Of a DNA stretch of 64,000 bases, positions 1 through 64,000 are shown in pieces (position 1 is the first letter of the stretch; every line of letters starts with the position of its first letter). The DNA is taken from the NCBI GenBank assembly GCA_016932335.1, contig JAFGCZ010000012.1, forward strand, positions 186,001 to 250,000. Reading direction: 5' to 3'. The position numbers and the translations under genes were made by a program. The DNA is from Opitutales bacterium (GTDB lineage: Bacteria > Verrucomicrobiota > Verrucomicrobiia > Opitutales > Oceanipulchritudinaceae). The notes beneath the pieces are model-generated. The model saw only the letters and a list, made by a program, of their open reading frames with translations. It was not told the origin of the DNA and did not search any database.

Positions 1-871
1 TTCCGATATTCGCGTCTTTTTTGAGTTGAATGCACACAACTATGTGGCCGTCATTGGTGCACTGATGGTTGTTTCCGGTGTTTGCTTTAAGATTGCTGCA
101 GTCCCGTTCCATGTTTGGGTTGGCGATATTTATCAGGGCGCTCCGACTCCTGTTACTGCATTCCTTGCCGTAGCATCCAAAGCAAGTGGTTTCATTGTTC
201 TGCTTGGTTTGGTTCTCGGGCCATTTCTTCCTTTGGCTTACATCTTTAAGCCGCTGCTTGCCGCCTTGGCCGTTATTACTATTCTCTTCGGCAACATTGC
301 CGGGGTAGGGCAGCAAAACGTCAAGCGCATCATGGGGATGTCCGGGATAGCTCATGCCGGTTACCTCTTGATTGGGGTTGTTGCCGCCTTCTCCGTGGAA
401 ATGGCTGTTAGTGCCATTCTCTTCTATCTCTTTGTCTACATGCTGGCTTCATTTGGCGTCTTCAGCGTAATGGCGCATGTTAGCCGCGAGGATGATTCTA
501 TTATGTTGCTGGAGGATTATGGCGATCTGCTCAAAGATAACCCATTCCTTGGCTCTGTTCTGGTGGTTGGCCTTGGTTCCCTTGCCGGGATTCCGCCTCT
601 TGCCGGTTTTATGGGTAAACTGATCCTCTTTATTGCCGCTTTCCAGGCCCAGCTCTATGTCCTTTTAGGCGTTGCGATTGTTGGAGTCGTTATCTCCATC
701 AGTTACTACTTTGGATGGATTAAGGCTGCCGTATTCCGCAATCCTGAAGTAGAGCCCGTGCACAGCACACTTTATATCCCGTCTCGCACCATGCGTGTCT
801 TTATGGGAGTGCTTACGCTGCTTACGATCAGTGTCGGTCTCTATCAGGGAATCCTCAGCTTCGTTTTCTAA
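1..871 (+). CDS. nuoN: NADH-quinone oxidoreductase subunit N, 3' part (5' end outside window)
   Basis: Polytopic membrane protein with antiporter-like motifs (KIAAVPFHVWVGDIYQGAPTPVTAFLAVASKASGF, MSGIAHAGYLLIGVV) typical of NuoN; ORF open at the left edge. Confidence 0.9.
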   Translation, partial: SDIRVFFELNAHNYVAVIGALMVVSGVCFKIAAVPFHVWVGDIYQGAPTPVTAFLAVASKASGFIVLLGLVLGPFLPLAYIFKPLLAALAVITILFGNIAGVGQQNVKRIMGMSGIAHAGYLLIGVVAAFSVEMAVSAILFYLFVYMLASFGVFSVMAHVSREDDSIMLLEDYGDLLKDNPFLGSVLVVGLGSLAGIPPLAGFMGKLILFIAAFQAQLYVLLGVAIVGVVISISYYFGWIKAAVFRNPEVEPVHSTLYIPSRTMRVFMGVLTLLTISVGLYQGILSFVF

Positions 872-888
872 GCTTACGCTTTCTCTTT

Positions 889-920
889 GGTCCCGCCTTT
901 TAACAAGGCGGGGCCTTTTT
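889..920 (+). terminator. Rho-independent terminator after nuoN
   Basis: ggtcccgcc-ttttaacaa-ggcggggcc followed by ttttt. Confidence 0.7.
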
Positions 921-933
921 GTTTACGGGCATC

Positions 934-967
934 AAAAAACTCCGGAAGAAATCTTCCGGAGTTTTTC
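934..967. terminator. Bidirectional terminator between nuoN and DUF1015 gene
   Basis: aaaaaactccggaagaaatcttccggagttttt: perfect stem flanked by A- and T-tracts. Confidence 0.7.
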
Positions 968-981
968 AAAGGGTAAACCGT

Positions 982-2205
982 TTATTTTTCGAAGGTATGC
1001 ACAAACAGGCCGCTGCGCAGCTTCGGCTCGAACCACGTGCTTTTCGGCGGCATGATACGGTCGGCATCGGCAATATCCATCAGCTGCTGAGTCGTGGTCG
1101 GATACATGGAGAAGGCAACAGCGGCTCTTCCCGCATCAACTTCCTTCTTAAGATAGCCGGTTCCACGAATACCGCCGGCAAATTGAACCCGATTACTGAT
1201 ACGGGGATCCTCAATTCCCAGCATCGGTGCCAGCACACGATTTTGCAGCAGGCTGACATCCAGACGTTCTACCGGATCGTCGGATTCTGTGTCCGTGAAT
1301 TCTAGCCCATACCACTTGCCTGCCAGGTAGATGCTGACTTTTCCGGTGTTGTCCGGTGTATCCGAAGCATTCTCGCTGACAATCCCAACTTTGCTCAAGG
1401 CTTCCAGGAAGCTGTTTTCGGTCATTCCGTTCAGATCAGTTACTAGACGATTGTAAGCCAATACATTCAGTTGATTGTCGGGGAAAATTACGCAGAGAAA
1501 CGCATTGTAATCTTCTTTGCCGGTGTGGTTCGGGTTTGCCGATTTACGTTCCTTACCAACTCGTGACGCACTGGCACTGCGGTGGTGACCGTCGGCTACA
1601 TAGAAAAGGTCAATATCCTTGAATGCCTCAACCAATTCATTTACCAAACCAATTCTCCAGCCGGTGTGCTGGATTCCATCAGGTGCTGTAAAATCGAACT
1701 CCGGGGTTCCTTTTACAGCTTCACTGACAATCAGATCTATATCGGCTTTATTTTTATAGGTTAAAAAAACCGGTCCGGCATTAGCTGAAAGATCAGACGT
1801 CATGCGTGTGCGGTCGTCTTCTTTGTCCTGTCGGGTTTTTTCATGTTTCTTGATGCGGTTTGCTTCGTAGTCTTCTACCTTGCAAAGGGCCACAACACCG
1901 GTTTGCACATGATTGCCCATCCTTTGGCGGTAAGCATAAATGCCGGGTTCACCATCTCTTTGGAGAATTCCGTCTCTTTGGAAGCGCTCAAAGTTCTCCA
2001 CTGCCTTGGCGTAAACCTCATCTGCGTGAGGATCCGTTCCGGCGGGAAGATCGATTTCGGGGCGTACGATGTGCAGCATGGAAATCGGATTTCCATCAGA
2101 AAGCTCAATCGCTTCTTCAGTAGAAACAACGTCATAAGGTAGAGAAGCTACCTTGGGCGCATTTTCTTTAGAGGGTCTCAGTGCACGGAATGGTAATATA
2201 TCCAT
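982..2205 (-). CDS. DUF1015 family protein
   Basis: MDILPFRALRPSKENAPKVASLPYDVVSTEEA..., LFYVADGHHRSASASRV and FPDNQLNVLAYNRLV motifs. Start placed at internal ATG 2205 (MDILPFRA) rather than ORF start 2241. Confidence 0.85.
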   Translation of the reverse strand: MDILPFRALRPSKENAPKVASLPYDVVSTEEAIELSDGNPISMLHIVRPEIDLPAGTDPHADEVYAKAVENFERFQRDGILQRDGEPGIYAYRQRMGNHVQTGVVALCKVEDYEANRIKKHEKTRQDKEDDRTRMTSDLSANAGPVFLTYKNKADIDLIVSEAVKGTPEFDFTAPDGIQHTGWRIGLVNELVEAFKDIDLFYVADGHHRSASASRVGKERKSANPNHTGKEDYNAFLCVIFPDNQLNVLAYNRLVTDLNGMTENSFLEALSKVGIVSENASDTPDNTGKVSIYLAGKWYGLEFTDTESDDPVERLDVSLLQNRVLAPMLGIEDPRISNRVQFAGGIRGTGYLKKEVDAGRAAVAFSMYPTTTQQLMDIADADRIMPPKSTWFEPKLRSGLFVHTFEK

Positions 2206-2360
2206 ATCTTTTCTAAGATCATAACTCCTTGGCTTTGGCAAGCGTCCAATAAAAAGTACGTGCGAGTTGTCTTGAAATGTTTCATAAATGTTATATAGAT
2301 TGTTTTGTCTACTATACCAAAGAATTAACTACTGGCACTGTTTAAGCTAACTACCACCCC

Positions 2361-3953
2361 ATGCGTGTACTTAAAAATCCCCTATCTACTCTACTGCTGG
2401 TTCTACTATTCCTGTTTCCGTTTGTTCCATCTTTGACAGCGGCTGGAGGTCACCACCTTCAGGAATCAGCTATTCCTTATTCTCTGGATGATTACAAAAT
2501 CCATGAAAATGAAGCGGGTAAGGAAACCTTGCTGGATGTGTTGAAGTCTCGCGCTCAGCAGCATCCTTTCAATGTTGTGGCTACGCTCATCTTTTTCTGT
2601 GCAATATTACACACTTTTCTGGCCACAAAAATCAACCATTGCGCACACCGTCTACAAGTGGCTCACGAGCACAGAATGCGCTCCGGTGGTAATGGTTTGG
2701 CTGAAAATAAACCCTATCGAGACGCCAAAGATGACGTCAGCTTCTGGGCGGAAGTCCTGCACTTTCTAGGAGAGGTAGAGGCCATTTTTGGTATCTGGTG
2801 TATACCCTTGGTCTTTTCTGTTATCTACTTTCACGACTGGAGCACCTTTGTTTCCTTCATAGACCAGAAAGTCAATTACACCGAACCCATGTTTGTTGTA
2901 GTTATTATGACTATGGCATCCACTCGTCCGGTTTTGAAATTTGCTGAAGCTGCTCTGCGCAAGGTTGCCCGTATTGGTAAGAATTCTCCTGGGGCATGGT
3001 GGTGTTCTATTTTGATAATTGCTCCAATCCTTGGTTCATTTATTACTGAACCTGCTGCAATGACGATAGCGGCGCTCTTGTTGGCCAAACAGTTCTATCA
3101 GTACCAGCCATCGCGAAAGTTTAAATATGCCACTTTAGGGCTGCTTTTTGTAAATGTTTCTGTGGGTGGCACCTTTACCCATTTTGCCGCACCTCCTGTG
3201 TTGATGGTCGCCGGGCGCTGGGGCTGGGATATGGCCTTTATGTTCGAGCATTTTGGCTGGAAAGCGCTTATTGGTATTACCATTTCTACAGCCATTTATT
3301 ATTTTGTGTTTAGGAAAGAACTCAGTAGTATGGCTGTTCAGGTAAAAGACGATCCTAGCTATGGAAATGGCAATAACAGTCAGCCTATTCCGGTTTGGGT
3401 GACCATTATGGTGCTGTGTTTCATGGCCTGGACGGTTTTAAACCTGCACAATCCCCCCCTCTTTATTGCCGGATTTTTGTTCTTCATTGCCATGACCAAG
3501 GCAACATCCACTCATCATGATGCCATCAGTATTAAAAATCCTTTGCTGGTTGGCTTTTTTCTGGCTGGCTTGGTGACACATGGTGCTTTGCAGCAGTGGT
3601 GGATTGAGCCTGTTCTCGGTCGTCTGGGTGAGTTGCCTCTCTTCGGTGGAGCAACCCTGCTCACCGCCTTCAACGACAATGCAGCCATTACTTTTCTGGC
3701 TTCTCAGGTTCCCGAATTTGACCCCGCCATGTTGGATACCGCAGCGGAAATTGCCCGGGCTCATGCCCTACAGTACGCGGTGGTGGCCGGCGCCGTTACC
3801 GGTGGCGGATTGACAGTAATCGCCAATGCGCCCAACCCCGCCGGTCAGAATATTTTGCAGCGCTTCTTTAAGGGAGGCATAGCTCCCATATATTTGACTT
3901 TGGGGGCACTAGTGCCAACTGCCATCATGGCCGCTTGTTTTCTCCTGTTGTAA
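2361..3953 (+). CDS. Putative Na+/H+ antiporter family protein
   Basis: 530-aa polytopic protein with signal/TM start; FNDNAAITFLASQVPEFD and GGGLTVIANAPNPAGQNIL motifs resemble NhaD/ArsB-type ion transporters. Confidence 0.75.
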   Translation: MRVLKNPLSTLLLVLLFLFPFVPSLTAAGGHHLQESAIPYSLDDYKIHENEAGKETLLDVLKSRAQQHPFNVVATLIFFCAILHTFLATKINHCAHRLQVAHEHRMRSGGNGLAENKPYRDAKDDVSFWAEVLHFLGEVEAIFGIWCIPLVFSVIYFHDWSTFVSFIDQKVNYTEPMFVVVIMTMASTRPVLKFAEAALRKVARIGKNSPGAWWCSILIIAPILGSFITEPAAMTIAALLLAKQFYQYQPSRKFKYATLGLLFVNVSVGGTFTHFAAPPVLMVAGRWGWDMAFMFEHFGWKALIGITISTAIYYFVFRKELSSMAVQVKDDPSYGNGNNSQPIPVWVTIMVLCFMAWTVLNLHNPPLFIAGFLFFIAMTKATSTHHDAISIKNPLLVGFFLAGLVTHGALQQWWIEPVLGRLGELPLFGGATLLTAFNDNAAITFLASQVPEFDPAMLDTAAEIARAHALQYAVVAGAVTGGGLTVIANAPNPAGQNILQRFFKGGIAPIYLTLGALVPTAIMAACFLLL

Positions 3954-4025
3954 AATACACGTCAAATGAGGAAAATAGTTTGCGATTGAAGCGCTTATGA
4001 GGCTCATTCTTCGCATTTCCTTCAT

Positions 4026-5381
4026 ATGACAAAAGTAAACATTCTTTCCCTTGGTTGTGCCAAGAACTTGATTGATTCTGAGATCATGCTCGGTTGCCTG
4101 CAACAGGCCGGTATGCAAATTGTAGAAGATGCTGCTGAGTCGGATGTGCTGATCATCAATACCTGTTCCTTTATTGATATTGCCAAGCAAGAGAGTGTTC
4201 AGGCTTTGCAGGACGCTGTGGATGAGCGTGGCCGCAAAAAACGCAAAATTATTGCCGCGGGGTGCCTTTCTCAGCGTTACCGTGAAGAACTCCCTTCTCT
4301 CATGCCGGGAGTCGATGCGTTTATCGGCATTGATCAGGTATCGAAAATAGTTCCTATTTTCGAAGGTCTTTTAGCGAAGAATCCAGAGCGCAATTATGTA
4401 ACGGCTCGCCCGGTCTACATTCCGGATTATTCAACCCCGCGCTACCGCTTGACCCCTGCCCATACGGCATATGTCAAAATTGCCGAAGGTTGTAATCATC
4501 CGTGCAGTTTTTGTGCGATTCCGGGGATAAGAGGGCGCCACCGCAGCCGCCCTCAGGAATCCATCGTCAAAGAAGTTCGTCAGCTTGTGGCCGATGGGGT
4601 TAAAGAAATTAACCTGATCAGCCAGGACACAACTTACTACGGAATGGATCTCTGGGAAGGGGAGAGGGCTCGCCCCCGCAGCGGTGTGGATTCCTCAAAA
4701 GGAGTTTCTTTGGCAACTTTGCTCAGGGAATTAAACAACATTGAGGGCTGTTTTTGGATCCGATTGCTCTATACCCACCCGGCCCATTGGAGCGATGAGT
4801 TGATTCAAACCATTGCCGAGTGCGAGAAGGTGGTTAAATACGTGGATATTCCACTCCAGCACATTGCGAACAATATGCTCGATCGTATGCAGCGGGAAAC
4901 CGATGGTGCCTACATCAGGGATTTGTTGGCCAGAATGCGCAAAGGCATTCCTGGTCTTGCCATTCGCAGTACATTTATCGTTGGTTTTCCCGGCGAGACT
5001 CAGGATGATTTCGATGAACTGCTTCAGTTCATCAAAGATCAGCACTTCGAAAGAGCCGGTGTCTTTAACTATTCCCGTGAAGAGGGCACCAAGGCCTATC
5101 GCTACGAAGAACAAATTCATCATATGCGTCGCAAGAGCCGTGAACAGAAAGCAAATCACCTGCTTCAGGAACTGGCTCGCAAAACCAGTGCAGCCCTCGT
5201 TGGGAAACAGATGACTGTGTTGGTGGATTCTGTGGGTACGGCCCGCAGCCCTTGGGATGCCCCTGAGGTTGATGGTACCGTGATTGTCGATGAGTCCATC
5301 CCGGTGGGCTCTTTTGTCGATGTGACTGTTAAGGACTTTTTCGGTTACGATCTTATTGCTGAAGAAGATTTGGTTAAGTAA
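4026..5381 (+). CDS. rimO: Ribosomal protein S12 methylthiotransferase RimO
   Basis: MTKVNILSLGCAKNLIDSEIM N-terminus, radical-SAM EGCNHPCSFCAIPGIRGRHRSR, and C-terminal TRAM region. Confidence 0.95.
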   Translation: MTKVNILSLGCAKNLIDSEIMLGCLQQAGMQIVEDAAESDVLIINTCSFIDIAKQESVQALQDAVDERGRKKRKIIAAGCLSQRYREELPSLMPGVDAFIGIDQVSKIVPIFEGLLAKNPERNYVTARPVYIPDYSTPRYRLTPAHTAYVKIAEGCNHPCSFCAIPGIRGRHRSRPQESIVKEVRQLVADGVKEINLISQDTTYYGMDLWEGERARPRSGVDSSKGVSLATLLRELNNIEGCFWIRLLYTHPAHWSDELIQTIAECEKVVKYVDIPLQHIANNMLDRMQRETDGAYIRDLLARMRKGIPGLAIRSTFIVGFPGETQDDFDELLQFIKDQHFERAGVFNYSREEGTKAYRYEEQIHHMRRKSREQKANHLLQELARKTSAALVGKQMTVLVDSVGTARSPWDAPEVDGTVIVDESIPVGSFVDVTVKDFFGYDLIAEEDLVK

Positions 5382-5616
5382 TTTCTGGGGCTCCTTTTTC
5401 ATAGCTTATCATCAATAAGTTAAGGAGTGTTTGTCCTGCACTTTTGAGTTGCCAAAAAAATGAGAAATACACCATAATCAACCCCTGCTTGCCATGGAGC
5501 TCTCTGATCCATGTGCCCTTGCGTGTTTTTATCCGTTTTGGCACCTGTTTCTTCTTTTGGCATAAAAGAAGCTTTGCGGTAGCCTTTCGATTTCATTCAT
5601 CTAAACAAAAATAACT

Positions 5617-6396
5617 ATGCTCAACTCATTCAGAAGACTGGGCCTTTTGACGTCCTGTGCTGCCGTTGGTTTGGCCGCCGTAACGCTTGATGCGCAAACA
5701 TCTCTTGATGATAGCCTCAATTCCCTCGAAAAATGGGTGGAAACAGAGAGTGTCATTTCCAAGGAAAAAGCCGACTGGGAAATTCAGAAACAATCCATGC
5801 TCGACCTCTTGGCCGTGCATCGCAAAGAACTCGATGAGTTGGCCGCACAGATTAAAGCTGCGGAGGATATGACCAGCACGGCAGATGCCCGGCGCGAGGC
5901 CTTGCTCGGTGAGCAGGACAGTATTCGCAAGATTGAGGCTAGAATTAAGGATCAGATTACGGCTCAGGAAGCCAGCCTGAAGAAGGTTATCAAAAAACTG
6001 CCGCGTCCTTTGCAGCAGGAGATTTTGCCGCTCTCTTCTCGCCTTCCCGAAGATCCGGAAAAGACCTCTCTGAGCCTTTCCCAGCGTATGCAAAATGTGG
6101 TCGGTATTTTGACCCAGATCGATAAATTTAACACTACGGTAGAAGTGGTTCCCGAAAGCCGCAGTTTTGAAGATGGCAAGCTTGTAGAAGTTAAGACCAT
6201 TTATTTCGGTATGGCTGTTGCTTATTATGCCGATACCGTCGGCACCCACGCAGGGTATGGTGTCCCTACCGAAAATGGTTGGGAATGGCAGCCCGATGAC
6301 AGCATTGCCGAGAAAGTTCAGTCCATCATCATGATGGCGGAAGGTCAGACAACGGACATCAAGTTCGTCGAATTGCCTGTGACCATTAAAGACTAA
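5617..6396 (+). CDS. DUF3450-family, TonB-system-associated periplasmic coiled-coil protein
   Basis: Signal peptide, long coiled coil, then FGMAVAYYAD... region; first gene of the ExbB/ExbD/TonB cluster. Confidence 0.8.
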   Translation: MLNSFRRLGLLTSCAAVGLAAVTLDAQTSLDDSLNSLEKWVETESVISKEKADWEIQKQSMLDLLAVHRKELDELAAQIKAAEDMTSTADARREALLGEQDSIRKIEARIKDQITAQEASLKKVIKKLPRPLQQEILPLSSRLPEDPEKTSLSLSQRMQNVVGILTQIDKFNTTVEVVPESRSFEDGKLVEVKTIYFGMAVAYYADTVGTHAGYGVPTENGWEWQPDDSIAEKVQSIIMMAEGQTTDIKFVELPVTIKD

Positions 6397-6417
6397 CCGA
6401 TCTACTTTCTTCCTACC

Positions 6418-7797
6418 GTGAAAAAAACATTTTTAGCCCTTTCATTGATTCTTCCCTCGTTGGCTTATGCCGCAGGGGCTCAGAGTGCATATCAGTCTGC
6501 CGATGCAGACCTTAAAGCCTCTTTGAACGACTTGAGTGCACTGCGCCAGGATATTAAAGACGAGCAAATTCCCCTTGCCAAGGAACTGCGCGAAGTTCAG
6601 GACGATCTCCGCGTAAAGCGCGGCGAAGTGGCCCGTATTCAGCGCTTGCGCGATAATTCTACGGTCGACCTCAATCGCCTCAATGATAACGTAAAAGGCC
6701 GCCGCGACCAGATCGACTACATGTCTAATCTCGTCACAGAATATGGCCGTTCCCTTAAGGTTCGCGTTAACCTTTCCGAGCAGCAGTTCTTTAAGGCTGA
6801 TTTTGATCAGTTCGACGCCATTGGTAATAATCCTGAGCTTTCCAAGGCAGAGAAGCTCAGTGATCAGTTGACCTTGGTTTCCAAGGGGATTGAACGCATC
6901 GACGACCTTATCGGCGGATTTACCTTTACCGGAAACGCCATCACTCCCGATGGTACCTTCGAAGAGGGTGTCTTTATCCTCGTTGGCCCTTCTGTTGTCT
7001 TTTCCAGCAATGCCAGTCAGTCTGCCGGTTTAGCCTTGGATAGCGGTGCTTTTGCTCCTTCCGTGGTATCTCTTGGAGATGAATTGGACCAAAGTGTTCG
7101 CTCGCTTGCTGCATCCCATTCCGGTGTGGTTCCTCTGGACGCCACCCTGGGAGATGCCCTTGCCATCAAACGCGAGGAAACCACCGTTATCGAGCACATC
7201 AAAGCCGGTGGTATCTGGATCTACCCGATTCTGCTTTTTGCCGGTCTTGCTGCCTGCACCGCTATTTTCAAGCTTTTCGAAATTTACTCGATCAAGATGC
7301 CTCAGCCGGGTTCATTACACACCGTGCTTAAGCTCCTGAATGAGGGTAAAGACGAGGAAGCCTTGGCTTATGCCAAGTCCATTGCCGGCCCTGCCGGAGT
7401 AATGTTGCAGGATGCAGTCATCCACTCAACAGAGTCCAAGGAGCTGATCGAAGAAGTCATGTATGAACGCATGATTGAAATTCAGCCAAAGCTGGAGCGC
7501 CTGCTTCCCTTTATTTCTGTTACTGCCGCTACCGCACCTCTCATGGGGCTGCTCGGAACCGTAACCGGGATGATCAATACCTTTAAGCTCATCACTATCT
7601 TTGGTACCGGCGACGCCAAGAGCCTTTCCGGAGGTATTTCCGAAGCGCTGATCACTACTGAGTTCGGTTTGATTGTGGCGATTCCTTCTTTGATCATGCA
7701 TGCCCTTCTCTCACGCCGTGCGCAGGGGGTTATGGCCAACATGGAGCGTATTGCCGTTTCTTTTGTAAACGGTATTAATCGCAAAAACATCGCTTAA
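6418..7797 (+). CDS. MotA/TolQ/ExbB proton channel family protein with large N-terminal periplasmic domain
   Basis: Signal peptide and coiled coil, then LLPFISVTAATAPLMGLLGTVTGMINTFKLI...GGISEALITTEFGLIVAIP. Confidence 0.9.
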   Translation: MKKTFLALSLILPSLAYAAGAQSAYQSADADLKASLNDLSALRQDIKDEQIPLAKELREVQDDLRVKRGEVARIQRLRDNSTVDLNRLNDNVKGRRDQIDYMSNLVTEYGRSLKVRVNLSEQQFFKADFDQFDAIGNNPELSKAEKLSDQLTLVSKGIERIDDLIGGFTFTGNAITPDGTFEEGVFILVGPSVVFSSNASQSAGLALDSGAFAPSVVSLGDELDQSVRSLAASHSGVVPLDATLGDALAIKREETTVIEHIKAGGIWIYPILLFAGLAACTAIFKLFEIYSIKMPQPGSLHTVLKLLNEGKDEEALAYAKSIAGPAGVMLQDAVIHSTESKELIEEVMYERMIEIQPKLERLLPFISVTAATAPLMGLLGTVTGMINTFKLITIFGTGDAKSLSGGISEALITTEFGLIVAIPSLIMHALLSRRAQGVMANMERIAVSFVNGINRKNIA

Positions 7798-7809
7798 TAG
7801 GGGGCTCTT

Positions 7810-8427
7810 GTGATTAATCCGATCATAGCATCCCTTTCCGGGTTTGCGGAGGAGGCTACCACCATCGTCACCTCCGGGGGGTGGTTGATGTTCCCTCTGG
7901 TCGTGGTCGCCCTCTTTATCTATTGGACTGCTTTTGAAGCATACTTCTATTTTTCCGTGCACAAATTTTATAAGGTTGGCAAAGGGAAAATGGAACAATG
8001 GGTAAAGGACCGCAGCGGTTGCCCGAACGAAATCGGTAACATTATCGAATATACCCAAAGAGATTGCACCACGTCTGAGGATGTGCGCAGCCGCTTTGAG
8101 GAAGTTCGTAATGCCTACCTTTACAAGGTTCAGCGTCGTCGCTGGTTCCTCATGATTCTCATCAGTATCGCTCCGCTTATGGGCCTGCTGGGAACTGTTA
8201 CCGGTATGCTTTCAACATTTGAAGGCCTTTCCGTAAGTAATGGAGGAAACACTGTGGATATGGTTGCCGGAGGTATTTCCGAGGCTCTCATCACCACTCA
8301 GACGGGCCTTGTTATTGCCATTCCCGCATACGTCATTGCATACATGATTCTTAAACGAATCAACGAAATGGATGCATGCCTCACGCACCTCGAATCCATT
8401 ACCGTTCAGGTAGTCGAGAAGAAGTAA
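7810..8427 (+). CDS. exbB: MotA/TolQ/ExbB proton channel family protein (second ExbB)
   Basis: ISIAPLMGLLGTVTGMLSTFEGLS...GGISEALITTQTGLVIAIPAYV; GTG start. Confidence 0.9.
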   Translation: MINPIIASLSGFAEEATTIVTSGGWLMFPLVVVALFIYWTAFEAYFYFSVHKFYKVGKGKMEQWVKDRSGCPNEIGNIIEYTQRDCTTSEDVRSRFEEVRNAYLYKVQRRRWFLMILISIAPLMGLLGTVTGMLSTFEGLSVSNGGNTVDMVAGGISEALITTQTGLVIAIPAYVIAYMILKRINEMDACLTHLESITVQVVEKK

Positions 8428-8446
8428 CCTTCAGCGCCAGTAAAGC

Positions 8447-8854
8447 ATGAAACGTAAAAGAGTTTTTTCAGGAAATCAGAATAATTCTGACGAAATCAAC
8501 ATTTCCCCGCTCATCGACATGGTTTTCATCCTGTTGATCTTCTTCATCGTCACCACGGTGTTTGTTGAAGAAACCGGAGTCGAAGTCACTAAGCCTCAGG
8601 CTGCATCCGCCGTTTCTTTGGAGAAGAACAGCATTCTTATCGCTATTACCTCCAGTGGAAACGTTATGTATGGTGGTCGTGATATTGGGGTCAATGGGGT
8701 TAGGGCGATTGTACGCCGCCTGATTCAGGACAACCCTAAGATGCCGGTTATCATCCAGGCAGACGAAGCCGTCTCCACGGGAATGACTGTTCGCGTTATC
8801 GACGAAGCCAAGCTCGCCGGAGCTCAGGCTGTCAATATCTCTACAGAAAACTAA
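8447..8854 (+). CDS. exbD: ExbD/TolR biopolymer transport protein
   Basis: [32 protein letters not shown]: canonical ExbD TM segment. Confidence 0.93.
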
Positions 8855-8858
8855 GCTG

Positions 8859-9539
8859 ATGACTGAAGAGAAAAAAACCGATATATTTATAATGCCGCAG
8901 CAGCGAAAGCTGGTTGTTCGCATTATTCTTTCGGCGGCTCTGACGACTCTCGGTATTGTTCTAGTATTGCCTTTGACTCAGTACCTCTCGGGGGATCCCC
9001 GGGACCAATACAGAATTCGATCCGTGGATGTGTCATTACCTCCTCCGCCTCCCCCTCCGCCGGAAGCACCGCCTCCTCCTGAGGAAGAGGAACCCGAACC
9101 TGAAGTTGAAGATATACAGCAGCCGCCGCAGCAGCTCAGTCTGAGTCAGTTGGAAGCCGCGCTGAACCCCGGTTCCGGTGGTGGAATTGCCGGCGATTTC
9201 AGCCTCGACAGTTTTTCGATTTCCGCCGAATCCGTTACGCAGGCTCTCTTCTTCAGTATCGACGATTTGGATAGTCGACCCAAACGCCTTAAGGCAATTG
9301 CTCCCGATGTACCCTTTGAGGTTCGTAATCAGGGGTTGAAGGGCATTATTCGTATCGAAATCATGATCGATGAACAGGGCCATGTAAGCGTTGGAAATGT
9401 CGTCGAGGCTACGCATCAGGAAATGGTTCAGCCTACAAAACAGGCTTTTAGTAAATGGCTTTTTGAGCCTCCCATGAAGGATGGTCAGCCGGTTAAGGCA
9501 AAATACATCCAGCCCTTCCAGTATGACTTCTCTAAATAA
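8859..9539 (+). CDS. tonB: TonB-family energy transducer
   Basis: N-terminal TM, proline-rich PPPPPPPPEAPPPPEEEEPEPE linker, C-terminal VRNQGLKGIIRIEIMIDEQGHVS...FEPPMKDGQPVKAKYIQPFQY TonB-C domain. Confidence 0.9.
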   Translation: MTEEKKTDIFIMPQQRKLVVRIILSAALTTLGIVLVLPLTQYLSGDPRDQYRIRSVDVSLPPPPPPPPEAPPPPEEEEPEPEVEDIQQPPQQLSLSQLEAALNPGSGGGIAGDFSLDSFSISAESVTQALFFSIDDLDSRPKRLKAIAPDVPFEVRNQGLKGIIRIEIMIDEQGHVSVGNVVEATHQEMVQPTKQAFSKWLFEPPMKDGQPVKAKYIQPFQYDFSK

Positions 9540-9557
9540 CTTTAAAAAATTGATCCA

Positions 9558-10949
9558 ATGAAGATTCCATTCATTAACTGCAACAAAAAGTACCTCGCAA
9601 TCGGTTTGCTGGGTGTGCTCCCATCTGTCGGCAGTTTGCAGGCACAGACCTATCCCCTTAGTGAAAACTCCTGGGATAATCCAGAGTTTGTAAATCGCTT
9701 TCTCGGCTCCTATGGCATTCTCACCGATGTAGAACCCAAAGTAACCACTGCCGAGCATGGCGTGCTCAGTGAGGTTGCGACTATGATGGCTGCCAATCAG
9801 AGCGATCTGGCGATTGAAAGCATAAAAAAAGCAATCACCGCTGAAAGCAGCGCTGCATATGAGTTTACTATTGCCAATATTTACCTGCAGAATGGTGACT
9901 ATGCCCAGGCCGAAACTTACTATAAGCAAGCTGTAAAAAAATTACCTGATTTTCAGCGCGCCTATCGCTATCTGGGGCTCTCCTATGTGCAGCAAGGTAA
10001 GTTTGAAGATGCCCTTAAATGCCTCATTAAAGCCATTGAGTTGGGAGATCGGCAGGGCGATACCTACGGTTTGCTCGGTTATTGCTACCTCAATCAGGGG
10101 GATTATCAGACCGCCTTGGATGCCTACCGCATCGCGTTGATTACTCAACCAAAGAACAAGGACTGGAAAATCGGTAAAGCCAAGTGTCTCTCTGAGGTAG
10201 GTCTTTACCGCGAAGCATTGGCCATCTTTAAAGAGCTGATTGCTCAGGATGGTGGCAAGACCAGTTATTATATTTCCTGTGCCAACGCCCATATCTCTCT
10301 TCAGGAATTTAACGAAGCTGCCAAATATTTGGAGCTCGTTTGCCGCTTGGGAGACGCTGAGAAAGACACCTACCTGCTTCTTGGTGATATCTACATGAAC
10401 CAGAACATGGTTAAGTTGGCTTACGAAACCTACCTTAAGGGCATGGATCAATTCCAGGGAATTCCGGCAAAAACATTGCTGCGTTCTGCCAATGCCTTTA
10501 TTCAGCGTTCTGCATACGATTATGCTGAGTCTTACCTTCAGAAAATCGGTGATTATGCTGGCGATACATTCAGCGAAAAGGATAAGCTTGAATTCCTTAA
10601 TGTTCAGGCTGAAGTTGCCTTATCTACAATGAAGGACGATAAAGCTGCTCAGATTCTTGAACAGGTTATTGATCTGGACCCAATGAATGGTCGTGCCATT
10701 CTTCTTTTGGCGGATTACTACAACAATAAGAAGAACGATACTGAAACGGCCGATTTCTATTATAAGCGTGCCGAAGGCATTTCCGCCGTTTCGGTTCAGG
10801 CTTATGTAGAACATGCCCGCGCCAAAGTAGGGCAGAGCAAATACGGCGAAGCTGTTAAACTTTTGGAAACAGCTCAGTCCAAAGAATATAAGAAAAACGT
10901 GGCCGATTACCTCGACGCTGTGCGTAAGGCTTATGAGGCCACACGCTAA
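9558..10949 (+). CDS. Secreted TPR repeat protein, TonB-module associated
   Basis: Signal peptide and multiple TPRs (e.g. AYRYLGLSYVQQGKFEDALKCLIKAIELG, TYGLLGYCYLNQGDYQTALDAYRIAL). Confidence 0.85.
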   Translation: MKIPFINCNKKYLAIGLLGVLPSVGSLQAQTYPLSENSWDNPEFVNRFLGSYGILTDVEPKVTTAEHGVLSEVATMMAANQSDLAIESIKKAITAESSAAYEFTIANIYLQNGDYAQAETYYKQAVKKLPDFQRAYRYLGLSYVQQGKFEDALKCLIKAIELGDRQGDTYGLLGYCYLNQGDYQTALDAYRIALITQPKNKDWKIGKAKCLSEVGLYREALAIFKELIAQDGGKTSYYISCANAHISLQEFNEAAKYLELVCRLGDAEKDTYLLLGDIYMNQNMVKLAYETYLKGMDQFQGIPAKTLLRSANAFIQRSAYDYAESYLQKIGDYAGDTFSEKDKLEFLNVQAEVALSTMKDDKAAQILEQVIDLDPMNGRAILLLADYYNNKKNDTETADFYYKRAEGISAVSVQAYVEHARAKVGQSKYGEAVKLLETAQSKEYKKNVADYLDAVRKAYEATR

Positions 10950-10975
10950 TCTTTTTCCGTTTTTAATTCAAAGAA

Positions 10976-11006
10976 CCGCTCAAATTTGAGCGGTTCTTTT
11001 TTTTTG
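10976..11006 (+). terminator. Rho-independent terminator after TPR gene
   Basis: gaaccgctcaaatttgagcggttcttttttttt. Confidence 0.75.
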
Positions 11007-11316
11007 CGAAAAATACTGAACAAAAAATATACACGCTAACGTTTGGCAGAGAATTTGCTCTTTCAATCATAGGCTTACCATTCAAACATGATAAAGATTG
11101 TCTTAAACAACGAGTTTTCAACCTCTTGCAGGGGTTCCATTCACAGGCTTTCTTTGCTGAATATTTTTGATTTGGAAGAAAATAAATCCAAAATTAGACC
11201 TGTATTGGTCGAAAATGTTCAAAATGTGTTTGCGTTTAGTGAGCTTTAAACAAAATATCTACTAACTGTTTCCTCTAGGGAAACAGGAACTAGACTCTGA
11301 TTGATTAACCAAAAAA

Positions 11317-14046
11317 ATGCTCATGAGTAAAAAGCTATCTGAAAAGAAGTGGTGGCACACTATAGCGCTTGCCAGTGCTGTCATCGCAACCCTTCCTCTT
11401 ACTTCCTATGCTCAGGATACAGGCGAAGAAGACCTCGAAGAACTGGAAACCTTCACCATGGTTGGTTCCCGCATTAAGCGCATTGATGCAGAGCCAATCA
11501 ACCCGGTTGTAACCAGAACCAAAGAAGACCTTGAAGCATCGGGCTTTTCTACATTAAGCGAAGCTGTTCGCAGTCTTTCCTTTAATAGCGGACAAAGCCT
11601 TGGCGCTGATACTGGCAGTTCTACTTTTGGCTATGGTGCTAAAACCGTTAACTTCCGTGGCATTGGCGACAGTAATGTATTGATGCTTGTTAATGGCCGT
11701 CGTGCGGCTCCATTTGGTGCTTCTGCTGGATCGGGTTATGATACTGTTTTTGATTTGGACAGTTTGCCTGCATCAGCTATCGAAAGCATCAATGTTCTAA
11801 AGGATGGTGGTTCTGCCGTTTATGGTTCAGACGCTGTTTCTGGGGTAGTTGATGTTCGCCTTCGCAAGGATTTCGAAGGAATGAATACCACATTGAAAGT
11901 TGGTAACTTTGATTCCACTGATGGTATGCTCATCGCTGGAAGTGTTATCATGGGAACAAGTACTGCTGATACGTCGATCGTTGTTTCTGCAGACTATAAG
12001 AAGCAGAGCTCTGTTTTCGCCCGTGATCTTGATTGGCAGGGAAATAGTGTTGATTATCGTCCATATTATCAGGGCAATTCGGATGCATTGGATTATTTTG
12101 GTGCTAACTATCCTGACCGCCGCTCATCATATTCATTTCCCGCCACAGTTACGGTTATTGGAAGTGATGTGATCGATGATGGTCGATACACCTATGCTTC
12201 GCCAACAAGCAATCCAACAATCGACGGAGCTGTGGAAAGCGATGGAAGTGTTTATGGCCGTTATGATTACGCTGCAGATTATGGATATATGCCAAAAGAA
12301 GAAATCTATGGTTTCTATGCATCTGCTCGCCATAATATTACAGACAGCCTTTATGCATTTTTAGAAGTATCCTATCGTACTGCTTCTATTGATACCGATT
12401 CTGCGCCAACTCCCTTCAGTACCTCTTCGGAGCATGGTGATGCGGCAGATGGTAGTATGTATCTTCCTGCCGATAACCCATACAATCCTTTTGGTGTGGA
12501 TATTACTCAGATGACCATGCGTGTAACGCAGGCAGGTAATCGTATTACAAACAAGATGGTTGATACTCCTCGTTTTCTTGCCGGTTTAGGCGGTGATTTC
12601 GGTGGTGACTGGACATGGGAAACTGCAGCGCTTTGGACGAAGAGCAAGGTTACGGATGAGAACTACAACCTTTACGACGACAGAGTTCAGGCTGCCCTTC
12701 ATGGTGTAGACCTCGAGGATAATGAAACAGGGTTGGTCACTACCATGTGGCTCAATCCGTTTGGTCTCAGCAATGAAGAAGTCATCGATTATATTGGTGG
12801 TTATGATACTAATGTCGGTTCCAATGAGGTGTATAACTATGATTTCAGTACCAGTGGTACTATTGTAGAATTGCCTGCGGGACCTCTTGGTATTGCTGCC
12901 GGAACGGAATACCGCGAAGAGCGTTTTTCGGAAGTTGTGTCCAGTGCCAACAGTGAAGGCAACGTAGTTGGTGGTAGTTGGTTTAGTTCTTCTGCAGGAT
13001 ATCGCAACGTCTTGTCACTTTACACCGAGGCAACTATTCCTGTTACTACTTGGATGGAATTGCAGTTGGCTGGTCGTTACGAAGATTATAACGACTTTGG
13101 TGATACGACTAAGCCAAAGGTTGCCATCAAGATTCGCCCGATTGAGTCGGTCTTATTCCGCGCATCTTTTGGTCAGTCTTTCCGCGCTCCGGATTTGGCT
13201 TATCTTTACACTTCTGAGAAGGTCACTTTTACAAGTCGTAACTATGAAGATCCACTGCGTCCGGATGATGCTGGTAAGCAGATTGAGCAGCATGGTGGAG
13301 GAAATCCAGATTTGGAACCAGAAGAAACAGACACCTATTATGTCGGGGTTGCTTGGGAGCCTTCCGGTTTTCTTGAAGGCCTGCACATGTCTCTTGATTA
13401 TGTTCAGTTTGAAACAGATAACTTGATTACCAGCAATGGTGGTTCTGACTATTTGCGTAATGAAGCAACTGCACTGGAATATACTCAGAGCGGAGACATC
13501 GTTAGAGCTGCTCCTGCATTAGGAGAAACTTACGGTAAGATTGTTTACATCAAAACTAGCTGGATCAACGAAGAATCTCGTACATATCGCGGTTTGGATT
13601 TTGATGTTTCCTATGACTGGAAAACTGAAAACTATGGCCGCTTTACTGTAGCTTCCAATTCGACTTGGACTATTGAGTATTCTGAATCTGGCACTGAATA
13701 TACCGGTTCCGAGTATTATCCAAAATGGACTAGCACTCTTGGGCTTGATTGGAATTATGGTGATTGGATTGTAAATACCCATGCTCACTATGTTTCCAGC
13801 CGCAATGGTGAGGCTGCTCTTTATGACGAACCTGAAATTGATGGTTATACAACTTATGGTAGCCAGTTGACTGTTAATGCAGGGGTTACTTATAAGGGAT
13901 TTGATTACTTTGATATCAAGTTCAATGTTGAAAATCTCTTTGATGATGAACCTCCCCTGTCCTTGTGGGGCGATTTCGGAACCAGTACCGGTTTGGTTTA
14001 TACAAAACCGCGTTTCTGGTCTGTTACCCTCTCACGAGATTGGTAA
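11317..14046 (+). CDS. TonB-dependent receptor (outer-membrane, plug plus beta-barrel)
   Basis: Signal peptide; plug motifs VVTRTKEDLEASGFSTLSEAVRSL, NVLMLVNGRRAAPFG, AIESINVLKDGGSAVYGSDAVSGVVDVRLRKDF; FRASFGQSFRAPDLAYLY; C-terminal aromatic (RFWSVTLSRDW). Confidence 0.93.
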   Translation: MLMSKKLSEKKWWHTIALASAVIATLPLTSYAQDTGEEDLEELETFTMVGSRIKRIDAEPINPVVTRTKEDLEASGFSTLSEAVRSLSFNSGQSLGADTGSSTFGYGAKTVNFRGIGDSNVLMLVNGRRAAPFGASAGSGYDTVFDLDSLPASAIESINVLKDGGSAVYGSDAVSGVVDVRLRKDFEGMNTTLKVGNFDSTDGMLIAGSVIMGTSTADTSIVVSADYKKQSSVFARDLDWQGNSVDYRPYYQGNSDALDYFGANYPDRRSSYSFPATVTVIGSDVIDDGRYTYASPTSNPTIDGAVESDGSVYGRYDYAADYGYMPKEEIYGFYASARHNITDSLYAFLEVSYRTASIDTDSAPTPFSTSSEHGDAADGSMYLPADNPYNPFGVDITQMTMRVTQAGNRITNKMVDTPRFLAGLGGDFGGDWTWETAALWTKSKVTDENYNLYDDRVQAALHGVDLEDNETGLVTTMWLNPFGLSNEEVIDYIGGYDTNVGSNEVYNYDFSTSGTIVELPAGPLGIAAGTEYREERFSEVVSSANSEGNVVGGSWFSSSAGYRNVLSLYTEATIPVTTWMELQLAGRYEDYNDFGDTTKPKVAIKIRPIESVLFRASFGQSFRAPDLAYLYTSEKVTFTSRNYEDPLRPDDAGKQIEQHGGGNPDLEPEETDTYYVGVAWEPSGFLEGLHMSLDYVQFETDNLITSNGGSDYLRNEATALEYTQSGDIVRAAPALGETYGKIVYIKTSWINEESRTYRGLDFDVSYDWKTENYGRFTVASNSTWTIEYSESGTEYTGSEYYPKWTSTLGLDWNYGDWIVNTHAHYVSSRNGEAALYDEPEIDGYTTYGSQLTVNAGVTYKGFDYFDIKFNVENLFDDEPPLSLWGDFGTSTGLVYTKPRFWSVTLSRDW

Positions 14047-14070
14047 TACTTATTACATTTAATAGAACAA

Positions 14071-14105
14071 AGGTGTGGATTCGATTGAATCCACACCTTT
14101 TTTTA
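14071..14105 (+). terminator. Terminator after TonB-dependent receptor
   Basis: aggtgtggattcgattgaatccacaccttttttt. Confidence 0.8.
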
Positions 14106-14151
14106 TAGAATTGTAATTGATAATTTTAATTAAACCTTATTAAATTTTGAA

Positions 14152-16128
14152 ATGAAAACAAAAGTCTATTCTGTTTTATGGGTAGTTCTATTCTCAATTT
14201 TTTCTTCATTTCTCTCTTCTGAAATGATTCCAGTTGAGGATTTATTTAGAGAACCTCTTTTTAATACATTTGCGATTTCACCAGACGGTAAAACTCTTGC
14301 TACCATTGCTGATTGTGAAGGGAGTCAAAATGTTTTCCTTTTGAATTTGCAGACTAACGAAATAGCTTTACTGACTAAGGAAACGTCGGATGTGGATTCA
14401 GTTTTATGGGTCAACAATAAACGTATTATCTATACGCTGAGTAATAAGAAAGATGATGCGCGTAGTTTTGACGGTGGTATTCTTGCAATCAATATTGATG
14501 GAACTGAATTAAGGGCATTGCAAGAACCTTATGGATCTCAAGTCTCTAATGGGGTTGCTTTTAAGGGTGAGACTATAGATATTATTAATCGTTACAGTAG
14601 AGATGATGATTATGTTTTGATTTCTTCAAATAAGCGACGAGCTTATTATCCAGACATATATCTGATGAATGTTTATACTGGAAAGAAGAAAAGAGTTTTT
14701 AATAATCCAGGGAAAATCACTGCGTATGTTTCAAGCCCAAGAGGATCAATTAGGTTTGGTATGGAGGATGATATAAAAACTGGTGAATCTAAGAAAGTTT
14801 GGTTTTGTAATGATGAGGGAGGCTGGGAACTGCTTTGGGAATATAATGATGGTACTACTTATGCGGAACCTATTGCTATAGATGATGCCAAGAATATTGC
14901 CTATATTCAGAGTAATGTTGGACGTGATAAATTCGCCATTTTTAAGTTTGATATGACAACTAAAAAACTGGATCCAACTCCTGTCTATGAAGATCCGGTT
15001 TATGATGTTGAGCCTCAGTCTATTATTTCAAAATTCAACCGTACCGGTATTGCCGGTTTTTCTTATCAGGCCGATAAGCCGGTGAATGTTTTCTTTGATG
15101 ATAATTATAAAAACCTACAAGTCGCTATTGATGAGGCCCTTCCTGATACATATAATACCATTTATAGTAAGTCTGAAGACGGCAAACAGGTAGTTATCAT
15201 GTCCTATAGTGATGTTCAGGCTCCTACGTTTAATCGCTTGAATTTAGCTACTTCTGAGATGGTGCACCTTTCCGATGACCGGCCTTGGCTGAAGCCGGAG
15301 CTTTTGTGCCATACAAAACCCGTAGAATGGACTGCGCGTGATGGTCGTGTGATTCATGGGTATTTAACGCTGCCCAAGTCTTGGCATGAGGGCGACCCTG
15401 TTCCCTTTATTGTTCGTCCCCATGGCGGTCCTTGGGCTCGAGAAGAGTGGGGACTTACATGGCATTATCCGATTGAACGCCAGTATTTGGCAAACCGTGG
15501 TTTTGGTGTTCTTGAGGTGAATTTCCGCGGCTCAACAGGTTACGGTAAAGATCATCTGTTGTGTTCTTTTAAGCATCCTGCTAAAATGAACTATGACTTT
15601 CTCGATGGAGCTCTTTGGGCGATTGACCAGGGGTATGCTAATCCCGAGAAAATGGGAATTATGGGGGCCAGCTGGGGTGGCTATGCTACGATGGTTGGCG
15701 TCACTAAGTTTTCTGATGTCTTCAAGTTCGGGGTGAATTTCATGGGAGTAGTTGACCTTCCCATGCACATCAAACGTTATTTGAAGCGTGATAAAGGTAC
15801 AGAGTATAAAACCGCAGCCTATGATTATTGGTGTCAGCGCATTGGTGATGTGGAAAATCCGGACGAGCTCAAAATGCTTGAAGAGTGGAGTCCGATTAAC
15901 TACATCAAGAATATTCAAGGACCTGTTTTTGTTTATCATGGTCTTGAAGACCAAAATGTTCATATAGAACAGGCTAGGGCTCTTGTCAGTGCGCTCAAAT
16001 CGGAGGATAAGGAATTTGAAGAAGTCATTAGGGTTGATGAAGCACATTCAACTCATTTCGAAAATGACCGAATCGATACTTACACAAAAATTGACGAGTT
16101 TCTCCGGAAAATTCTGACTAAGAAATAA
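14152..16128 (+). CDS. Secreted S9-family (prolyl oligopeptidase-type) peptidase
   Basis: Signal peptide, WD40-like/beta-propeller N-terminus, catalytic GIMGASWGGYATMVG serine motif, GPVFVYHGLEDQNV Asp and EAHSTH His regions. Confidence 0.9.
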   Translation: MKTKVYSVLWVVLFSIFSSFLSSEMIPVEDLFREPLFNTFAISPDGKTLATIADCEGSQNVFLLNLQTNEIALLTKETSDVDSVLWVNNKRIIYTLSNKKDDARSFDGGILAINIDGTELRALQEPYGSQVSNGVAFKGETIDIINRYSRDDDYVLISSNKRRAYYPDIYLMNVYTGKKKRVFNNPGKITAYVSSPRGSIRFGMEDDIKTGESKKVWFCNDEGGWELLWEYNDGTTYAEPIAIDDAKNIAYIQSNVGRDKFAIFKFDMTTKKLDPTPVYEDPVYDVEPQSIISKFNRTGIAGFSYQADKPVNVFFDDNYKNLQVAIDEALPDTYNTIYSKSEDGKQVVIMSYSDVQAPTFNRLNLATSEMVHLSDDRPWLKPELLCHTKPVEWTARDGRVIHGYLTLPKSWHEGDPVPFIVRPHGGPWAREEWGLTWHYPIERQYLANRGFGVLEVNFRGSTGYGKDHLLCSFKHPAKMNYDFLDGALWAIDQGYANPEKMGIMGASWGGYATMVGVTKFSDVFKFGVNFMGVVDLPMHIKRYLKRDKGTEYKTAAYDYWCQRIGDVENPDELKMLEEWSPINYIKNIQGPVFVYHGLEDQNVHIEQARALVSALKSEDKEFEEVIRVDEAHSTHFENDRIDTYTKIDEFLRKILTKK

Positions 16129-16135
16129 TTTCAAA

Positions 16136-16160
16136 AAGGCCGATTCTATCGGCCTTTTTG
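16136..16160 (+). terminator. Terminator after S9 peptidase
   Basis: aaggccgattctatcggcctttttg. Confidence 0.75.
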
Positions 16161-16207
16161 TTTTACTTTGCATCATGCGCACAATTAACTCGTTTAGAAG
16201 GGATTTT

Positions 16208-16744
16208 ATGAAAAAAACGACTGGGAATTACCTGTTTCTCTCAATGCTTTTTCTTGCTCTACCAATTTGCTCCTCAGCGCAGGAAAGTGAGACCAAGCCG
16301 CTCAAAGAAATACAACAGCTCATGCCCCCGGGGGAGTTTCGGGACGCAGGCTTGGACAAGCTGACTCCGGAAGAATTGGATGTCCTGAATAAATGGCTTT
16401 ACGGTTATATTGAAGTCCAGCGGAAAGCCGCGGTGGATGAAATTGTCCCGGAAGGCGAGAAGGGATTTGGTTTGGAGCTGGTTAAAGAAGAAGTTGTTAA
16501 GCTTTTCCGGGATACTCCTGACGAGATCGAATGTGCATTAATCATGGAAGGTAAGTTTTCTGGATGGGATGGTGAAGCCGTCTTTAAGCTCGAAAATGGC
16601 CAGATCTGGAAGCAGGTCGATAAAAGCAGTTATTACTATCCGACAAGTTCGCCAGTCGTAGTTATTCGCAAAGGTGCTTTTGGCTCTTACTTTTTAAGTA
16701 TAAAAGGTAAGGGATCTAAATGCAAAGTAGTCCGAATTAAGTAA
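16208..16744 (+). CDS. Hypothetical secreted protein (~178 aa)
   Basis: Signal peptide MKKTTGNYLFLSMLFLALPICSSAQ; located between S9 peptidase and OppA. Start placed at ATG 16208 rather than 16175. No family recognised. Confidence 0.6.
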   Translation: MKKTTGNYLFLSMLFLALPICSSAQESETKPLKEIQQLMPPGEFRDAGLDKLTPEELDVLNKWLYGYIEVQRKAAVDEIVPEGEKGFGLELVKEEVVKLFRDTPDEIECALIMEGKFSGWDGEAVFKLENGQIWKQVDKSSYYYPTSSPVVVIRKGAFGSYFLSIKGKGSKCKVVRIK

Positions 16745-16762
16745 CCCCCTAAAAATTTTCCT

Positions 16763-18400
16763 ATGTTCAAGAAGCGTTTCATCATCCTCTGTGCTTTATT
16801 TTTGGCTCTTTTTTTAACTGCCTGTGGTAGAAAAGAGCGCCCTGTGGATCTCGCCGTCAAAGAAGGTATTTTAATCATCGACAACGGCAGCGAACCCGAA
16901 GGGCTGGATCCACATACGGTCACCGGATTTCCTGAACACCGCATCCTGATGGCTCTTTACGAGGGCCTGGTGATCGAAAATCCTGACGTTCCCGGTGACT
17001 ACTTACCCGGAGTGGCCGATACGTGGATTTCCAACCCCGACCATAGTGTTTGGACGTTCCACATTCGCGATAATGCCCACTGGAGTAACGGAGATCGCCT
17101 CGTGGCAGAAGATTTTGTCTATGCGCACAATCGCATTCTAAATGCCGAGCTGGGGAGCGAGTATGCCGAAATGCTCTATCCTATCCTTAATGCTGAGGCA
17201 TTTCATGATGGAGAAATCAGCGATTTTTCCGAGGTGGGAGTTAAAGCCTTGGATGACTCTACGCTGCAGTACACACTCAAGGGGCCGACTGCTTATTTTC
17301 CCCAGATGCTTATGCACTACACTTACTGGCCGGTGCACCGTCCTACCATCGAAGCCTTCAATGCATTTTCCGACCGCACCACCAATTGGGCTCGCCCGGG
17401 TACACTGATCGGAAATGGCCCATTTGTGCTGAAAAACTGGGTGACCAATCAAGTCATCGAAGTGGAAGCCAATCCCCATTACTGGGATGCCGCTACTGTT
17501 AAGCTTAAAGGCATTCGCTTTTTGCCCATCGACAATCGGGATACTGCAGAGCGCATGTTCCTGGCCGGCCAGTTGCACAAAACCGACTCTGTTCCCTTTA
17601 ATAAACGCCGCCATTACCGCGATACCCGTTCCGATGTTTTCCATGAAGATGAGTTTTTTGCCGATTCCTATGTCGGTGTAAACTGTCGCAAATCTCCGCT
17701 CGACGATATCCGCGTGCGCCGCGCCCTTTATCTGGCAATCAATGACCAGCTCATTACCGAATCGGTTACCTTCAACGGAGATGCTGCCTTGTGCTGGGTG
17801 CCTCCCGTCATTCAGAATTACGATAATAGTATTAAGCGAGACTATGATCCGGAAATGGCTCGTGCACTTTTAGCAGAAGCCGGATACCCGGGAGGGGAGG
17901 GGCTCCGCCCTCTCGATCTGCTCATTGTTAACACCGACACTAATAAAATCGTTTCTGAAACGTATCAGGAGATGTGGCGCTCGGAACTTGGCGTGAAGAT
18001 CAATGTGGTGAACGAAGAATGGAAGGTGTTTCTCGATTCCCTTGCTCAAGGCAATTTTGACCTCTTTACAATGGCTTGGATCGGTGATTATATAGATCCT
18101 TCCACCTTCCTTGGCATGATGACGGAAGGCAACGGCAACAACCACACCGGTTGGGTGAATAAGGAATATGACCGCCTGTTGGAAGAATCCTCTTATATCG
18201 CCGACCCCGATGCCCGTTACAAAGTGCTTGGTCAAGCAGAGGATATTCTGATGACGGAGCTTCCCATTCTGCCCTCCAGCACCAATCCGCGCGTCTACCT
18301 GCTGGATAATCGCGTGCGAGGCTGGAAAAGCCACCCGATCGATAATCACCCCTATAAATTCATTTATTTTGCTCCGGAGAACGAATCCGAGAGTGAATAA
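16763..18400 (+). CDS. oppA: Peptide ABC transporter substrate-binding lipoprotein (OppA type), copy 1
   Basis: Lipobox LTAC; GSEPEGLDPHTVTGFPEHRILMALYEGL; WTFHIRDNAHWSNGDRLVAEDFVYAHNRIL. Confidence 0.92.
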   Translation: MFKKRFIILCALFLALFLTACGRKERPVDLAVKEGILIIDNGSEPEGLDPHTVTGFPEHRILMALYEGLVIENPDVPGDYLPGVADTWISNPDHSVWTFHIRDNAHWSNGDRLVAEDFVYAHNRILNAELGSEYAEMLYPILNAEAFHDGEISDFSEVGVKALDDSTLQYTLKGPTAYFPQMLMHYTYWPVHRPTIEAFNAFSDRTTNWARPGTLIGNGPFVLKNWVTNQVIEVEANPHYWDAATVKLKGIRFLPIDNRDTAERMFLAGQLHKTDSVPFNKRRHYRDTRSDVFHEDEFFADSYVGVNCRKSPLDDIRVRRALYLAINDQLITESVTFNGDAALCWVPPVIQNYDNSIKRDYDPEMARALLAEAGYPGGEGLRPLDLLIVNTDTNKIVSETYQEMWRSELGVKINVVNEEWKVFLDSLAQGNFDLFTMAWIGDYIDPSTFLGMMTEGNGNNHTGWVNKEYDRLLEESSYIADPDARYKVLGQAEDILMTELPILPSSTNPRVYLLDNRVRGWKSHPIDNHPYKFIYFAPENESESE

Positions 18401-18481
18401 TGTATGTGCAGTTTTTATCTTTCCGGTACATTCGGCACGACATTTGCGGAGACGTATTCTTTCATCAAACACATCAAACAT

Positions 18482-20113
18482 ATGTTCAAAAAAATACTGC
18501 CATGGCTTCTCTGCGCAGTGTTTGTTCTTGGATTGTCTGCTTGTAAAAAGCGGCAAACCAGAGCAGACGAAGCTGCTGCCCAGGGAGTCTTGTTGATTGC
18601 CAACGGATCGGAACCTTCGCGGCTGGATCCACATCTGGCAACCGGAGTTCCCGAAAACAGGATTATCTCATCTCTGTTGGAGGGATTGATTGCCTATCAT
18701 CCTACCAACGATTCGCTTCCCGAGCCGGGAATGGCAGAATCCTGGGAACCCAATGAAGATTCCAGTGAGTGGACATTCCACATCCGGGATGCCCGTTGGA
18801 GCAATGGCGATCCTGTTACCGCGCAGGATTTCGTTTACTCCTGGCGGAGAATGCTTACGGCAGCACTCGGTGCGGAATATGCTCCCAATCTCTTTGTTAT
18901 TAAGAATGCCCAAGAGTATTTTGAACAGAAAATCACCGATTTTGAGCAAGTTGGTGTGCATGCCATCGACGAGAAAACGCTGCGGGTAACCCTGGTCGGA
19001 CCGGCTCCCTATTTCCTTAATATGCTTAAACACTACTCATTCTTTCCGGTTAATCCGTGCTCAGTGGAAAGCATGGGAGGCATTACGGATCGTATGGGAG
19101 AGTGGACTCGCCCGGGTAATTTTGTCTGCAACGGCCCCTTTGTCCTGGAGCAGTGGGAAACCAATAAAGTTATCCGCGTAGTAAAAAATCCCGATTACTG
19201 GGATGCTGACAAGGTGCAGCTCAATGCGATTGAGTTTATTCCCATCGAAAACCAGTCTACCGAAGAAAGCTCCTTTCTGGCCGGTCAGTTGCACCTCACC
19301 ACCAATATCCCGCTGAGCAAAATCCCATACTATTTATCTAACCGCGGAGATATTGCCCATTTTGAACCTTATCTCGGGGTTTATTTCTATCGACTGAATG
19401 TCACAAAACCACCCTTGGATAATCCCAAGGTGCGTATGGCCTTGAATTACGTGATCAACCGTAAGTTGATCACCGAAAATGTTACCAGAGCCTCGGAGCA
19501 ACCCACATATGCCTATACCCCTCCGGGGATTATGGGCTATGAGCCGCCCGTTGTCCTCTCAACCGATGCCGATAAGGCCCGCCAGCTTTTGGCAGAGGCC
19601 GGTTATCCGGGTGGGGAAGGGTTCCCTCCGTTGGAAATCCTCATCAATACAGACGAGGGCCACCGACAGCTGGCTGAGGTTATGCAGCAGATTTGGTCCA
19701 AAGAACTGGGCATTCATGTAACCATTCTTAATCAGGAGTGGAAAGTCTTTTTGGAGTCCCAGAACAAGATGGACTATGATATCAGCCGATCCGGTTGGAT
19801 TGGCGATTATATGGACCCGGGCACCTTCCTTGATATGTGGACTACCGGAAACGGAAATAATCAAACCGGATGGAGTAATTCAGATTATGATCGCATCATT
19901 CTTGAGGCTCGCATGGCCCGCAACCAACAAGCCCGTTATGAGAAACTCTTCGAGGCGGAACAAATCCTGCTAAAGGAGCTTCCTATCGTTCCGGTCTACT
20001 GGTATACCACCAAACACTTGATGGACCCCAGGCTGCGCGGTTACTACCCGAAACTGCTGGACAACCATCCCTACAAATACATGTATTTCGATCTGGATAC
20101 GCAGCAGCCGTAA
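18482..20113 (+). CDS. oppA: Peptide ABC transporter substrate-binding lipoprotein (OppA type), copy 2
   Basis: Start at ATG 18482 gives MFKKILPWLLCAVFVLGLSAC lipoprotein signal; GSEPSRLDPHLATGVPENRIISSLLEGL; paralogous to the preceding gene. Confidence 0.92.
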   Translation: MFKKILPWLLCAVFVLGLSACKKRQTRADEAAAQGVLLIANGSEPSRLDPHLATGVPENRIISSLLEGLIAYHPTNDSLPEPGMAESWEPNEDSSEWTFHIRDARWSNGDPVTAQDFVYSWRRMLTAALGAEYAPNLFVIKNAQEYFEQKITDFEQVGVHAIDEKTLRVTLVGPAPYFLNMLKHYSFFPVNPCSVESMGGITDRMGEWTRPGNFVCNGPFVLEQWETNKVIRVVKNPDYWDADKVQLNAIEFIPIENQSTEESSFLAGQLHLTTNIPLSKIPYYLSNRGDIAHFEPYLGVYFYRLNVTKPPLDNPKVRMALNYVINRKLITENVTRASEQPTYAYTPPGIMGYEPPVVLSTDADKARQLLAEAGYPGGEGFPPLEILINTDEGHRQLAEVMQQIWSKELGIHVTILNQEWKVFLESQNKMDYDISRSGWIGDYMDPGTFLDMWTTGNGNNQTGWSNSDYDRIILEARMARNQQARYEKLFEAEQILLKELPIVPVYWYTTKHLMDPRLRGYYPKLLDNHPYKYMYFDLDTQQP

Positions 20114-20158
20114 GCATTTCATTTTACCTGTTTCTATCTTAACTTTCCTCTTCATCAA

Positions 20159-21076
20159 ATGTTTAAATTTATACTGAATCGCTTGTTACAGGCTATTCCG
20201 GTGCTCTTCATTATTGTGGCTATGACGTTTTTCATGGTCAGAGCAGCACCTGGAGGGCCTTTTAGTCAGGAACGAAAGGTATCCCAACAAATCTTGGAAA
20301 AAATGAACGAGCACTACGGGTTGAATGATCCGGTATATGTGCAGTTCTTTAATTACTTGAAACATGCTCTTCAGGGAGACTTGGGATACTCATATAAGCA
20401 CGAAGGACGCACTGTTAACGAAATGATTGCAGAGTCCTTCCCCGTTTCGCTGAAATTGGGTGCTTTATCGCTGCTTTTTGCCGTTGGAGTAGGCATTCCC
20501 GCCGGCGTTCTCGGTGCAGTCAAAAAGAATACGTTTTGGGACTATTCTGCTATGTCTGTAGCCCTGATGGGTATCTGCCTGCCTACCTTTGTCGTCGGCC
20601 CGCTTATTTCCCTGATTTTTGGCCTCTGGTTGGGCTGGTTTAATGTTTCCGGCTGGTTTGAGTCTGGAGACGTTGTTTTGCCTTCGATCACTCTGGGATT
20701 GGCTTATGCCGCCTATATCGCCCGCCTCACCCGTGGAGGAATGCTCGATGTGCTCAATCAGGATTACATCCGCACGGCACGGGCCAAAGGACTTAGCCCA
20801 TCTGCTATTGTCTGGAAACATGCCCTCAAAGGAGGACTGCTCCCCGTGGTGTCCTTTATGGGACCGGCTTTGGCAGGGCTTATTTCCGGTTCCTTCGTGG
20901 TCGAAACCATTTTCCAGATCCCCGGTTTGGGGCGTCACTTTGTCAACGCGGCGCTCAGTCGCGATTATACCATGGTCCTTGGCACGGTGCTCTTTTATGC
21001 CGTGATGATTATCATCGCCAATCTGGTGGTCGATATTCTCCAGGTCGTTCTCAATCCACGTCTAAAATACGAATAA
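20159..21076 (+). CDS. oppB: Oligopeptide ABC transporter permease OppB
   Basis: MFKFILNRLLQAIPVLFIIVAMTFFMVRAAPGGPF; DYIRTARAKGLSPSAIVWKHALKGGLLPVVS EAA motif. Confidence 0.92.
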   Translation: MFKFILNRLLQAIPVLFIIVAMTFFMVRAAPGGPFSQERKVSQQILEKMNEHYGLNDPVYVQFFNYLKHALQGDLGYSYKHEGRTVNEMIAESFPVSLKLGALSLLFAVGVGIPAGVLGAVKKNTFWDYSAMSVALMGICLPTFVVGPLISLIFGLWLGWFNVSGWFESGDVVLPSITLGLAYAAYIARLTRGGMLDVLNQDYIRTARAKGLSPSAIVWKHALKGGLLPVVSFMGPALAGLISGSFVVETIFQIPGLGRHFVNAALSRDYTMVLGTVLFYAVMIIIANLVVDILQVVLNPRLKYE

Positions 21077-21078
21077 TC

Positions 21079-22002
21079 ATGGTAAATCCCTGCAATTTAA
21101 ATGTTCCTGAGGAACGCCTTCCTTCGCTCCCCATTGATTTGAATCAAGTGGAGGGCGGTTCGTCATTATGGGCCGATGCCTGGTACCGACTGCGCAAGAA
21201 TCGCTTTGCCGTCATCAGTCTCGTTGTCTTTCTTGGTATTACGCTCTTTAGCTATGTCGGACCTTTCTTCTGCCCCTACGGATTTGAGGAAATGGATCTT
21301 GCCACCAGAGCTCAAGGGCTTTCTTTGGCTCACTGGTTTGGTACCGACGGGCTGGGGCGCGACCTCCTTGCCCGTGTCATGTATGGCGGGCGTATCTCCA
21401 TTGGTGTCGGCTTTATTGCCACGGCCATTTCATTGAGTATCGGCGTCGTCTATGGTGCAATTTCCGGTTATGCCGGAGGTAAAATTGACAGCGTTATGAT
21501 GCGCTTGGTTGATATTCTCTACGCCATGCCCTATGCCATTTTCATCATTTTGCTCATGGTCATCTTTGGGCGCAATATTGTGCTTCTTTTTGTGGCACTG
21601 GGGGCTGTTCAATGGCTTACCATTGCGCGCATTGTTCGCGGCCAGGTGCTCAGCCTGAAGAAACAGGAATTTGTGGAGGCCGCGGTATCACTCGGTCTTT
21701 CTGACTCACGTATTATTTTGCGCCATGTCATTCCCAATGTGCTTGGGGTTGTTATTGTCTACGCCACCCTCACGGTTCCTTCCATTATGTTGCTGGAGGC
21801 ATTTCTCAGCTTCCTCGGTTTGGGGGTTCAGCCGCCGATGGCTTCTTGGGGCGTTCTCATTAAAGATGGTGCGGAAAACATGACGGTTTATCCGTGGACG
21901 TTACTGATTCCTTCCTTCTTCTTCTCGCTGACGCTTTTCTGCCTCAACTTTCTTGGAGACGGATTGCGCGATGCCCTTGACCCACGCTCATCCAAGGACT
22001 GA
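21079..22002 (+). CDS. oppC: Oligopeptide ABC transporter permease OppC
   Basis: AHWFGTDGLGRDLLARVMYGGRISIGVG; EFVEAAVSLGLSDSRIILRHVIPNVLGVVIV. Confidence 0.92.
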   Translation: MVNPCNLNVPEERLPSLPIDLNQVEGGSSLWADAWYRLRKNRFAVISLVVFLGITLFSYVGPFFCPYGFEEMDLATRAQGLSLAHWFGTDGLGRDLLARVMYGGRISIGVGFIATAISLSIGVVYGAISGYAGGKIDSVMMRLVDILYAMPYAIFIILLMVIFGRNIVLLFVALGAVQWLTIARIVRGQVLSLKKQEFVEAAVSLGLSDSRIILRHVIPNVLGVVIVYATLTVPSIMLLEAFLSFLGLGVQPPMASWGVLIKDGAENMTVYPWTLLIPSFFFSLTLFCLNFLGDGLRDALDPRSSKD

Positions 22003-22007
22003 TCATT

Positions 22008-23000
22008 ATGCCACTTTTAGACGTACAAAATCTCAAAACCTACTTCCATACACGCAATGGTGTTTTGCGGGCTGTGGACGATATCTCTTTTTCTTTGGAA
22101 CGTGGTGAAACGCTGGGCATAGTCGGTGAATCCGGCTCCGGTAAATCCGTTTCCTGTTATTCCATCCTGGGACTCATCCCCATGCCTCCCGGCCGTATTG
22201 AAGGCGGAAAAGCCATTTACGACGGCAAGACCGACCTGCTGAATTGCTCGGAGAAAGAGCTTCGCAAGATTCGCGGTAAACGCGTGTCCATGATCTTTCA
22301 GGATCCCATGACATCGCTGAACCCTTTCCTGAAAATCTCCACACAGTTGATGGAGCCCCTTTTTATCCATGAACGTATGGACAAAAAGAAGGCGTTTGAT
22401 GTTGCCGTGCAGGCCTTGGAGGAAGTGGGTATTCAGGATGCCGTTCAGCGCATGAGCATGTATCCTCACGAGTTTTCCGGTGGCATGCGTCAGCGAGTTA
22501 TGATTGCCATGGCGCTCATTAATAAACCGGATATTCTGATTGCGGATGAGCCTACTACGGCTTTGGACGTAACTGTTCAGGCTCAAATTATGGAGATCAT
22601 CAAGCAGCGTCAGAAGGATTTGGGCACTGCGGTTATCCTGATTACGCACGATTTGGGAGTCGTCGCCGGTTTCTGTGAGCGCATCAATGTCATGTATGCG
22701 GGCAAAATCGTTGAGTCCGGAACCGCCGATCAGATCTTCAAAAATCCGTTGCATGCCTACACGGTAGCATTGCAAAAATCCATCCCTTCGTTGCATGAGA
22801 AAGGCAAGCCGCTCTATACCATTCCGGGGCTTCCTCCGGTTCTTATCGGAGAGCGTACCGGCTGTTCTTTTGCTCCGCGCTCTGAGCTTCCACATACGCC
22901 GGAAGAAGCCGCTATGGATGGAGTTTTCACCGAGGTGGAACCCGGCCATATGGTCGAGGTTCATCCTGCTACTGTTGTCAACTATAAGCAATACCTCTAA
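22008..23000 (+). CDS. oppD: Oligopeptide ABC transporter ATPase OppD
   Basis: GESGSGKS Walker A, FSGGMRQRVMIAMALINKPDILIADEPTTALDVTVQAQI, Opp C-terminal CxxAPR-like region. Confidence 0.92.
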   Translation: MPLLDVQNLKTYFHTRNGVLRAVDDISFSLERGETLGIVGESGSGKSVSCYSILGLIPMPPGRIEGGKAIYDGKTDLLNCSEKELRKIRGKRVSMIFQDPMTSLNPFLKISTQLMEPLFIHERMDKKKAFDVAVQALEEVGIQDAVQRMSMYPHEFSGGMRQRVMIAMALINKPDILIADEPTTALDVTVQAQIMEIIKQRQKDLGTAVILITHDLGVVAGFCERINVMYAGKIVESGTADQIFKNPLHAYTVALQKSIPSLHEKGKPLYTIPGLPPVLIGERTGCSFAPRSELPHTPEEAAMDGVFTEVEPGHMVEVHPATVVNYKQYL

Positions 23001-23003
23001 GCC

Positions 23004-24008
23004 ATGGACGACTATTTAATTCTCGATAATATAAAAACTTATTTCCCTGTCTATAAGGGGCTTATTCGCAAAAAACAGGTCGGTATCGTCAAAGCGGTGG
23101 ATGGGGTCAGTCTATCCCTTCGCAAAGGCGAAATATTGGGTCTGGTAGGGGAGTCCGGCTGTGGTAAAACCACTCTGTCTCGTACTATCATGCAGTTGCA
23201 ACCGGCGACAGCAGGGAGGGTTTTACTCGATGGCAAAAACCTCTGTGAGCTCTCCAGTTCAAAGATGAAGGCTGAACGCATCAACGTGCAGATGATCTTT
23301 CAGGATCCATACGCATCACTCAATCCTCGTATGACGGTCTACAGCACCCTCAGCGAGGCTATTGCTACGCGTTATCCCAATCTGGGGCGCAGAGATATGC
23401 TGGAACGTGTTTCCACACTGATGAAAACCATTGGGTTGAACCCTTCTCAAATGAAGAAATATCCGCATGAGTTTTCCGGTGGTCAGCGTCAGCGTATTGC
23501 CATTGCCCGTGCCTTGGCCCCTGAGCCCAAGCTTATCATTGCCGATGAGCCTGTTTCTGCATTGGATGTATCCATTCAGTCTCAGATCCTTAATCTGTTG
23601 CTTCGTCTGACAAAGGAAATGAATCTGACGATGATCTTTATTTCCCATGACCTTTCCGTGGTAAAATACATTTCCGATCGCATTGCGGTGATGTATCTCG
23701 GCAAAATTGTTGAAATGGGCGATGCAGAAACACTCATGGAAAATCCTTTGCACTACTACACTAAAGCCCTTAACTCGGCCGTTCCTGTTCCCGATCCAGA
23801 TATTGAGCGTAGCCGTTGCCGTATCGTTTTGCAGGGAGATCCGCCATCCCCGATCAAGCCTCCCAAGGGCTGCGCTTTTGCATACAGAAGCCCTCTTCCC
23901 CATACGCAGGAGGAGGCCGAGCAGGAAGGTCACCTCAAAGAGGTCCGCCCTGGACATTGGGTTGAGGTTCACCCGGCGACTGTGGATGATTATCGACAAT
24001 ATGCCTGA
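23004..24008 (+). CDS. oppF: Oligopeptide ABC transporter ATPase OppF
   Basis: GESGCGKTTLSRTIMQL Walker A, FSGGQRQRIAIARALAPEPKLIIADEPVSALDVSIQSQI. Confidence 0.92.
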   Translation: MDDYLILDNIKTYFPVYKGLIRKKQVGIVKAVDGVSLSLRKGEILGLVGESGCGKTTLSRTIMQLQPATAGRVLLDGKNLCELSSSKMKAERINVQMIFQDPYASLNPRMTVYSTLSEAIATRYPNLGRRDMLERVSTLMKTIGLNPSQMKKYPHEFSGGQRQRIAIARALAPEPKLIIADEPVSALDVSIQSQILNLLLRLTKEMNLTMIFISHDLSVVKYISDRIAVMYLGKIVEMGDAETLMENPLHYYTKALNSAVPVPDPDIERSRCRIVLQGDPPSPIKPPKGCAFAYRSPLPHTQEEAEQEGHLKEVRPGHWVEVHPATVDDYRQYA

Positions 24009-24026
24009 TGATCTCTTTCTTATTGC

Positions 24027-24062
24027 AAAAAAGCTCAGGCGTTTTCCTGAGCTTTTTTTTGC
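24027..24062. terminator. Terminator between oppF and convergent HDOD gene
   Basis: gcaaaaaagctcaggcgttttcctgagctttttttttgc; overlaps the 3' end of the minus-strand gene. Confidence 0.75.
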
Positions 24063-25546
24063 AATAAACTAATCTGATGTCGACATTTGCGAAGCATATC
24101 CAACTGATTTTGCTTCAGCGTAATCTGCTCGCGTCGTCCTCTGCTTCCATAAATCATGGCAAAAGGATTACCTTTGCCATCCAGTACCGGGAGTGCAAAA
24201 AAAGAGTGCACCTCTTCTCGTCCCCGCATCCATGGCGGTATGTAGGATGCAATTTTTGCATCAAAGGCATTTTCAATCAGCACATCTTCTTTTCGACTTA
24301 GGGCTATATTGAAGATATCGCACTGTCCCGCCTGGATTGTCGGAGCGGTTTGGCCGTCTTCGGTCAAATGTTCACTTCCTTCACTGTGGGGATAGAAGTC
24401 TCCATTGTCCGTCATGAGAAAGAAAATAGACTCATCTAAATTGAATTCAAAAATGAGTGCATGCCTTAGCATGTTAAACGCGGTGCGCAATGTTGAAGAA
24501 TCCCGTTGGATATATTTTTCCAGAAGGTGATAACTATGCTCCAGAGGAGATTGGGGGAGATTCGTTTGCGGGCCGTTGCTGTGGCTCTGAATATTGCTTT
24601 GGTGAGTTTCTCCTTCGGGTTCTTTGACGCAGTTTTGCAACAAACCAAAAAGCTTACTGTGGATTAACTCTATACTGTGGACTCTGAGGTATTCGCGGAT
24701 ATCTCCTATTGTCAGGTTTAGCAAGGCTTTCCAATTAAAGGAATCTAGATCAATTAATGCCCCGAATATACTGATCAATTTGGCCACTTGATTATCCAGA
24801 TATTCTCTCGAATCTTGAATTACTAGATGGCAAAGTTGGCTGGAGAATTCTGCGGCAAGAACCAGTTCGTTCTCCTCTCCTCCTTGCATGAATTTATTGA
24901 TGTTTCTGGATTCTGGATTCAGCACTTTTTGTATGAGCGGTGGAAGCTGTTGCGTCATCAATAAGTGGTAGGAAAGTTCCAGAGGGGTTAAACCAAACAC
25001 TTCAAGGTAGGCATCATCTATACTGTTTTCATGGCTCAGAACAATCGCTTCTTTGAAGTCATCGATGAGAAATGTGGACATGAGCATCCTTCCATAGCTC
25101 CTCAGCGTAGTGCAGAAAAAAGCATCATCTCCAAGATCGGAATTCTGCATTTTAAACAAATTTTTGGCGAGTGATCCCGAAATGAGCGCAAATCCTGAAG
25201 CATCTCGCTGCTCTTCCTTGGACATAGAGCCTTCTGCGCTGTCTACCAGGAGGAGAGATATGGCCAGATTTCTTACCGGTTTGAAACCCATTATCTGTAT
25301 CGCCTCTGGGATGCTCTCGATTTCAACGCCGTGTGGATTATAGGCAACCGTGCTGGCGGCATGCAGCACCTTCTCAGCCAGAGATTTTCTCTTGAGAATT
25401 ACTTCGGACAGCTCTTCAACTGTTATGGCAAATGCTTTGGCAGATAATTCCTGGATCAGTGAAATAATCTCTGGAACACCTTCTCCAGTGTTCTTCTCTA
25501 GGGCTTTTCTGATTTTTTGAATGGTTTCGTGCGCTAATGAATTCAC
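24035..25546 (-). CDS. HDOD domain protein with C-terminal GAF-like domain
   Basis: N-terminal HDOD-like VPEIISLIQELSAKAFAITVEELSEVILKRKSLAEKVLHAAST...SIPEAIQIMGFKPVRNLAISLLL; C-terminal region resembles a GAF sensor (VHSFFALPVLDGKGNPFAMIYGSR). Confidence 0.75.
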   Translation of the reverse strand: MNSLAHETIQKIRKALEKNTGEGVPEIISLIQELSAKAFAITVEELSEVILKRKSLAEKVLHAASTVAYNPHGVEIESIPEAIQIMGFKPVRNLAISLLLVDSAEGSMSKEEQRDASGFALISGSLAKNLFKMQNSDLGDDAFFCTTLRSYGRMLMSTFLIDDFKEAIVLSHENSIDDAYLEVFGLTPLELSYHLLMTQQLPPLIQKVLNPESRNINKFMQGGEENELVLAAEFSSQLCHLVIQDSREYLDNQVAKLISIFGALIDLDSFNWKALLNLTIGDIREYLRVHSIELIHSKLFGLLQNCVKEPEGETHQSNIQSHSNGPQTNLPQSPLEHSYHLLEKYIQRDSSTLRTAFNMLRHALIFEFNLDESIFFLMTDNGDFYPHSEGSEHLTEDGQTAPTIQAGQCDIFNIALSRKEDVLIENAFDAKIASYIPPWMRGREEVHSFFALPVLDGKGNPFAMIYGSRGRREQITLKQNQLDMLRKCRHQISLLQKKAQENA

Positions 25547-25769
25547 GGAACAGATAAACTTGAGGCAGAGCGTAGCGTATGGAATAAAGCAATTGGACTC
25601 TCAACATTATTTATTTCAAGGCATCCTGCTTTACTAAATGAGCACAAACAATTAAGTAATAGATTGGAAACTCAAATATGGACAAAATTGGCAGATAAGT
25701 CAATCGGTAGCTTTAACAGATTTCTCCTATTGTTAGTACATTTTTTAGTGTATGGTTGACAAAGCGATT

Positions 25770-25795
25770 TCAAACCTGTTTGAACATTTGTTCAA
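25770..25795. promoter_or_regulatory. Candidate TetR operator: two overlapping inverted repeats
   Basis: TCAAACCTGTTTGA (25770-25783) and TTGAACATTTGTTCAA (25780-25795), immediately upstream of ATG 25797. Confidence 0.5.
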
Positions 25796-25796
25796 G

Positions 25797-26435
25797 ATGG
25801 ACACGCTCTCTGGACATGATACCAAGGAAAAAATCCTCAATGTAGCGGAGGAGCTTTTTGCACAGCATGGATTTGACAGTACTTCCATGCGCGAGATCAC
25901 GGGAAAGGCTCACGTCAGTCTTGCCTTGGTCAATTATCACTTTGGCAGCAAGGAAAAATTATTGATTGCCTTAGTGGAAAAGCATTTTTCTGCGATCAAC
26001 GAAGAGCGCCGCCGTATTTACGAAGCACTTAGAAGAGATTTTGAAGATAAGCCTATTCCTTTGGAGACTATTCTCAGGGCAACGATCAAGCCATTCTCTG
26101 AAAAAATGCACCAGACTCCTCAAAAAATTATGGGACTCGTGCAGATCAATAGCCACCAGATAAAGAACAATCCCAGCTTTTGGGCGGATATGTGGCGCAA
26201 GCATTTCAGTGACATCACGGAATGGTTCGTTCGCGAGATTCATCTGACGTTACCGAACTTGTCAGAAGATGATATCTATTTTCGCTTTCATTTCATGATC
26301 GGTTGCATGCTCTCTTCGATCGCCAACCCGGATCGGCTCGAGTTGATTTCCAAAGATAAAATCAGAATTGCCGAATCCGAGGATCGCTATCAGGAAGAGC
26401 TCATTCGTTTCTGTATCAACGCATTTACTGACTGA
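25797..26435 (+). CDS. TetR/AcrR family transcriptional regulator
   Basis: TKEKILNVAEELFAQHGFDSTSMREITGKAHVSLALVNYHFGSKEKLLIALVEKHF HTH. Start 25797 preferred over ORF start 25752 because two palindromes lie just upstream. Confidence 0.88.
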   Translation: MDTLSGHDTKEKILNVAEELFAQHGFDSTSMREITGKAHVSLALVNYHFGSKEKLLIALVEKHFSAINEERRRIYEALRRDFEDKPIPLETILRATIKPFSEKMHQTPQKIMGLVQINSHQIKNNPSFWADMWRKHFSDITEWFVREIHLTLPNLSEDDIYFRFHFMIGCMLSSIANPDRLELISKDKIRIAESEDRYQEELIRFCINAFTD

Positions 26436-26446
26436 CCTACTCAAAT

Positions 26447-27853
26447 ATGAAACTATACCAACTCATACTTCCCGGAATTGTTACGATACTGGGAGGCTGT
26501 GCCGTTTCTCCAACGGTTGATCCGCCTCAGCTTACCTGCCGTATACCGGATTCTTTTACTACAGATACCGTGCTTATCTCTCCCGATGCTTACTTGAGTC
26601 ATTTTAACGACTCTGGCCTGGAGTCTTATGTTCAGCGTGTGCTTGAACATAATAACGATCTCAAGGTGGCTCTGAATAACTTGAAGGTGGCCAGGCAGGA
26701 GGCGATCATAGGTGGTGCGGCTCGTTTACCTTCTTTGTCTGCTGGCTTTACGCCGAGTCGTTCCAAGGTGAACTCCAAACAAAGTAATGGAAGTATTGTT
26801 TCCTCCACCTCTAGCAACTATAATCTAGGCCTCAATTTTTCCTGGGAAATCGATGTTTGGGGGAAAGTTTACAATACCGCTTTGGCTGCTGGAGCAACCT
26901 ATGAACAGCAGGAAGAGCTATACCGATCGGCTAGGCTTTCTTTGGCTTGTAATGCGGCAAAGACATATTACCAAGCTGTTCGTGCACATAAGTTGATGCT
27001 ACTGGCACAACAAACGTTGGAGAGTTATCGCAGAACGGCGGATATTATTCAAAGTCGCTATAATTTAGGCGTCAGTGATGCGCTGGATCTGAGGCTTGCC
27101 TTGGCTAATGCAGACTCCGCAGAGGCCAGTTTGCAGACGGCAACCATTAATTTCCAGAGCGCTTTGAGGTCCTGCGAAGTGCTCGCCGGTGAATATCCGG
27201 CTGCAGCATTTGAACACGCACAAGCCTTTCCTGACTTAAGCAAAAGCATCCCTTCCCTGCTGCCCAGCGAATTGTTGACGAGAAGGCCTGACATTCTCGC
27301 GGCTGAACGGGCCTTTGCCGCCAGCCATCAAAGAGCATTGCGATCCCGTAAGGATTTGTTGCCATCGTTTTCTCTAACCAGCTCCGTTGGCACCTCCAGT
27401 AACGAACTTGAGGATCTCCTGAAAAGCGATTTTCTTGTCTGGAACCTGATCGGAAATGTTACCCAGCCGATTTTTCAGGGAGGCCAACTCAGGGCTCAAT
27501 CGGAGATCGCCAAACTGAATGAGGATTCTGCCGCGGTTTCTTATGCACAGATTGTTCTGAAGGCATTTTCTGAGGTTGAGCAAGCGCTTGCGTCGGAAAC
27601 TCTTCTGCAAAAGAGCCGTAACGCTGCCGCGTTGGCTGCCGGGCAGAACGAAGCCTCGGAACGTTTGGCATGGGAACAATACGCCTCGGGTATTTCTGAA
27701 ATTATTACTGTTCTGGAAACCCAGAGGCGCAACCTTAGTGCTCAAACTGCGTTGATCGACGCTGATTATAGCCGCGTGGCTAACCGTCTGGACCTCTATC
27801 TAGCATTGGGAGGTTCCTATGATTCGCCGAAAGATTCCAATAGCTCTCTTTAA
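26447..27853 (+). CDS. RND efflux outer-membrane lipoprotein (NodT/TolC-like)
   Basis: Lipobox LGGC; GLNFSWEIDVWGKV; ELLTRRPDILAAERAFAASHQ. Confidence 0.92.
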   Translation: MKLYQLILPGIVTILGGCAVSPTVDPPQLTCRIPDSFTTDTVLISPDAYLSHFNDSGLESYVQRVLEHNNDLKVALNNLKVARQEAIIGGAARLPSLSAGFTPSRSKVNSKQSNGSIVSSTSSNYNLGLNFSWEIDVWGKVYNTALAAGATYEQQEELYRSARLSLACNAAKTYYQAVRAHKLMLLAQQTLESYRRTADIIQSRYNLGVSDALDLRLALANADSAEASLQTATINFQSALRSCEVLAGEYPAAAFEHAQAFPDLSKSIPSLLPSELLTRRPDILAAERAFAASHQRALRSRKDLLPSFSLTSSVGTSSNELEDLLKSDFLVWNLIGNVTQPIFQGGQLRAQSEIAKLNEDSAAVSYAQIVLKAFSEVEQALASETLLQKSRNAAALAAGQNEASERLAWEQYASGISEIITVLETQRRNLSAQTALIDADYSRVANRLDLYLALGGSYDSPKDSNSSL

Positions 27854-27873
27854 CCTGACTCCTGACTCATTGT

Positions 27874-29058
27874 ATGAAAAAAATACTTTTACCAATTCTC
27901 ATTCTGCTGGGCTGCTTCGTCCTCATGTTTGGGCTTTTTACGCTTCGCAAGAAACCTGAGCGTGTTCCTCAGGCAGAACAAATCGCCTCAGTGGAAATTG
28001 CCGATGTTCACGCTGCGGATGATAGTATCAACATTTATGTTCAGGGAACGGTTTCTCCCAGAACTGCAACGAACCTCTTACCTCAGGTTTCCGGTACCAT
28101 CAAATCGGTGGCTCCGGTTTTTTATGTGGGAGGTTTCTTTCGCAAAGGAGATATTCTTTTGCAGATTGATCCAACAGACTACGAGGTTGCCTTGGCCAAT
28201 GCCCAGTCTGTGCTTGCTCAGGCCGAATTGGCTTTAGCGCAGGAAGAAGCCCAGTCGGTCCAGGCAAAAAAGGATTGGGACGCCTTGCAGTTGGAGGGAG
28301 AGCCTTCTGCTCTGACGCTTCGCCTGCCTCAACTTAAGAAAGCTCAGGCTACCGTAAATGCGGCGACTGCTGCGCTCAAGCAGGCTCAACGCGATTTGCA
28401 TGATACCAGGGTGGTTGCTCCATACGATGGTATGGTTCAAACGAAAAACGCCGATTTGGGACAATACGTTTCTTCGTCAACTGTCTTGGGAAGTATTTTT
28501 GCAGTTGATTTTGCAGAAATTCGCCTCCCCGTGAAAACCTCCGACCTTGCATTCATTGATTTTCCCAAGGGAATGAGGGGGGACGCCTCTGAATGGCCCG
28601 AAGTTACTCTAGAGGCGGAATTTGCCGGAAATCACATCGTTCGTAACGCCCGTATTGTTCGTTCCGAAGGGGTGGTTGATACCTCCAGCCGTTTTACCTA
28701 TCTGGTTGCTCAACTGGAAGACCCTTACGGAATCTACTCTGGAGAATTGCTCTCTCCAATGCCCGTAGGCCTTTTTGTGAATGCAACGGTTAAGGGAAAG
28801 GTGTTTCGAAACCTGGTTACCATTCCCCGCTATGCGCTTAGGGGGGCCGACACTGTTTTGGTGGTTAACAAAGAAAGTCGAATTAATGTTCGGCACGTTA
28901 AACTCCTCAAGACGGATGTTGCCCATGCCTACATAGCTGAAGGAATCTCCGATGGGGAGCAGATTTGTTTAACGGCTCTGGAGTTTGTCATTGAGGGAAT
29001 GAAGGTGCAGGATATTAATGCACAACTACCCATGAACACCCCTGCGGAGGAAGAATAG
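27874..29058 (+). CDS. RND efflux periplasmic adaptor (membrane fusion protein)
   Basis: VQGTVSPRTATNLLPQVSGTIKSVAPVFYVGGFFRKGDILLQIDPTDYEVAL; DTRVVAPYDGMVQTKNADLGQYV. Confidence 0.92.
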   Translation: MKKILLPILILLGCFVLMFGLFTLRKKPERVPQAEQIASVEIADVHAADDSINIYVQGTVSPRTATNLLPQVSGTIKSVAPVFYVGGFFRKGDILLQIDPTDYEVALANAQSVLAQAELALAQEEAQSVQAKKDWDALQLEGEPSALTLRLPQLKKAQATVNAATAALKQAQRDLHDTRVVAPYDGMVQTKNADLGQYVSSSTVLGSIFAVDFAEIRLPVKTSDLAFIDFPKGMRGDASEWPEVTLEAEFAGNHIVRNARIVRSEGVVDTSSRFTYLVAQLEDPYGIYSGELLSPMPVGLFVNATVKGKVFRNLVTIPRYALRGADTVLVVNKESRINVRHVKLLKTDVAHAYIAEGISDGEQICLTALEFVIEGMKVQDINAQLPMNTPAEEE

Positions 29059-32000
29059 TGGAATCACAACCTGTTAAAGGTGGCATTATTGCCTGGTTTA
29101 CTCAGAATCCGGTTGCGGCAAACCTCTTGATGTTTGGGATTGTGTTTATGGGTGTGCTTTCTCTGGGAAGCATTAAAAAAGAGTTTTTCCCTACTACAAC
29201 GCTCGAATCCGTCACTGTTGAAGTCGCCTATCCAGGGGCTGCCCCGGAGGAAGTCGAGGAGGGGATTGTTGTCAAAATTGAAGAGGCCGTCCAGGACTTG
29301 GACGGTATCGACGAGATGACATCTACCGCAAGCGAAGGTTTTGGCTCTGTTCGCATCGATATCAAAGAGGGATACAATATCTCCGATTTTGTCGATAAGG
29401 TCAAAATGCGCGTGGACGCAATTTCAACCTTTCCAGACCTAGCCGAACGTCCTGTTGTTTACGAGAACACGATTACGTCTCTTGTTTGTCGTGTTCAAAT
29501 CTATGGAGATCTGGATGAAGCTTCGCTCAAGGAGCTGGCTCGTGATGTTCGCGACGAAATCATCAATCTCCCGGAAGTGACACAGGCGGAAGTTTCCGGT
29601 ACTCGCGACTACGAACTTGCCGTTGAGGTCTCGGAAGAAAACCTGCAGAAATATGGGCTTACGTTTGGCGAAGTAGTCACTGCGGTGCGCAACAGTTCTG
29701 TGGATCTACCCGGCGGTTCTATTAAGACCAAAGGTGGTGATTTCCTGCTTCGTACCAAGGGGCAGGCCTATGTTGGGCATGAGTTTGAAAAAATCGTTCT
29801 GCGCACGCGCGAAGATGGCACACGCCTTCTTCTGCGAGATGTGGCCAACATTGTCGATGGTTTCACTGATTCCGATCTGATGATCCGTTTTAATGGCTAT
29901 CCTACTGTAGCCGTTAATGTGAATCGGGTAGGGGATGAAAGCACCCTGGATGTGGCCAGAGCTGTTCGCGATTACGTGGCTATGAAAGAGGATGTCTTTC
30001 CCGACAATATACATATTGCTGTATGGAACGATTTCTCCGTTATGCTCAACAGTCGATTTGAGCTGATGTATAAGAATGGTCTCCTCGGGGGGATTTTGGT
30101 GTTCCTTTCCCTCGCTCTGTTTCTTCGCATGAAATTGGCAATCTGGGTTGCTATGGGATTGCCTATCTGTTTCCTCGGAGCGATTGCCTTTATGCCGATA
30201 ATGGATGTCTCCATCAACATGATCTCGTTGTTTGCCTTTATTCTGGTGCTGGGGATCGTTGTGGACGATGCAATTGTTATCGGTGAGAACGTTTACACCA
30301 TTTCCCGCAAAGAGGGCCATTCGGTTGCTAATGTTATTCGTGGTGCTCAAGAGGTTGCTATGCCGGCTACGTTCGGTGTGTTGACAACCATTGCTGCCTT
30401 CATTCCGATTATGATGATTCCCGGGGTTCAGGGGAAGATGTGGATCGGCATTGCAGTGGTGGTTATCCTCTGCCTGACCTTTTCGCTGATCGAATCCAAG
30501 CTCATTCTCCCTGCCCATTTGGCTCATACCGATTTCAGCCTGAAACCCATGTCCGAAATGGGGATGTTGTCCCGTTTTCAGCGGCGTTTTGCAGACGGGC
30601 TTCACGTCTTTGTCGATCGTTACTACAAGCCTGTGCTTGGCTTGGCGGTGGCCTATCGCTACGCTACATTTGCTTTGTTTATTGGCATGGCACTGCTTAC
30701 CGCGGGGCTCTTTGGCAGTGGTATTATTCGCTTTGTCTTCTTCCCTAATATTGAGGGCGATTATCCCAGTGCCACACTGGAAATGGTCGAAGGCACTCCC
30801 TATGAAACCACGGAGAATGCCGTGCTTCAACTGGAAGCTGCCGCTTACCGTGCCGGTGATCTTCTCGAGAAGAAATACGGAGAAAAGGCGGTTAAAAGCC
30901 TGCTTTCGTTGAGTTACAATTCTACGATTGGTAATATCTGGATGGAGCTGACTCCTTCCGAAGAGCGTTCTTTTGGCGCGACAGAGTTTGTGAATTTATG
31001 GCGTTCGGAGGTTGGTCCAATCCCCGGTGTTAAGGAGTTGAATCTAACCGCACTGATGGGCCGCAACAGTGGCAGTATGCCGATTTCTGTCGATCTTATC
31101 AGTGATGACTACGTGGCTATGGATCGCGCTGCTGACGAGATTAAAGGTATTCTCGGCAACTATGGAGGAGTTTTTGATGTTTCCGATTCGCACGGGAGTG
31201 GAAAGCAGGAAATACGGGTCAAGCTTCTTCCTGCGGGTGAGGCTCTTGGGTTAACCCTTTCCGATATCGGCAGTCAGATTCGCTATGCATTCTACGGAGC
31301 AGAGGCTCAACGTATACAACGCGGAAAAGATGAAGTTAAGGTTATGATCCGCTATCCCGAGAACGAACGCCGGTCTGTCAGCTCGCTCCTGGAAATGCGT
31401 GTGCGTACGGCTGATGGAACAGAGGTTCCCTTTGCCTCCGTGGCCGAAGTCGATATCGGTCGAGGTTATTCATCTATTGACCGAGAGGACAGGCATCGTC
31501 TGATTCGCGTGGTAGCCGATGTGGATAAGGACACCGTAGAGCCGTCTGCAGTTATGCGGGATTTGGCCATGAATTACCTGCCGGCTATTTCAGCGAAGTA
31601 TCCCAGCATTAGAATTGCTCTTTCCGGGGAGTCCGAGGATCAGTCCGAAACCCTGGGAGCTTTGGGACGTGGTGCTTTGCTGGCCATGTTTGTGATTTAT
31701 GCACTGATGGCTGTGCCGCTGAAGTCCTACGTTAAACCGCTCATCATTATGTCGGTTATTCCCTTTGGCATTGTGGGAGCTATTCTCGGGCATTTTATAG
31801 TGGGTATTCCGGTAAGCATCCTTTCCTTAACGGGGGTCATTGCTTTGGCCGGAGTCGTGGTAAACGACAGCCTCGTTATGGTTGATTATGTCAATAACAG
31901 AGAAGCGGAAGGGCTGAGTAAGCACGATGCCGTAATGGCCGCGGGGCCTGCCCGTTTTCGTGCCATTCTTCTGACCTCATTGACTACTTTCTTCGGCTTG

Positions 32001-32165
32001 GTTCCGATGATTTTAGAGCGGAGTATGCAGGCTCAGTTCCTCAAACCGATGGCTGTATCTTTGGCCTTTGGTATTGTTTTCTCCACCATCATTACCCTCG
32101 TGTTGATCCCCGCGCTCTACATTATTCTGGAAGATTTTTCCAAGATTAAGAAAACCATTTTCTAG
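29058..32165 (+). CDS. RND efflux pump permease (AcrB/MexB-like)
   Basis: 1035 aa; VEVAYPGAAPEEVEEGIVVKIEEAVQDLDGIDEMTSTASEG; LGIVVDDAIVIGENVY; LTGVIALAGVVVNDSLVMVDYVN. Confidence 0.93.
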   Translation: MESQPVKGGIIAWFTQNPVAANLLMFGIVFMGVLSLGSIKKEFFPTTTLESVTVEVAYPGAAPEEVEEGIVVKIEEAVQDLDGIDEMTSTASEGFGSVRIDIKEGYNISDFVDKVKMRVDAISTFPDLAERPVVYENTITSLVCRVQIYGDLDEASLKELARDVRDEIINLPEVTQAEVSGTRDYELAVEVSEENLQKYGLTFGEVVTAVRNSSVDLPGGSIKTKGGDFLLRTKGQAYVGHEFEKIVLRTREDGTRLLLRDVANIVDGFTDSDLMIRFNGYPTVAVNVNRVGDESTLDVARAVRDYVAMKEDVFPDNIHIAVWNDFSVMLNSRFELMYKNGLLGGILVFLSLALFLRMKLAIWVAMGLPICFLGAIAFMPIMDVSINMISLFAFILVLGIVVDDAIVIGENVYTISRKEGHSVANVIRGAQEVAMPATFGVLTTIAAFIPIMMIPGVQGKMWIGIAVVVILCLTFSLIESKLILPAHLAHTDFSLKPMSEMGMLSRFQRRFADGLHVFVDRYYKPVLGLAVAYRYATFALFIGMALLTAGLFGSGIIRFVFFPNIEGDYPSATLEMVEGTPYETTENAVLQLEAAAYRAGDLLEKKYGEKAVKSLLSLSYNSTIGNIWMELTPSEERSFGATEFVNLWRSEVGPIPGVKELNLTALMGRNSGSMPISVDLISDDYVAMDRAADEIKGILGNYGGVFDVSDSHGSGKQEIRVKLLPAGEALGLTLSDIGSQIRYAFYGAEAQRIQRGKDEVKVMIRYPENERRSVSSLLEMRVRTADGTEVPFASVAEVDIGRGYSSIDREDRHRLIRVVADVDKDTVEPSAVMRDLAMNYLPAISAKYPSIRIALSGESEDQSETLGALGRGALLAMFVIYALMAVPLKSYVKPLIIMSVIPFGIVGAILGHFIVGIPVSILSLTGVIALAGVVVNDSLVMVDYVNNREAEGLSKHDAVMAAGPARFRAILLTSLTTFFGLVPMILERSMQAQFLKPMAVSLAFGIVFSTIITLVLIPALYIILEDFSKIKKTIF

Positions 32166-32195
32166 AGATAAAACTACTAGGGCATTCCAACAAAA

Positions 32196-32238
32196 AGAGG
32201 GCGAACTCATCAAAAAAGTTCGCCCTCTATGTTTTTTT
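32196..32238. terminator. Terminator between RND permease and convergent actin gene
   Basis: agagggcgaact-catcaaaaa-agttcgccctct followed by a T-rich tract. Confidence 0.75.
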
Positions 32239-32255
32239 TGGGGGGGTAACAAATC

Positions 32256-33368
32256 TTAGTCTATCAGAGTTTGCCATTGCCGTTCTTTCGCGGCACGGGC
32301 AGCTTTCATGGCTCCCTTGGCAACAAATTCCTTATAATTTTCTCCGATAATGCGTACCTTGGGCTGCTCATAGCCGTCATCTTCCAGCATCTTTTGCAGC
32401 ACCTCGGCGAAATTCTTTATTTGGCTTCCTCCACCCGTTAAAACAATGTTTTGTAACAATTCCGGAACGCTATCCGGGTTCGCTTTTGCAATTTCCTGTT
32501 TAACACCTTCAAAGATAAGGTCAAGAAGAGTTAGCGTGGATTGTCCAATTTCGTAACCGATATCAAGTGTTCTGGGTTTGCCGCCAATGATTTTCTTAAC
32601 GATAATGTCACTCTTCTGAGGACCCATGTAGGCGTGTTCTTCTTTGATTTCGATGACACTGTGAATGGAAAGATCACTGTCTGGATACTTTTGCAGAATT
32701 TCTTTAGAAAGTTCAGCGTCTACAGCGTCTCCGGCGTAGGGAATGGAAATTTGGTCGTCGGGCTGAGGGTAGTAGCCCTGTACTAAACACAAATCACTGG
32801 AACCGGCCCCTATATCGATGAACAGTGAGTTGTTAACCGGATCAATATAGCCGTCTTCCTTTAATCGGCTTTCATCGCGGTAGCCTAATGCTGCCAGAAA
32901 CGGTTCCGGAATTAAAATTACTTTGTCAAAAACGCCTTTTACCGCTGTGCGCACATTTTCACGTGCTATTTGGTCGGCTCTGGCCGGAACACCAATTACA
33001 GCCCGGTATTCCCTGCCCTCGGGCAGATGTTCTTTGATGTGGCCTGCATAATCGGAAGCGCTTTTCAAGTCATCAATAACTCCATTTCGCATGGGGCGTT
33101 GAAGTTGGCAGTAAATGCGGTATTTCAGCGCTTCTTTACCGAACAGCACGGTTTTATCCGAGGGCAGAATCCCCTCCAGTAATCCCTCTTTGGCATATCC
33201 GACGATACTGGGGATAATTTCGTTTGTCAGCAGGTCGTTGCTTCCCGTTGTGGAAGCCATGATGCAGGAACTATTCGTTCCCCAGTCGAACCCGACGAGG
33301 ATTGTTTCAGCGGCAGTATTTGAACTCATAGTAGGAATGGGGGTCGTTTCGGTTGCGTTTTCTTCCAT
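32256..33368 (-). CDS. MamK-like bacterial actin (MreB/ParM/MamK superfamily ATPase)
   Basis: Actin fold motifs: phosphate-1 VGFDWGTNSS, phosphate-2 SLFIDIGAGSSDLCLVQG, adenosine LQNIVLTGGGSQI. MamK-like signatures: SIVGYAKE, VLFGKEALKYRIYCQLQRPMRNGVI, YRAVIGVPARAD, ILIPEPFLAALGY, QPDDQISIPYAGDAVDAEL. Confidence 0.8.
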   Translation of the reverse strand: MEENATETTPIPTMSSNTAAETILVGFDWGTNSSCIMASTTGSNDLLTNEIIPSIVGYAKEGLLEGILPSDKTVLFGKEALKYRIYCQLQRPMRNGVIDDLKSASDYAGHIKEHLPEGREYRAVIGVPARADQIARENVRTAVKGVFDKVILIPEPFLAALGYRDESRLKEDGYIDPVNNSLFIDIGAGSSDLCLVQGYYPQPDDQISIPYAGDAVDAELSKEILQKYPDSDLSIHSVIEIKEEHAYMGPQKSDIIVKKIIGGKPRTLDIGYEIGQSTLTLLDLIFEGVKQEIAKANPDSVPELLQNIVLTGGGSQIKNFAEVLQKMLEDDGYEQPKVRIIGENYKEFVAKGAMKAARAAKERQWQTLID

Positions 33369-33398
33369 GTTTGCAAAAGCAGTTATAAAAGGATTTGT

Positions 33399-34028
33399 TT
33401 ATTCGAAAAGAGATCTCAAAGGGCTTATCTGCTGTGCCATGCTTTTGTATTCGGAGCCTTGGAGAGCGTCTATCATTCCTGAAACATCTCCCACGGGTAC
33501 TTTTCGCTTTCCGGTCGATAGGGTGGCGCCTCCCGGGGTAATTGCCCGGTTCTTTTCCATTGCTTTTTGCAACAGCTTGTTCTCTTCCGGGGGCTTCTCC
33601 GCCTGTTCCAGCAGGTCGGCGGTATTTTTCGGCAACTTTTTCCCTGAGTTGCCTGTCGGTGCGAATCCGCGTTGCTTTAGCTCGTTCATGATGCTTGGCA
33701 AAACGCGCTCGGAAAGTCTGTTGACAATCATCCGCTGAATGATTCCGGCATCGGCAATACGCCGGCTTTCCTCTATGAACATATTCTGCAGGCGCAGGCG
33801 CTTTTCGTCGCTGTTCTCTGGCGAGGCTTTGGACCATCTGCGGATCAATTCCGGGAGGATGTCTATGGCTAGCTTTTTGGCTTCAGACTCGTGGCCCTCA
33901 TGGTAGGAGAGGCAGGCTTCGCGGAATAATTCAACAAGTTCATTCCAGTAATCCTCGGAAATACCGGATGTCTGGGCTGTTTTCGAGATGATTTCGACAG
34001 GATCTCGATGTTGTGTTTGGGCGGCCAT
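33399..34028 (-). CDS. Uncharacterised ~210-aa alpha-helical protein, probably cotranscribed with MamK-like actin
   Basis: ORF on the same strand, 30 bp upstream of the actin start; start placed at ATG 34028 (MAAQTQHRDPVEII...). No recognised domain. Confidence 0.65.
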   Translation of the reverse strand: MAAQTQHRDPVEIISKTAQTSGISEDYWNELVELFREACLSYHEGHESEAKKLAIDILPELIRRWSKASPENSDEKRLRLQNMFIEESRRIADAGIIQRMIVNRLSERVLPSIMNELKQRGFAPTGNSGKKLPKNTADLLEQAEKPPEENKLLQKAMEKNRAITPGGATLSTGKRKVPVGDVSGMIDALQGSEYKSMAQQISPLRSLFE

Positions 34029-34225
34029 GGATGGACTGTGTATCAGCAGGTCTATTGCCACTTTTCTCAAAGAAACCAACAAACCCGTAAATCAAGCAAT
34101 GAAACTATCATATAAGCGTCCCTTCGCAAGAACAAGCTCCAAATATAAATAAATCCCCTTATTTCTTTGCCCGGTTTGCGCTTATCTTTTGCTTACGTAT
34201 CCAGAAAATTATGCCGTTACTGCAC

Positions 34226-34253
34226 AAAAAAACCTCTGCCTGTAAGGCAGAGG
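34226..34253 (-). terminator. Terminator downstream of small basic protein gene
   Basis: Minus strand: cctctgccttacaggcagagg followed by ttttttt. Confidence 0.75.
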
Positions 34254-34279
34254 CTTGGAAAGTGTCTGGAGACTCCAGA

Positions 34280-34438
34280 TTAGTCGTCGGGGCGTGTCTT
34301 TTTCAGACCGATCACACGATCACCGTCGCTCCACTGGCTGCGCTTCTTCAGCACAGCTACGCGTTCGAAACGCTTGAGGACATTACGCTTTTTCTTGGTG
34401 CTTCCGCCACCTGCTTTGAAACTGGGATGTTGAGACAT
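34280..34438 (-). CDS. 52-aa small basic protein (Chlamydiae/Verrucomicrobia type)
   Basis: Manual translation of the minus strand: MSQHPSFKAGGGSTKKKRNVLKRFERVAVLKKRSQWSDGDRVIGLKKTRPDD*. Too short for the supplied ORF track; flanked by its own terminator; matches the known PVC small-basic-protein family by motif. Confidence 0.88.
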   Translation of the reverse strand: MSQHPSFKAGGGSTKKKRNVLKRFERVAVLKKRSQWSDGDRVIGLKKTRPDD

Positions 34439-34693
34439 TGTAATCTGCTCCTTTTATTTACGAAATTCTTAAAAGCTCGCGAGTAAACGGCTATCATAGA
34501 AAAATTCAATCTTTTTCGATCATTTCTTCAAAAAAGCTGTATTTCTCTTGGCGAAAAGGATGCTTTGCTCGGAAAAAACTGCTCTTTTAACGATTTTCAG
34601 AGAAAAACCTGCTGCAATCCTATCAATACCTTTTCTTTGTAAAATGCGAGATATTTACGAAAAGACTTGAATATTCCTTTTGATTTTACAGAT

Positions 34694-34744
34694 ATGTATA
34701 CCTTTTCCCTCAATGAAATACTTCAACAGGAGTTGATCCCTTGA
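34694..34744 (+). other. Candidate 16-codon upstream ORF overlapping rpoZ start
   Basis: ATG TAT ACC TTT TCC CTC AAT GAA ATA CTT CAA CAG GAG TTG ATC CCT TGA (MYTFSLNEILQQELIP*); stop overlaps the rpoZ TTG as TTGA; contains the AGGAG ribosome-binding site of rpoZ. Confidence 0.35.
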
Positions 34745-34953
34745 GAAACGACTATATCAGAGAAGCACAAAAAGTAATTCCCGATCCCAATATCCTCATC
34801 AATGTGGTGTCCCGTCGGGTGAAACAGTTAAATTTGGGGCAAAGGCCTTTGGTTGAGTCGCTTGAGCGCCTGTCTCCCGAGGATACTGCTCTGCGCGAAA
34901 TCATCGAAGGTAAGATTACATACGAACTCTACGAACCCGAAGAGAACGAATAG
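34741..34953 (+). CDS. rpoZ: RNA polymerase omega subunit (short, TTG start)
   Basis: DPNILINVVSRRVKQLNLGQRPLVESLERLSPEDTALREIIEGKITYELYEPEE resembles RpoZ; AGGAG 8 nt upstream of TTG. Confidence 0.75.
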   Translation: MRNDYIREAQKVIPDPNILINVVSRRVKQLNLGQRPLVESLERLSPEDTALREIIEGKITYELYEPEENE

Positions 34954-34992
34954 GAACTTTACCGGTAGCACGCAGCTACATTCAATTTGACA

Positions 34993-35026
34993 ACGTGCTC
35001 CGAAAAATGAGCACGTTTTTGTTTTT
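34993..35026 (+). terminator. Terminator between rpoZ and smpB
   Basis: acgtgctc-cgaaaaat-gagcacgt followed by ttttgttttt, abutting the smpB ATG (35027). Confidence 0.65.
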
Positions 35027-35500
35027 ATGGCTAAGAAAAATAAATCCACCGATCGGTTTAAGGAGATCCGCAATGCAAAGGTCTTCCACGATTATTTTGT
35101 GGACGAAACCTTCGAGGCCGGCATTGTTTTAACGGGCACTGAAGTGAAATCCATCCGCGAGGGCAGGGCACAGCTTTCCGATGCCTTTGTTCGTATACGT
35201 AATGGGCGGGTTATCCTTTATCATGCGCATATTGCCGAGTATTCCTTCGGTAATTTCTTTAACCACGAGCCCTATCGCCCCCGTACGCTTTTGCTTCATA
35301 AAAAGCAAATACTCAAGTTGGAGCATGAGGTGCAGAGCACCGGGCGTACCTTGATCCCTCTGCGTATGTATTTTCAGAAAGCCTTGGTAAAGGTTGAGCT
35401 GGGGCTTTGTCGTGGCAAAAAACTTTACGATAAGCGCGAAACATTGAAGGCAAAAGAGCACCAGAGGGAGACTCAAAGGGCATTGAGGCAGGCCTATTGA
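35027..35500 (+). CDS. smpB: SsrA-binding protein SmpB
   Basis: ARNAKVFHDYF-like start, FEAGIVLTGTEVKSIREGRAQLSDAFVRI, KKLYDKRETLKAKE. Confidence 0.95.
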   Translation: MAKKNKSTDRFKEIRNAKVFHDYFVDETFEAGIVLTGTEVKSIREGRAQLSDAFVRIRNGRVILYHAHIAEYSFGNFFNHEPYRPRTLLLHKKQILKLEHEVQSTGRTLIPLRMYFQKALVKVELGLCRGKKLYDKRETLKAKEHQRETQRALRQAY

Positions 35501-35510
35501 TATTGGATTG

Positions 35511-36419
35511 ATGAGTCATTCAGTTACAGTGCAGATTCCTGGAGCCACATCCAATTGCGGCCCGGGTTTTGATACTCTTGGCATAGCTCTGACCTTGCAT
35601 AATTTTGTTGAACTGCAGTTAACTCCTGGTTGCGGGGATATTGTTCCTGCGCAACATGGGGCGTCTGAGCTTACTGCTAGTATGGTTCAGGATATTGCCT
35701 CAGCCTTTTTTTCGCATACAGGATTACTGACTGTTGGGTTTCGTTACGATATATGGGGGGAAGTTCCTCCGGCCAGAGGCCTTAGTTCCAGTGCCACTGT
35801 TCGAGCAGGGGTTCTTTCCGGATTGAACCATTTGAGAGGAACTCCGCTTTCTCAGGAGGAGATGATTCGCATTGTTTCCCGTTTCGAAGCGCCCGATGGT
35901 GTTGCTGCCTGTTTCAAGGGTGGTTTTTGTCTTTCCCGTATTGACCCCGAGTCGGGTGCCTACGTAAACTCTGTTCGCTATGAAGTTCCCCATGGTTTGG
36001 CCATGGTGGTGGTTTCTCCAGATGCAGAAGTTCAAACCAGAGTTCAGCGGGAGGTGCTTCCAGATAGCATTCCTTTTTTTGACGTGGTCAAAAGTATCAA
36101 CAGCTTGGCTTGGATTGTTAGCGCATTTGCTTCGGGTGACTATTCACGGCTTCAGGCTGCAGTTACCGACTACATACACGAACCGTATCGGGAAAGCCTC
36201 TGCCCCTTTACCCGCGAAGCTATTCGTGCCGGTATGGAGCATGGCGCCTATTGCGGTTGGCTTAGCGGCAGTGGTTCCAGTGTGCTCTGTGTGGGCCCTC
36301 AGGCAGAGGCGATCGAAATCGGTAAGGCAATGCTTAAGGTTTTTGAGGTCAATGGAACGCCGGCCAGGTTGCTGAAGCTGAGAACCGCCAATACCGGCCT
36401 GAGAATCCTCCCGGCTTAA
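35511..36419 (+). CDS. thrB: Homoserine kinase (GHMP family)
   Basis: MSHSVTVQIPGATSNCGPGFDTLGIAL; PPARGLSSSATVRAGVLSGLN; GWLSGSGSSVLCVGP. Confidence 0.88.
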   Translation: MSHSVTVQIPGATSNCGPGFDTLGIALTLHNFVELQLTPGCGDIVPAQHGASELTASMVQDIASAFFSHTGLLTVGFRYDIWGEVPPARGLSSSATVRAGVLSGLNHLRGTPLSQEEMIRIVSRFEAPDGVAACFKGGFCLSRIDPESGAYVNSVRYEVPHGLAMVVVSPDAEVQTRVQREVLPDSIPFFDVVKSINSLAWIVSAFASGDYSRLQAAVTDYIHEPYRESLCPFTREAIRAGMEHGAYCGWLSGSGSSVLCVGPQAEAIEIGKAMLKVFEVNGTPARLLKLRTANTGLRILPA

Positions 36420-36423
36420 CGCT

Positions 36424-36885
36424 ATGCTCCACATTATCCTTTTTCAGCCGGAAATACCTCAGAATACAGGCAATATTGGCCGTCTGTGTGCTTTCACACG
36501 ATCCCGTTTGCACCTGATTCGTCCTTTGGGTTTCGAAATTTCCGATAAACACCTTAAGCGCAGTGGAATGGATTACTGGAAGGACCTGGACCTCCATATT
36601 CATGAAGACTGGAATGCTTTTCGCGCTTTGCCTGAGGATGAGGCTCCCAGCCGTTTGTGGTTGTTGACCACCAAAACCGAACGGCTTCATTGGAATGTTG
36701 AGTTTCAGAATGGCGACGGTTTGGTTTTTGGCAACGAAGGTCATGGTGCGCCGCAATGGTTGCACGATGAGATGCTGCCCGATCACCGTATTACGCTGAA
36801 GTGTTACGATGATGCTTTGCGTTCACTAAATCTTTCGACTGCTGTGGGGATTGCTGCATATGAAGCGCTTCGGCAGATCGGGTGA
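36424..36885 (+). CDS. trmL: tRNA (cytidine(34)-2'-O)-methyltransferase (SPOUT family)
   Basis: MLHIILFQPEIPQNTGNIGRLCAFTRSRLHLIRPLGFEI; LVFGNEGHGAP; SLNLSTAVGIAAYEALRQ. Confidence 0.93.
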   Translation: MLHIILFQPEIPQNTGNIGRLCAFTRSRLHLIRPLGFEISDKHLKRSGMDYWKDLDLHIHEDWNAFRALPEDEAPSRLWLLTTKTERLHWNVEFQNGDGLVFGNEGHGAPQWLHDEMLPDHRITLKCYDDALRSLNLSTAVGIAAYEALRQIG

Positions 36886-36886
36886 T

Positions 36887-37789
36887 TTACATCAGCATCT
36901 GCAATCGCATATCGCTGGTGGAAGATAGCAATGATATTGTTTGTAGAGAGATGCTCTGTGCCGTTTGGATGGCTAGGCTGGAGGCGGCTTCTTCGTTCAG
37001 GTCAGCTAAAGTTAAGCCATCGCTGACGCTTTCGTAGTTGTTTGCAAGTTTTTCGTTATAGCTTTCCCGTAGTTCGAGAAATACGCCGGAATTGCCCAGC
37101 TGATTCTCGTAGATGGAAATCCCCGACTTCATTTCTTCCAGGTCTGTCATGAGGCTGCCGAGTACTTCTTTGTATTCATCACTGCCCCAGTCAACGGCGT
37201 TTGCCCCGTCGCCAGCCAGCGAAAAACTGTAGGTTGTGGGGTCGTTTACATCACCCATTGTTAACGTAACTTGTTCTTCGTTATCGGGAGGACCGTTGAA
37301 GTTGATTGCCGGAAGTGAAATACTCTGTTCGTCAAACAGGTAAAGAGTCAGGTCTTCCTGTGTTCCGCTACTGCTTTCGTCATGTAAAAGGTTACTATCG
37401 CCGTAATTGGCATCCTTGGCCATAGAGTAAAGCTGTTCGGCCAGATCATTGAATTTTGTTCCAAGTGCTTCTCGGGTTGAGGCGTCATCTTCCTCAAGGG
37501 CCAGCTCGGTTAGAGACATCATTGTTTCCAATGTTCCTTCAATACTGTCAATGGCGGTTTGAGTACTGCTGACCAACTGAATGCCCAGTGCCAATTGCTC
37601 TTGTGCACCTTCGATTTCCTGATTGTAGGAATTGAATGCTTCCGACTTCATGTAGGCATTGATATTGTCGGTAGGTTGGTTTACCCGACGTTCTGTATGC
37701 AATCTCAGTTGTACATCTTCCTGGTAGGTTTCCAGGAGTTGTAGGTAGTTAACGGTAGAGGTTAGGGATGTTGAGATGCCTTCGTACAT
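36887..37789 (-). CDS. Flagellin-like / FlgL-like protein (orphan)
   Basis: N-terminal D0/D1-like coiled region (LETYQEDVQLRLHTERRVNQPTDNINAYMKSEAFNSYNQEIEGAQEQLALGIQLVSSTQTAIDSIEGTLETMMSLTELAL) and C-terminal YESVSDGLTLADLNEEAASSLAIQTAQSISLQTISLLSSTSDMRLQMLM, as in flagellins. Start at ATG 37789 preferred. Confidence 0.75.
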   Translation of the reverse strand: MYEGISTSLTSTVNYLQLLETYQEDVQLRLHTERRVNQPTDNINAYMKSEAFNSYNQEIEGAQEQLALGIQLVSSTQTAIDSIEGTLETMMSLTELALEEDDASTREALGTKFNDLAEQLYSMAKDANYGDSNLLHDESSSGTQEDLTLYLFDEQSISLPAINFNGPPDNEEQVTLTMGDVNDPTTYSFSLAGDGANAVDWGSDEYKEVLGSLMTDLEEMKSGISIYENQLGNSGVFLELRESYNEKLANNYESVSDGLTLADLNEEAASSLAIQTAQSISLQTISLLSSTSDMRLQMLM

Positions 37790-37990
37790 ACGTATACATG
37801 TCATAGCATGTACTTTGCCATTTTTTTATGTATTCTGTAACTTATTTAATATCAGTTAAAAACGTGCGTTTTGGTTGTCTCATTTGTTATTAAGAGTTCA
37901 TGTTTTAGGAAAATTTTTCCTCGACTTCTTTTTGCTTTCGGCACTGCATTTAGGTTTCGCATTCATTCAGAAAACATTTTATCAAACGCT

Positions 37991-39379
37991 ATGATCACTA
38001 TTCTAAGGGTCGCTGATGCGTTGCTTGCTCAATCGCCGATGGAAACCGTTCAGGTGAGAGGGTGGGTGCGTACTAAGCGTGATTCCAAAACATTCTCATT
38101 CATCGAAATTAATGACGGATCCTGCTTCAAAAATCTTCAGGTTATTGTGGATGCCGCGATTCCGGACAGTTCAAAATTAAGTGAGATCTCTACCGGTGCT
38201 TCCGTTGTTGTTGAAGGAGCTCTGGTTGCCTCCAAAGGGGGTGGCCAAGCCTGGGAAGTTGTTGCCGCATCGCTGACGCTTCTTGGGGCTGCGGACAATT
38301 CTTTCCCTTTGCAGAAGAAGGGACATTCTCCCGAGTTTCTCCGCAGTATTGCCCACCTGCGCCCAAGAACAAATCTCTTTGGTTCTGTTTTTCGTGTCCG
38401 TTCCCGCCTGTCTTATGCGGTGCATAATTTCTTTCAGGAGCGTGGCTTCTTTTATGTGCATACCCCCATTATAACCTCTAGTGACTGTGAGGGTGCAGGG
38501 GAAATGTTCCGTGTGACTACTTTGAATCAGGACAACTTGCCCAAAGATGAAAATGGTGCTGTGGATTATTCTCAGGATTTCTTTGCCAAACCCACATACT
38601 TAACCGTCAGTGGTCAGTTGGAAGGGGAAACTTTGGCGTGTGCTATGGGAAGCATTTATACCTTTGGGCCTACTTTCCGTGCGGAAAATTCCCATACCAA
38701 GCGACATGCCAGTGAGTTTTGGATGATTGAACCGGAAATGGCCTTTTGCGACTTGTTCGGTGACATGGACATGGCCGAAACCTTCGTAAAATACTTGGTG
38801 GCCGATATCCTCGATAACTGCCCCGATGAAATAGAATTTTTCAATAAATTCATCGATAAAGGTTTGGTTGAACGCTTGCAGTTTGTTCGGGAAAAACCAT
38901 TCCAGCGCGTTTCCTATACCGAAGCAGTCGATTTGCTCATCAAGTCCGGCAAGTCCTTTGAGTTTCCTGTTGCCTATGGGATAAACCTGCAGAGTGAACA
39001 CGAGCGTTACCTTTCTGAGGAATGCTTTAAGTGCCCTGTAACGATCTATAACTATCCCAAGGAAATTAAGCCTTTCTATATGCGCTTGAACGACGACGAT
39101 AAAACCGTTGCCGCGATGGATGTTATTGTTCCGGGAATCGGGGAAATCGTTGGGGGTAGCCAGCGTGAAGAACGTTTGCAGGTTCTTCTTGATAATATGA
39201 AACGCCACGATCTGGGAGAAGAGGGATACCAGTGGTACATAGATTTGCGTAAATTCGGATCTGTTCCGCACAGCGGTTTTGGGCTTGGATTTGAGCGCAT
39301 GCTGATGTTCGTCACCGGCGTAGCCAATATTCGAGACGTCATTCCATTTCCGAGAACTCCGGGTTCTGCTGATTTTTAA
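37991..39379 (+). CDS. asnS: Asparaginyl-tRNA synthetase
   Basis: Start at ATG 37991; class II motifs [88 protein letters not shown]. Confidence 0.95.
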
Positions 39380-39390
39380 TGTTACAAGGT

Positions 39391-39418
39391 GGGAGGTAAT
39401 AGACCTCCCGCCTTTTTT
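39391..39418 (+). terminator. Terminator after asnS, abutting the next CDS
   Basis: gggaggtaatagacctcccgcctttttt; next ATG at 39419. Confidence 0.65.
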
Positions 39419-40387
39419 ATGTATCCTCCTTATCGAGCACCTGTTTATTTGCGCGGAGGCCATATGCAAACGATATGGCCCAATCTTTTTCGTCGTATTG
39501 ATGCCGTTGTCTGTGGACGGCAGAGAGCGCGTCTGTCGCTTCCTGATGGGGATTTTCTGGATGTGGACTGTTACCGCACCAGGGCGTCCCGGGTGGCGAT
39601 TGTCGGGCACGGTCTGGAAGGGAATTCCTGCCGTACTTACGTACTGGGGATGGTTCGTTGCCTGCTGCGGCATGGTTGGGATGTTATTGCCTGGAATTGC
39701 CGGGGATGCAGCGGAGAGGTGAACCGTTCCCTGCGGATGTATCATAGTGGCGCCACAGAGGATTTGCATCAAGTCGTGTTCTATGCTGCGGCTCTCGGGT
39801 ACGAATCCATGGCGTTGGTTGGATCCAGTATGGGAGGGAATCTCATTCTAAAATACTTGGGGGAGCGGAAATTTTCTATTCCTCCATCACTCAAGGGAGC
39901 TGTCGCTTATTCTGTCCCGTGCGATTTGGCCGGTTCTTCCCGCAAGTTGTCGGAGCGGGGAAATGGGTTCTATTCCAAAAGGTTTTTAAGGAAGCTGGAG
40001 CAAAAATTGAGAATAAAGGCGTTGTCTTTTCCAGATCAGATCGATCTGAGTAGGCTTTCCTCCATCAAAACGCTTGCTGGGTTTGATGACTGTTACACTG
40101 CTCCTTTGCATGGCTTCTCCGGTAGCCATGAGTATTATCAGCAGTGCAGCAGTAAACAGTTTATTCCATCAATCGAGGTGCCAACGCTTATCTTTAACTC
40201 CTTGAACGATCCTTTTCTCTCGGAGTCCTGCCATCCAGTTGATGAGGCTGCGGGAAACCTCGTAGTTACGCTCGAGCTTCTCGCGGAGGGAGGGCATGTG
40301 GGCTTTGTCGGGTGCGGTGATGCTCAAGGCGCTTACTGGTCGGAGCTCCGAACGGCTCATTTTCTCCAGCAATGCCTGTCCTGTTAA
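39419..40387 (+). CDS. YheT-family alpha/beta hydrolase
   Basis: MYPPYRAPVYLRGGHMQTIWPNLFRR; GHGLEGNSCRTYVLGMVRCLLRHGWDVIAWNCRGCSGEVNRS; LVGSSMGGNLILKYLGE. Confidence 0.9.
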   Translation: MYPPYRAPVYLRGGHMQTIWPNLFRRIDAVVCGRQRARLSLPDGDFLDVDCYRTRASRVAIVGHGLEGNSCRTYVLGMVRCLLRHGWDVIAWNCRGCSGEVNRSLRMYHSGATEDLHQVVFYAAALGYESMALVGSSMGGNLILKYLGERKFSIPPSLKGAVAYSVPCDLAGSSRKLSERGNGFYSKRFLRKLEQKLRIKALSFPDQIDLSRLSSIKTLAGFDDCYTAPLHGFSGSHEYYQQCSSKQFIPSIEVPTLIFNSLNDPFLSESCHPVDEAAGNLVVTLELLAEGGHVGFVGCGDAQGAYWSELRTAHFLQQCLSC

Positions 40388-40476
40388 TTGTTAGAGGAGG
40401 GTAGGATGGCGTTGACTCTTTCCTCCTCACAAACATATAAATACTTTCTTACACATAAACTCTCCATCTTCTAATC

Positions 40477-42132
40477 ATGGCAACACCAGCATTTAACTAT
40501 CAGGATCCCTTCCCTTTAGCGAAGGACGATACCGAATATCGTCTGCTTACCAATGAGTATGTGGAAACCGCAGAGTTCGAAGGTCAGGAAATTCTCAAAA
40601 TCAAGCCGGAGGCTTTGACGCTGATCGCTCAGGCCGGAATGCGCGATGTATCCTTCTTTCTCAGAGAAGTTCACCTCAAGCAGGTGGCTGCTATTCTGGA
40701 CGACCCTGAGGCATCGGTGAACGACCGTAATGTTGCATTGACCATGCTCCGCAATGCTGAAGTCAGTGCCAATGGGGTGCTTCCTTTCTGTCAGGATACC
40801 GGAACCGCTATTATTGTCGGCAAAAAAGGCCAGAATGTCTGGACCGGTGTAGAAGATGCCGAATACCTTTCCAAGGGTGTTTACAACACCTATACTCAGG
40901 AAAATCTGCGCTATTCGCAAACGATTCCTCTGGACATGTATAAGGAGAAGAACTCCGGCTGCAACCTTCCCGCGCAAATCGACCTCTATGCAACCAAGGG
41001 TTCTGAGTATAAGTTCCTCTTTGTTGCCAAGGGGGGCGGTTCTGCCAACAAGACCTATCTCTATCAGGAGACCAAGGCTCTACTGAATCCCGTAAGCTTG
41101 AAGAAGTTCCTTATTCAGAAGATGGGCACCTTAGGAACCGCGGCATGCCCTCCCTACCATATTGCCATTGTCATCGGTGGAACCTCGGCTGAGACAAACC
41201 TTAAGACGGTTAAGCTCGCCAGCACCCATTATTACGATGAGCTTCCTACTGAAGGAAATGATGGAGGCCAGGCTTTTCGCGATGTGGCGCTGGAGGCTGA
41301 ATTGCTCAAAGCAACTCAGGAAATGGGTTATGGTGCTCAGTTTGGTGGCAAGTATTTTGCGCTGGATGTTCGAGTCATTCGCCTTCCCCGTCACGGTGCT
41401 TCTTGCCCGGTAGGGCTTGGTGTTTCCTGCTCTGCCGACCGCAACATGAAAGCCAAGATTAACAAGGATGGTATCTGGCTGGAAAAGCTTGAAGCCAATC
41501 CCGGTCGCTTTATCCCTGATGCGCTTCGCGATAAGGATGATGTGGGCGTTGTCTGCATTGATTTGAATCGTCCGATGAAAGATATTTTAGCTGAGTTGAC
41601 GCAATATCCTATTAAGACGCAATTGAGCCTCAATGGTACCATTATTGTTGCCCGCGATATTGCCCATGCTAAACTTAAGGAACGTCTCGACAGTGGGGAA
41701 GGGCTTCCTGAATACTTTAAGAATCATCCTGTTTATTACGCAGGTCCGGCAAAAACACCGCAAGGCATGCCCTCCGGTTCTTTTGGGCCGACAACTGCCG
41801 GTCGTATGGATTCCTATGTGGGTCCATTCCAGGAGCAGGGTGGTTCTATGATTATGATCGCCAAGGGCAATCGTAGTCAGGAGGTTACCGACGCCTGTCA
41901 GCAATTTGGAGGCTTCTATTTGGGCTCCATTGGTGGCCCGGCTGCTCTCTTGGCTCAGGATAATATTCGCAAGGTTGAATTGCTTGAATACCCGGAACTG
42001 GGAATGGAAGCGATTTGGAAGATTGAAGTTGAGAACTTCCCCGCATTTATCCTCGTAGATGATAAGGGGAATGACTTCTTTTCGGAAATTCGCAATCAGT
42101 GCGAACTTTGTGTGGCCAATGTAAAAGGCTGA
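40477..42132 (+). CDS. fumA: Class I (Fe-S) fumarate hydratase
   Basis: 551 aa; [74 protein letters not shown]. Confidence 0.93.
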
Positions 42133-42149
42133 AACTGATTTTCCTATGC

Positions 42150-42181
42150 AAGAGGCAGGTCGTTTGACCTGTCTCTTTTTA
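42150..42181 (+). terminator. Terminator after fumarase
   Basis: agaggcaggtcgtttgacctgtctcttttta. Confidence 0.75.
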
Positions 42182-42278
42182 GTTTGTTCAGTAAATGCAT
42201 CGAAATATTTTCCGAATATATAAATAAAAAGGAGATTGTTTCCTTTACAGATAATACGATATGACCTAGCGTTTGGGT

Positions 42279-43106
42279 ATGGGAAGTTATCCTGCAACGC
42301 CAACATGTGTCTCTCTACTGCGTTCCTACTATCCTAGCCTTACCGCAAAAGAGCGTGTAGTGGCTTCTTATATCATGAATAACACTCATGTTATTCGTGA
42401 ATCTATCACACATGTGGCACGGGAGTGTAAGGTTAGCTACGGAACGATTGACCGTCTCTGTAAGCGGCTTGGTTTGAGTGGATTTCAGGAGCTGAAAATC
42501 CGTATGGCCTCGGAGCACGGGGAGGAAGAATCCATTGCTGCCGATGATACTGCACTTAAAGTGCGGATGAAGAAGGCCGTTAAGGATATCCATCAGACTG
42601 TAGAACTCCTCTCTGAAGAGAGCCTTAATAATGCGGCCAAAGCTATTGCCGATGCAGACAGCGTTCTAGTCTGTTCGTTAGCCAGTTCTTTGGGCACGGC
42701 TGTGGGGGTGCACTATCGTCTCTCGCGTTTTGGCATTCGCAGCGATTGTCCTGTTGATACCTACCAGCAGCGTTATCGGGCGGCTACGCTGACGGTGGAT
42801 GATGTTGCGCTTGTTATTTCCTATTCCGGTGCCTCAAAAGAACTTTTGCGAGTTGCCCAGTTGTCGAAGCATCAGGGTGCAAAAGTGATTGCACTGAGCA
42901 ATTATCTCGAATCACCCATTACTGAGGAGGCAGACATCCTCTTGCTTTCAGGAATTGAGAGTAATCCCATGGGGGAGGAGGTTGCCTCAAAAGTAGCCAT
43001 GGAATTTATTGTAACCGAACTGTTCGAACGAATCTTTGCTTTGGATAATCGTTTTGCGTCTAACCTGCTGAAAACATTCACGGCTGCCGCTGAAAGTCAA
43101 ATGTGA
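42279..43106 (+). CDS. MurR/RpiR family transcriptional regulator (HTH plus SIS domain)
   Basis: SYYPSLTAKERVVASYIMNNTHVIRESITHVARECKVSYGTIDRLCKRLGLSGFQELKI; SIS domain DDVALVISYSGASKELLRVAQLSKHQGAKVIALSNY. Confidence 0.92.
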   Translation: MGSYPATPTCVSLLRSYYPSLTAKERVVASYIMNNTHVIRESITHVARECKVSYGTIDRLCKRLGLSGFQELKIRMASEHGEEESIAADDTALKVRMKKAVKDIHQTVELLSEESLNNAAKAIADADSVLVCSLASSLGTAVGVHYRLSRFGIRSDCPVDTYQQRYRAATLTVDDVALVISYSGASKELLRVAQLSKHQGAKVIALSNYLESPITEEADILLLSGIESNPMGEEVASKVAMEFIVTELFERIFALDNRFASNLLKTFTAAAESQM

Positions 43107-43174
43107 CTTTTTAGACAATGCTTTTTAAGTGATAAAAGCAAGATGGCTAAACGTTAACGGAATTGTTCCGTAAA

Positions 43175-43888
43175 CTAAAAGTCGATACGATCGATATTTG
43201 TAGTGAAAAAGTGGGCGCGTATTTGCGCACTGATTTCGTTGGCCGCTTCCACAACATGCTCCCATGGCATGGCCGCATTTCCTTGCAGTACCAGCAGGCA
43301 ATTGGATGTTTTTAAATCAATCAGAGTTTTTATGGACTGTTTTACATCCATGCGGCAGAGCACATCTCCAGACTGATCAAAGTATCCGTATTCGCCTTGA
43401 GGAAGCTCAATAGGCACTTCTGAGCCCAAACCATTAAACATTTCCTTTCCTTTACTGATGCGCAGATGCATTCCTCCCTCAATCTTATCCATGTCGTGTC
43501 CTCCCATGGAGAGCATATATTTGATGGAAACCGCATTGTAGAGGTCTACAATGGCATTGATACTTGGCAGGTTTTGCTTTTTCAGTACGTAGCTCAGCAA
43601 GTTTTCCGAAGAGGCAATGAACTTCTTGTTAGATTTACCAATACTGGTATGCAATTCCCTATAGCCTAGTAAATATGGGTGGCCATTGATGGTTTCTCTG
43701 GTGATGCTGCTGAGCACTTCATGCACCGTCTTCTGCACGTAGGAATGCACGGCTGTGTGGTCGGTGCAGTTGAGTATATTGCGGATGAGGAGAATACATC
43801 CGTGAAGTCCCAATAACTTGGCTTCATTACTGATTTGAAAATGTGGTATATAATAGTCGATGTTTTCGACAACGGAATGGAGATTCAT
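43175..43888 (-). CDS. B3/B4 tRNA-binding-domain protein (PheT-like stand-alone domain)
   Basis: LPSINAIVDLYNAVSIKYMLSMGGHDMDKIEGGMHLRISKGKEMFNGLGS...PQGEYGYFDQSGDVLCRMDVKQS resembles B3/B4 domain proteins. Confidence 0.7.
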   Translation of the reverse strand: MNLHSVVENIDYYIPHFQISNEAKLLGLHGCILLIRNILNCTDHTAVHSYVQKTVHEVLSSITRETINGHPYLLGYRELHTSIGKSNKKFIASSENLLSYVLKKQNLPSINAIVDLYNAVSIKYMLSMGGHDMDKIEGGMHLRISKGKEMFNGLGSEVPIELPQGEYGYFDQSGDVLCRMDVKQSIKTLIDLKTSNCLLVLQGNAAMPWEHVVEAANEISAQIRAHFFTTNIDRIDF

Positions 43889-43992
43889 AACCCCTTCTTT
43901 TAGCAGGTTTGAGGCCGTTTTGTTTTAGTTGGGAAGATTGAATCAAAATTGAATGATTCTCTGACGTTTCTGTTTGCTTTTTTGGATTGGAC

Positions 43993-44030
43993 CAAAAAAA
44001 AGCACCTCCGTTTTCTCGAAGATGCTTTTT
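43993..44030 (-). terminator. Terminator downstream of 607-aa gene
   Basis: Minus strand: aaaaagcatcttcgagaaaacggaggtgcttttttttgg, imperfect stem plus T-run. Confidence 0.6.
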
Positions 44031-44050
44031 GTCTCTACCTAAAAGTATTT

Positions 44051-45874
44051 TTATACACTTTGCAGTGCAGTCGATAAACGTTCAATCTTCTCGGTTATCC
44101 GATCATGCAAATCCGAGAGCTTTCCTCTGGCTGTTCTTACAAACTGCCTGAGTGATTCCAGATTTTCTCCGGCGTAGGCACTACTTTCAGCTACTTCTTC
44201 GCAATCGGAAATTCCCTCTTCCAGGTTCTTGTGGAATCCAAGCAATGATCTAGCTTCTGCTGGGGAAGTGGCTTTATTCAGTTCTTTTTCCAGATACTCA
44301 AGGTTCATGCGTGCTTCAGAGGCAAACATGTGAGGCCTTTCCGGTGCTTCAAGAGAAGGGCCTCTTCCATAGATGTGGTCGATCATCTCATCTAACGAAT
44401 AAGTGCGGTTGAACCACGCGATATTGGGACCCGGGCATATGCTCTGCGGAGCTCCTTGGTAGCGGGCAATTCCGAGATTGATTAAAGCGCTGTTTCCCAG
44501 CTGATGGCAGATGCAGTGGGGTTCCAATGCGGCCTGTTTGGCTTTGACCTTTTCAGCCTCCGACATATCGGATGCTTCGATTTCCTTCAGACGCAACAAT
44601 TGAAATTCTGTAGATGCCGTGCACAAGGCTCTTTCACCATAGTCATTACGCAGACGTACATGGCCTTTGGGACATCCTGAACCGGGCTTTCCCTGGGCAA
44701 TGCGCAGCTCGGCATGTTTGTGTGCCGGAGAGTTTTTCAACGTATTGAAGGGAACTCCAAGAGGCGAGTTGTTGCCGAGCTCAAGATCATTCTCGGTTGC
44801 CTGGACTAATTGCTGGCGAAGCTGTTCGTCAACCGGAGATGCTTCTGGAACAAGCAAAAAGGGCGTTGCCCATCCTGTTCCGTCCATTCCATAATACTCC
44901 CGCAGGCGTTTATCTTCTCCAGAATTTCCGATACCTCCTTGTACGGTTACACGGACATGGGATTCTTTTTCCGGATAACTGAAGCCCATCTTTTCATAGG
45001 CCGATTTTACCATATCCTGAAGCTGTTGGCCGAGGTCGTGACGCTTTTCTTGAAAGGCTTTCAGGATGGAGGGCAGAATTTGGCAACCGGAGGCGAATGC
45101 ATGCCCACCACAATTTAATCCGGATTCAATGCGGAATTCACTGACTTCTAATCCTTTTTTGGCGAGAAATTTGCCCTGAGTCAGCGCAGAGCGAAAATCA
45201 CTGATTTTTACGACGATGCGTTTTTTCAGTTCTCCGTTACAGTCGCGATAAAAATCTTTAAATTGAGAGGTGTATGCGTAAAGCGACTGGTTGATCCCTG
45301 CGGAAAAGACAACCGCAGATTCAAGTTTGCTGAGTGCGAATCCGCGCAGTGCGGCTTTGGCATCGCTGAATTCTTCGCCCAGTGTCTTTCCGTAGCGGTC
45401 TTCATTTTTGCGATCAAGCTTAACCATGATGTTCACATCAATGGAGCCCGGTCGCATCTCCTTTGTCAGCGCTTCATGCAGTTGATCGCGTTCTTTCCCG
45501 GGAGTCATTTGCATCAACTCCAAAAAACTTTTTTTCAGAAGACTGGTTTCCGGTAGCAATTCGAAATATCTGCGTTTTTCCGATGTTTCAAAAATGGACT
45601 GCGAACGGATTTCATTCATCCGTTTGCTGACGATATCACCAACCATGTTCAGGTAAGCGGTTATTCTTCTGGCTCTCCCATCTTCTTCATTTCGCCCGAT
45701 TGGTTCAAAGTGCAATTCATAAACCTTGCAGTAATGTGCCCGTAAACGTTCCAGCAGCATGTCATCAACCAAAGAGATTACGGAAGATATCCCCAAGTGC
45801 GCAACGCGAATGGGAGTGTCTGCAGTATATCCGGTACCCATAACAGGGATATGGAAAGAATGGGTGTTTTGCAT
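44051..45874 (-). CDS. Conserved 607-aa protein; possible TIM-barrel flavoprotein (nitronate monooxygenase/PfaD-like) with Cys-rich C-terminal region
   Basis: IPVMGTGYTADTPIRVAHLGISSVISLVDD, SGLNCGGHAFASGCQ, RVTVQGGIGNSGEDKRLREYYGMDGTGWATPFLLVPEA resemble 2-nitropropane dioxygenase-type barrels; Cys motifs GSGCPKGH, ALC, PHCICHQ, ICPGPN. Confidence 0.5.
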   Translation of the reverse strand: MQNTHSFHIPVMGTGYTADTPIRVAHLGISSVISLVDDMLLERLRAHYCKVYELHFEPIGRNEEDGRARRITAYLNMVGDIVSKRMNEIRSQSIFETSEKRRYFELLPETSLLKKSFLELMQMTPGKERDQLHEALTKEMRPGSIDVNIMVKLDRKNEDRYGKTLGEEFSDAKAALRGFALSKLESAVVFSAGINQSLYAYTSQFKDFYRDCNGELKKRIVVKISDFRSALTQGKFLAKKGLEVSEFRIESGLNCGGHAFASGCQILPSILKAFQEKRHDLGQQLQDMVKSAYEKMGFSYPEKESHVRVTVQGGIGNSGEDKRLREYYGMDGTGWATPFLLVPEASPVDEQLRQQLVQATENDLELGNNSPLGVPFNTLKNSPAHKHAELRIAQGKPGSGCPKGHVRLRNDYGERALCTASTEFQLLRLKEIEASDMSEAEKVKAKQAALEPHCICHQLGNSALINLGIARYQGAPQSICPGPNIAWFNRTYSLDEMIDHIYGRGPSLEAPERPHMFASEARMNLEYLEKELNKATSPAEARSLLGFHKNLEEGISDCEEVAESSAYAGENLESLRQFVRTARGKLSDLHDRITEKIERLSTALQSV

Positions 45875-46065
45875 GTTTTTGATATTTCTTTGTTAACGGG
45901 GTAAGTTTGTCCGGTTATCATATCGGATCGTTTTGTTGTATCTTGTTTAACTTTGGCTTTTAATCAAGCATCAAGCAGTAACTCTTTTGGTTTTATGATG
46001 AATATAATTGGCTTATATCTCTTTCTTGGGTATTCTTTTATGTAGAAACCTAAATACCCCTGCTT

Positions 46066-47328
46066 ATGATTTCATCCCTCAATACGTCTCCTGTTTTTTC
46101 TATGGCTTGTCGGCAATTTGAGAGAGCCGCTGATTTACTCAATCTGCCGACGGATTTGCGTGAGCGCCTTAAATACCCCAAAAGAGCCATGTCTGTTTCA
46201 TTGCCGGTTCGTATGGATAATGGCGATGTTCGCCTTTTTGAAGGATACCGCGTCCAACATCACCTTACTATGGGGCCGACAAAGGGAGGGTTGCGTTTTC
46301 ACCCGGATGTTTGTTTGGGGGAAGTTGCTGCATTGGCTATGTGGATGAGTTGGAAATGTGCTTTGGTAGGCCTTCCCTATGGCGGTGCTAAAGGTGGCAT
46401 TCGATTTGATCCAGCAGCTCATTCACAGGCTGAAGTTGAACGTATTTCCAGACGGTTTATGCAGGAAATGATTCCCTTTGTGGGGCCGAATGTTGATGTG
46501 ATGGCCCCGGATGTTGGAAGTAATCCTCAGGTTATGGCCTGGATGATGGATACTTATTCCAATCACGCAGGCCATTCTGTTCCAGCTATTGTTACCGGAA
46601 AACCGGTTGAGATCGGAGGTTCTCTGGGGCGTCTCGAGGCCACTGGAAGAGGAGTGGCCTATCTTGTCAAGCGGTATCTGGAAGGAGCAGGGTATAAAAT
46701 GGGACAGGTGAGTGTTGCTATCCAGGGATATGGAAATGTTGGCTCTCAGGCTGCCTTGGGTCTATCCGGTTATGGTGCCAAAATTATTGCTATCAGCGAT
46801 GTTTCCGGGGCTTATTATGATCCCTCGGGAATAGATGTCCACGAAGCGCTGCGTTACGGGCACCTCCATAAAACACTCGATGGATGGAACGGAGCTGAAA
46901 AAATTACCAATGAAGAACTCCTTGAGCTGGAATGTACGGTTCTTATTCCTGCCGCGTTGGAGCGCGTTATTACCTCGGAAAATGCGTCCCGAATAAAATG
47001 CAAATTCTTGGCAGAAGCCGCCAACGGGCCAACTTCAAATGAAGCAGACCGTATTCTTGAGGATCGGGGTGATGTTGAAGTTATCCCCGATGTGCTTTGC
47101 AATAGTGGAGGTGTCATTGTCTCTTACTTTGAATGGGTTCAAGATATTCAAAGCTTCTTTTGGGAGCACGACGAAATCCTCCATAAGCTTTTTTCAATTC
47201 TGGACAAGGCTCGCTATGAAGTTGAGTGCCAAAAAGAAACGCTGGGTGTTTCCAGGCGAATGGCAGCCCTGACGCTTGGCATCAGTAAAGTTGCCCGGGC
47301 AAAAGAACTGCGCGGTCTTTTCCCCTGA
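46066..47328 (+). CDS. gdhA: Glu/Leu/Phe/Val dehydrogenase
   Basis: GYRVQHHLTMGPTKGGLRFHPDVCLGEVAALAMWMSWKCALVGLPYGGAKGGIRFDP; VAIQGYGNVGSQAALGL. Confidence 0.94.
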   Translation: MISSLNTSPVFSMACRQFERAADLLNLPTDLRERLKYPKRAMSVSLPVRMDNGDVRLFEGYRVQHHLTMGPTKGGLRFHPDVCLGEVAALAMWMSWKCALVGLPYGGAKGGIRFDPAAHSQAEVERISRRFMQEMIPFVGPNVDVMAPDVGSNPQVMAWMMDTYSNHAGHSVPAIVTGKPVEIGGSLGRLEATGRGVAYLVKRYLEGAGYKMGQVSVAIQGYGNVGSQAALGLSGYGAKIIAISDVSGAYYDPSGIDVHEALRYGHLHKTLDGWNGAEKITNEELLELECTVLIPAALERVITSENASRIKCKFLAEAANGPTSNEADRILEDRGDVEVIPDVLCNSGGVIVSYFEWVQDIQSFFWEHDEILHKLFSILDKARYEVECQKETLGVSRRMAALTLGISKVARAKELRGLFP

Positions 47329-47333
47329 TAAAC

Positions 47334-47750
47334 TTAGCTTTGTAGTGTTTTGCGAATCTGGTCTGCTCCTTGGCTGAAATATTTTTCGCCTTTGCACACC
47401 TTCATAATGGCATTTTTGAGTTCTTCCAAGCCATAGGCTTTTTCCACAAACCCATCGGCGTCGAAGTCGAGGGCCATCTTTACCGTGGATGGATCCAGGG
47501 ATCCGGTGAAGATGAGAATATGCATGTCGGGAAGTTTTCTTCTCAGAAGCGTCAACAGTTCCAAGCCGTTGATTTCCGGGAGGCGAATGTCCAGAATCAA
47601 AATGTCTGGCTTTTTCTCTAATACGCAGTCCACGGCGATTCGACCGTCTGCGCAGGAGCCCAGATGTTGTAGGTTAGGGATCAGTTTTACGTATTCTTCG
47701 AAGAGTTCGCGTAACAAGGCTTCATCTTCGACCATGTAGATGGTGTTCAT
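47334..47750 (-). CDS. Single-domain response regulator
   Basis: MNTIYMVEDEALLRELFEEYV...PDILILDIRLPEINGLELLTLLRRKLPDMHILIFTG...GFVEKAYGLEELKNAI; receiver domain only. Confidence 0.88.
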   Translation of the reverse strand: MNTIYMVEDEALLRELFEEYVKLIPNLQHLGSCADGRIAVDCVLEKKPDILILDIRLPEINGLELLTLLRRKLPDMHILIFTGSLDPSTVKMALDFDADGFVEKAYGLEELKNAIMKVCKGEKYFSQGADQIRKTLQS

Positions 47751-48073
47751 ATTATTGGGTATAGTGCCTGATTAAAGTAGGGTGAGAATAACTGACGAAT
47801 CCTATCATCTGTTGTCTGAATGACAACTTTAAATGAGTTGGTTCAAGAATTAGTATACACCTGCATCAATATGCGCTTCTTTGATTTATGTTTCTTACTC
47901 TTTGAGGGGATTGTGAAGGGCTTTTTGACGTTTGTTGTTTTTTTTCTAAATAATTGATCAATAGTTGCTTTATCGTATGCTTATGCGGTATTTCCTTTAT
48001 GCTTTTCTTGTTTACATCACCTAGTCGCGTGTTACACTAAGCAACAATAGAAATAATCCCGGTTTCTCCTCGT

Positions 48074-49774
48074 ATGGCTAATATTTTGCTCTTAGATGAT
48101 AGTGACGTTGCTCAAAGAGCAATGCAGGGCATCCTTGCTCGAACGGATCATCGTATGGTTTGCTGCAGCAGCGTGGATGATGCATGGGAGTTTATTCTTC
48201 AGAATGTCGTTATCGACCTCATTTTTCTGGAGTTGAAGATTAAAGAAACTCAGGGATGGGTTTTACTTCAACGATTGAGGGAACACGGTTTGCTTAGCCG
48301 GATTCCGGTCGTCGTTTATACCAAGGTTGCCGATCGCAATGTGGTTCGCCGAATGCTGGCCATGAAGATCCAAAATTATTTGGTGAAGCCTTATAGCGAC
48401 GACAAGATTTTTGCCGAAATTGCCAAGGCGGAGTCGATTGCCTGGCGAAAGGCCCACTTGGAAGATGCAGACTCTTTTTGTGCGCAGATGAACCTTAAGC
48501 CGGAAGTGCTTAAACAGAAACGGGATCGCTTGCGGCCCATGATACGGGAATTAATTAAACCGCTTCAGGATGCCCTGCACCTTTGTTCTTTTGAAGAGAT
48601 TTCAGAACGAATGGAAAAACTTAAGGTTCGGGTGGAGGAATGCGGCTATTGGGGCCTTTTTGATCAGATTGAGTTGATGCTTGATGCTATTGAGCGCGCA
48701 GATTGGCCGCAGGTGGATAATTGTATCAAGGCTCTGGAATTTTCTGACAAATTACTCTACTGCCTCATTAATCCTGAACATCTTCCAGAGGGATTGATTA
48801 CGGAGGAAGAAGCCAATGCGGAACAAATTCGCAGGGAGAAAGAGAAATGGCTAAATGAAGACGCCATCCGTTCCTGCCCCATTGTCAATGCCAAGGAGAT
48901 CGCCGATAAGGTAAACAAGCTTCCTGGGTATCCCATGATTGATTCCGTTGCTGCGAAACTGTTGATGGCCTTGGAGGGAAGTTCTGTTAGGTTGTCTTCT
49001 TTGTTTGATCTAACGCAAAAGGATCCCGGATTTGCCGCGCAGATTCTCAAAGAAGCCGCAAAAATTGATCGAGAGCGGGAGGATCCTATCGAGGATCCTA
49101 AAATTGCGGTTCAACTTTTGGGCGAAAGTCGTCTAAAGGGGATTGCTCATAATATTAAGACAATCAAAGAGCACGATTTTGAGGCTGACCAAATGAACTG
49201 GCCCAAGTATTGGATGCACCAAATGGCCGTTGCCAGAATGTCGGCATATATGTGCGAACTGATGGAGTTGCACGGTTTTATGCCGACAGCTTATTGGGGT
49301 GGATTAATGCATGAGTTGGGGAAATTGTTGATCGCTCAACTCTATCCTTTTGGCTTTCAGGCTGTAGTGCGTTATTCACAGTCTCAGAAATGTTCTATGG
49401 CTTTTTCGGAGAAGAAATTTTTGGATTGTACCAGTAACGAGATAGGTGCTTATTCGGCTCAGGTGTTTGGGCTCCCGCGTGTGTACGGAAATATCATGCG
49501 ATGGATTAATAACCCGCAGAAAGCAACAGAAGACCAGGATATGGTCGCCTTAGTCAGTATGGCCAGAGATTTATGTGTTCGGTTTAAGCTTGGCAATAAC
49601 GGGGATATTTGCCTCGATCCATCACTTCCCTTGGATCAGTTCCCCGCTTGGGAAGTTTTGCGACTCCGCGTTTTTCCCAGCTTCGATCTCAGAAATTTCG
49701 AACGCAAACTCCAGATCTGGAGCCGCGAATTGAGAGAAGAGTTGACGGGGAAGCTGGCTCTTGCAGTCTCTTGA
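48074..49774 (+). CDS. Response regulator receiver fused to HDOD domain
   Basis: Receiver ANILLLDDSDVAQRAMQGILART...YLVKPYSDDKIFAEI; C-terminal HDOD LPGYPMIDSVAAKLLMALEGSSVRLSSLFDLTQKDPGFAAQILKEA...WGGLMHELGKLL. Confidence 0.82.
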   Translation: MANILLLDDSDVAQRAMQGILARTDHRMVCCSSVDDAWEFILQNVVIDLIFLELKIKETQGWVLLQRLREHGLLSRIPVVVYTKVADRNVVRRMLAMKIQNYLVKPYSDDKIFAEIAKAESIAWRKAHLEDADSFCAQMNLKPEVLKQKRDRLRPMIRELIKPLQDALHLCSFEEISERMEKLKVRVEECGYWGLFDQIELMLDAIERADWPQVDNCIKALEFSDKLLYCLINPEHLPEGLITEEEANAEQIRREKEKWLNEDAIRSCPIVNAKEIADKVNKLPGYPMIDSVAAKLLMALEGSSVRLSSLFDLTQKDPGFAAQILKEAAKIDREREDPIEDPKIAVQLLGESRLKGIAHNIKTIKEHDFEADQMNWPKYWMHQMAVARMSAYMCELMELHGFMPTAYWGGLMHELGKLLIAQLYPFGFQAVVRYSQSQKCSMAFSEKKFLDCTSNEIGAYSAQVFGLPRVYGNIMRWINNPQKATEDQDMVALVSMARDLCVRFKLGNNGDICLDPSLPLDQFPAWEVLRLRVFPSFDLRNFERKLQIWSRELREELTGKLALAVS

Positions 49775-49800
49775 TTTACTAACTACTAACCGAAGAAACT

Positions 49801-50688
49801 ATGAAAAAATTTCCCGCAATCCTGATTTTTATCGGAATGTTGATTGTTATAGGGCTGGTATTCGGATCCAGATGTGTTAAAACCATTGAGGCTGGAAACG
49901 TTGGTGTAGCCACATTGTTTGGCGATATTAAAGGCAAACCATATGGCGCCGGGTTGCACTTTGTGAACCCGCTCTATAAATGGACCATGTATGATATTCG
50001 TGAGCAACAGGTTACTGAGCGTGCGAATATGCCTAGCCAAGACCAGCTGCAAACGCAGATCGACGTGAGTGTGGTCTTTAATTTTAATGGTGAGATGGCC
50101 AGTGCCATCCTTGGTGAAACGGGGGATAGTGATCGTGTGATTGCCGTGCACATGATCCCCTCTCTCCGGTCGTTAATTCGCGAGCAAGGCAAATCTATTA
50201 CTAAGGCAGAGGATCTTTTCCTCAAATCAACGCAGGAGAGGTTGCAGAGTAAGCTCTACGAGGATCTGAGAGCCTATTTAGAACCAAAGGGGATCATCGT
50301 AAACAAGGTCTTTATTCGCGATATTAACCTGCCTCAGTTTATTACCCGTGCGATTGAATCCAAAAAGGAACGCGAGCAGGAAGTTCAGAAGCAAAAAGCA
50401 GAACTGGAGCGTTTCCGTACCGAACAACAGCAGAAAATTGCTCTGGCTGAAGCTGAGCGAGAAGCTGCTGAACAGGAAGCTATTAAACGCAAAGTGCTTG
50501 CGGATGCTCAGGCCTATGAAATTGAAAAGCTCAATACGGCCATCGCCGAAAATCCGGCGTATATCCAATTGCAGGCCCTGGAGGCATTGAAAGAGATCAG
50601 TAAAAATCCATCTTCAAAGGTCTATTTCATCAATGGAGACAGCCCTACGCCGCTTCCTCTGATGAATATGGGCGAGCCTCTCCGCTGA
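49801..50688 (+). CDS. Prohibitin/SPFH domain membrane protein
   Basis: N-terminal TM; VKTIEAGNVGVATLFGDIKGKPYGAGLHFVNPLYKWTMYDIREQQ; INLPQFITRAIESKKEREQEVQKQKAELERFRTEQQQKIALAEAEREA. Confidence 0.9.
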   Translation: MKKFPAILIFIGMLIVIGLVFGSRCVKTIEAGNVGVATLFGDIKGKPYGAGLHFVNPLYKWTMYDIREQQVTERANMPSQDQLQTQIDVSVVFNFNGEMASAILGETGDSDRVIAVHMIPSLRSLIREQGKSITKAEDLFLKSTQERLQSKLYEDLRAYLEPKGIIVNKVFIRDINLPQFITRAIESKKEREQEVQKQKAELERFRTEQQQKIALAEAEREAAEQEAIKRKVLADAQAYEIEKLNTAIAENPAYIQLQALEALKEISKNPSSKVYFINGDSPTPLPLMNMGEPLR

Positions 50689-50720
50689 GCCTCTCTTATT
50701 CCTGCTATTCTTTTAACTAA

Positions 50721-50745
50721 AGGCACGCTTAAGGCGTGCCTTTTT
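50721..50745. terminator. Terminator between SPFH gene and convergent NUDIX gene
   Basis: aaaggcacgcttaaggcgtgccttttta. Confidence 0.8.
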
Positions 50746-51274
50746 ATTGAGTGAACTGTTGTCCAAAAGCAAAACTCCAAAGCTTTGCATCGACTGCATC
50801 CCCTGAGGCCGTGTGTTCCTTTAGCCGTTCCCAAAGGGTATTCAAAGGCCAATTGAGCACTTCGATGATCTCTTCTGACTCATGGGCAGTATTTGTCTTT
50901 CCGGTAACTTTCACATGAATCATTGTGATGCATTCATCGGTCAATCCAGGGGATGAATAGATGCCCGGTCCCTCATATAAAACCTTTCCCAGATATCCTG
51001 TTTCTTCCTGCAGTTCTCTTAGTGCCGTAGTGGTAACGCTTTCATCTTCATCAATCAGCCCTGCTGGAAACTCGATCACATGCTTCCCGATGGCGTAGCG
51101 GTATTGGCGGATTAGAATAATCTCTCCATTGTCCGTTGTTGCGACAATGCCACAGGCCCCTCTATCGTTACAGCGTTTGGCATATTCCCAGTTCTTTCCG
51201 TTGGGAAGCTGTTTGTGTCTCAAATCGAGCCATTTTCCCGTATAAAGCAGTTCATCCCTGAATTCAGTGTCCAT
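50744..51274 (-). CDS. NUDIX hydrolase (ADP-ribose pyrophosphatase-like)
   Basis: EFPAGLIDEDESVTTTALRELQEETGYLGKVL: Nudix-box-like motif. Confidence 0.9.
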   Translation of the reverse strand: MDTEFRDELLYTGKWLDLRHKQLPNGKNWEYAKRCNDRGACGIVATTDNGEIILIRQYRYAIGKHVIEFPAGLIDEDESVTTTALRELQEETGYLGKVLYEGPGIYSSPGLTDECITMIHVKVTGKTNTAHESEEIIEVLNWPLNTLWERLKEHTASGDAVDAKLWSFAFGQQFTQ

Positions 51275-51305
51275 TCTCTATCTTTCTAGAAATCCATCAG
51301 GAGAG

Positions 51306-56846
<5,541 letters not shown>

Positions 56847-57032
56847 TACAGTGAACGCATGTATACTCTTGTCAACGATGAATCCTGTTCCCCTGTATTT
56901 TGTCAGTCACACAGCATAACCACTTTTTCCCATCCTCAAGAGCGATCCTTGAAAAATGTTAACTTGCCACTTTTCACCTGCTGTTGTGTAGTAATGGGGA
57001 ACCTGAAATATTCATCTCAAGTCTAAACTGTT

Positions 57033-57686
57033 ATGGCTAAAATAGGCGTTATTCTTTCCGGCTGTGGTGTCTTCGATGGCACTGAAATTCACGAGGCAAT
57101 TCTTACCATGCTGGCGTTGGAAAGGAGTGGCGCCGATGTTTTTTACTACGCACCGGATGCACCACAGATGCACGTGGTGGATCATTCTACGGGAACTCCA
57201 TCCGGTGAGCAGCGTAACATCCTTGCCGAGTCGGCCCGTATCAGCCGTGGGAATATCAAGCCTTTGAGTGAAGCAGATGCACAAACGCTGGATGCGGTTA
57301 TTGTTCCCGGTGGTTTTGGGGCTGCTAAAAATCTATGCACGTTTGCTGTAGCCGGAGCCTCAATGGAGGTTCGGCTGGATGTGGCCCGACTTTTGGAGTC
57401 TATGTTTGCTCAGAAAAAACCTCTGGGCTTTATCTGCATCGCTCCTGTGATCGCGGCCAAACTGTTTTCCGGCGCAGGTGTAGTGGTAACCGTGGGGGCT
57501 GCCGGGCAGCCTTCCGAGGCCATCGAGGCGATGGGCGCGGTTCACATTGTTAAAACGGCGGGAGAAATTCATGTCGACGAGGCCAACCGCATTGTCAGCA
57601 CGCCGGCCTACATGGTGGGGCAGAGTATGTCAGAGATTGCCGTGGGGATTGATCTTCTGGTCGCCGAAGTGCTGAAAAGAGCCTGA
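57033..57686 (+). CDS. elbB: ElbB-like glyoxalase (DJ-1/PfpI superfamily)
   Basis: MAKIGVILSGCGVFDGTEIHEAILTMLALERSGADV; VIVPGGFGAAKNLCTFA; LGFICIAPVIAAKLF. Confidence 0.92.
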   Translation: MAKIGVILSGCGVFDGTEIHEAILTMLALERSGADVFYYAPDAPQMHVVDHSTGTPSGEQRNILAESARISRGNIKPLSEADAQTLDAVIVPGGFGAAKNLCTFAVAGASMEVRLDVARLLESMFAQKKPLGFICIAPVIAAKLFSGAGVVVTVGAAGQPSEAIEAMGAVHIVKTAGEIHVDEANRIVSTPAYMVGQSMSEIAVGIDLLVAEVLKRA

Positions 57687-57736
57687 CTAAACTTGTGTAT
57701 TGCCTCTTTCATTCAAAAAGGTTTCAAGAAAAGCAG

Positions 57737-58174
57737 ATGTACAAAGCGTTCCTTATTGCCCTGGGCTCAGTCCTTTTTTCCGCTGCTTCACTTTCCGCTC
57801 AAATGGTTCCCGATGCTCCGGTTAAGAATTTTAAGCTTCCCGGATTTGATCGAGAGTCCGGATACCGGATCTGGGAGCTCAAGGGATCGGAGGTTGTTTA
57901 TCTCGATGAGAACCGTGTGCAGATTTCCGATATGGTCTTGACCAGCTTTAAGGGAGACTCCGGGATTGTTACCGATGTTGTTATTGAGAGTAACAAGGCC
58001 TTGATGCAGGTGAAGGAATCTTCCGCAGAAGGCACATCTCCTCTGCGTGTTACCGGTGACGGTTTTTCTATGGTCGGGCGTGATTGGACATGGGATGGTA
58101 AAACCAAAATTCTAACCATCGCCAAAGATGCTCGAGTTGTCTTCCAACAGGAACTAGATTATTTATTAAAATGA
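57737..58174 (+). CDS. LptC-like LPS export periplasmic protein
   Basis: Start at ATG 57737 gives signal peptide MYKAFLIALGSVLFSAASLSAQ; YRIWELKGSEVVYLDENRVQISDMVLTSFKGDSGIVTDVVIES; immediately precedes lptA/lptB-like genes. Confidence 0.65.
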   Translation: MYKAFLIALGSVLFSAASLSAQMVPDAPVKNFKLPGFDRESGYRIWELKGSEVVYLDENRVQISDMVLTSFKGDSGIVTDVVIESNKALMQVKESSAEGTSPLRVTGDGFSMVGRDWTWDGKTKILTIAKDARVVFQQELDYLLK

Positions 58175-58770
58175 AAGCTTTCCGATTCTTACCCGCCATT
58201 CTCCTTGCGTCGCAATCATTGCTGGCAGCACCGTCCAATGTCGGCTCACAGACGATTATCGACAGCGTCTCCCTACAGATGAAGGGAATGGAGGACCGCA
58301 ATTACTTCACTTTCACCGATGATGTTCGCGTGAAGAACCAGAATCTGACGATGACCTGCGATTCGCTTGAAGTCATCAGCCTGCGCGGCGGCGATGAAAA
58401 TGCCACCGTAGGTCAAATCGGAGCCATCGAGAGTATTATTGCCGTCGGCAATGTGGTTATACAACAGGCGGACCGCGTTGCATATGCCGGTAAAGCCGAA
58501 GTTGATCCCAACACAGGATCCGTTATCCTTTCAGAAAATCCCCGGATTGTTGATTCTCAGGCCATTGTTTCTGGATGGAAAATTATCCTCAACAAAGGAG
58601 ATAAAATTGCCAAGGTGCTGCCGTCTCCTGCCGGAAGTCTTATTTCCACCCGTTCTACGGTGACCCTTTCCGGGGATGCGCTTCCAGATATGACGTATGA
58701 CAACACGCCGCCTCCGGCCCCTGATGAAGAGCCCGCACCTGTTCAGGATACACCGATTCCTACTGAATAA
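58171..58770 (+). CDS. lptA: LptA/OstA-like LPS export periplasmic protein
   Basis: Signal peptide; NYFTFTDDVRVKNQNLTMTCDSLEVIS...AIESIIAVGNVVIQQADRVAYAGKAEVDPNTGSVILSENPRIVD; overlaps the previous gene by 4 nt. Confidence 0.8.
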   Translation: MKAFRFLPAILLASQSLLAAPSNVGSQTIIDSVSLQMKGMEDRNYFTFTDDVRVKNQNLTMTCDSLEVISLRGGDENATVGQIGAIESIIAVGNVVIQQADRVAYAGKAEVDPNTGSVILSENPRIVDSQAIVSGWKIILNKGDKIAKVLPSPAGSLISTRSTVTLSGDALPDMTYDNTPPPAPDEEPAPVQDTPIPTE

Positions 58771-58779
58771 TCCTACGCC

Positions 58780-59517
58780 ATGTCTGCTGATTCCCAAACT
58801 TGCATCCACACGAAAGGCCTCGTCAAAACCTACGGGAAAAAGACGGTCGTCAATGATGTCGATCTTACCGTTCGCTCCGGTGAAATTATCGGTTTGCTGG
58901 GGCCCAATGGTGCCGGAAAAACTACCAGTTTCTATATGATTGTGGGCCTGGTTCCGATGACGAAAGGGAAGGTTTTTTTGGATGATGAGGATATTTCCAA
59001 AACGCCTATGTACAAGCGTGCCCGCCTGGGGCTGGGCTACCTGCCGCAGGAACCTTCTATTTTCCGCCGATTAACTGTCAGGGATAATTTAAAGGCTGTG
59101 GCCGAAACCATGAAGCTGACCAAGGTTGAACGTAAGGAAAGTGTGGATTTCTTCCTCGAGGAATTGGGCCTTACCGGCATTGCCACGCAGCGTGCCTATA
59201 CCTTGAGCGGCGGCGAGCGGCGCCGTTTGGAGATTGCCCGTGCCTTGGTCACTCGCCCAAAATTTTTGTTGATGGATGAACCTTTCAGTGGAGTGGACCC
59301 CATCAGTGTGGCCGAAGTTCAGGAGATCGTTAAAGACCTGAAAACCAAAGGAATTGGTGTCCTCATTACCGACCACAATGTGCGAGAAACACTCCGCATC
59401 GTTGACCGAGCCTACCTTCTTCACCAAGGAAAAGTGCTTTGTGAGGGGGATAGCCAGGTGCTGATCAACGATCCCCAGAGCCGTAAATTCTACCTCGGCG
59501 AAAACTTTGATTTTTAA
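58780..59517 (+). CDS. lptB: LPS export ABC transporter ATP-binding protein
   Basis: GLLGPNGAGKTTSFYMIVGLV; LGLGYLPQEPSIFRRLTVRDNL; TLSGGERRRLEIARALVTRPKFLLMDEPFSGVDPISV. Confidence 0.95.
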   Translation: MSADSQTCIHTKGLVKTYGKKTVVNDVDLTVRSGEIIGLLGPNGAGKTTSFYMIVGLVPMTKGKVFLDDEDISKTPMYKRARLGLGYLPQEPSIFRRLTVRDNLKAVAETMKLTKVERKESVDFFLEELGLTGIATQRAYTLSGGERRRLEIARALVTRPKFLLMDEPFSGVDPISVAEVQEIVKDLKTKGIGVLITDHNVRETLRIVDRAYLLHQGKVLCEGDSQVLINDPQSRKFYLGENFDF

Positions 59518-59541
59518 TTAAACGCTTAACTTCTGCTTGCC

Positions 59542-60504
59542 ATGCCCCTAATTCCTAAGCCTAAAATTACGGAAAGTATTACTGTTCAGGACTTCTTTAA
59601 ACAAGGAGAAGAGCACTTGAAACTCACTCTTGTATCGGGTTCCGATGGAATGAAGAATCTGGTCAAAGACAAGAGTATCAATCGTCCGGCGCTGGCTTTG
59701 ACCGGGTATTATAAGAGCTTTGCTTTTAAGCGATTACAGGTGTTTGGAGCAGGAGAAATGGCTTACCTCAAAGACATCAAGGAAGACCATCAGTATAAGG
59801 TGCTTACGGAGATTGCCCGTAAACATGTGCCTTGTATGATCGTTTCCAGAAACTTGATTCCGACAAAGTCTATGTTTCAGGTGGCCGAGGAAAACCATAT
59901 CCCGCTGATTCGCACCTCCCTTACTTCCCGAGACTTTGTCAATACAGCGACCCTTCTTCTGGAGGATATGTTTGCCCCGCGTATTACCTTGCACGGTACA
60001 CTAATGGACGTTCGTGGTATCGGTGTGTTGATTCGCGGGGAAAGCGGAGTAGGGAAGAGCGAGTGTGCTCTGGCCCTCATCGAACGCGGTCACAATCTGG
60101 TGGCCGACGATATCGTATACATCAAGCTTATTGGTGAGCGCGAATTAGTCGGTAAGAGCTCTGATCTGAACCGCGGCTACATGGAATGCCGCGGTCTGGG
60201 GATCGTGAATATTGCGGAGCTGTTTGGTGTGCGTTCTGTTCGCCTTGAGAAGGTTATAAACCTGGTGATTACCTTTAAAGAGTGGAAGCAGGGGATGGAT
60301 GAGGAGCGGACGGGCCTTGAGGAAGAGTTCTTTGATACTCTGGGACAGAAGATTCCTCACATTCAGCTGCCGATTCGTCCCGGTCGAGATATGGCTCGTC
60401 TGGTCGAAGTTGCGGCAATGGTGCAGGCTATGAAGCGTATGGGTCATAATTCAGCCGAATCCTTCAATCAGCGGCTCATTGCCCATATGGATCAGGCTCA
60501 TTGA
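59542..60504 (+). CDS. hprK: HPr(Ser) kinase/phosphorylase
   Basis: [87 protein letters not shown]. Confidence 0.95.
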
Positions 60505-61038
60505 TCACATAATTACGCATTATAGCCCATTAAGGATTGTTTTGGCCCGATTAGACGCGCTTATAGAAAATTTTCCTGCGCAGGATAAAAATCTAGATTT
60601 TTTTTTGAGAACAAAGTGTCCCATGTCCGAAAATCCTTCATTTTAAAGGGCTAGCCCATATGCCAATTTTGTAAATCGTTGAGACGATTCTGTAACCTTT
60701 TTGGGACTTTTTTTAATGTGAATAACTTGTGAGCAAGTTGGGCTTGAAAACTTTTCCCATCGGTGGATTACTGGTTCCCGTTGCCCCGAAAATCATTTTC
60801 TGACCAATTTGTTGTCTTATGTATTCTACTCCTGTTTAACTGTTTTTTGTAAAATTGTAAGTATTTGGATCTTAGTGTGTTGAGTCTTTTCCTTTGGAAA
60901 TTGAACCCTCCGTTGTTTTTGCCTTGATACCCGATCCAATTCGCGCTGTAGTAGTCTTCCGTTCTGCTGAGCGCTATCCGTCCCTGTTGTTTCTTTTGAA
61001 TACCGTCCTTGTGAACAATTTAGTTTTCTTCCGTCCCA
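60505..61038. other. Candidate replication origin region (oriC) upstream of dnaA
   Basis: ~530-bp noncoding gap before dnaA; TGTGAATAA at 60717-60725 (= TTATTCACA, fits TTATNCACA), degenerate boxes TGTGAGCAA nearby and TGTGAACAA at 61010-61018, A/T-rich tract near 60580-60610. Confidence 0.45.
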
Positions 61039-62469
61039 ATGTCTAACCTCTCCATAACAGATAATCTTTGGAATAGCGTCAAAGAAGCGTTGCGGGATTT
61101 ATTTCCTGGAGACATTTTTGAAACGTGGTTTTCAAACTTGGTGTGCGCCCGCTCCGGTGATGGTTATCTTGTTTTGCGTGCCCAGACCGATTTCGCTGCG
61201 ATCTGGATTGAGGATAATTATCTTGGGCTTATTCGCGAAAAGGCCAGCAGCATCAGCGGGCAGAATATTTCTGTTTCTCTGGAAACTTCTGCCTCTTCTG
61301 AGATGGAGGAAATTCAGCCTGTTGCGCAATCAGACCGTTTCACCGCTTCCGGTGTGAACTTGGGTGAGGATCGCAGGCGTGTAGATCATCTTTCCTCTAG
61401 GATTGATAATGTCAGAAAACCTGCTCCGGTTACGGCTCAGAAACTCAATCTTAACCCGAAGAATACCTTCGACAATTTCATTGTTGGGCCCAGTAACCAG
61501 CTTTCCCATGCCGCCAGCCTAGCTGTGGCCGAGGCTCCGGGGAAAGCTTACAACCCGCTCTTCCTCTACGGGGAAACGGGGTTGGGTAAAACTCACCTGA
61601 TGCATGCCATTGCTCACACGATTGTGAAGCAGAATACCGCGGCTAAGATTGTTTATGTATCCTGCGAGAAATTCACCAATGAATTTATGCGGGCGATTCG
61701 TGATAATACCTTGGATAAGTTCCGTAAGTTTTATCGTACGGTGGATGCGCTCCTTATTGATGACATCCAGTTCCTTGAAGGGAAAGAGCGCACTCAGGAT
61801 GAGTTCTTCCATACATTTAATGACCTTTTTGATTCACAGAAACAGCTTTGTCTGACCAGTGACCGTCCTGCCAGCGAAATTTCCCGTTTGGAAAGCCGTT
61901 TGGTCAGTCGTTTCCAGTGGGGTATGGTTACCGATATTCAGCCACCTGACTTGGAAACTCGTCTGGCCATTATCTCCAAGAAAGCTGCGGCTTTGAACTA
62001 TCGGATTTCGCCGGAAATTCTCCAATTCCTTGCTCAACGGATTACTCGCAATGTGCGCCGTATGGAGGGCGCCTTGATCAAGGTGGCTACTTATGCCTCA
62101 TTGATTAAGCAACCTCTAGATATGGATAAAGCCGAGCAGTTGGTGCAGGATATCCTGCAGGAGGAGGCGCAGAATCAGGTCACTATCGAGAAGATTCAGA
62201 AAAAGGTAGTAGAATACTATGATCTGCGTCTGGCCGATATGTCCAGCAAGCGCCGTCCCAATAATATCGCCTTCCCACGTCAGGTGGCCATGTACCTCTG
62301 TCGGATTCTAACGAACCATCCGCTCAAGGAGATCGGAGAGTCTTTTGGCGGGCGCGATCACGGAACGGTTATCCACGCCTGCAAAACGGTGGAAAACCTC
62401 ATGGAGCAGGATGCTACCGTAAAACGCAGTGTTCAGTTTATTACCAATCAACTTTCCAAGGCTCTCTAA
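61039..62469 (+). CDS. dnaA: Chromosomal replication initiator DnaA
   Basis: NPLFLYGETGLGKTHLMHAIAH, DALLIDDIQFLEGKERTQDEFFHTFN, C-terminal KEIGESFGGRDHGTVIHACKTVE. Confidence 0.97.
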   Translation: MSNLSITDNLWNSVKEALRDLFPGDIFETWFSNLVCARSGDGYLVLRAQTDFAAIWIEDNYLGLIREKASSISGQNISVSLETSASSEMEEIQPVAQSDRFTASGVNLGEDRRRVDHLSSRIDNVRKPAPVTAQKLNLNPKNTFDNFIVGPSNQLSHAASLAVAEAPGKAYNPLFLYGETGLGKTHLMHAIAHTIVKQNTAAKIVYVSCEKFTNEFMRAIRDNTLDKFRKFYRTVDALLIDDIQFLEGKERTQDEFFHTFNDLFDSQKQLCLTSDRPASEISRLESRLVSRFQWGMVTDIQPPDLETRLAIISKKAAALNYRISPEILQFLAQRITRNVRRMEGALIKVATYASLIKQPLDMDKAEQLVQDILQEEAQNQVTIEKIQKKVVEYYDLRLADMSSKRRPNNIAFPRQVAMYLCRILTNHPLKEIGESFGGRDHGTVIHACKTVENLMEQDATVKRSVQFITNQLSKAL

Positions 62470-62484
62470 GAGAGCCTTTCTTTT
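62458..62484 (+). terminator. Terminator overlapping dnaA stop codon
   Basis: aaggctctctaagagagcctttctttt. Confidence 0.7.
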
Positions 62485-62504
62485 ACCTTCCATTGAATTT
62501 TAGC

Positions 62505-62948
62505 ATGAAATTATCATCGGAGCAGCAACTCAAAATTAAGGAATGGATTGACGGTGGAGCCTCTCTGTCTGATGTCCAGAAGCAGCTCGATTCTGAGCTG
62601 GGGATTCGCATGACTTATATGGAAGTTCGTTTCCTTATCGATGATCTTAATATCGAGCTCCAAAAGCCTGTAATTCCTGAACCGAAGGAAGAGGATGAAG
62701 ATGATTCCGAGTTAATGCCCGAATCGGTTCAAGTGTCTCTGGATCGTATAACCCGTCCCGGAAGTGTTATCAGTGGTACGGTCACATTCAGCGACGGGGT
62801 GAATGCGGATTGGTCTCTTGATCAGATGGGACGCCTAGGCTTTGGTTGCAAAATCGAAGGCTATAGCCCTTCACAGGAAGATATGCAGGATTTCCAGTTG
62901 CAGCTGCGTGATCTGCTTTCCCGTAAGGGGATGACTGGAGGTCTTTGA
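62505..62948 (+). CDS. Conserved hypothetical protein downstream of dnaA
   Basis: ORF MKLSSEQQLKIKEWIDGGASLSDVQKQLDSELGIRMTYMEVRFLIDDLNIELQKP...; HTH-like N-terminus plus acidic linker. Start at ATG 62505 preferred over 62493. Confidence 0.65.
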   Translation: MKLSSEQQLKIKEWIDGGASLSDVQKQLDSELGIRMTYMEVRFLIDDLNIELQKPVIPEPKEEDEDDSELMPESVQVSLDRITRPGSVISGTVTFSDGVNADWSLDQMGRLGFGCKIEGYSPSQEDMQDFQLQLRDLLSRKGMTGGL

Positions 62949-62955
62949 GTTTGAT

Positions 62956-62984
62956 TGTGTCCTGAATGAATCTTCAGGACACAA
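62956..62984. terminator. Hairpin/terminator between convergent genes, overlapping feoB stop
   Basis: tgtgtcctgaatgaatcttcaggacacaaaaa: 10-bp perfect stem. Confidence 0.6.
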
Positions 62985-64000
62985 AAAGCATTCCAATTTG
63001 ATACGTGGCTACGGCACCTACCCATGCCAGTATGGTCATGTAGGTAAAGGAGAAAAGAGCCCATTTCCAGCCGATTTCCTGTGCAATTACACCGATGGTG
63101 GCGGCGCACTGCTGGCAAAGGGCAAAGAACACCAGAAGCCCCAGCACCATGGGGATTGTGAATATTGGGGTTCCCTTGCGCGGCCCTTCCTGCCAAACTT
63201 GTTTGGCCATGGCGTCTCTTAATCCATCTGATTTTTCGTCAACGTCTCCCAGTCGGTAAATAATCCCCATGGTCGATATGATCACTTCTCTGGCAGGAAA
63301 ACTGGAAACGATGCCCAGGGTTACTCGCCAATCATAGCCAGCTGGTTCGAAAATCGGCTGAAGAAATTTTCCGGTCTGCCCCAGATAGCTCTGTTCAATG
63401 TAGCGTGTTTCTGTTGTCAGCGTCAGTTTTTCGCGAAGGGCGGCTCCTTGTTCCGAGCCTTCATCGTCCAAGAGTGTTTCCAGTTCATTTACAGAAATTT
63501 GCTTTTGGGAGGCTTCTTCCTCAATAAATGAAGCTCTGGTTTCCTGCTCGATACTTTCAGGGCGCGGGAAGTAGAGTGTTGCCCAGATGAGAATGGTCAT
63601 GGCAAAGATGATTGTTCCGGCTGTTTTCAGGAAGTCCATTCCGCGCAGATACATGCGGTTGAATACATTTCCCAGCTTGGGTGCACGGTAGGGGGGAAGT
63701 TCTAATACAAAGGGGCTTGAGGCCGTTTTTAGGATAAACCGGGTCAGCACCCAGGAGATCGGAAAACTGAGGAGTAATCCAAGCAGGTGCATCGCAAAGA
63801 GAGTAAATCCAGCCCACCAAGCTCCATAACGAGGTTCGATAAACGCACCGATAAAAAGAATATAAACGGGGAGTCGGGCAGAGCAGCTGATCAGCGGGGA
63901 GATCAAAACGGTTGCTAATCTGGCTTTGGGATTTTCGATGGTCCTCGCGGCCATAATTCCGGGAATGGCGCAGGCATAGCTGGAGAGCATGGGAACAAAG
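62974..64000 (-). CDS. feoB: Ferrous iron transport protein B, C-terminal part (5' end outside window)
   Basis: MLSSYACAIPGIMAARTIENPKARLATVLISPLISCSARLPVYILFIGAF...LPPYRAPKLGNVFNRMYLRGMDFLKTAGTIIFAMTILIWATLYFP; open at right edge. Confidence 0.93.
   Translation of the reverse strand, partial: FVPMLSSYACAIPGIMAARTIENPKARLATVLISPLISCSARLPVYILFIGAFIEPRYGAWWAGFTLFAMHLLGLLLSFPISWVLTRFILKTASSPFVLELPPYRAPKLGNVFNRMYLRGMDFLKTAGTIIFAMTILIWATLYFPRPESIEQETRASFIEEEASQKQISVNELETLLDDEGSEQGAALREKLTLTTETRYIEQSYLGQTGKFLQPIFEPAGYDWRVTLGIVSSFPAREVIISTMGIIYRLGDVDEKSDGLRDAMAKQVWQEGPRKGTPIFTIPMVLGLLVFFALCQQCAATIGVIAQEIGWKWALFSFTYMTILAWVGAVATYQIGMLFVS

Follow-up and report, generated by a model that had tools for sequence, protein, structure and literature searches.

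BeeR, a bacterial actin of Verrucomicrobiota, and a previously unnamed protein family encoded upstream of it

The bacterial actin BeeR is accompanied by a previously unnamed protein family, which is tied to it by position, selection, co-occurrence and co-loss. The pair is described here from a 64,000-nucleotide stretch of Opitutales DNA (the window), and from a survey of BeeR loci in other genomes. BeeR was published in March 2025 in PNAS (PMC11929497) as an actin of non-magnetotactic Verrucomicrobiota that is closest to MamK and that polymerises with ATP into a three-stranded tube; its filament structure is solved, its function is unknown according to its discoverers, and the main text of their paper reports no partner gene. 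A protein that is both inherited and lost together with BeeR provides a handle on its role, and BeeR is better studied as an operon than as a single gene.

Family assignment of the actin

The actin gene of the window is a real ORF with an ATG start on the minus strand; the plus-strand frame over the same positions has stops throughout. An earlier note on this DNA had placed the gene exactly, strand apart, and had read it as a MamK-type actin in a non-magnetosome context. All nine peptides quoted there are found in the protein (at positions 25, 56, 74, 91, 123, 155, 182, 201 and 307), the three actin nucleotide-binding motifs included. The residues of the ATP-binding and hydrolysis core, as well as the EP motif, are invariant (alignment A1), and the catalytic and phosphate-loop motifs are intact.

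A comparison with the NCBIfam profiles agrees with the note in that the protein is nearer to MamK (219 bits, with 400 required) than to MreB (62 bits, with 293 required), but both scores lie below their cut-offs and BeeR is by far the best curated profile, with 511.8 bits. This is 18 bits under the BeeR cut-off of 530, a strict equivalog threshold below which several partnered BeeRs of three other genomes (G328, G334 and G337) also fall. The nearest solved chain in a PDB search is 8r2n, the BeeR of Opitutus terrae (B1ZZL4; E 7e-126), which has 53% identity to the window protein over the actin fold and shares with it the same motifs, an N-terminal extension and an apparently non-magnetotactic origin in Verrucomicrobiota. 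A disordered extension of 30-50 aa is a trait of BeeR; that of the window copy is shorter, at about 22 aa, and has low pLDDT in a model in which the actin is fused to its partner. Foldseek likewise aligned the protein with 8r2n (TM 0.94). In a tree of 37 BeeR, 19 MreB and one MamK sequences it falls inside BeeR, with MreB as a separate clade (SH-aLRT 100). These results indicate that the window actin is a divergent member of the published BeeR family, and not a new MamK-type actin.

It could also be the case that the gene is a true MamK, which left a magnetosome island or took on a new role. MamK has the actin fold and is the closest other family, second both among profiles and among structures, and it groups with BeeR and not with MreB in the tree. 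The BeeR profile score is far higher, however, identity to the solved MamK filaments 5jyg and 5ljv is 25-26%, and the BeeR sequences form one group without MamK, with a support (SH-aLRT 74) that is modest because the lone MamK branch is long. We consider this origin very improbable. On the profile scores and the tree, MamK, MreB, FtsA and DnaK were rejected as the family of the protein; its placement outside MreB and DnaK is upheld. The earlier hypothesis was thus correct in outline, the actin being chromosomal, related to MamK, outside any magnetosome island and from a PVC bacterium, but profile score, best structure, tree and synteny all give its family as BeeR, which was already published. 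Planctobacterial 'MamK actin-ancestors' are also named in an earlier paper (PMC7203096).

Unlike MamK, which is a magnetosome-island gene, the window actin has no such island around it, as far as can be seen in the window and in its parent assembly (2.1 Mb, 80% complete); the note's statement that mam and par genes are lacking nearby holds true within the window. A search for magnetochrome domains was empty, as were its controls, so that the empty result does not prove absence. The window gene is the only MreB/MamK/BeeR-type actin of the assembly, two further actin-superfamily matches being probably FtsA and DnaK, as judged by their size. Most relatives have an MreB-type actin; its absence from this assembly is unproven, since the assembly is 80% complete.

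The window copy differs from O. terrae BeeR in most of the polar cross-strand residues named in the BeeR paper (PMC11929497), whereas the hydrophobic pocket is kept. With respect to 8r2n the changes are E149Q, R157T, R242Q, N246D, T307Q and Q310A, while E153, I277 and L284 are retained and L385 is replaced by the similar Ile. The residues Arg252 and Asn380 of the paper do not match the 8r2n residues so numbered in our alignment; if Asn379 of 8r2n is taken as the equivalent of Asn380, the window copy has N379R. The published cross-strand positions vary considerably across 86 BeeRs. Such changes bear on the form of the filament and not on family descent. From these residues, we would not assume a three-stranded tube for the window copy, and the published tube may not be common to the whole family.

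The operon and the partner protein

The description of the actin's neighbours in the earlier note, as an RND pump and housekeeping genes, overlooked the important one, a gene directly upstream that ends 30 nt before the BeeR ATG and is in the same frame (Table 1). Intrinsic terminators bound these genes on both sides, so that the two make up a single short operon. No tRNA or Rfam elements were found at the operon.

Table 1. Features of the BeeR operon and its borders in the window
Feature	Positions	Strand	Remarks
Intrinsic terminator	32196..32228	minus	13-bp stem; directly after BeeR
BeeR-family bacterial actin	32256..33368	minus	370 aa; short disordered N-terminal extension of ~22 aa; assigned by profile, PDB search, Foldseek and tree
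Partner gene	33399..34028	minus	209 aa from ATG 34028; open frame could begin at TTG 34082; same operon
Partner, C-terminal short helix	33450..33506	minus	RKVPVGDVSGMIDALQGSE; family consensus (D)IxxMIDxxL; D187 nearly invariant (alignment A3)
Partner, variable low-complexity linker	33507..33671	minus	differs freely among homologues in both length and sequence; pLDDT mostly 35-70
Partner, N-terminal helical module	33672..33977	minus	WxxxxxxFRxAC...RxxGxxxEA...LP...W...MFxxExxR (alignment A3)
Intrinsic terminator of the small-basic-protein gene	34230..34256	minus	5' border of the BeeR operon
Small basic protein TIGR04137	34280-34438	minus	52 aa; Chlamydiae/Verrucomicrobia gene; directly upstream of the BeeR operon

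The partner protein has no family in Pfam, NCBIfam or PHROGs and no relative in the PDB by profile search, and no description of it was found in the protein-family libraries and literature searched. Its N-terminal module is predicted by AlphaFold as three helices with pLDDT 92-98, and residues R36, C39, F84 and E87 are nearly invariant in alignment A3. A fold search of the PDB with this module gave no match with E below 0.3. The top fold matches of the partner, Vipp1/ESCRT-III hairpins, had E above 0.3 and were not counted as evidence, and a Pfam TSKS match (E 0.001) was below the cut-off and present in one of 40 members, for which it was taken as a coiled-coil coincidence.

The pattern of the C-terminal helix is found in 33 of 45 non-redundant tails, as compared with 1.0 in shuffled sequences (maximum 4). 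Most of the 12 tails in which it is missing, among them that of the window, retain the motif core but have one position substituted. A subclade of partners that includes those of the window and of loci L060, L063, L075 and L096 carries an extra C-terminal tail, approximately ILPLRxxL, after the common motif (33399-33450, minus strand, in the window).

Conservation, co-occurrence and co-loss of the pair

Our survey covered 80 BeeR loci in GTDB species genomes, 78 of them with upstream DNA, using a partner profile trained on clear cases. The partner was found upstream of BeeR in 68 of these 78 loci, and in more than 12 loci outside the training set it was recovered at the right place. It evolves fast: median pairwise identity at the same loci is 24% for the partner vs 53% for BeeR, and the divergence of the two proteins is correlated (r 0.78). 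Among finite pairs of close homologues, dN/dS of the partner is 0.08-0.42, which indicates purifying selection. As to other genes around the operon, an HDOD-type signalling gene is convergent to BeeR in two Opitutia loci (L005 and L007), and in L096 BeeR is followed by a response regulator gene and a kinase-like one.

Across 390 genomes of the phylum, each of the two genes was detected in 18, and in 17 both were present and adjacent (Fisher p 1.5e-27, uncorrected for kinship). The BeeR genome scored as lacking the partner (G002) has a divergent one with the same motif at the expected place (L003). The genome with a lone partner (G355) has no BeeR, and its partner is a pseudogene with four stops. 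A comparison of this locus (L116, G355:C2:124000-132000) with L096 rendered colinear flanks, between which BeeR and the next genes have been deleted: pseudopilin genes lie on one side, and the opposite side has a uracil-DNA-glycosylase-like gene; the two other listed genomes of the same genus (g58) keep both BeeR and partner. G355 is hence a natural BeeR knockout, in which the partner is no longer maintained. Such a loss in place is a stronger argument than the co-occurrence p value, which is uncorrected for phylogeny. Given that the partner almost always accompanies BeeR and decayed in the one genome that lost BeeR, it is probably the missing partner of BeeR.

Operon inheritance alone can preserve adjacency, and the partner might then be a mere conserved neighbour, translationally coupled or co-regulated, without a common function with BeeR. 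The eight BeeR loci, of about three lineages, in which no partner could be detected would be in line with this; in those loci the partner is either replaceable or unrecognisable. On the other hand, the partner decayed upon deletion of BeeR, and it persists unlinked in two genomes (G027 and G031) in which BeeR stands alone and the partner is kept elsewhere. Moreover, two genomes with two BeeR loci (G438 and G429) have extra partner matches or a second, partnered BeeR locus, and the genes beyond the pair are less conserved, most of the largest other clusters being frames that lie antisense to the pair or overlap it. We give this explanation little credence.

Possible roles of the pair

Actin-fold filaments are known to work with partners in which a flexible linker connects a folded part to a short C-terminal peptide, as in ParM/ParR, AlfA/AlfB and the interaction of FtsA with the tail of FtsZ. 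The BeeR partner has the same layout, without any similarity in sequence or fold to those proteins having been found. This layout matches that of proteins that hold a filament at one end and another target at the other, and the partner is therefore proposed as an adaptor or regulator of BeeR. The operon would thus be a two-gene chromosomal cytoskeletal system made of the BeeR filament and a dedicated adaptor or regulator, a reading that we hold to be reasonably probable. It builds on steps that are established: the actin belongs to the BeeR family, the two genes share an operon, and the pair is conserved, under selection, found together and lost together.

ATP binding and assembly into filaments, as shown for the BeeR of O. 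terrae, are very probable for that of the window as well. The partner would be a small, fast-evolving protein whose folded helical N-terminal domain is joined to a short C-terminal helix by a floppy linker, and one of its two conserved ends would grip BeeR, presumably by direct contact. The C-terminal (D)IxxMIDxxL helix is the favoured candidate, and the other end may oligomerise or hold whatever the filament positions. An AlphaFold model of an in-frame read-through fusion of the two proteins gave no support for docking, with a pLDDT of the C-terminal helix of 72 when fused vs 83 alone. The tail of FtsZ has the sequence DIPxFLR, which DIPxMID of the partner resembles; this is a lead only.

The same logic of an actin and an adaptor in one operon is that of a ParMR-like DNA-segregation cassette, in which the partner would bind DNA and link it to BeeR, and ParMR-type adaptors also grip their filament by means of a C-terminal helix. 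Nevertheless, the pair is chromosomal in single-contig genomes, and the N-terminal domain of the partner has neither a DNA-binding family match nor a fold match. Matches on plasmids are weak, at about 25% identity, and where annotated they are MreB or rod-shape proteins, so that a plasmid origin was rejected. A segregation cassette is accordingly held to be improbable.

It can also be the case that the partner is an assembly inhibitor, a chaperone or a nucleator of BeeR polymerisation, linking BeeR to nothing else. A small, fast-evolving protein encoded just before the actin would suit such a function, which fits the co-loss equally well; yet its two modules, each conserved in its own right on either side of a long variable linker, point to a protein that bridges two targets. 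We regard this explanation as rather unlikely.

Within the adaptor or regulator proposal, a more specific form is an obligate BeeR-partner system, in which the C-terminal helix would bind the filament and the helical domain would attach it to a cargo or cell structure, while the form of the filament may vary from member to member. This is put forward tentatively, as a possibility that falls somewhat short of an even chance. If true, the obligate pair would be a chromosomal filament-positioning system of Verrucomicrobiota without known counterpart.

Elsewhere in the window, an ORF of 1846 aa (51306-56846, minus strand) looks like a tandem fusion of two UvrA proteins.
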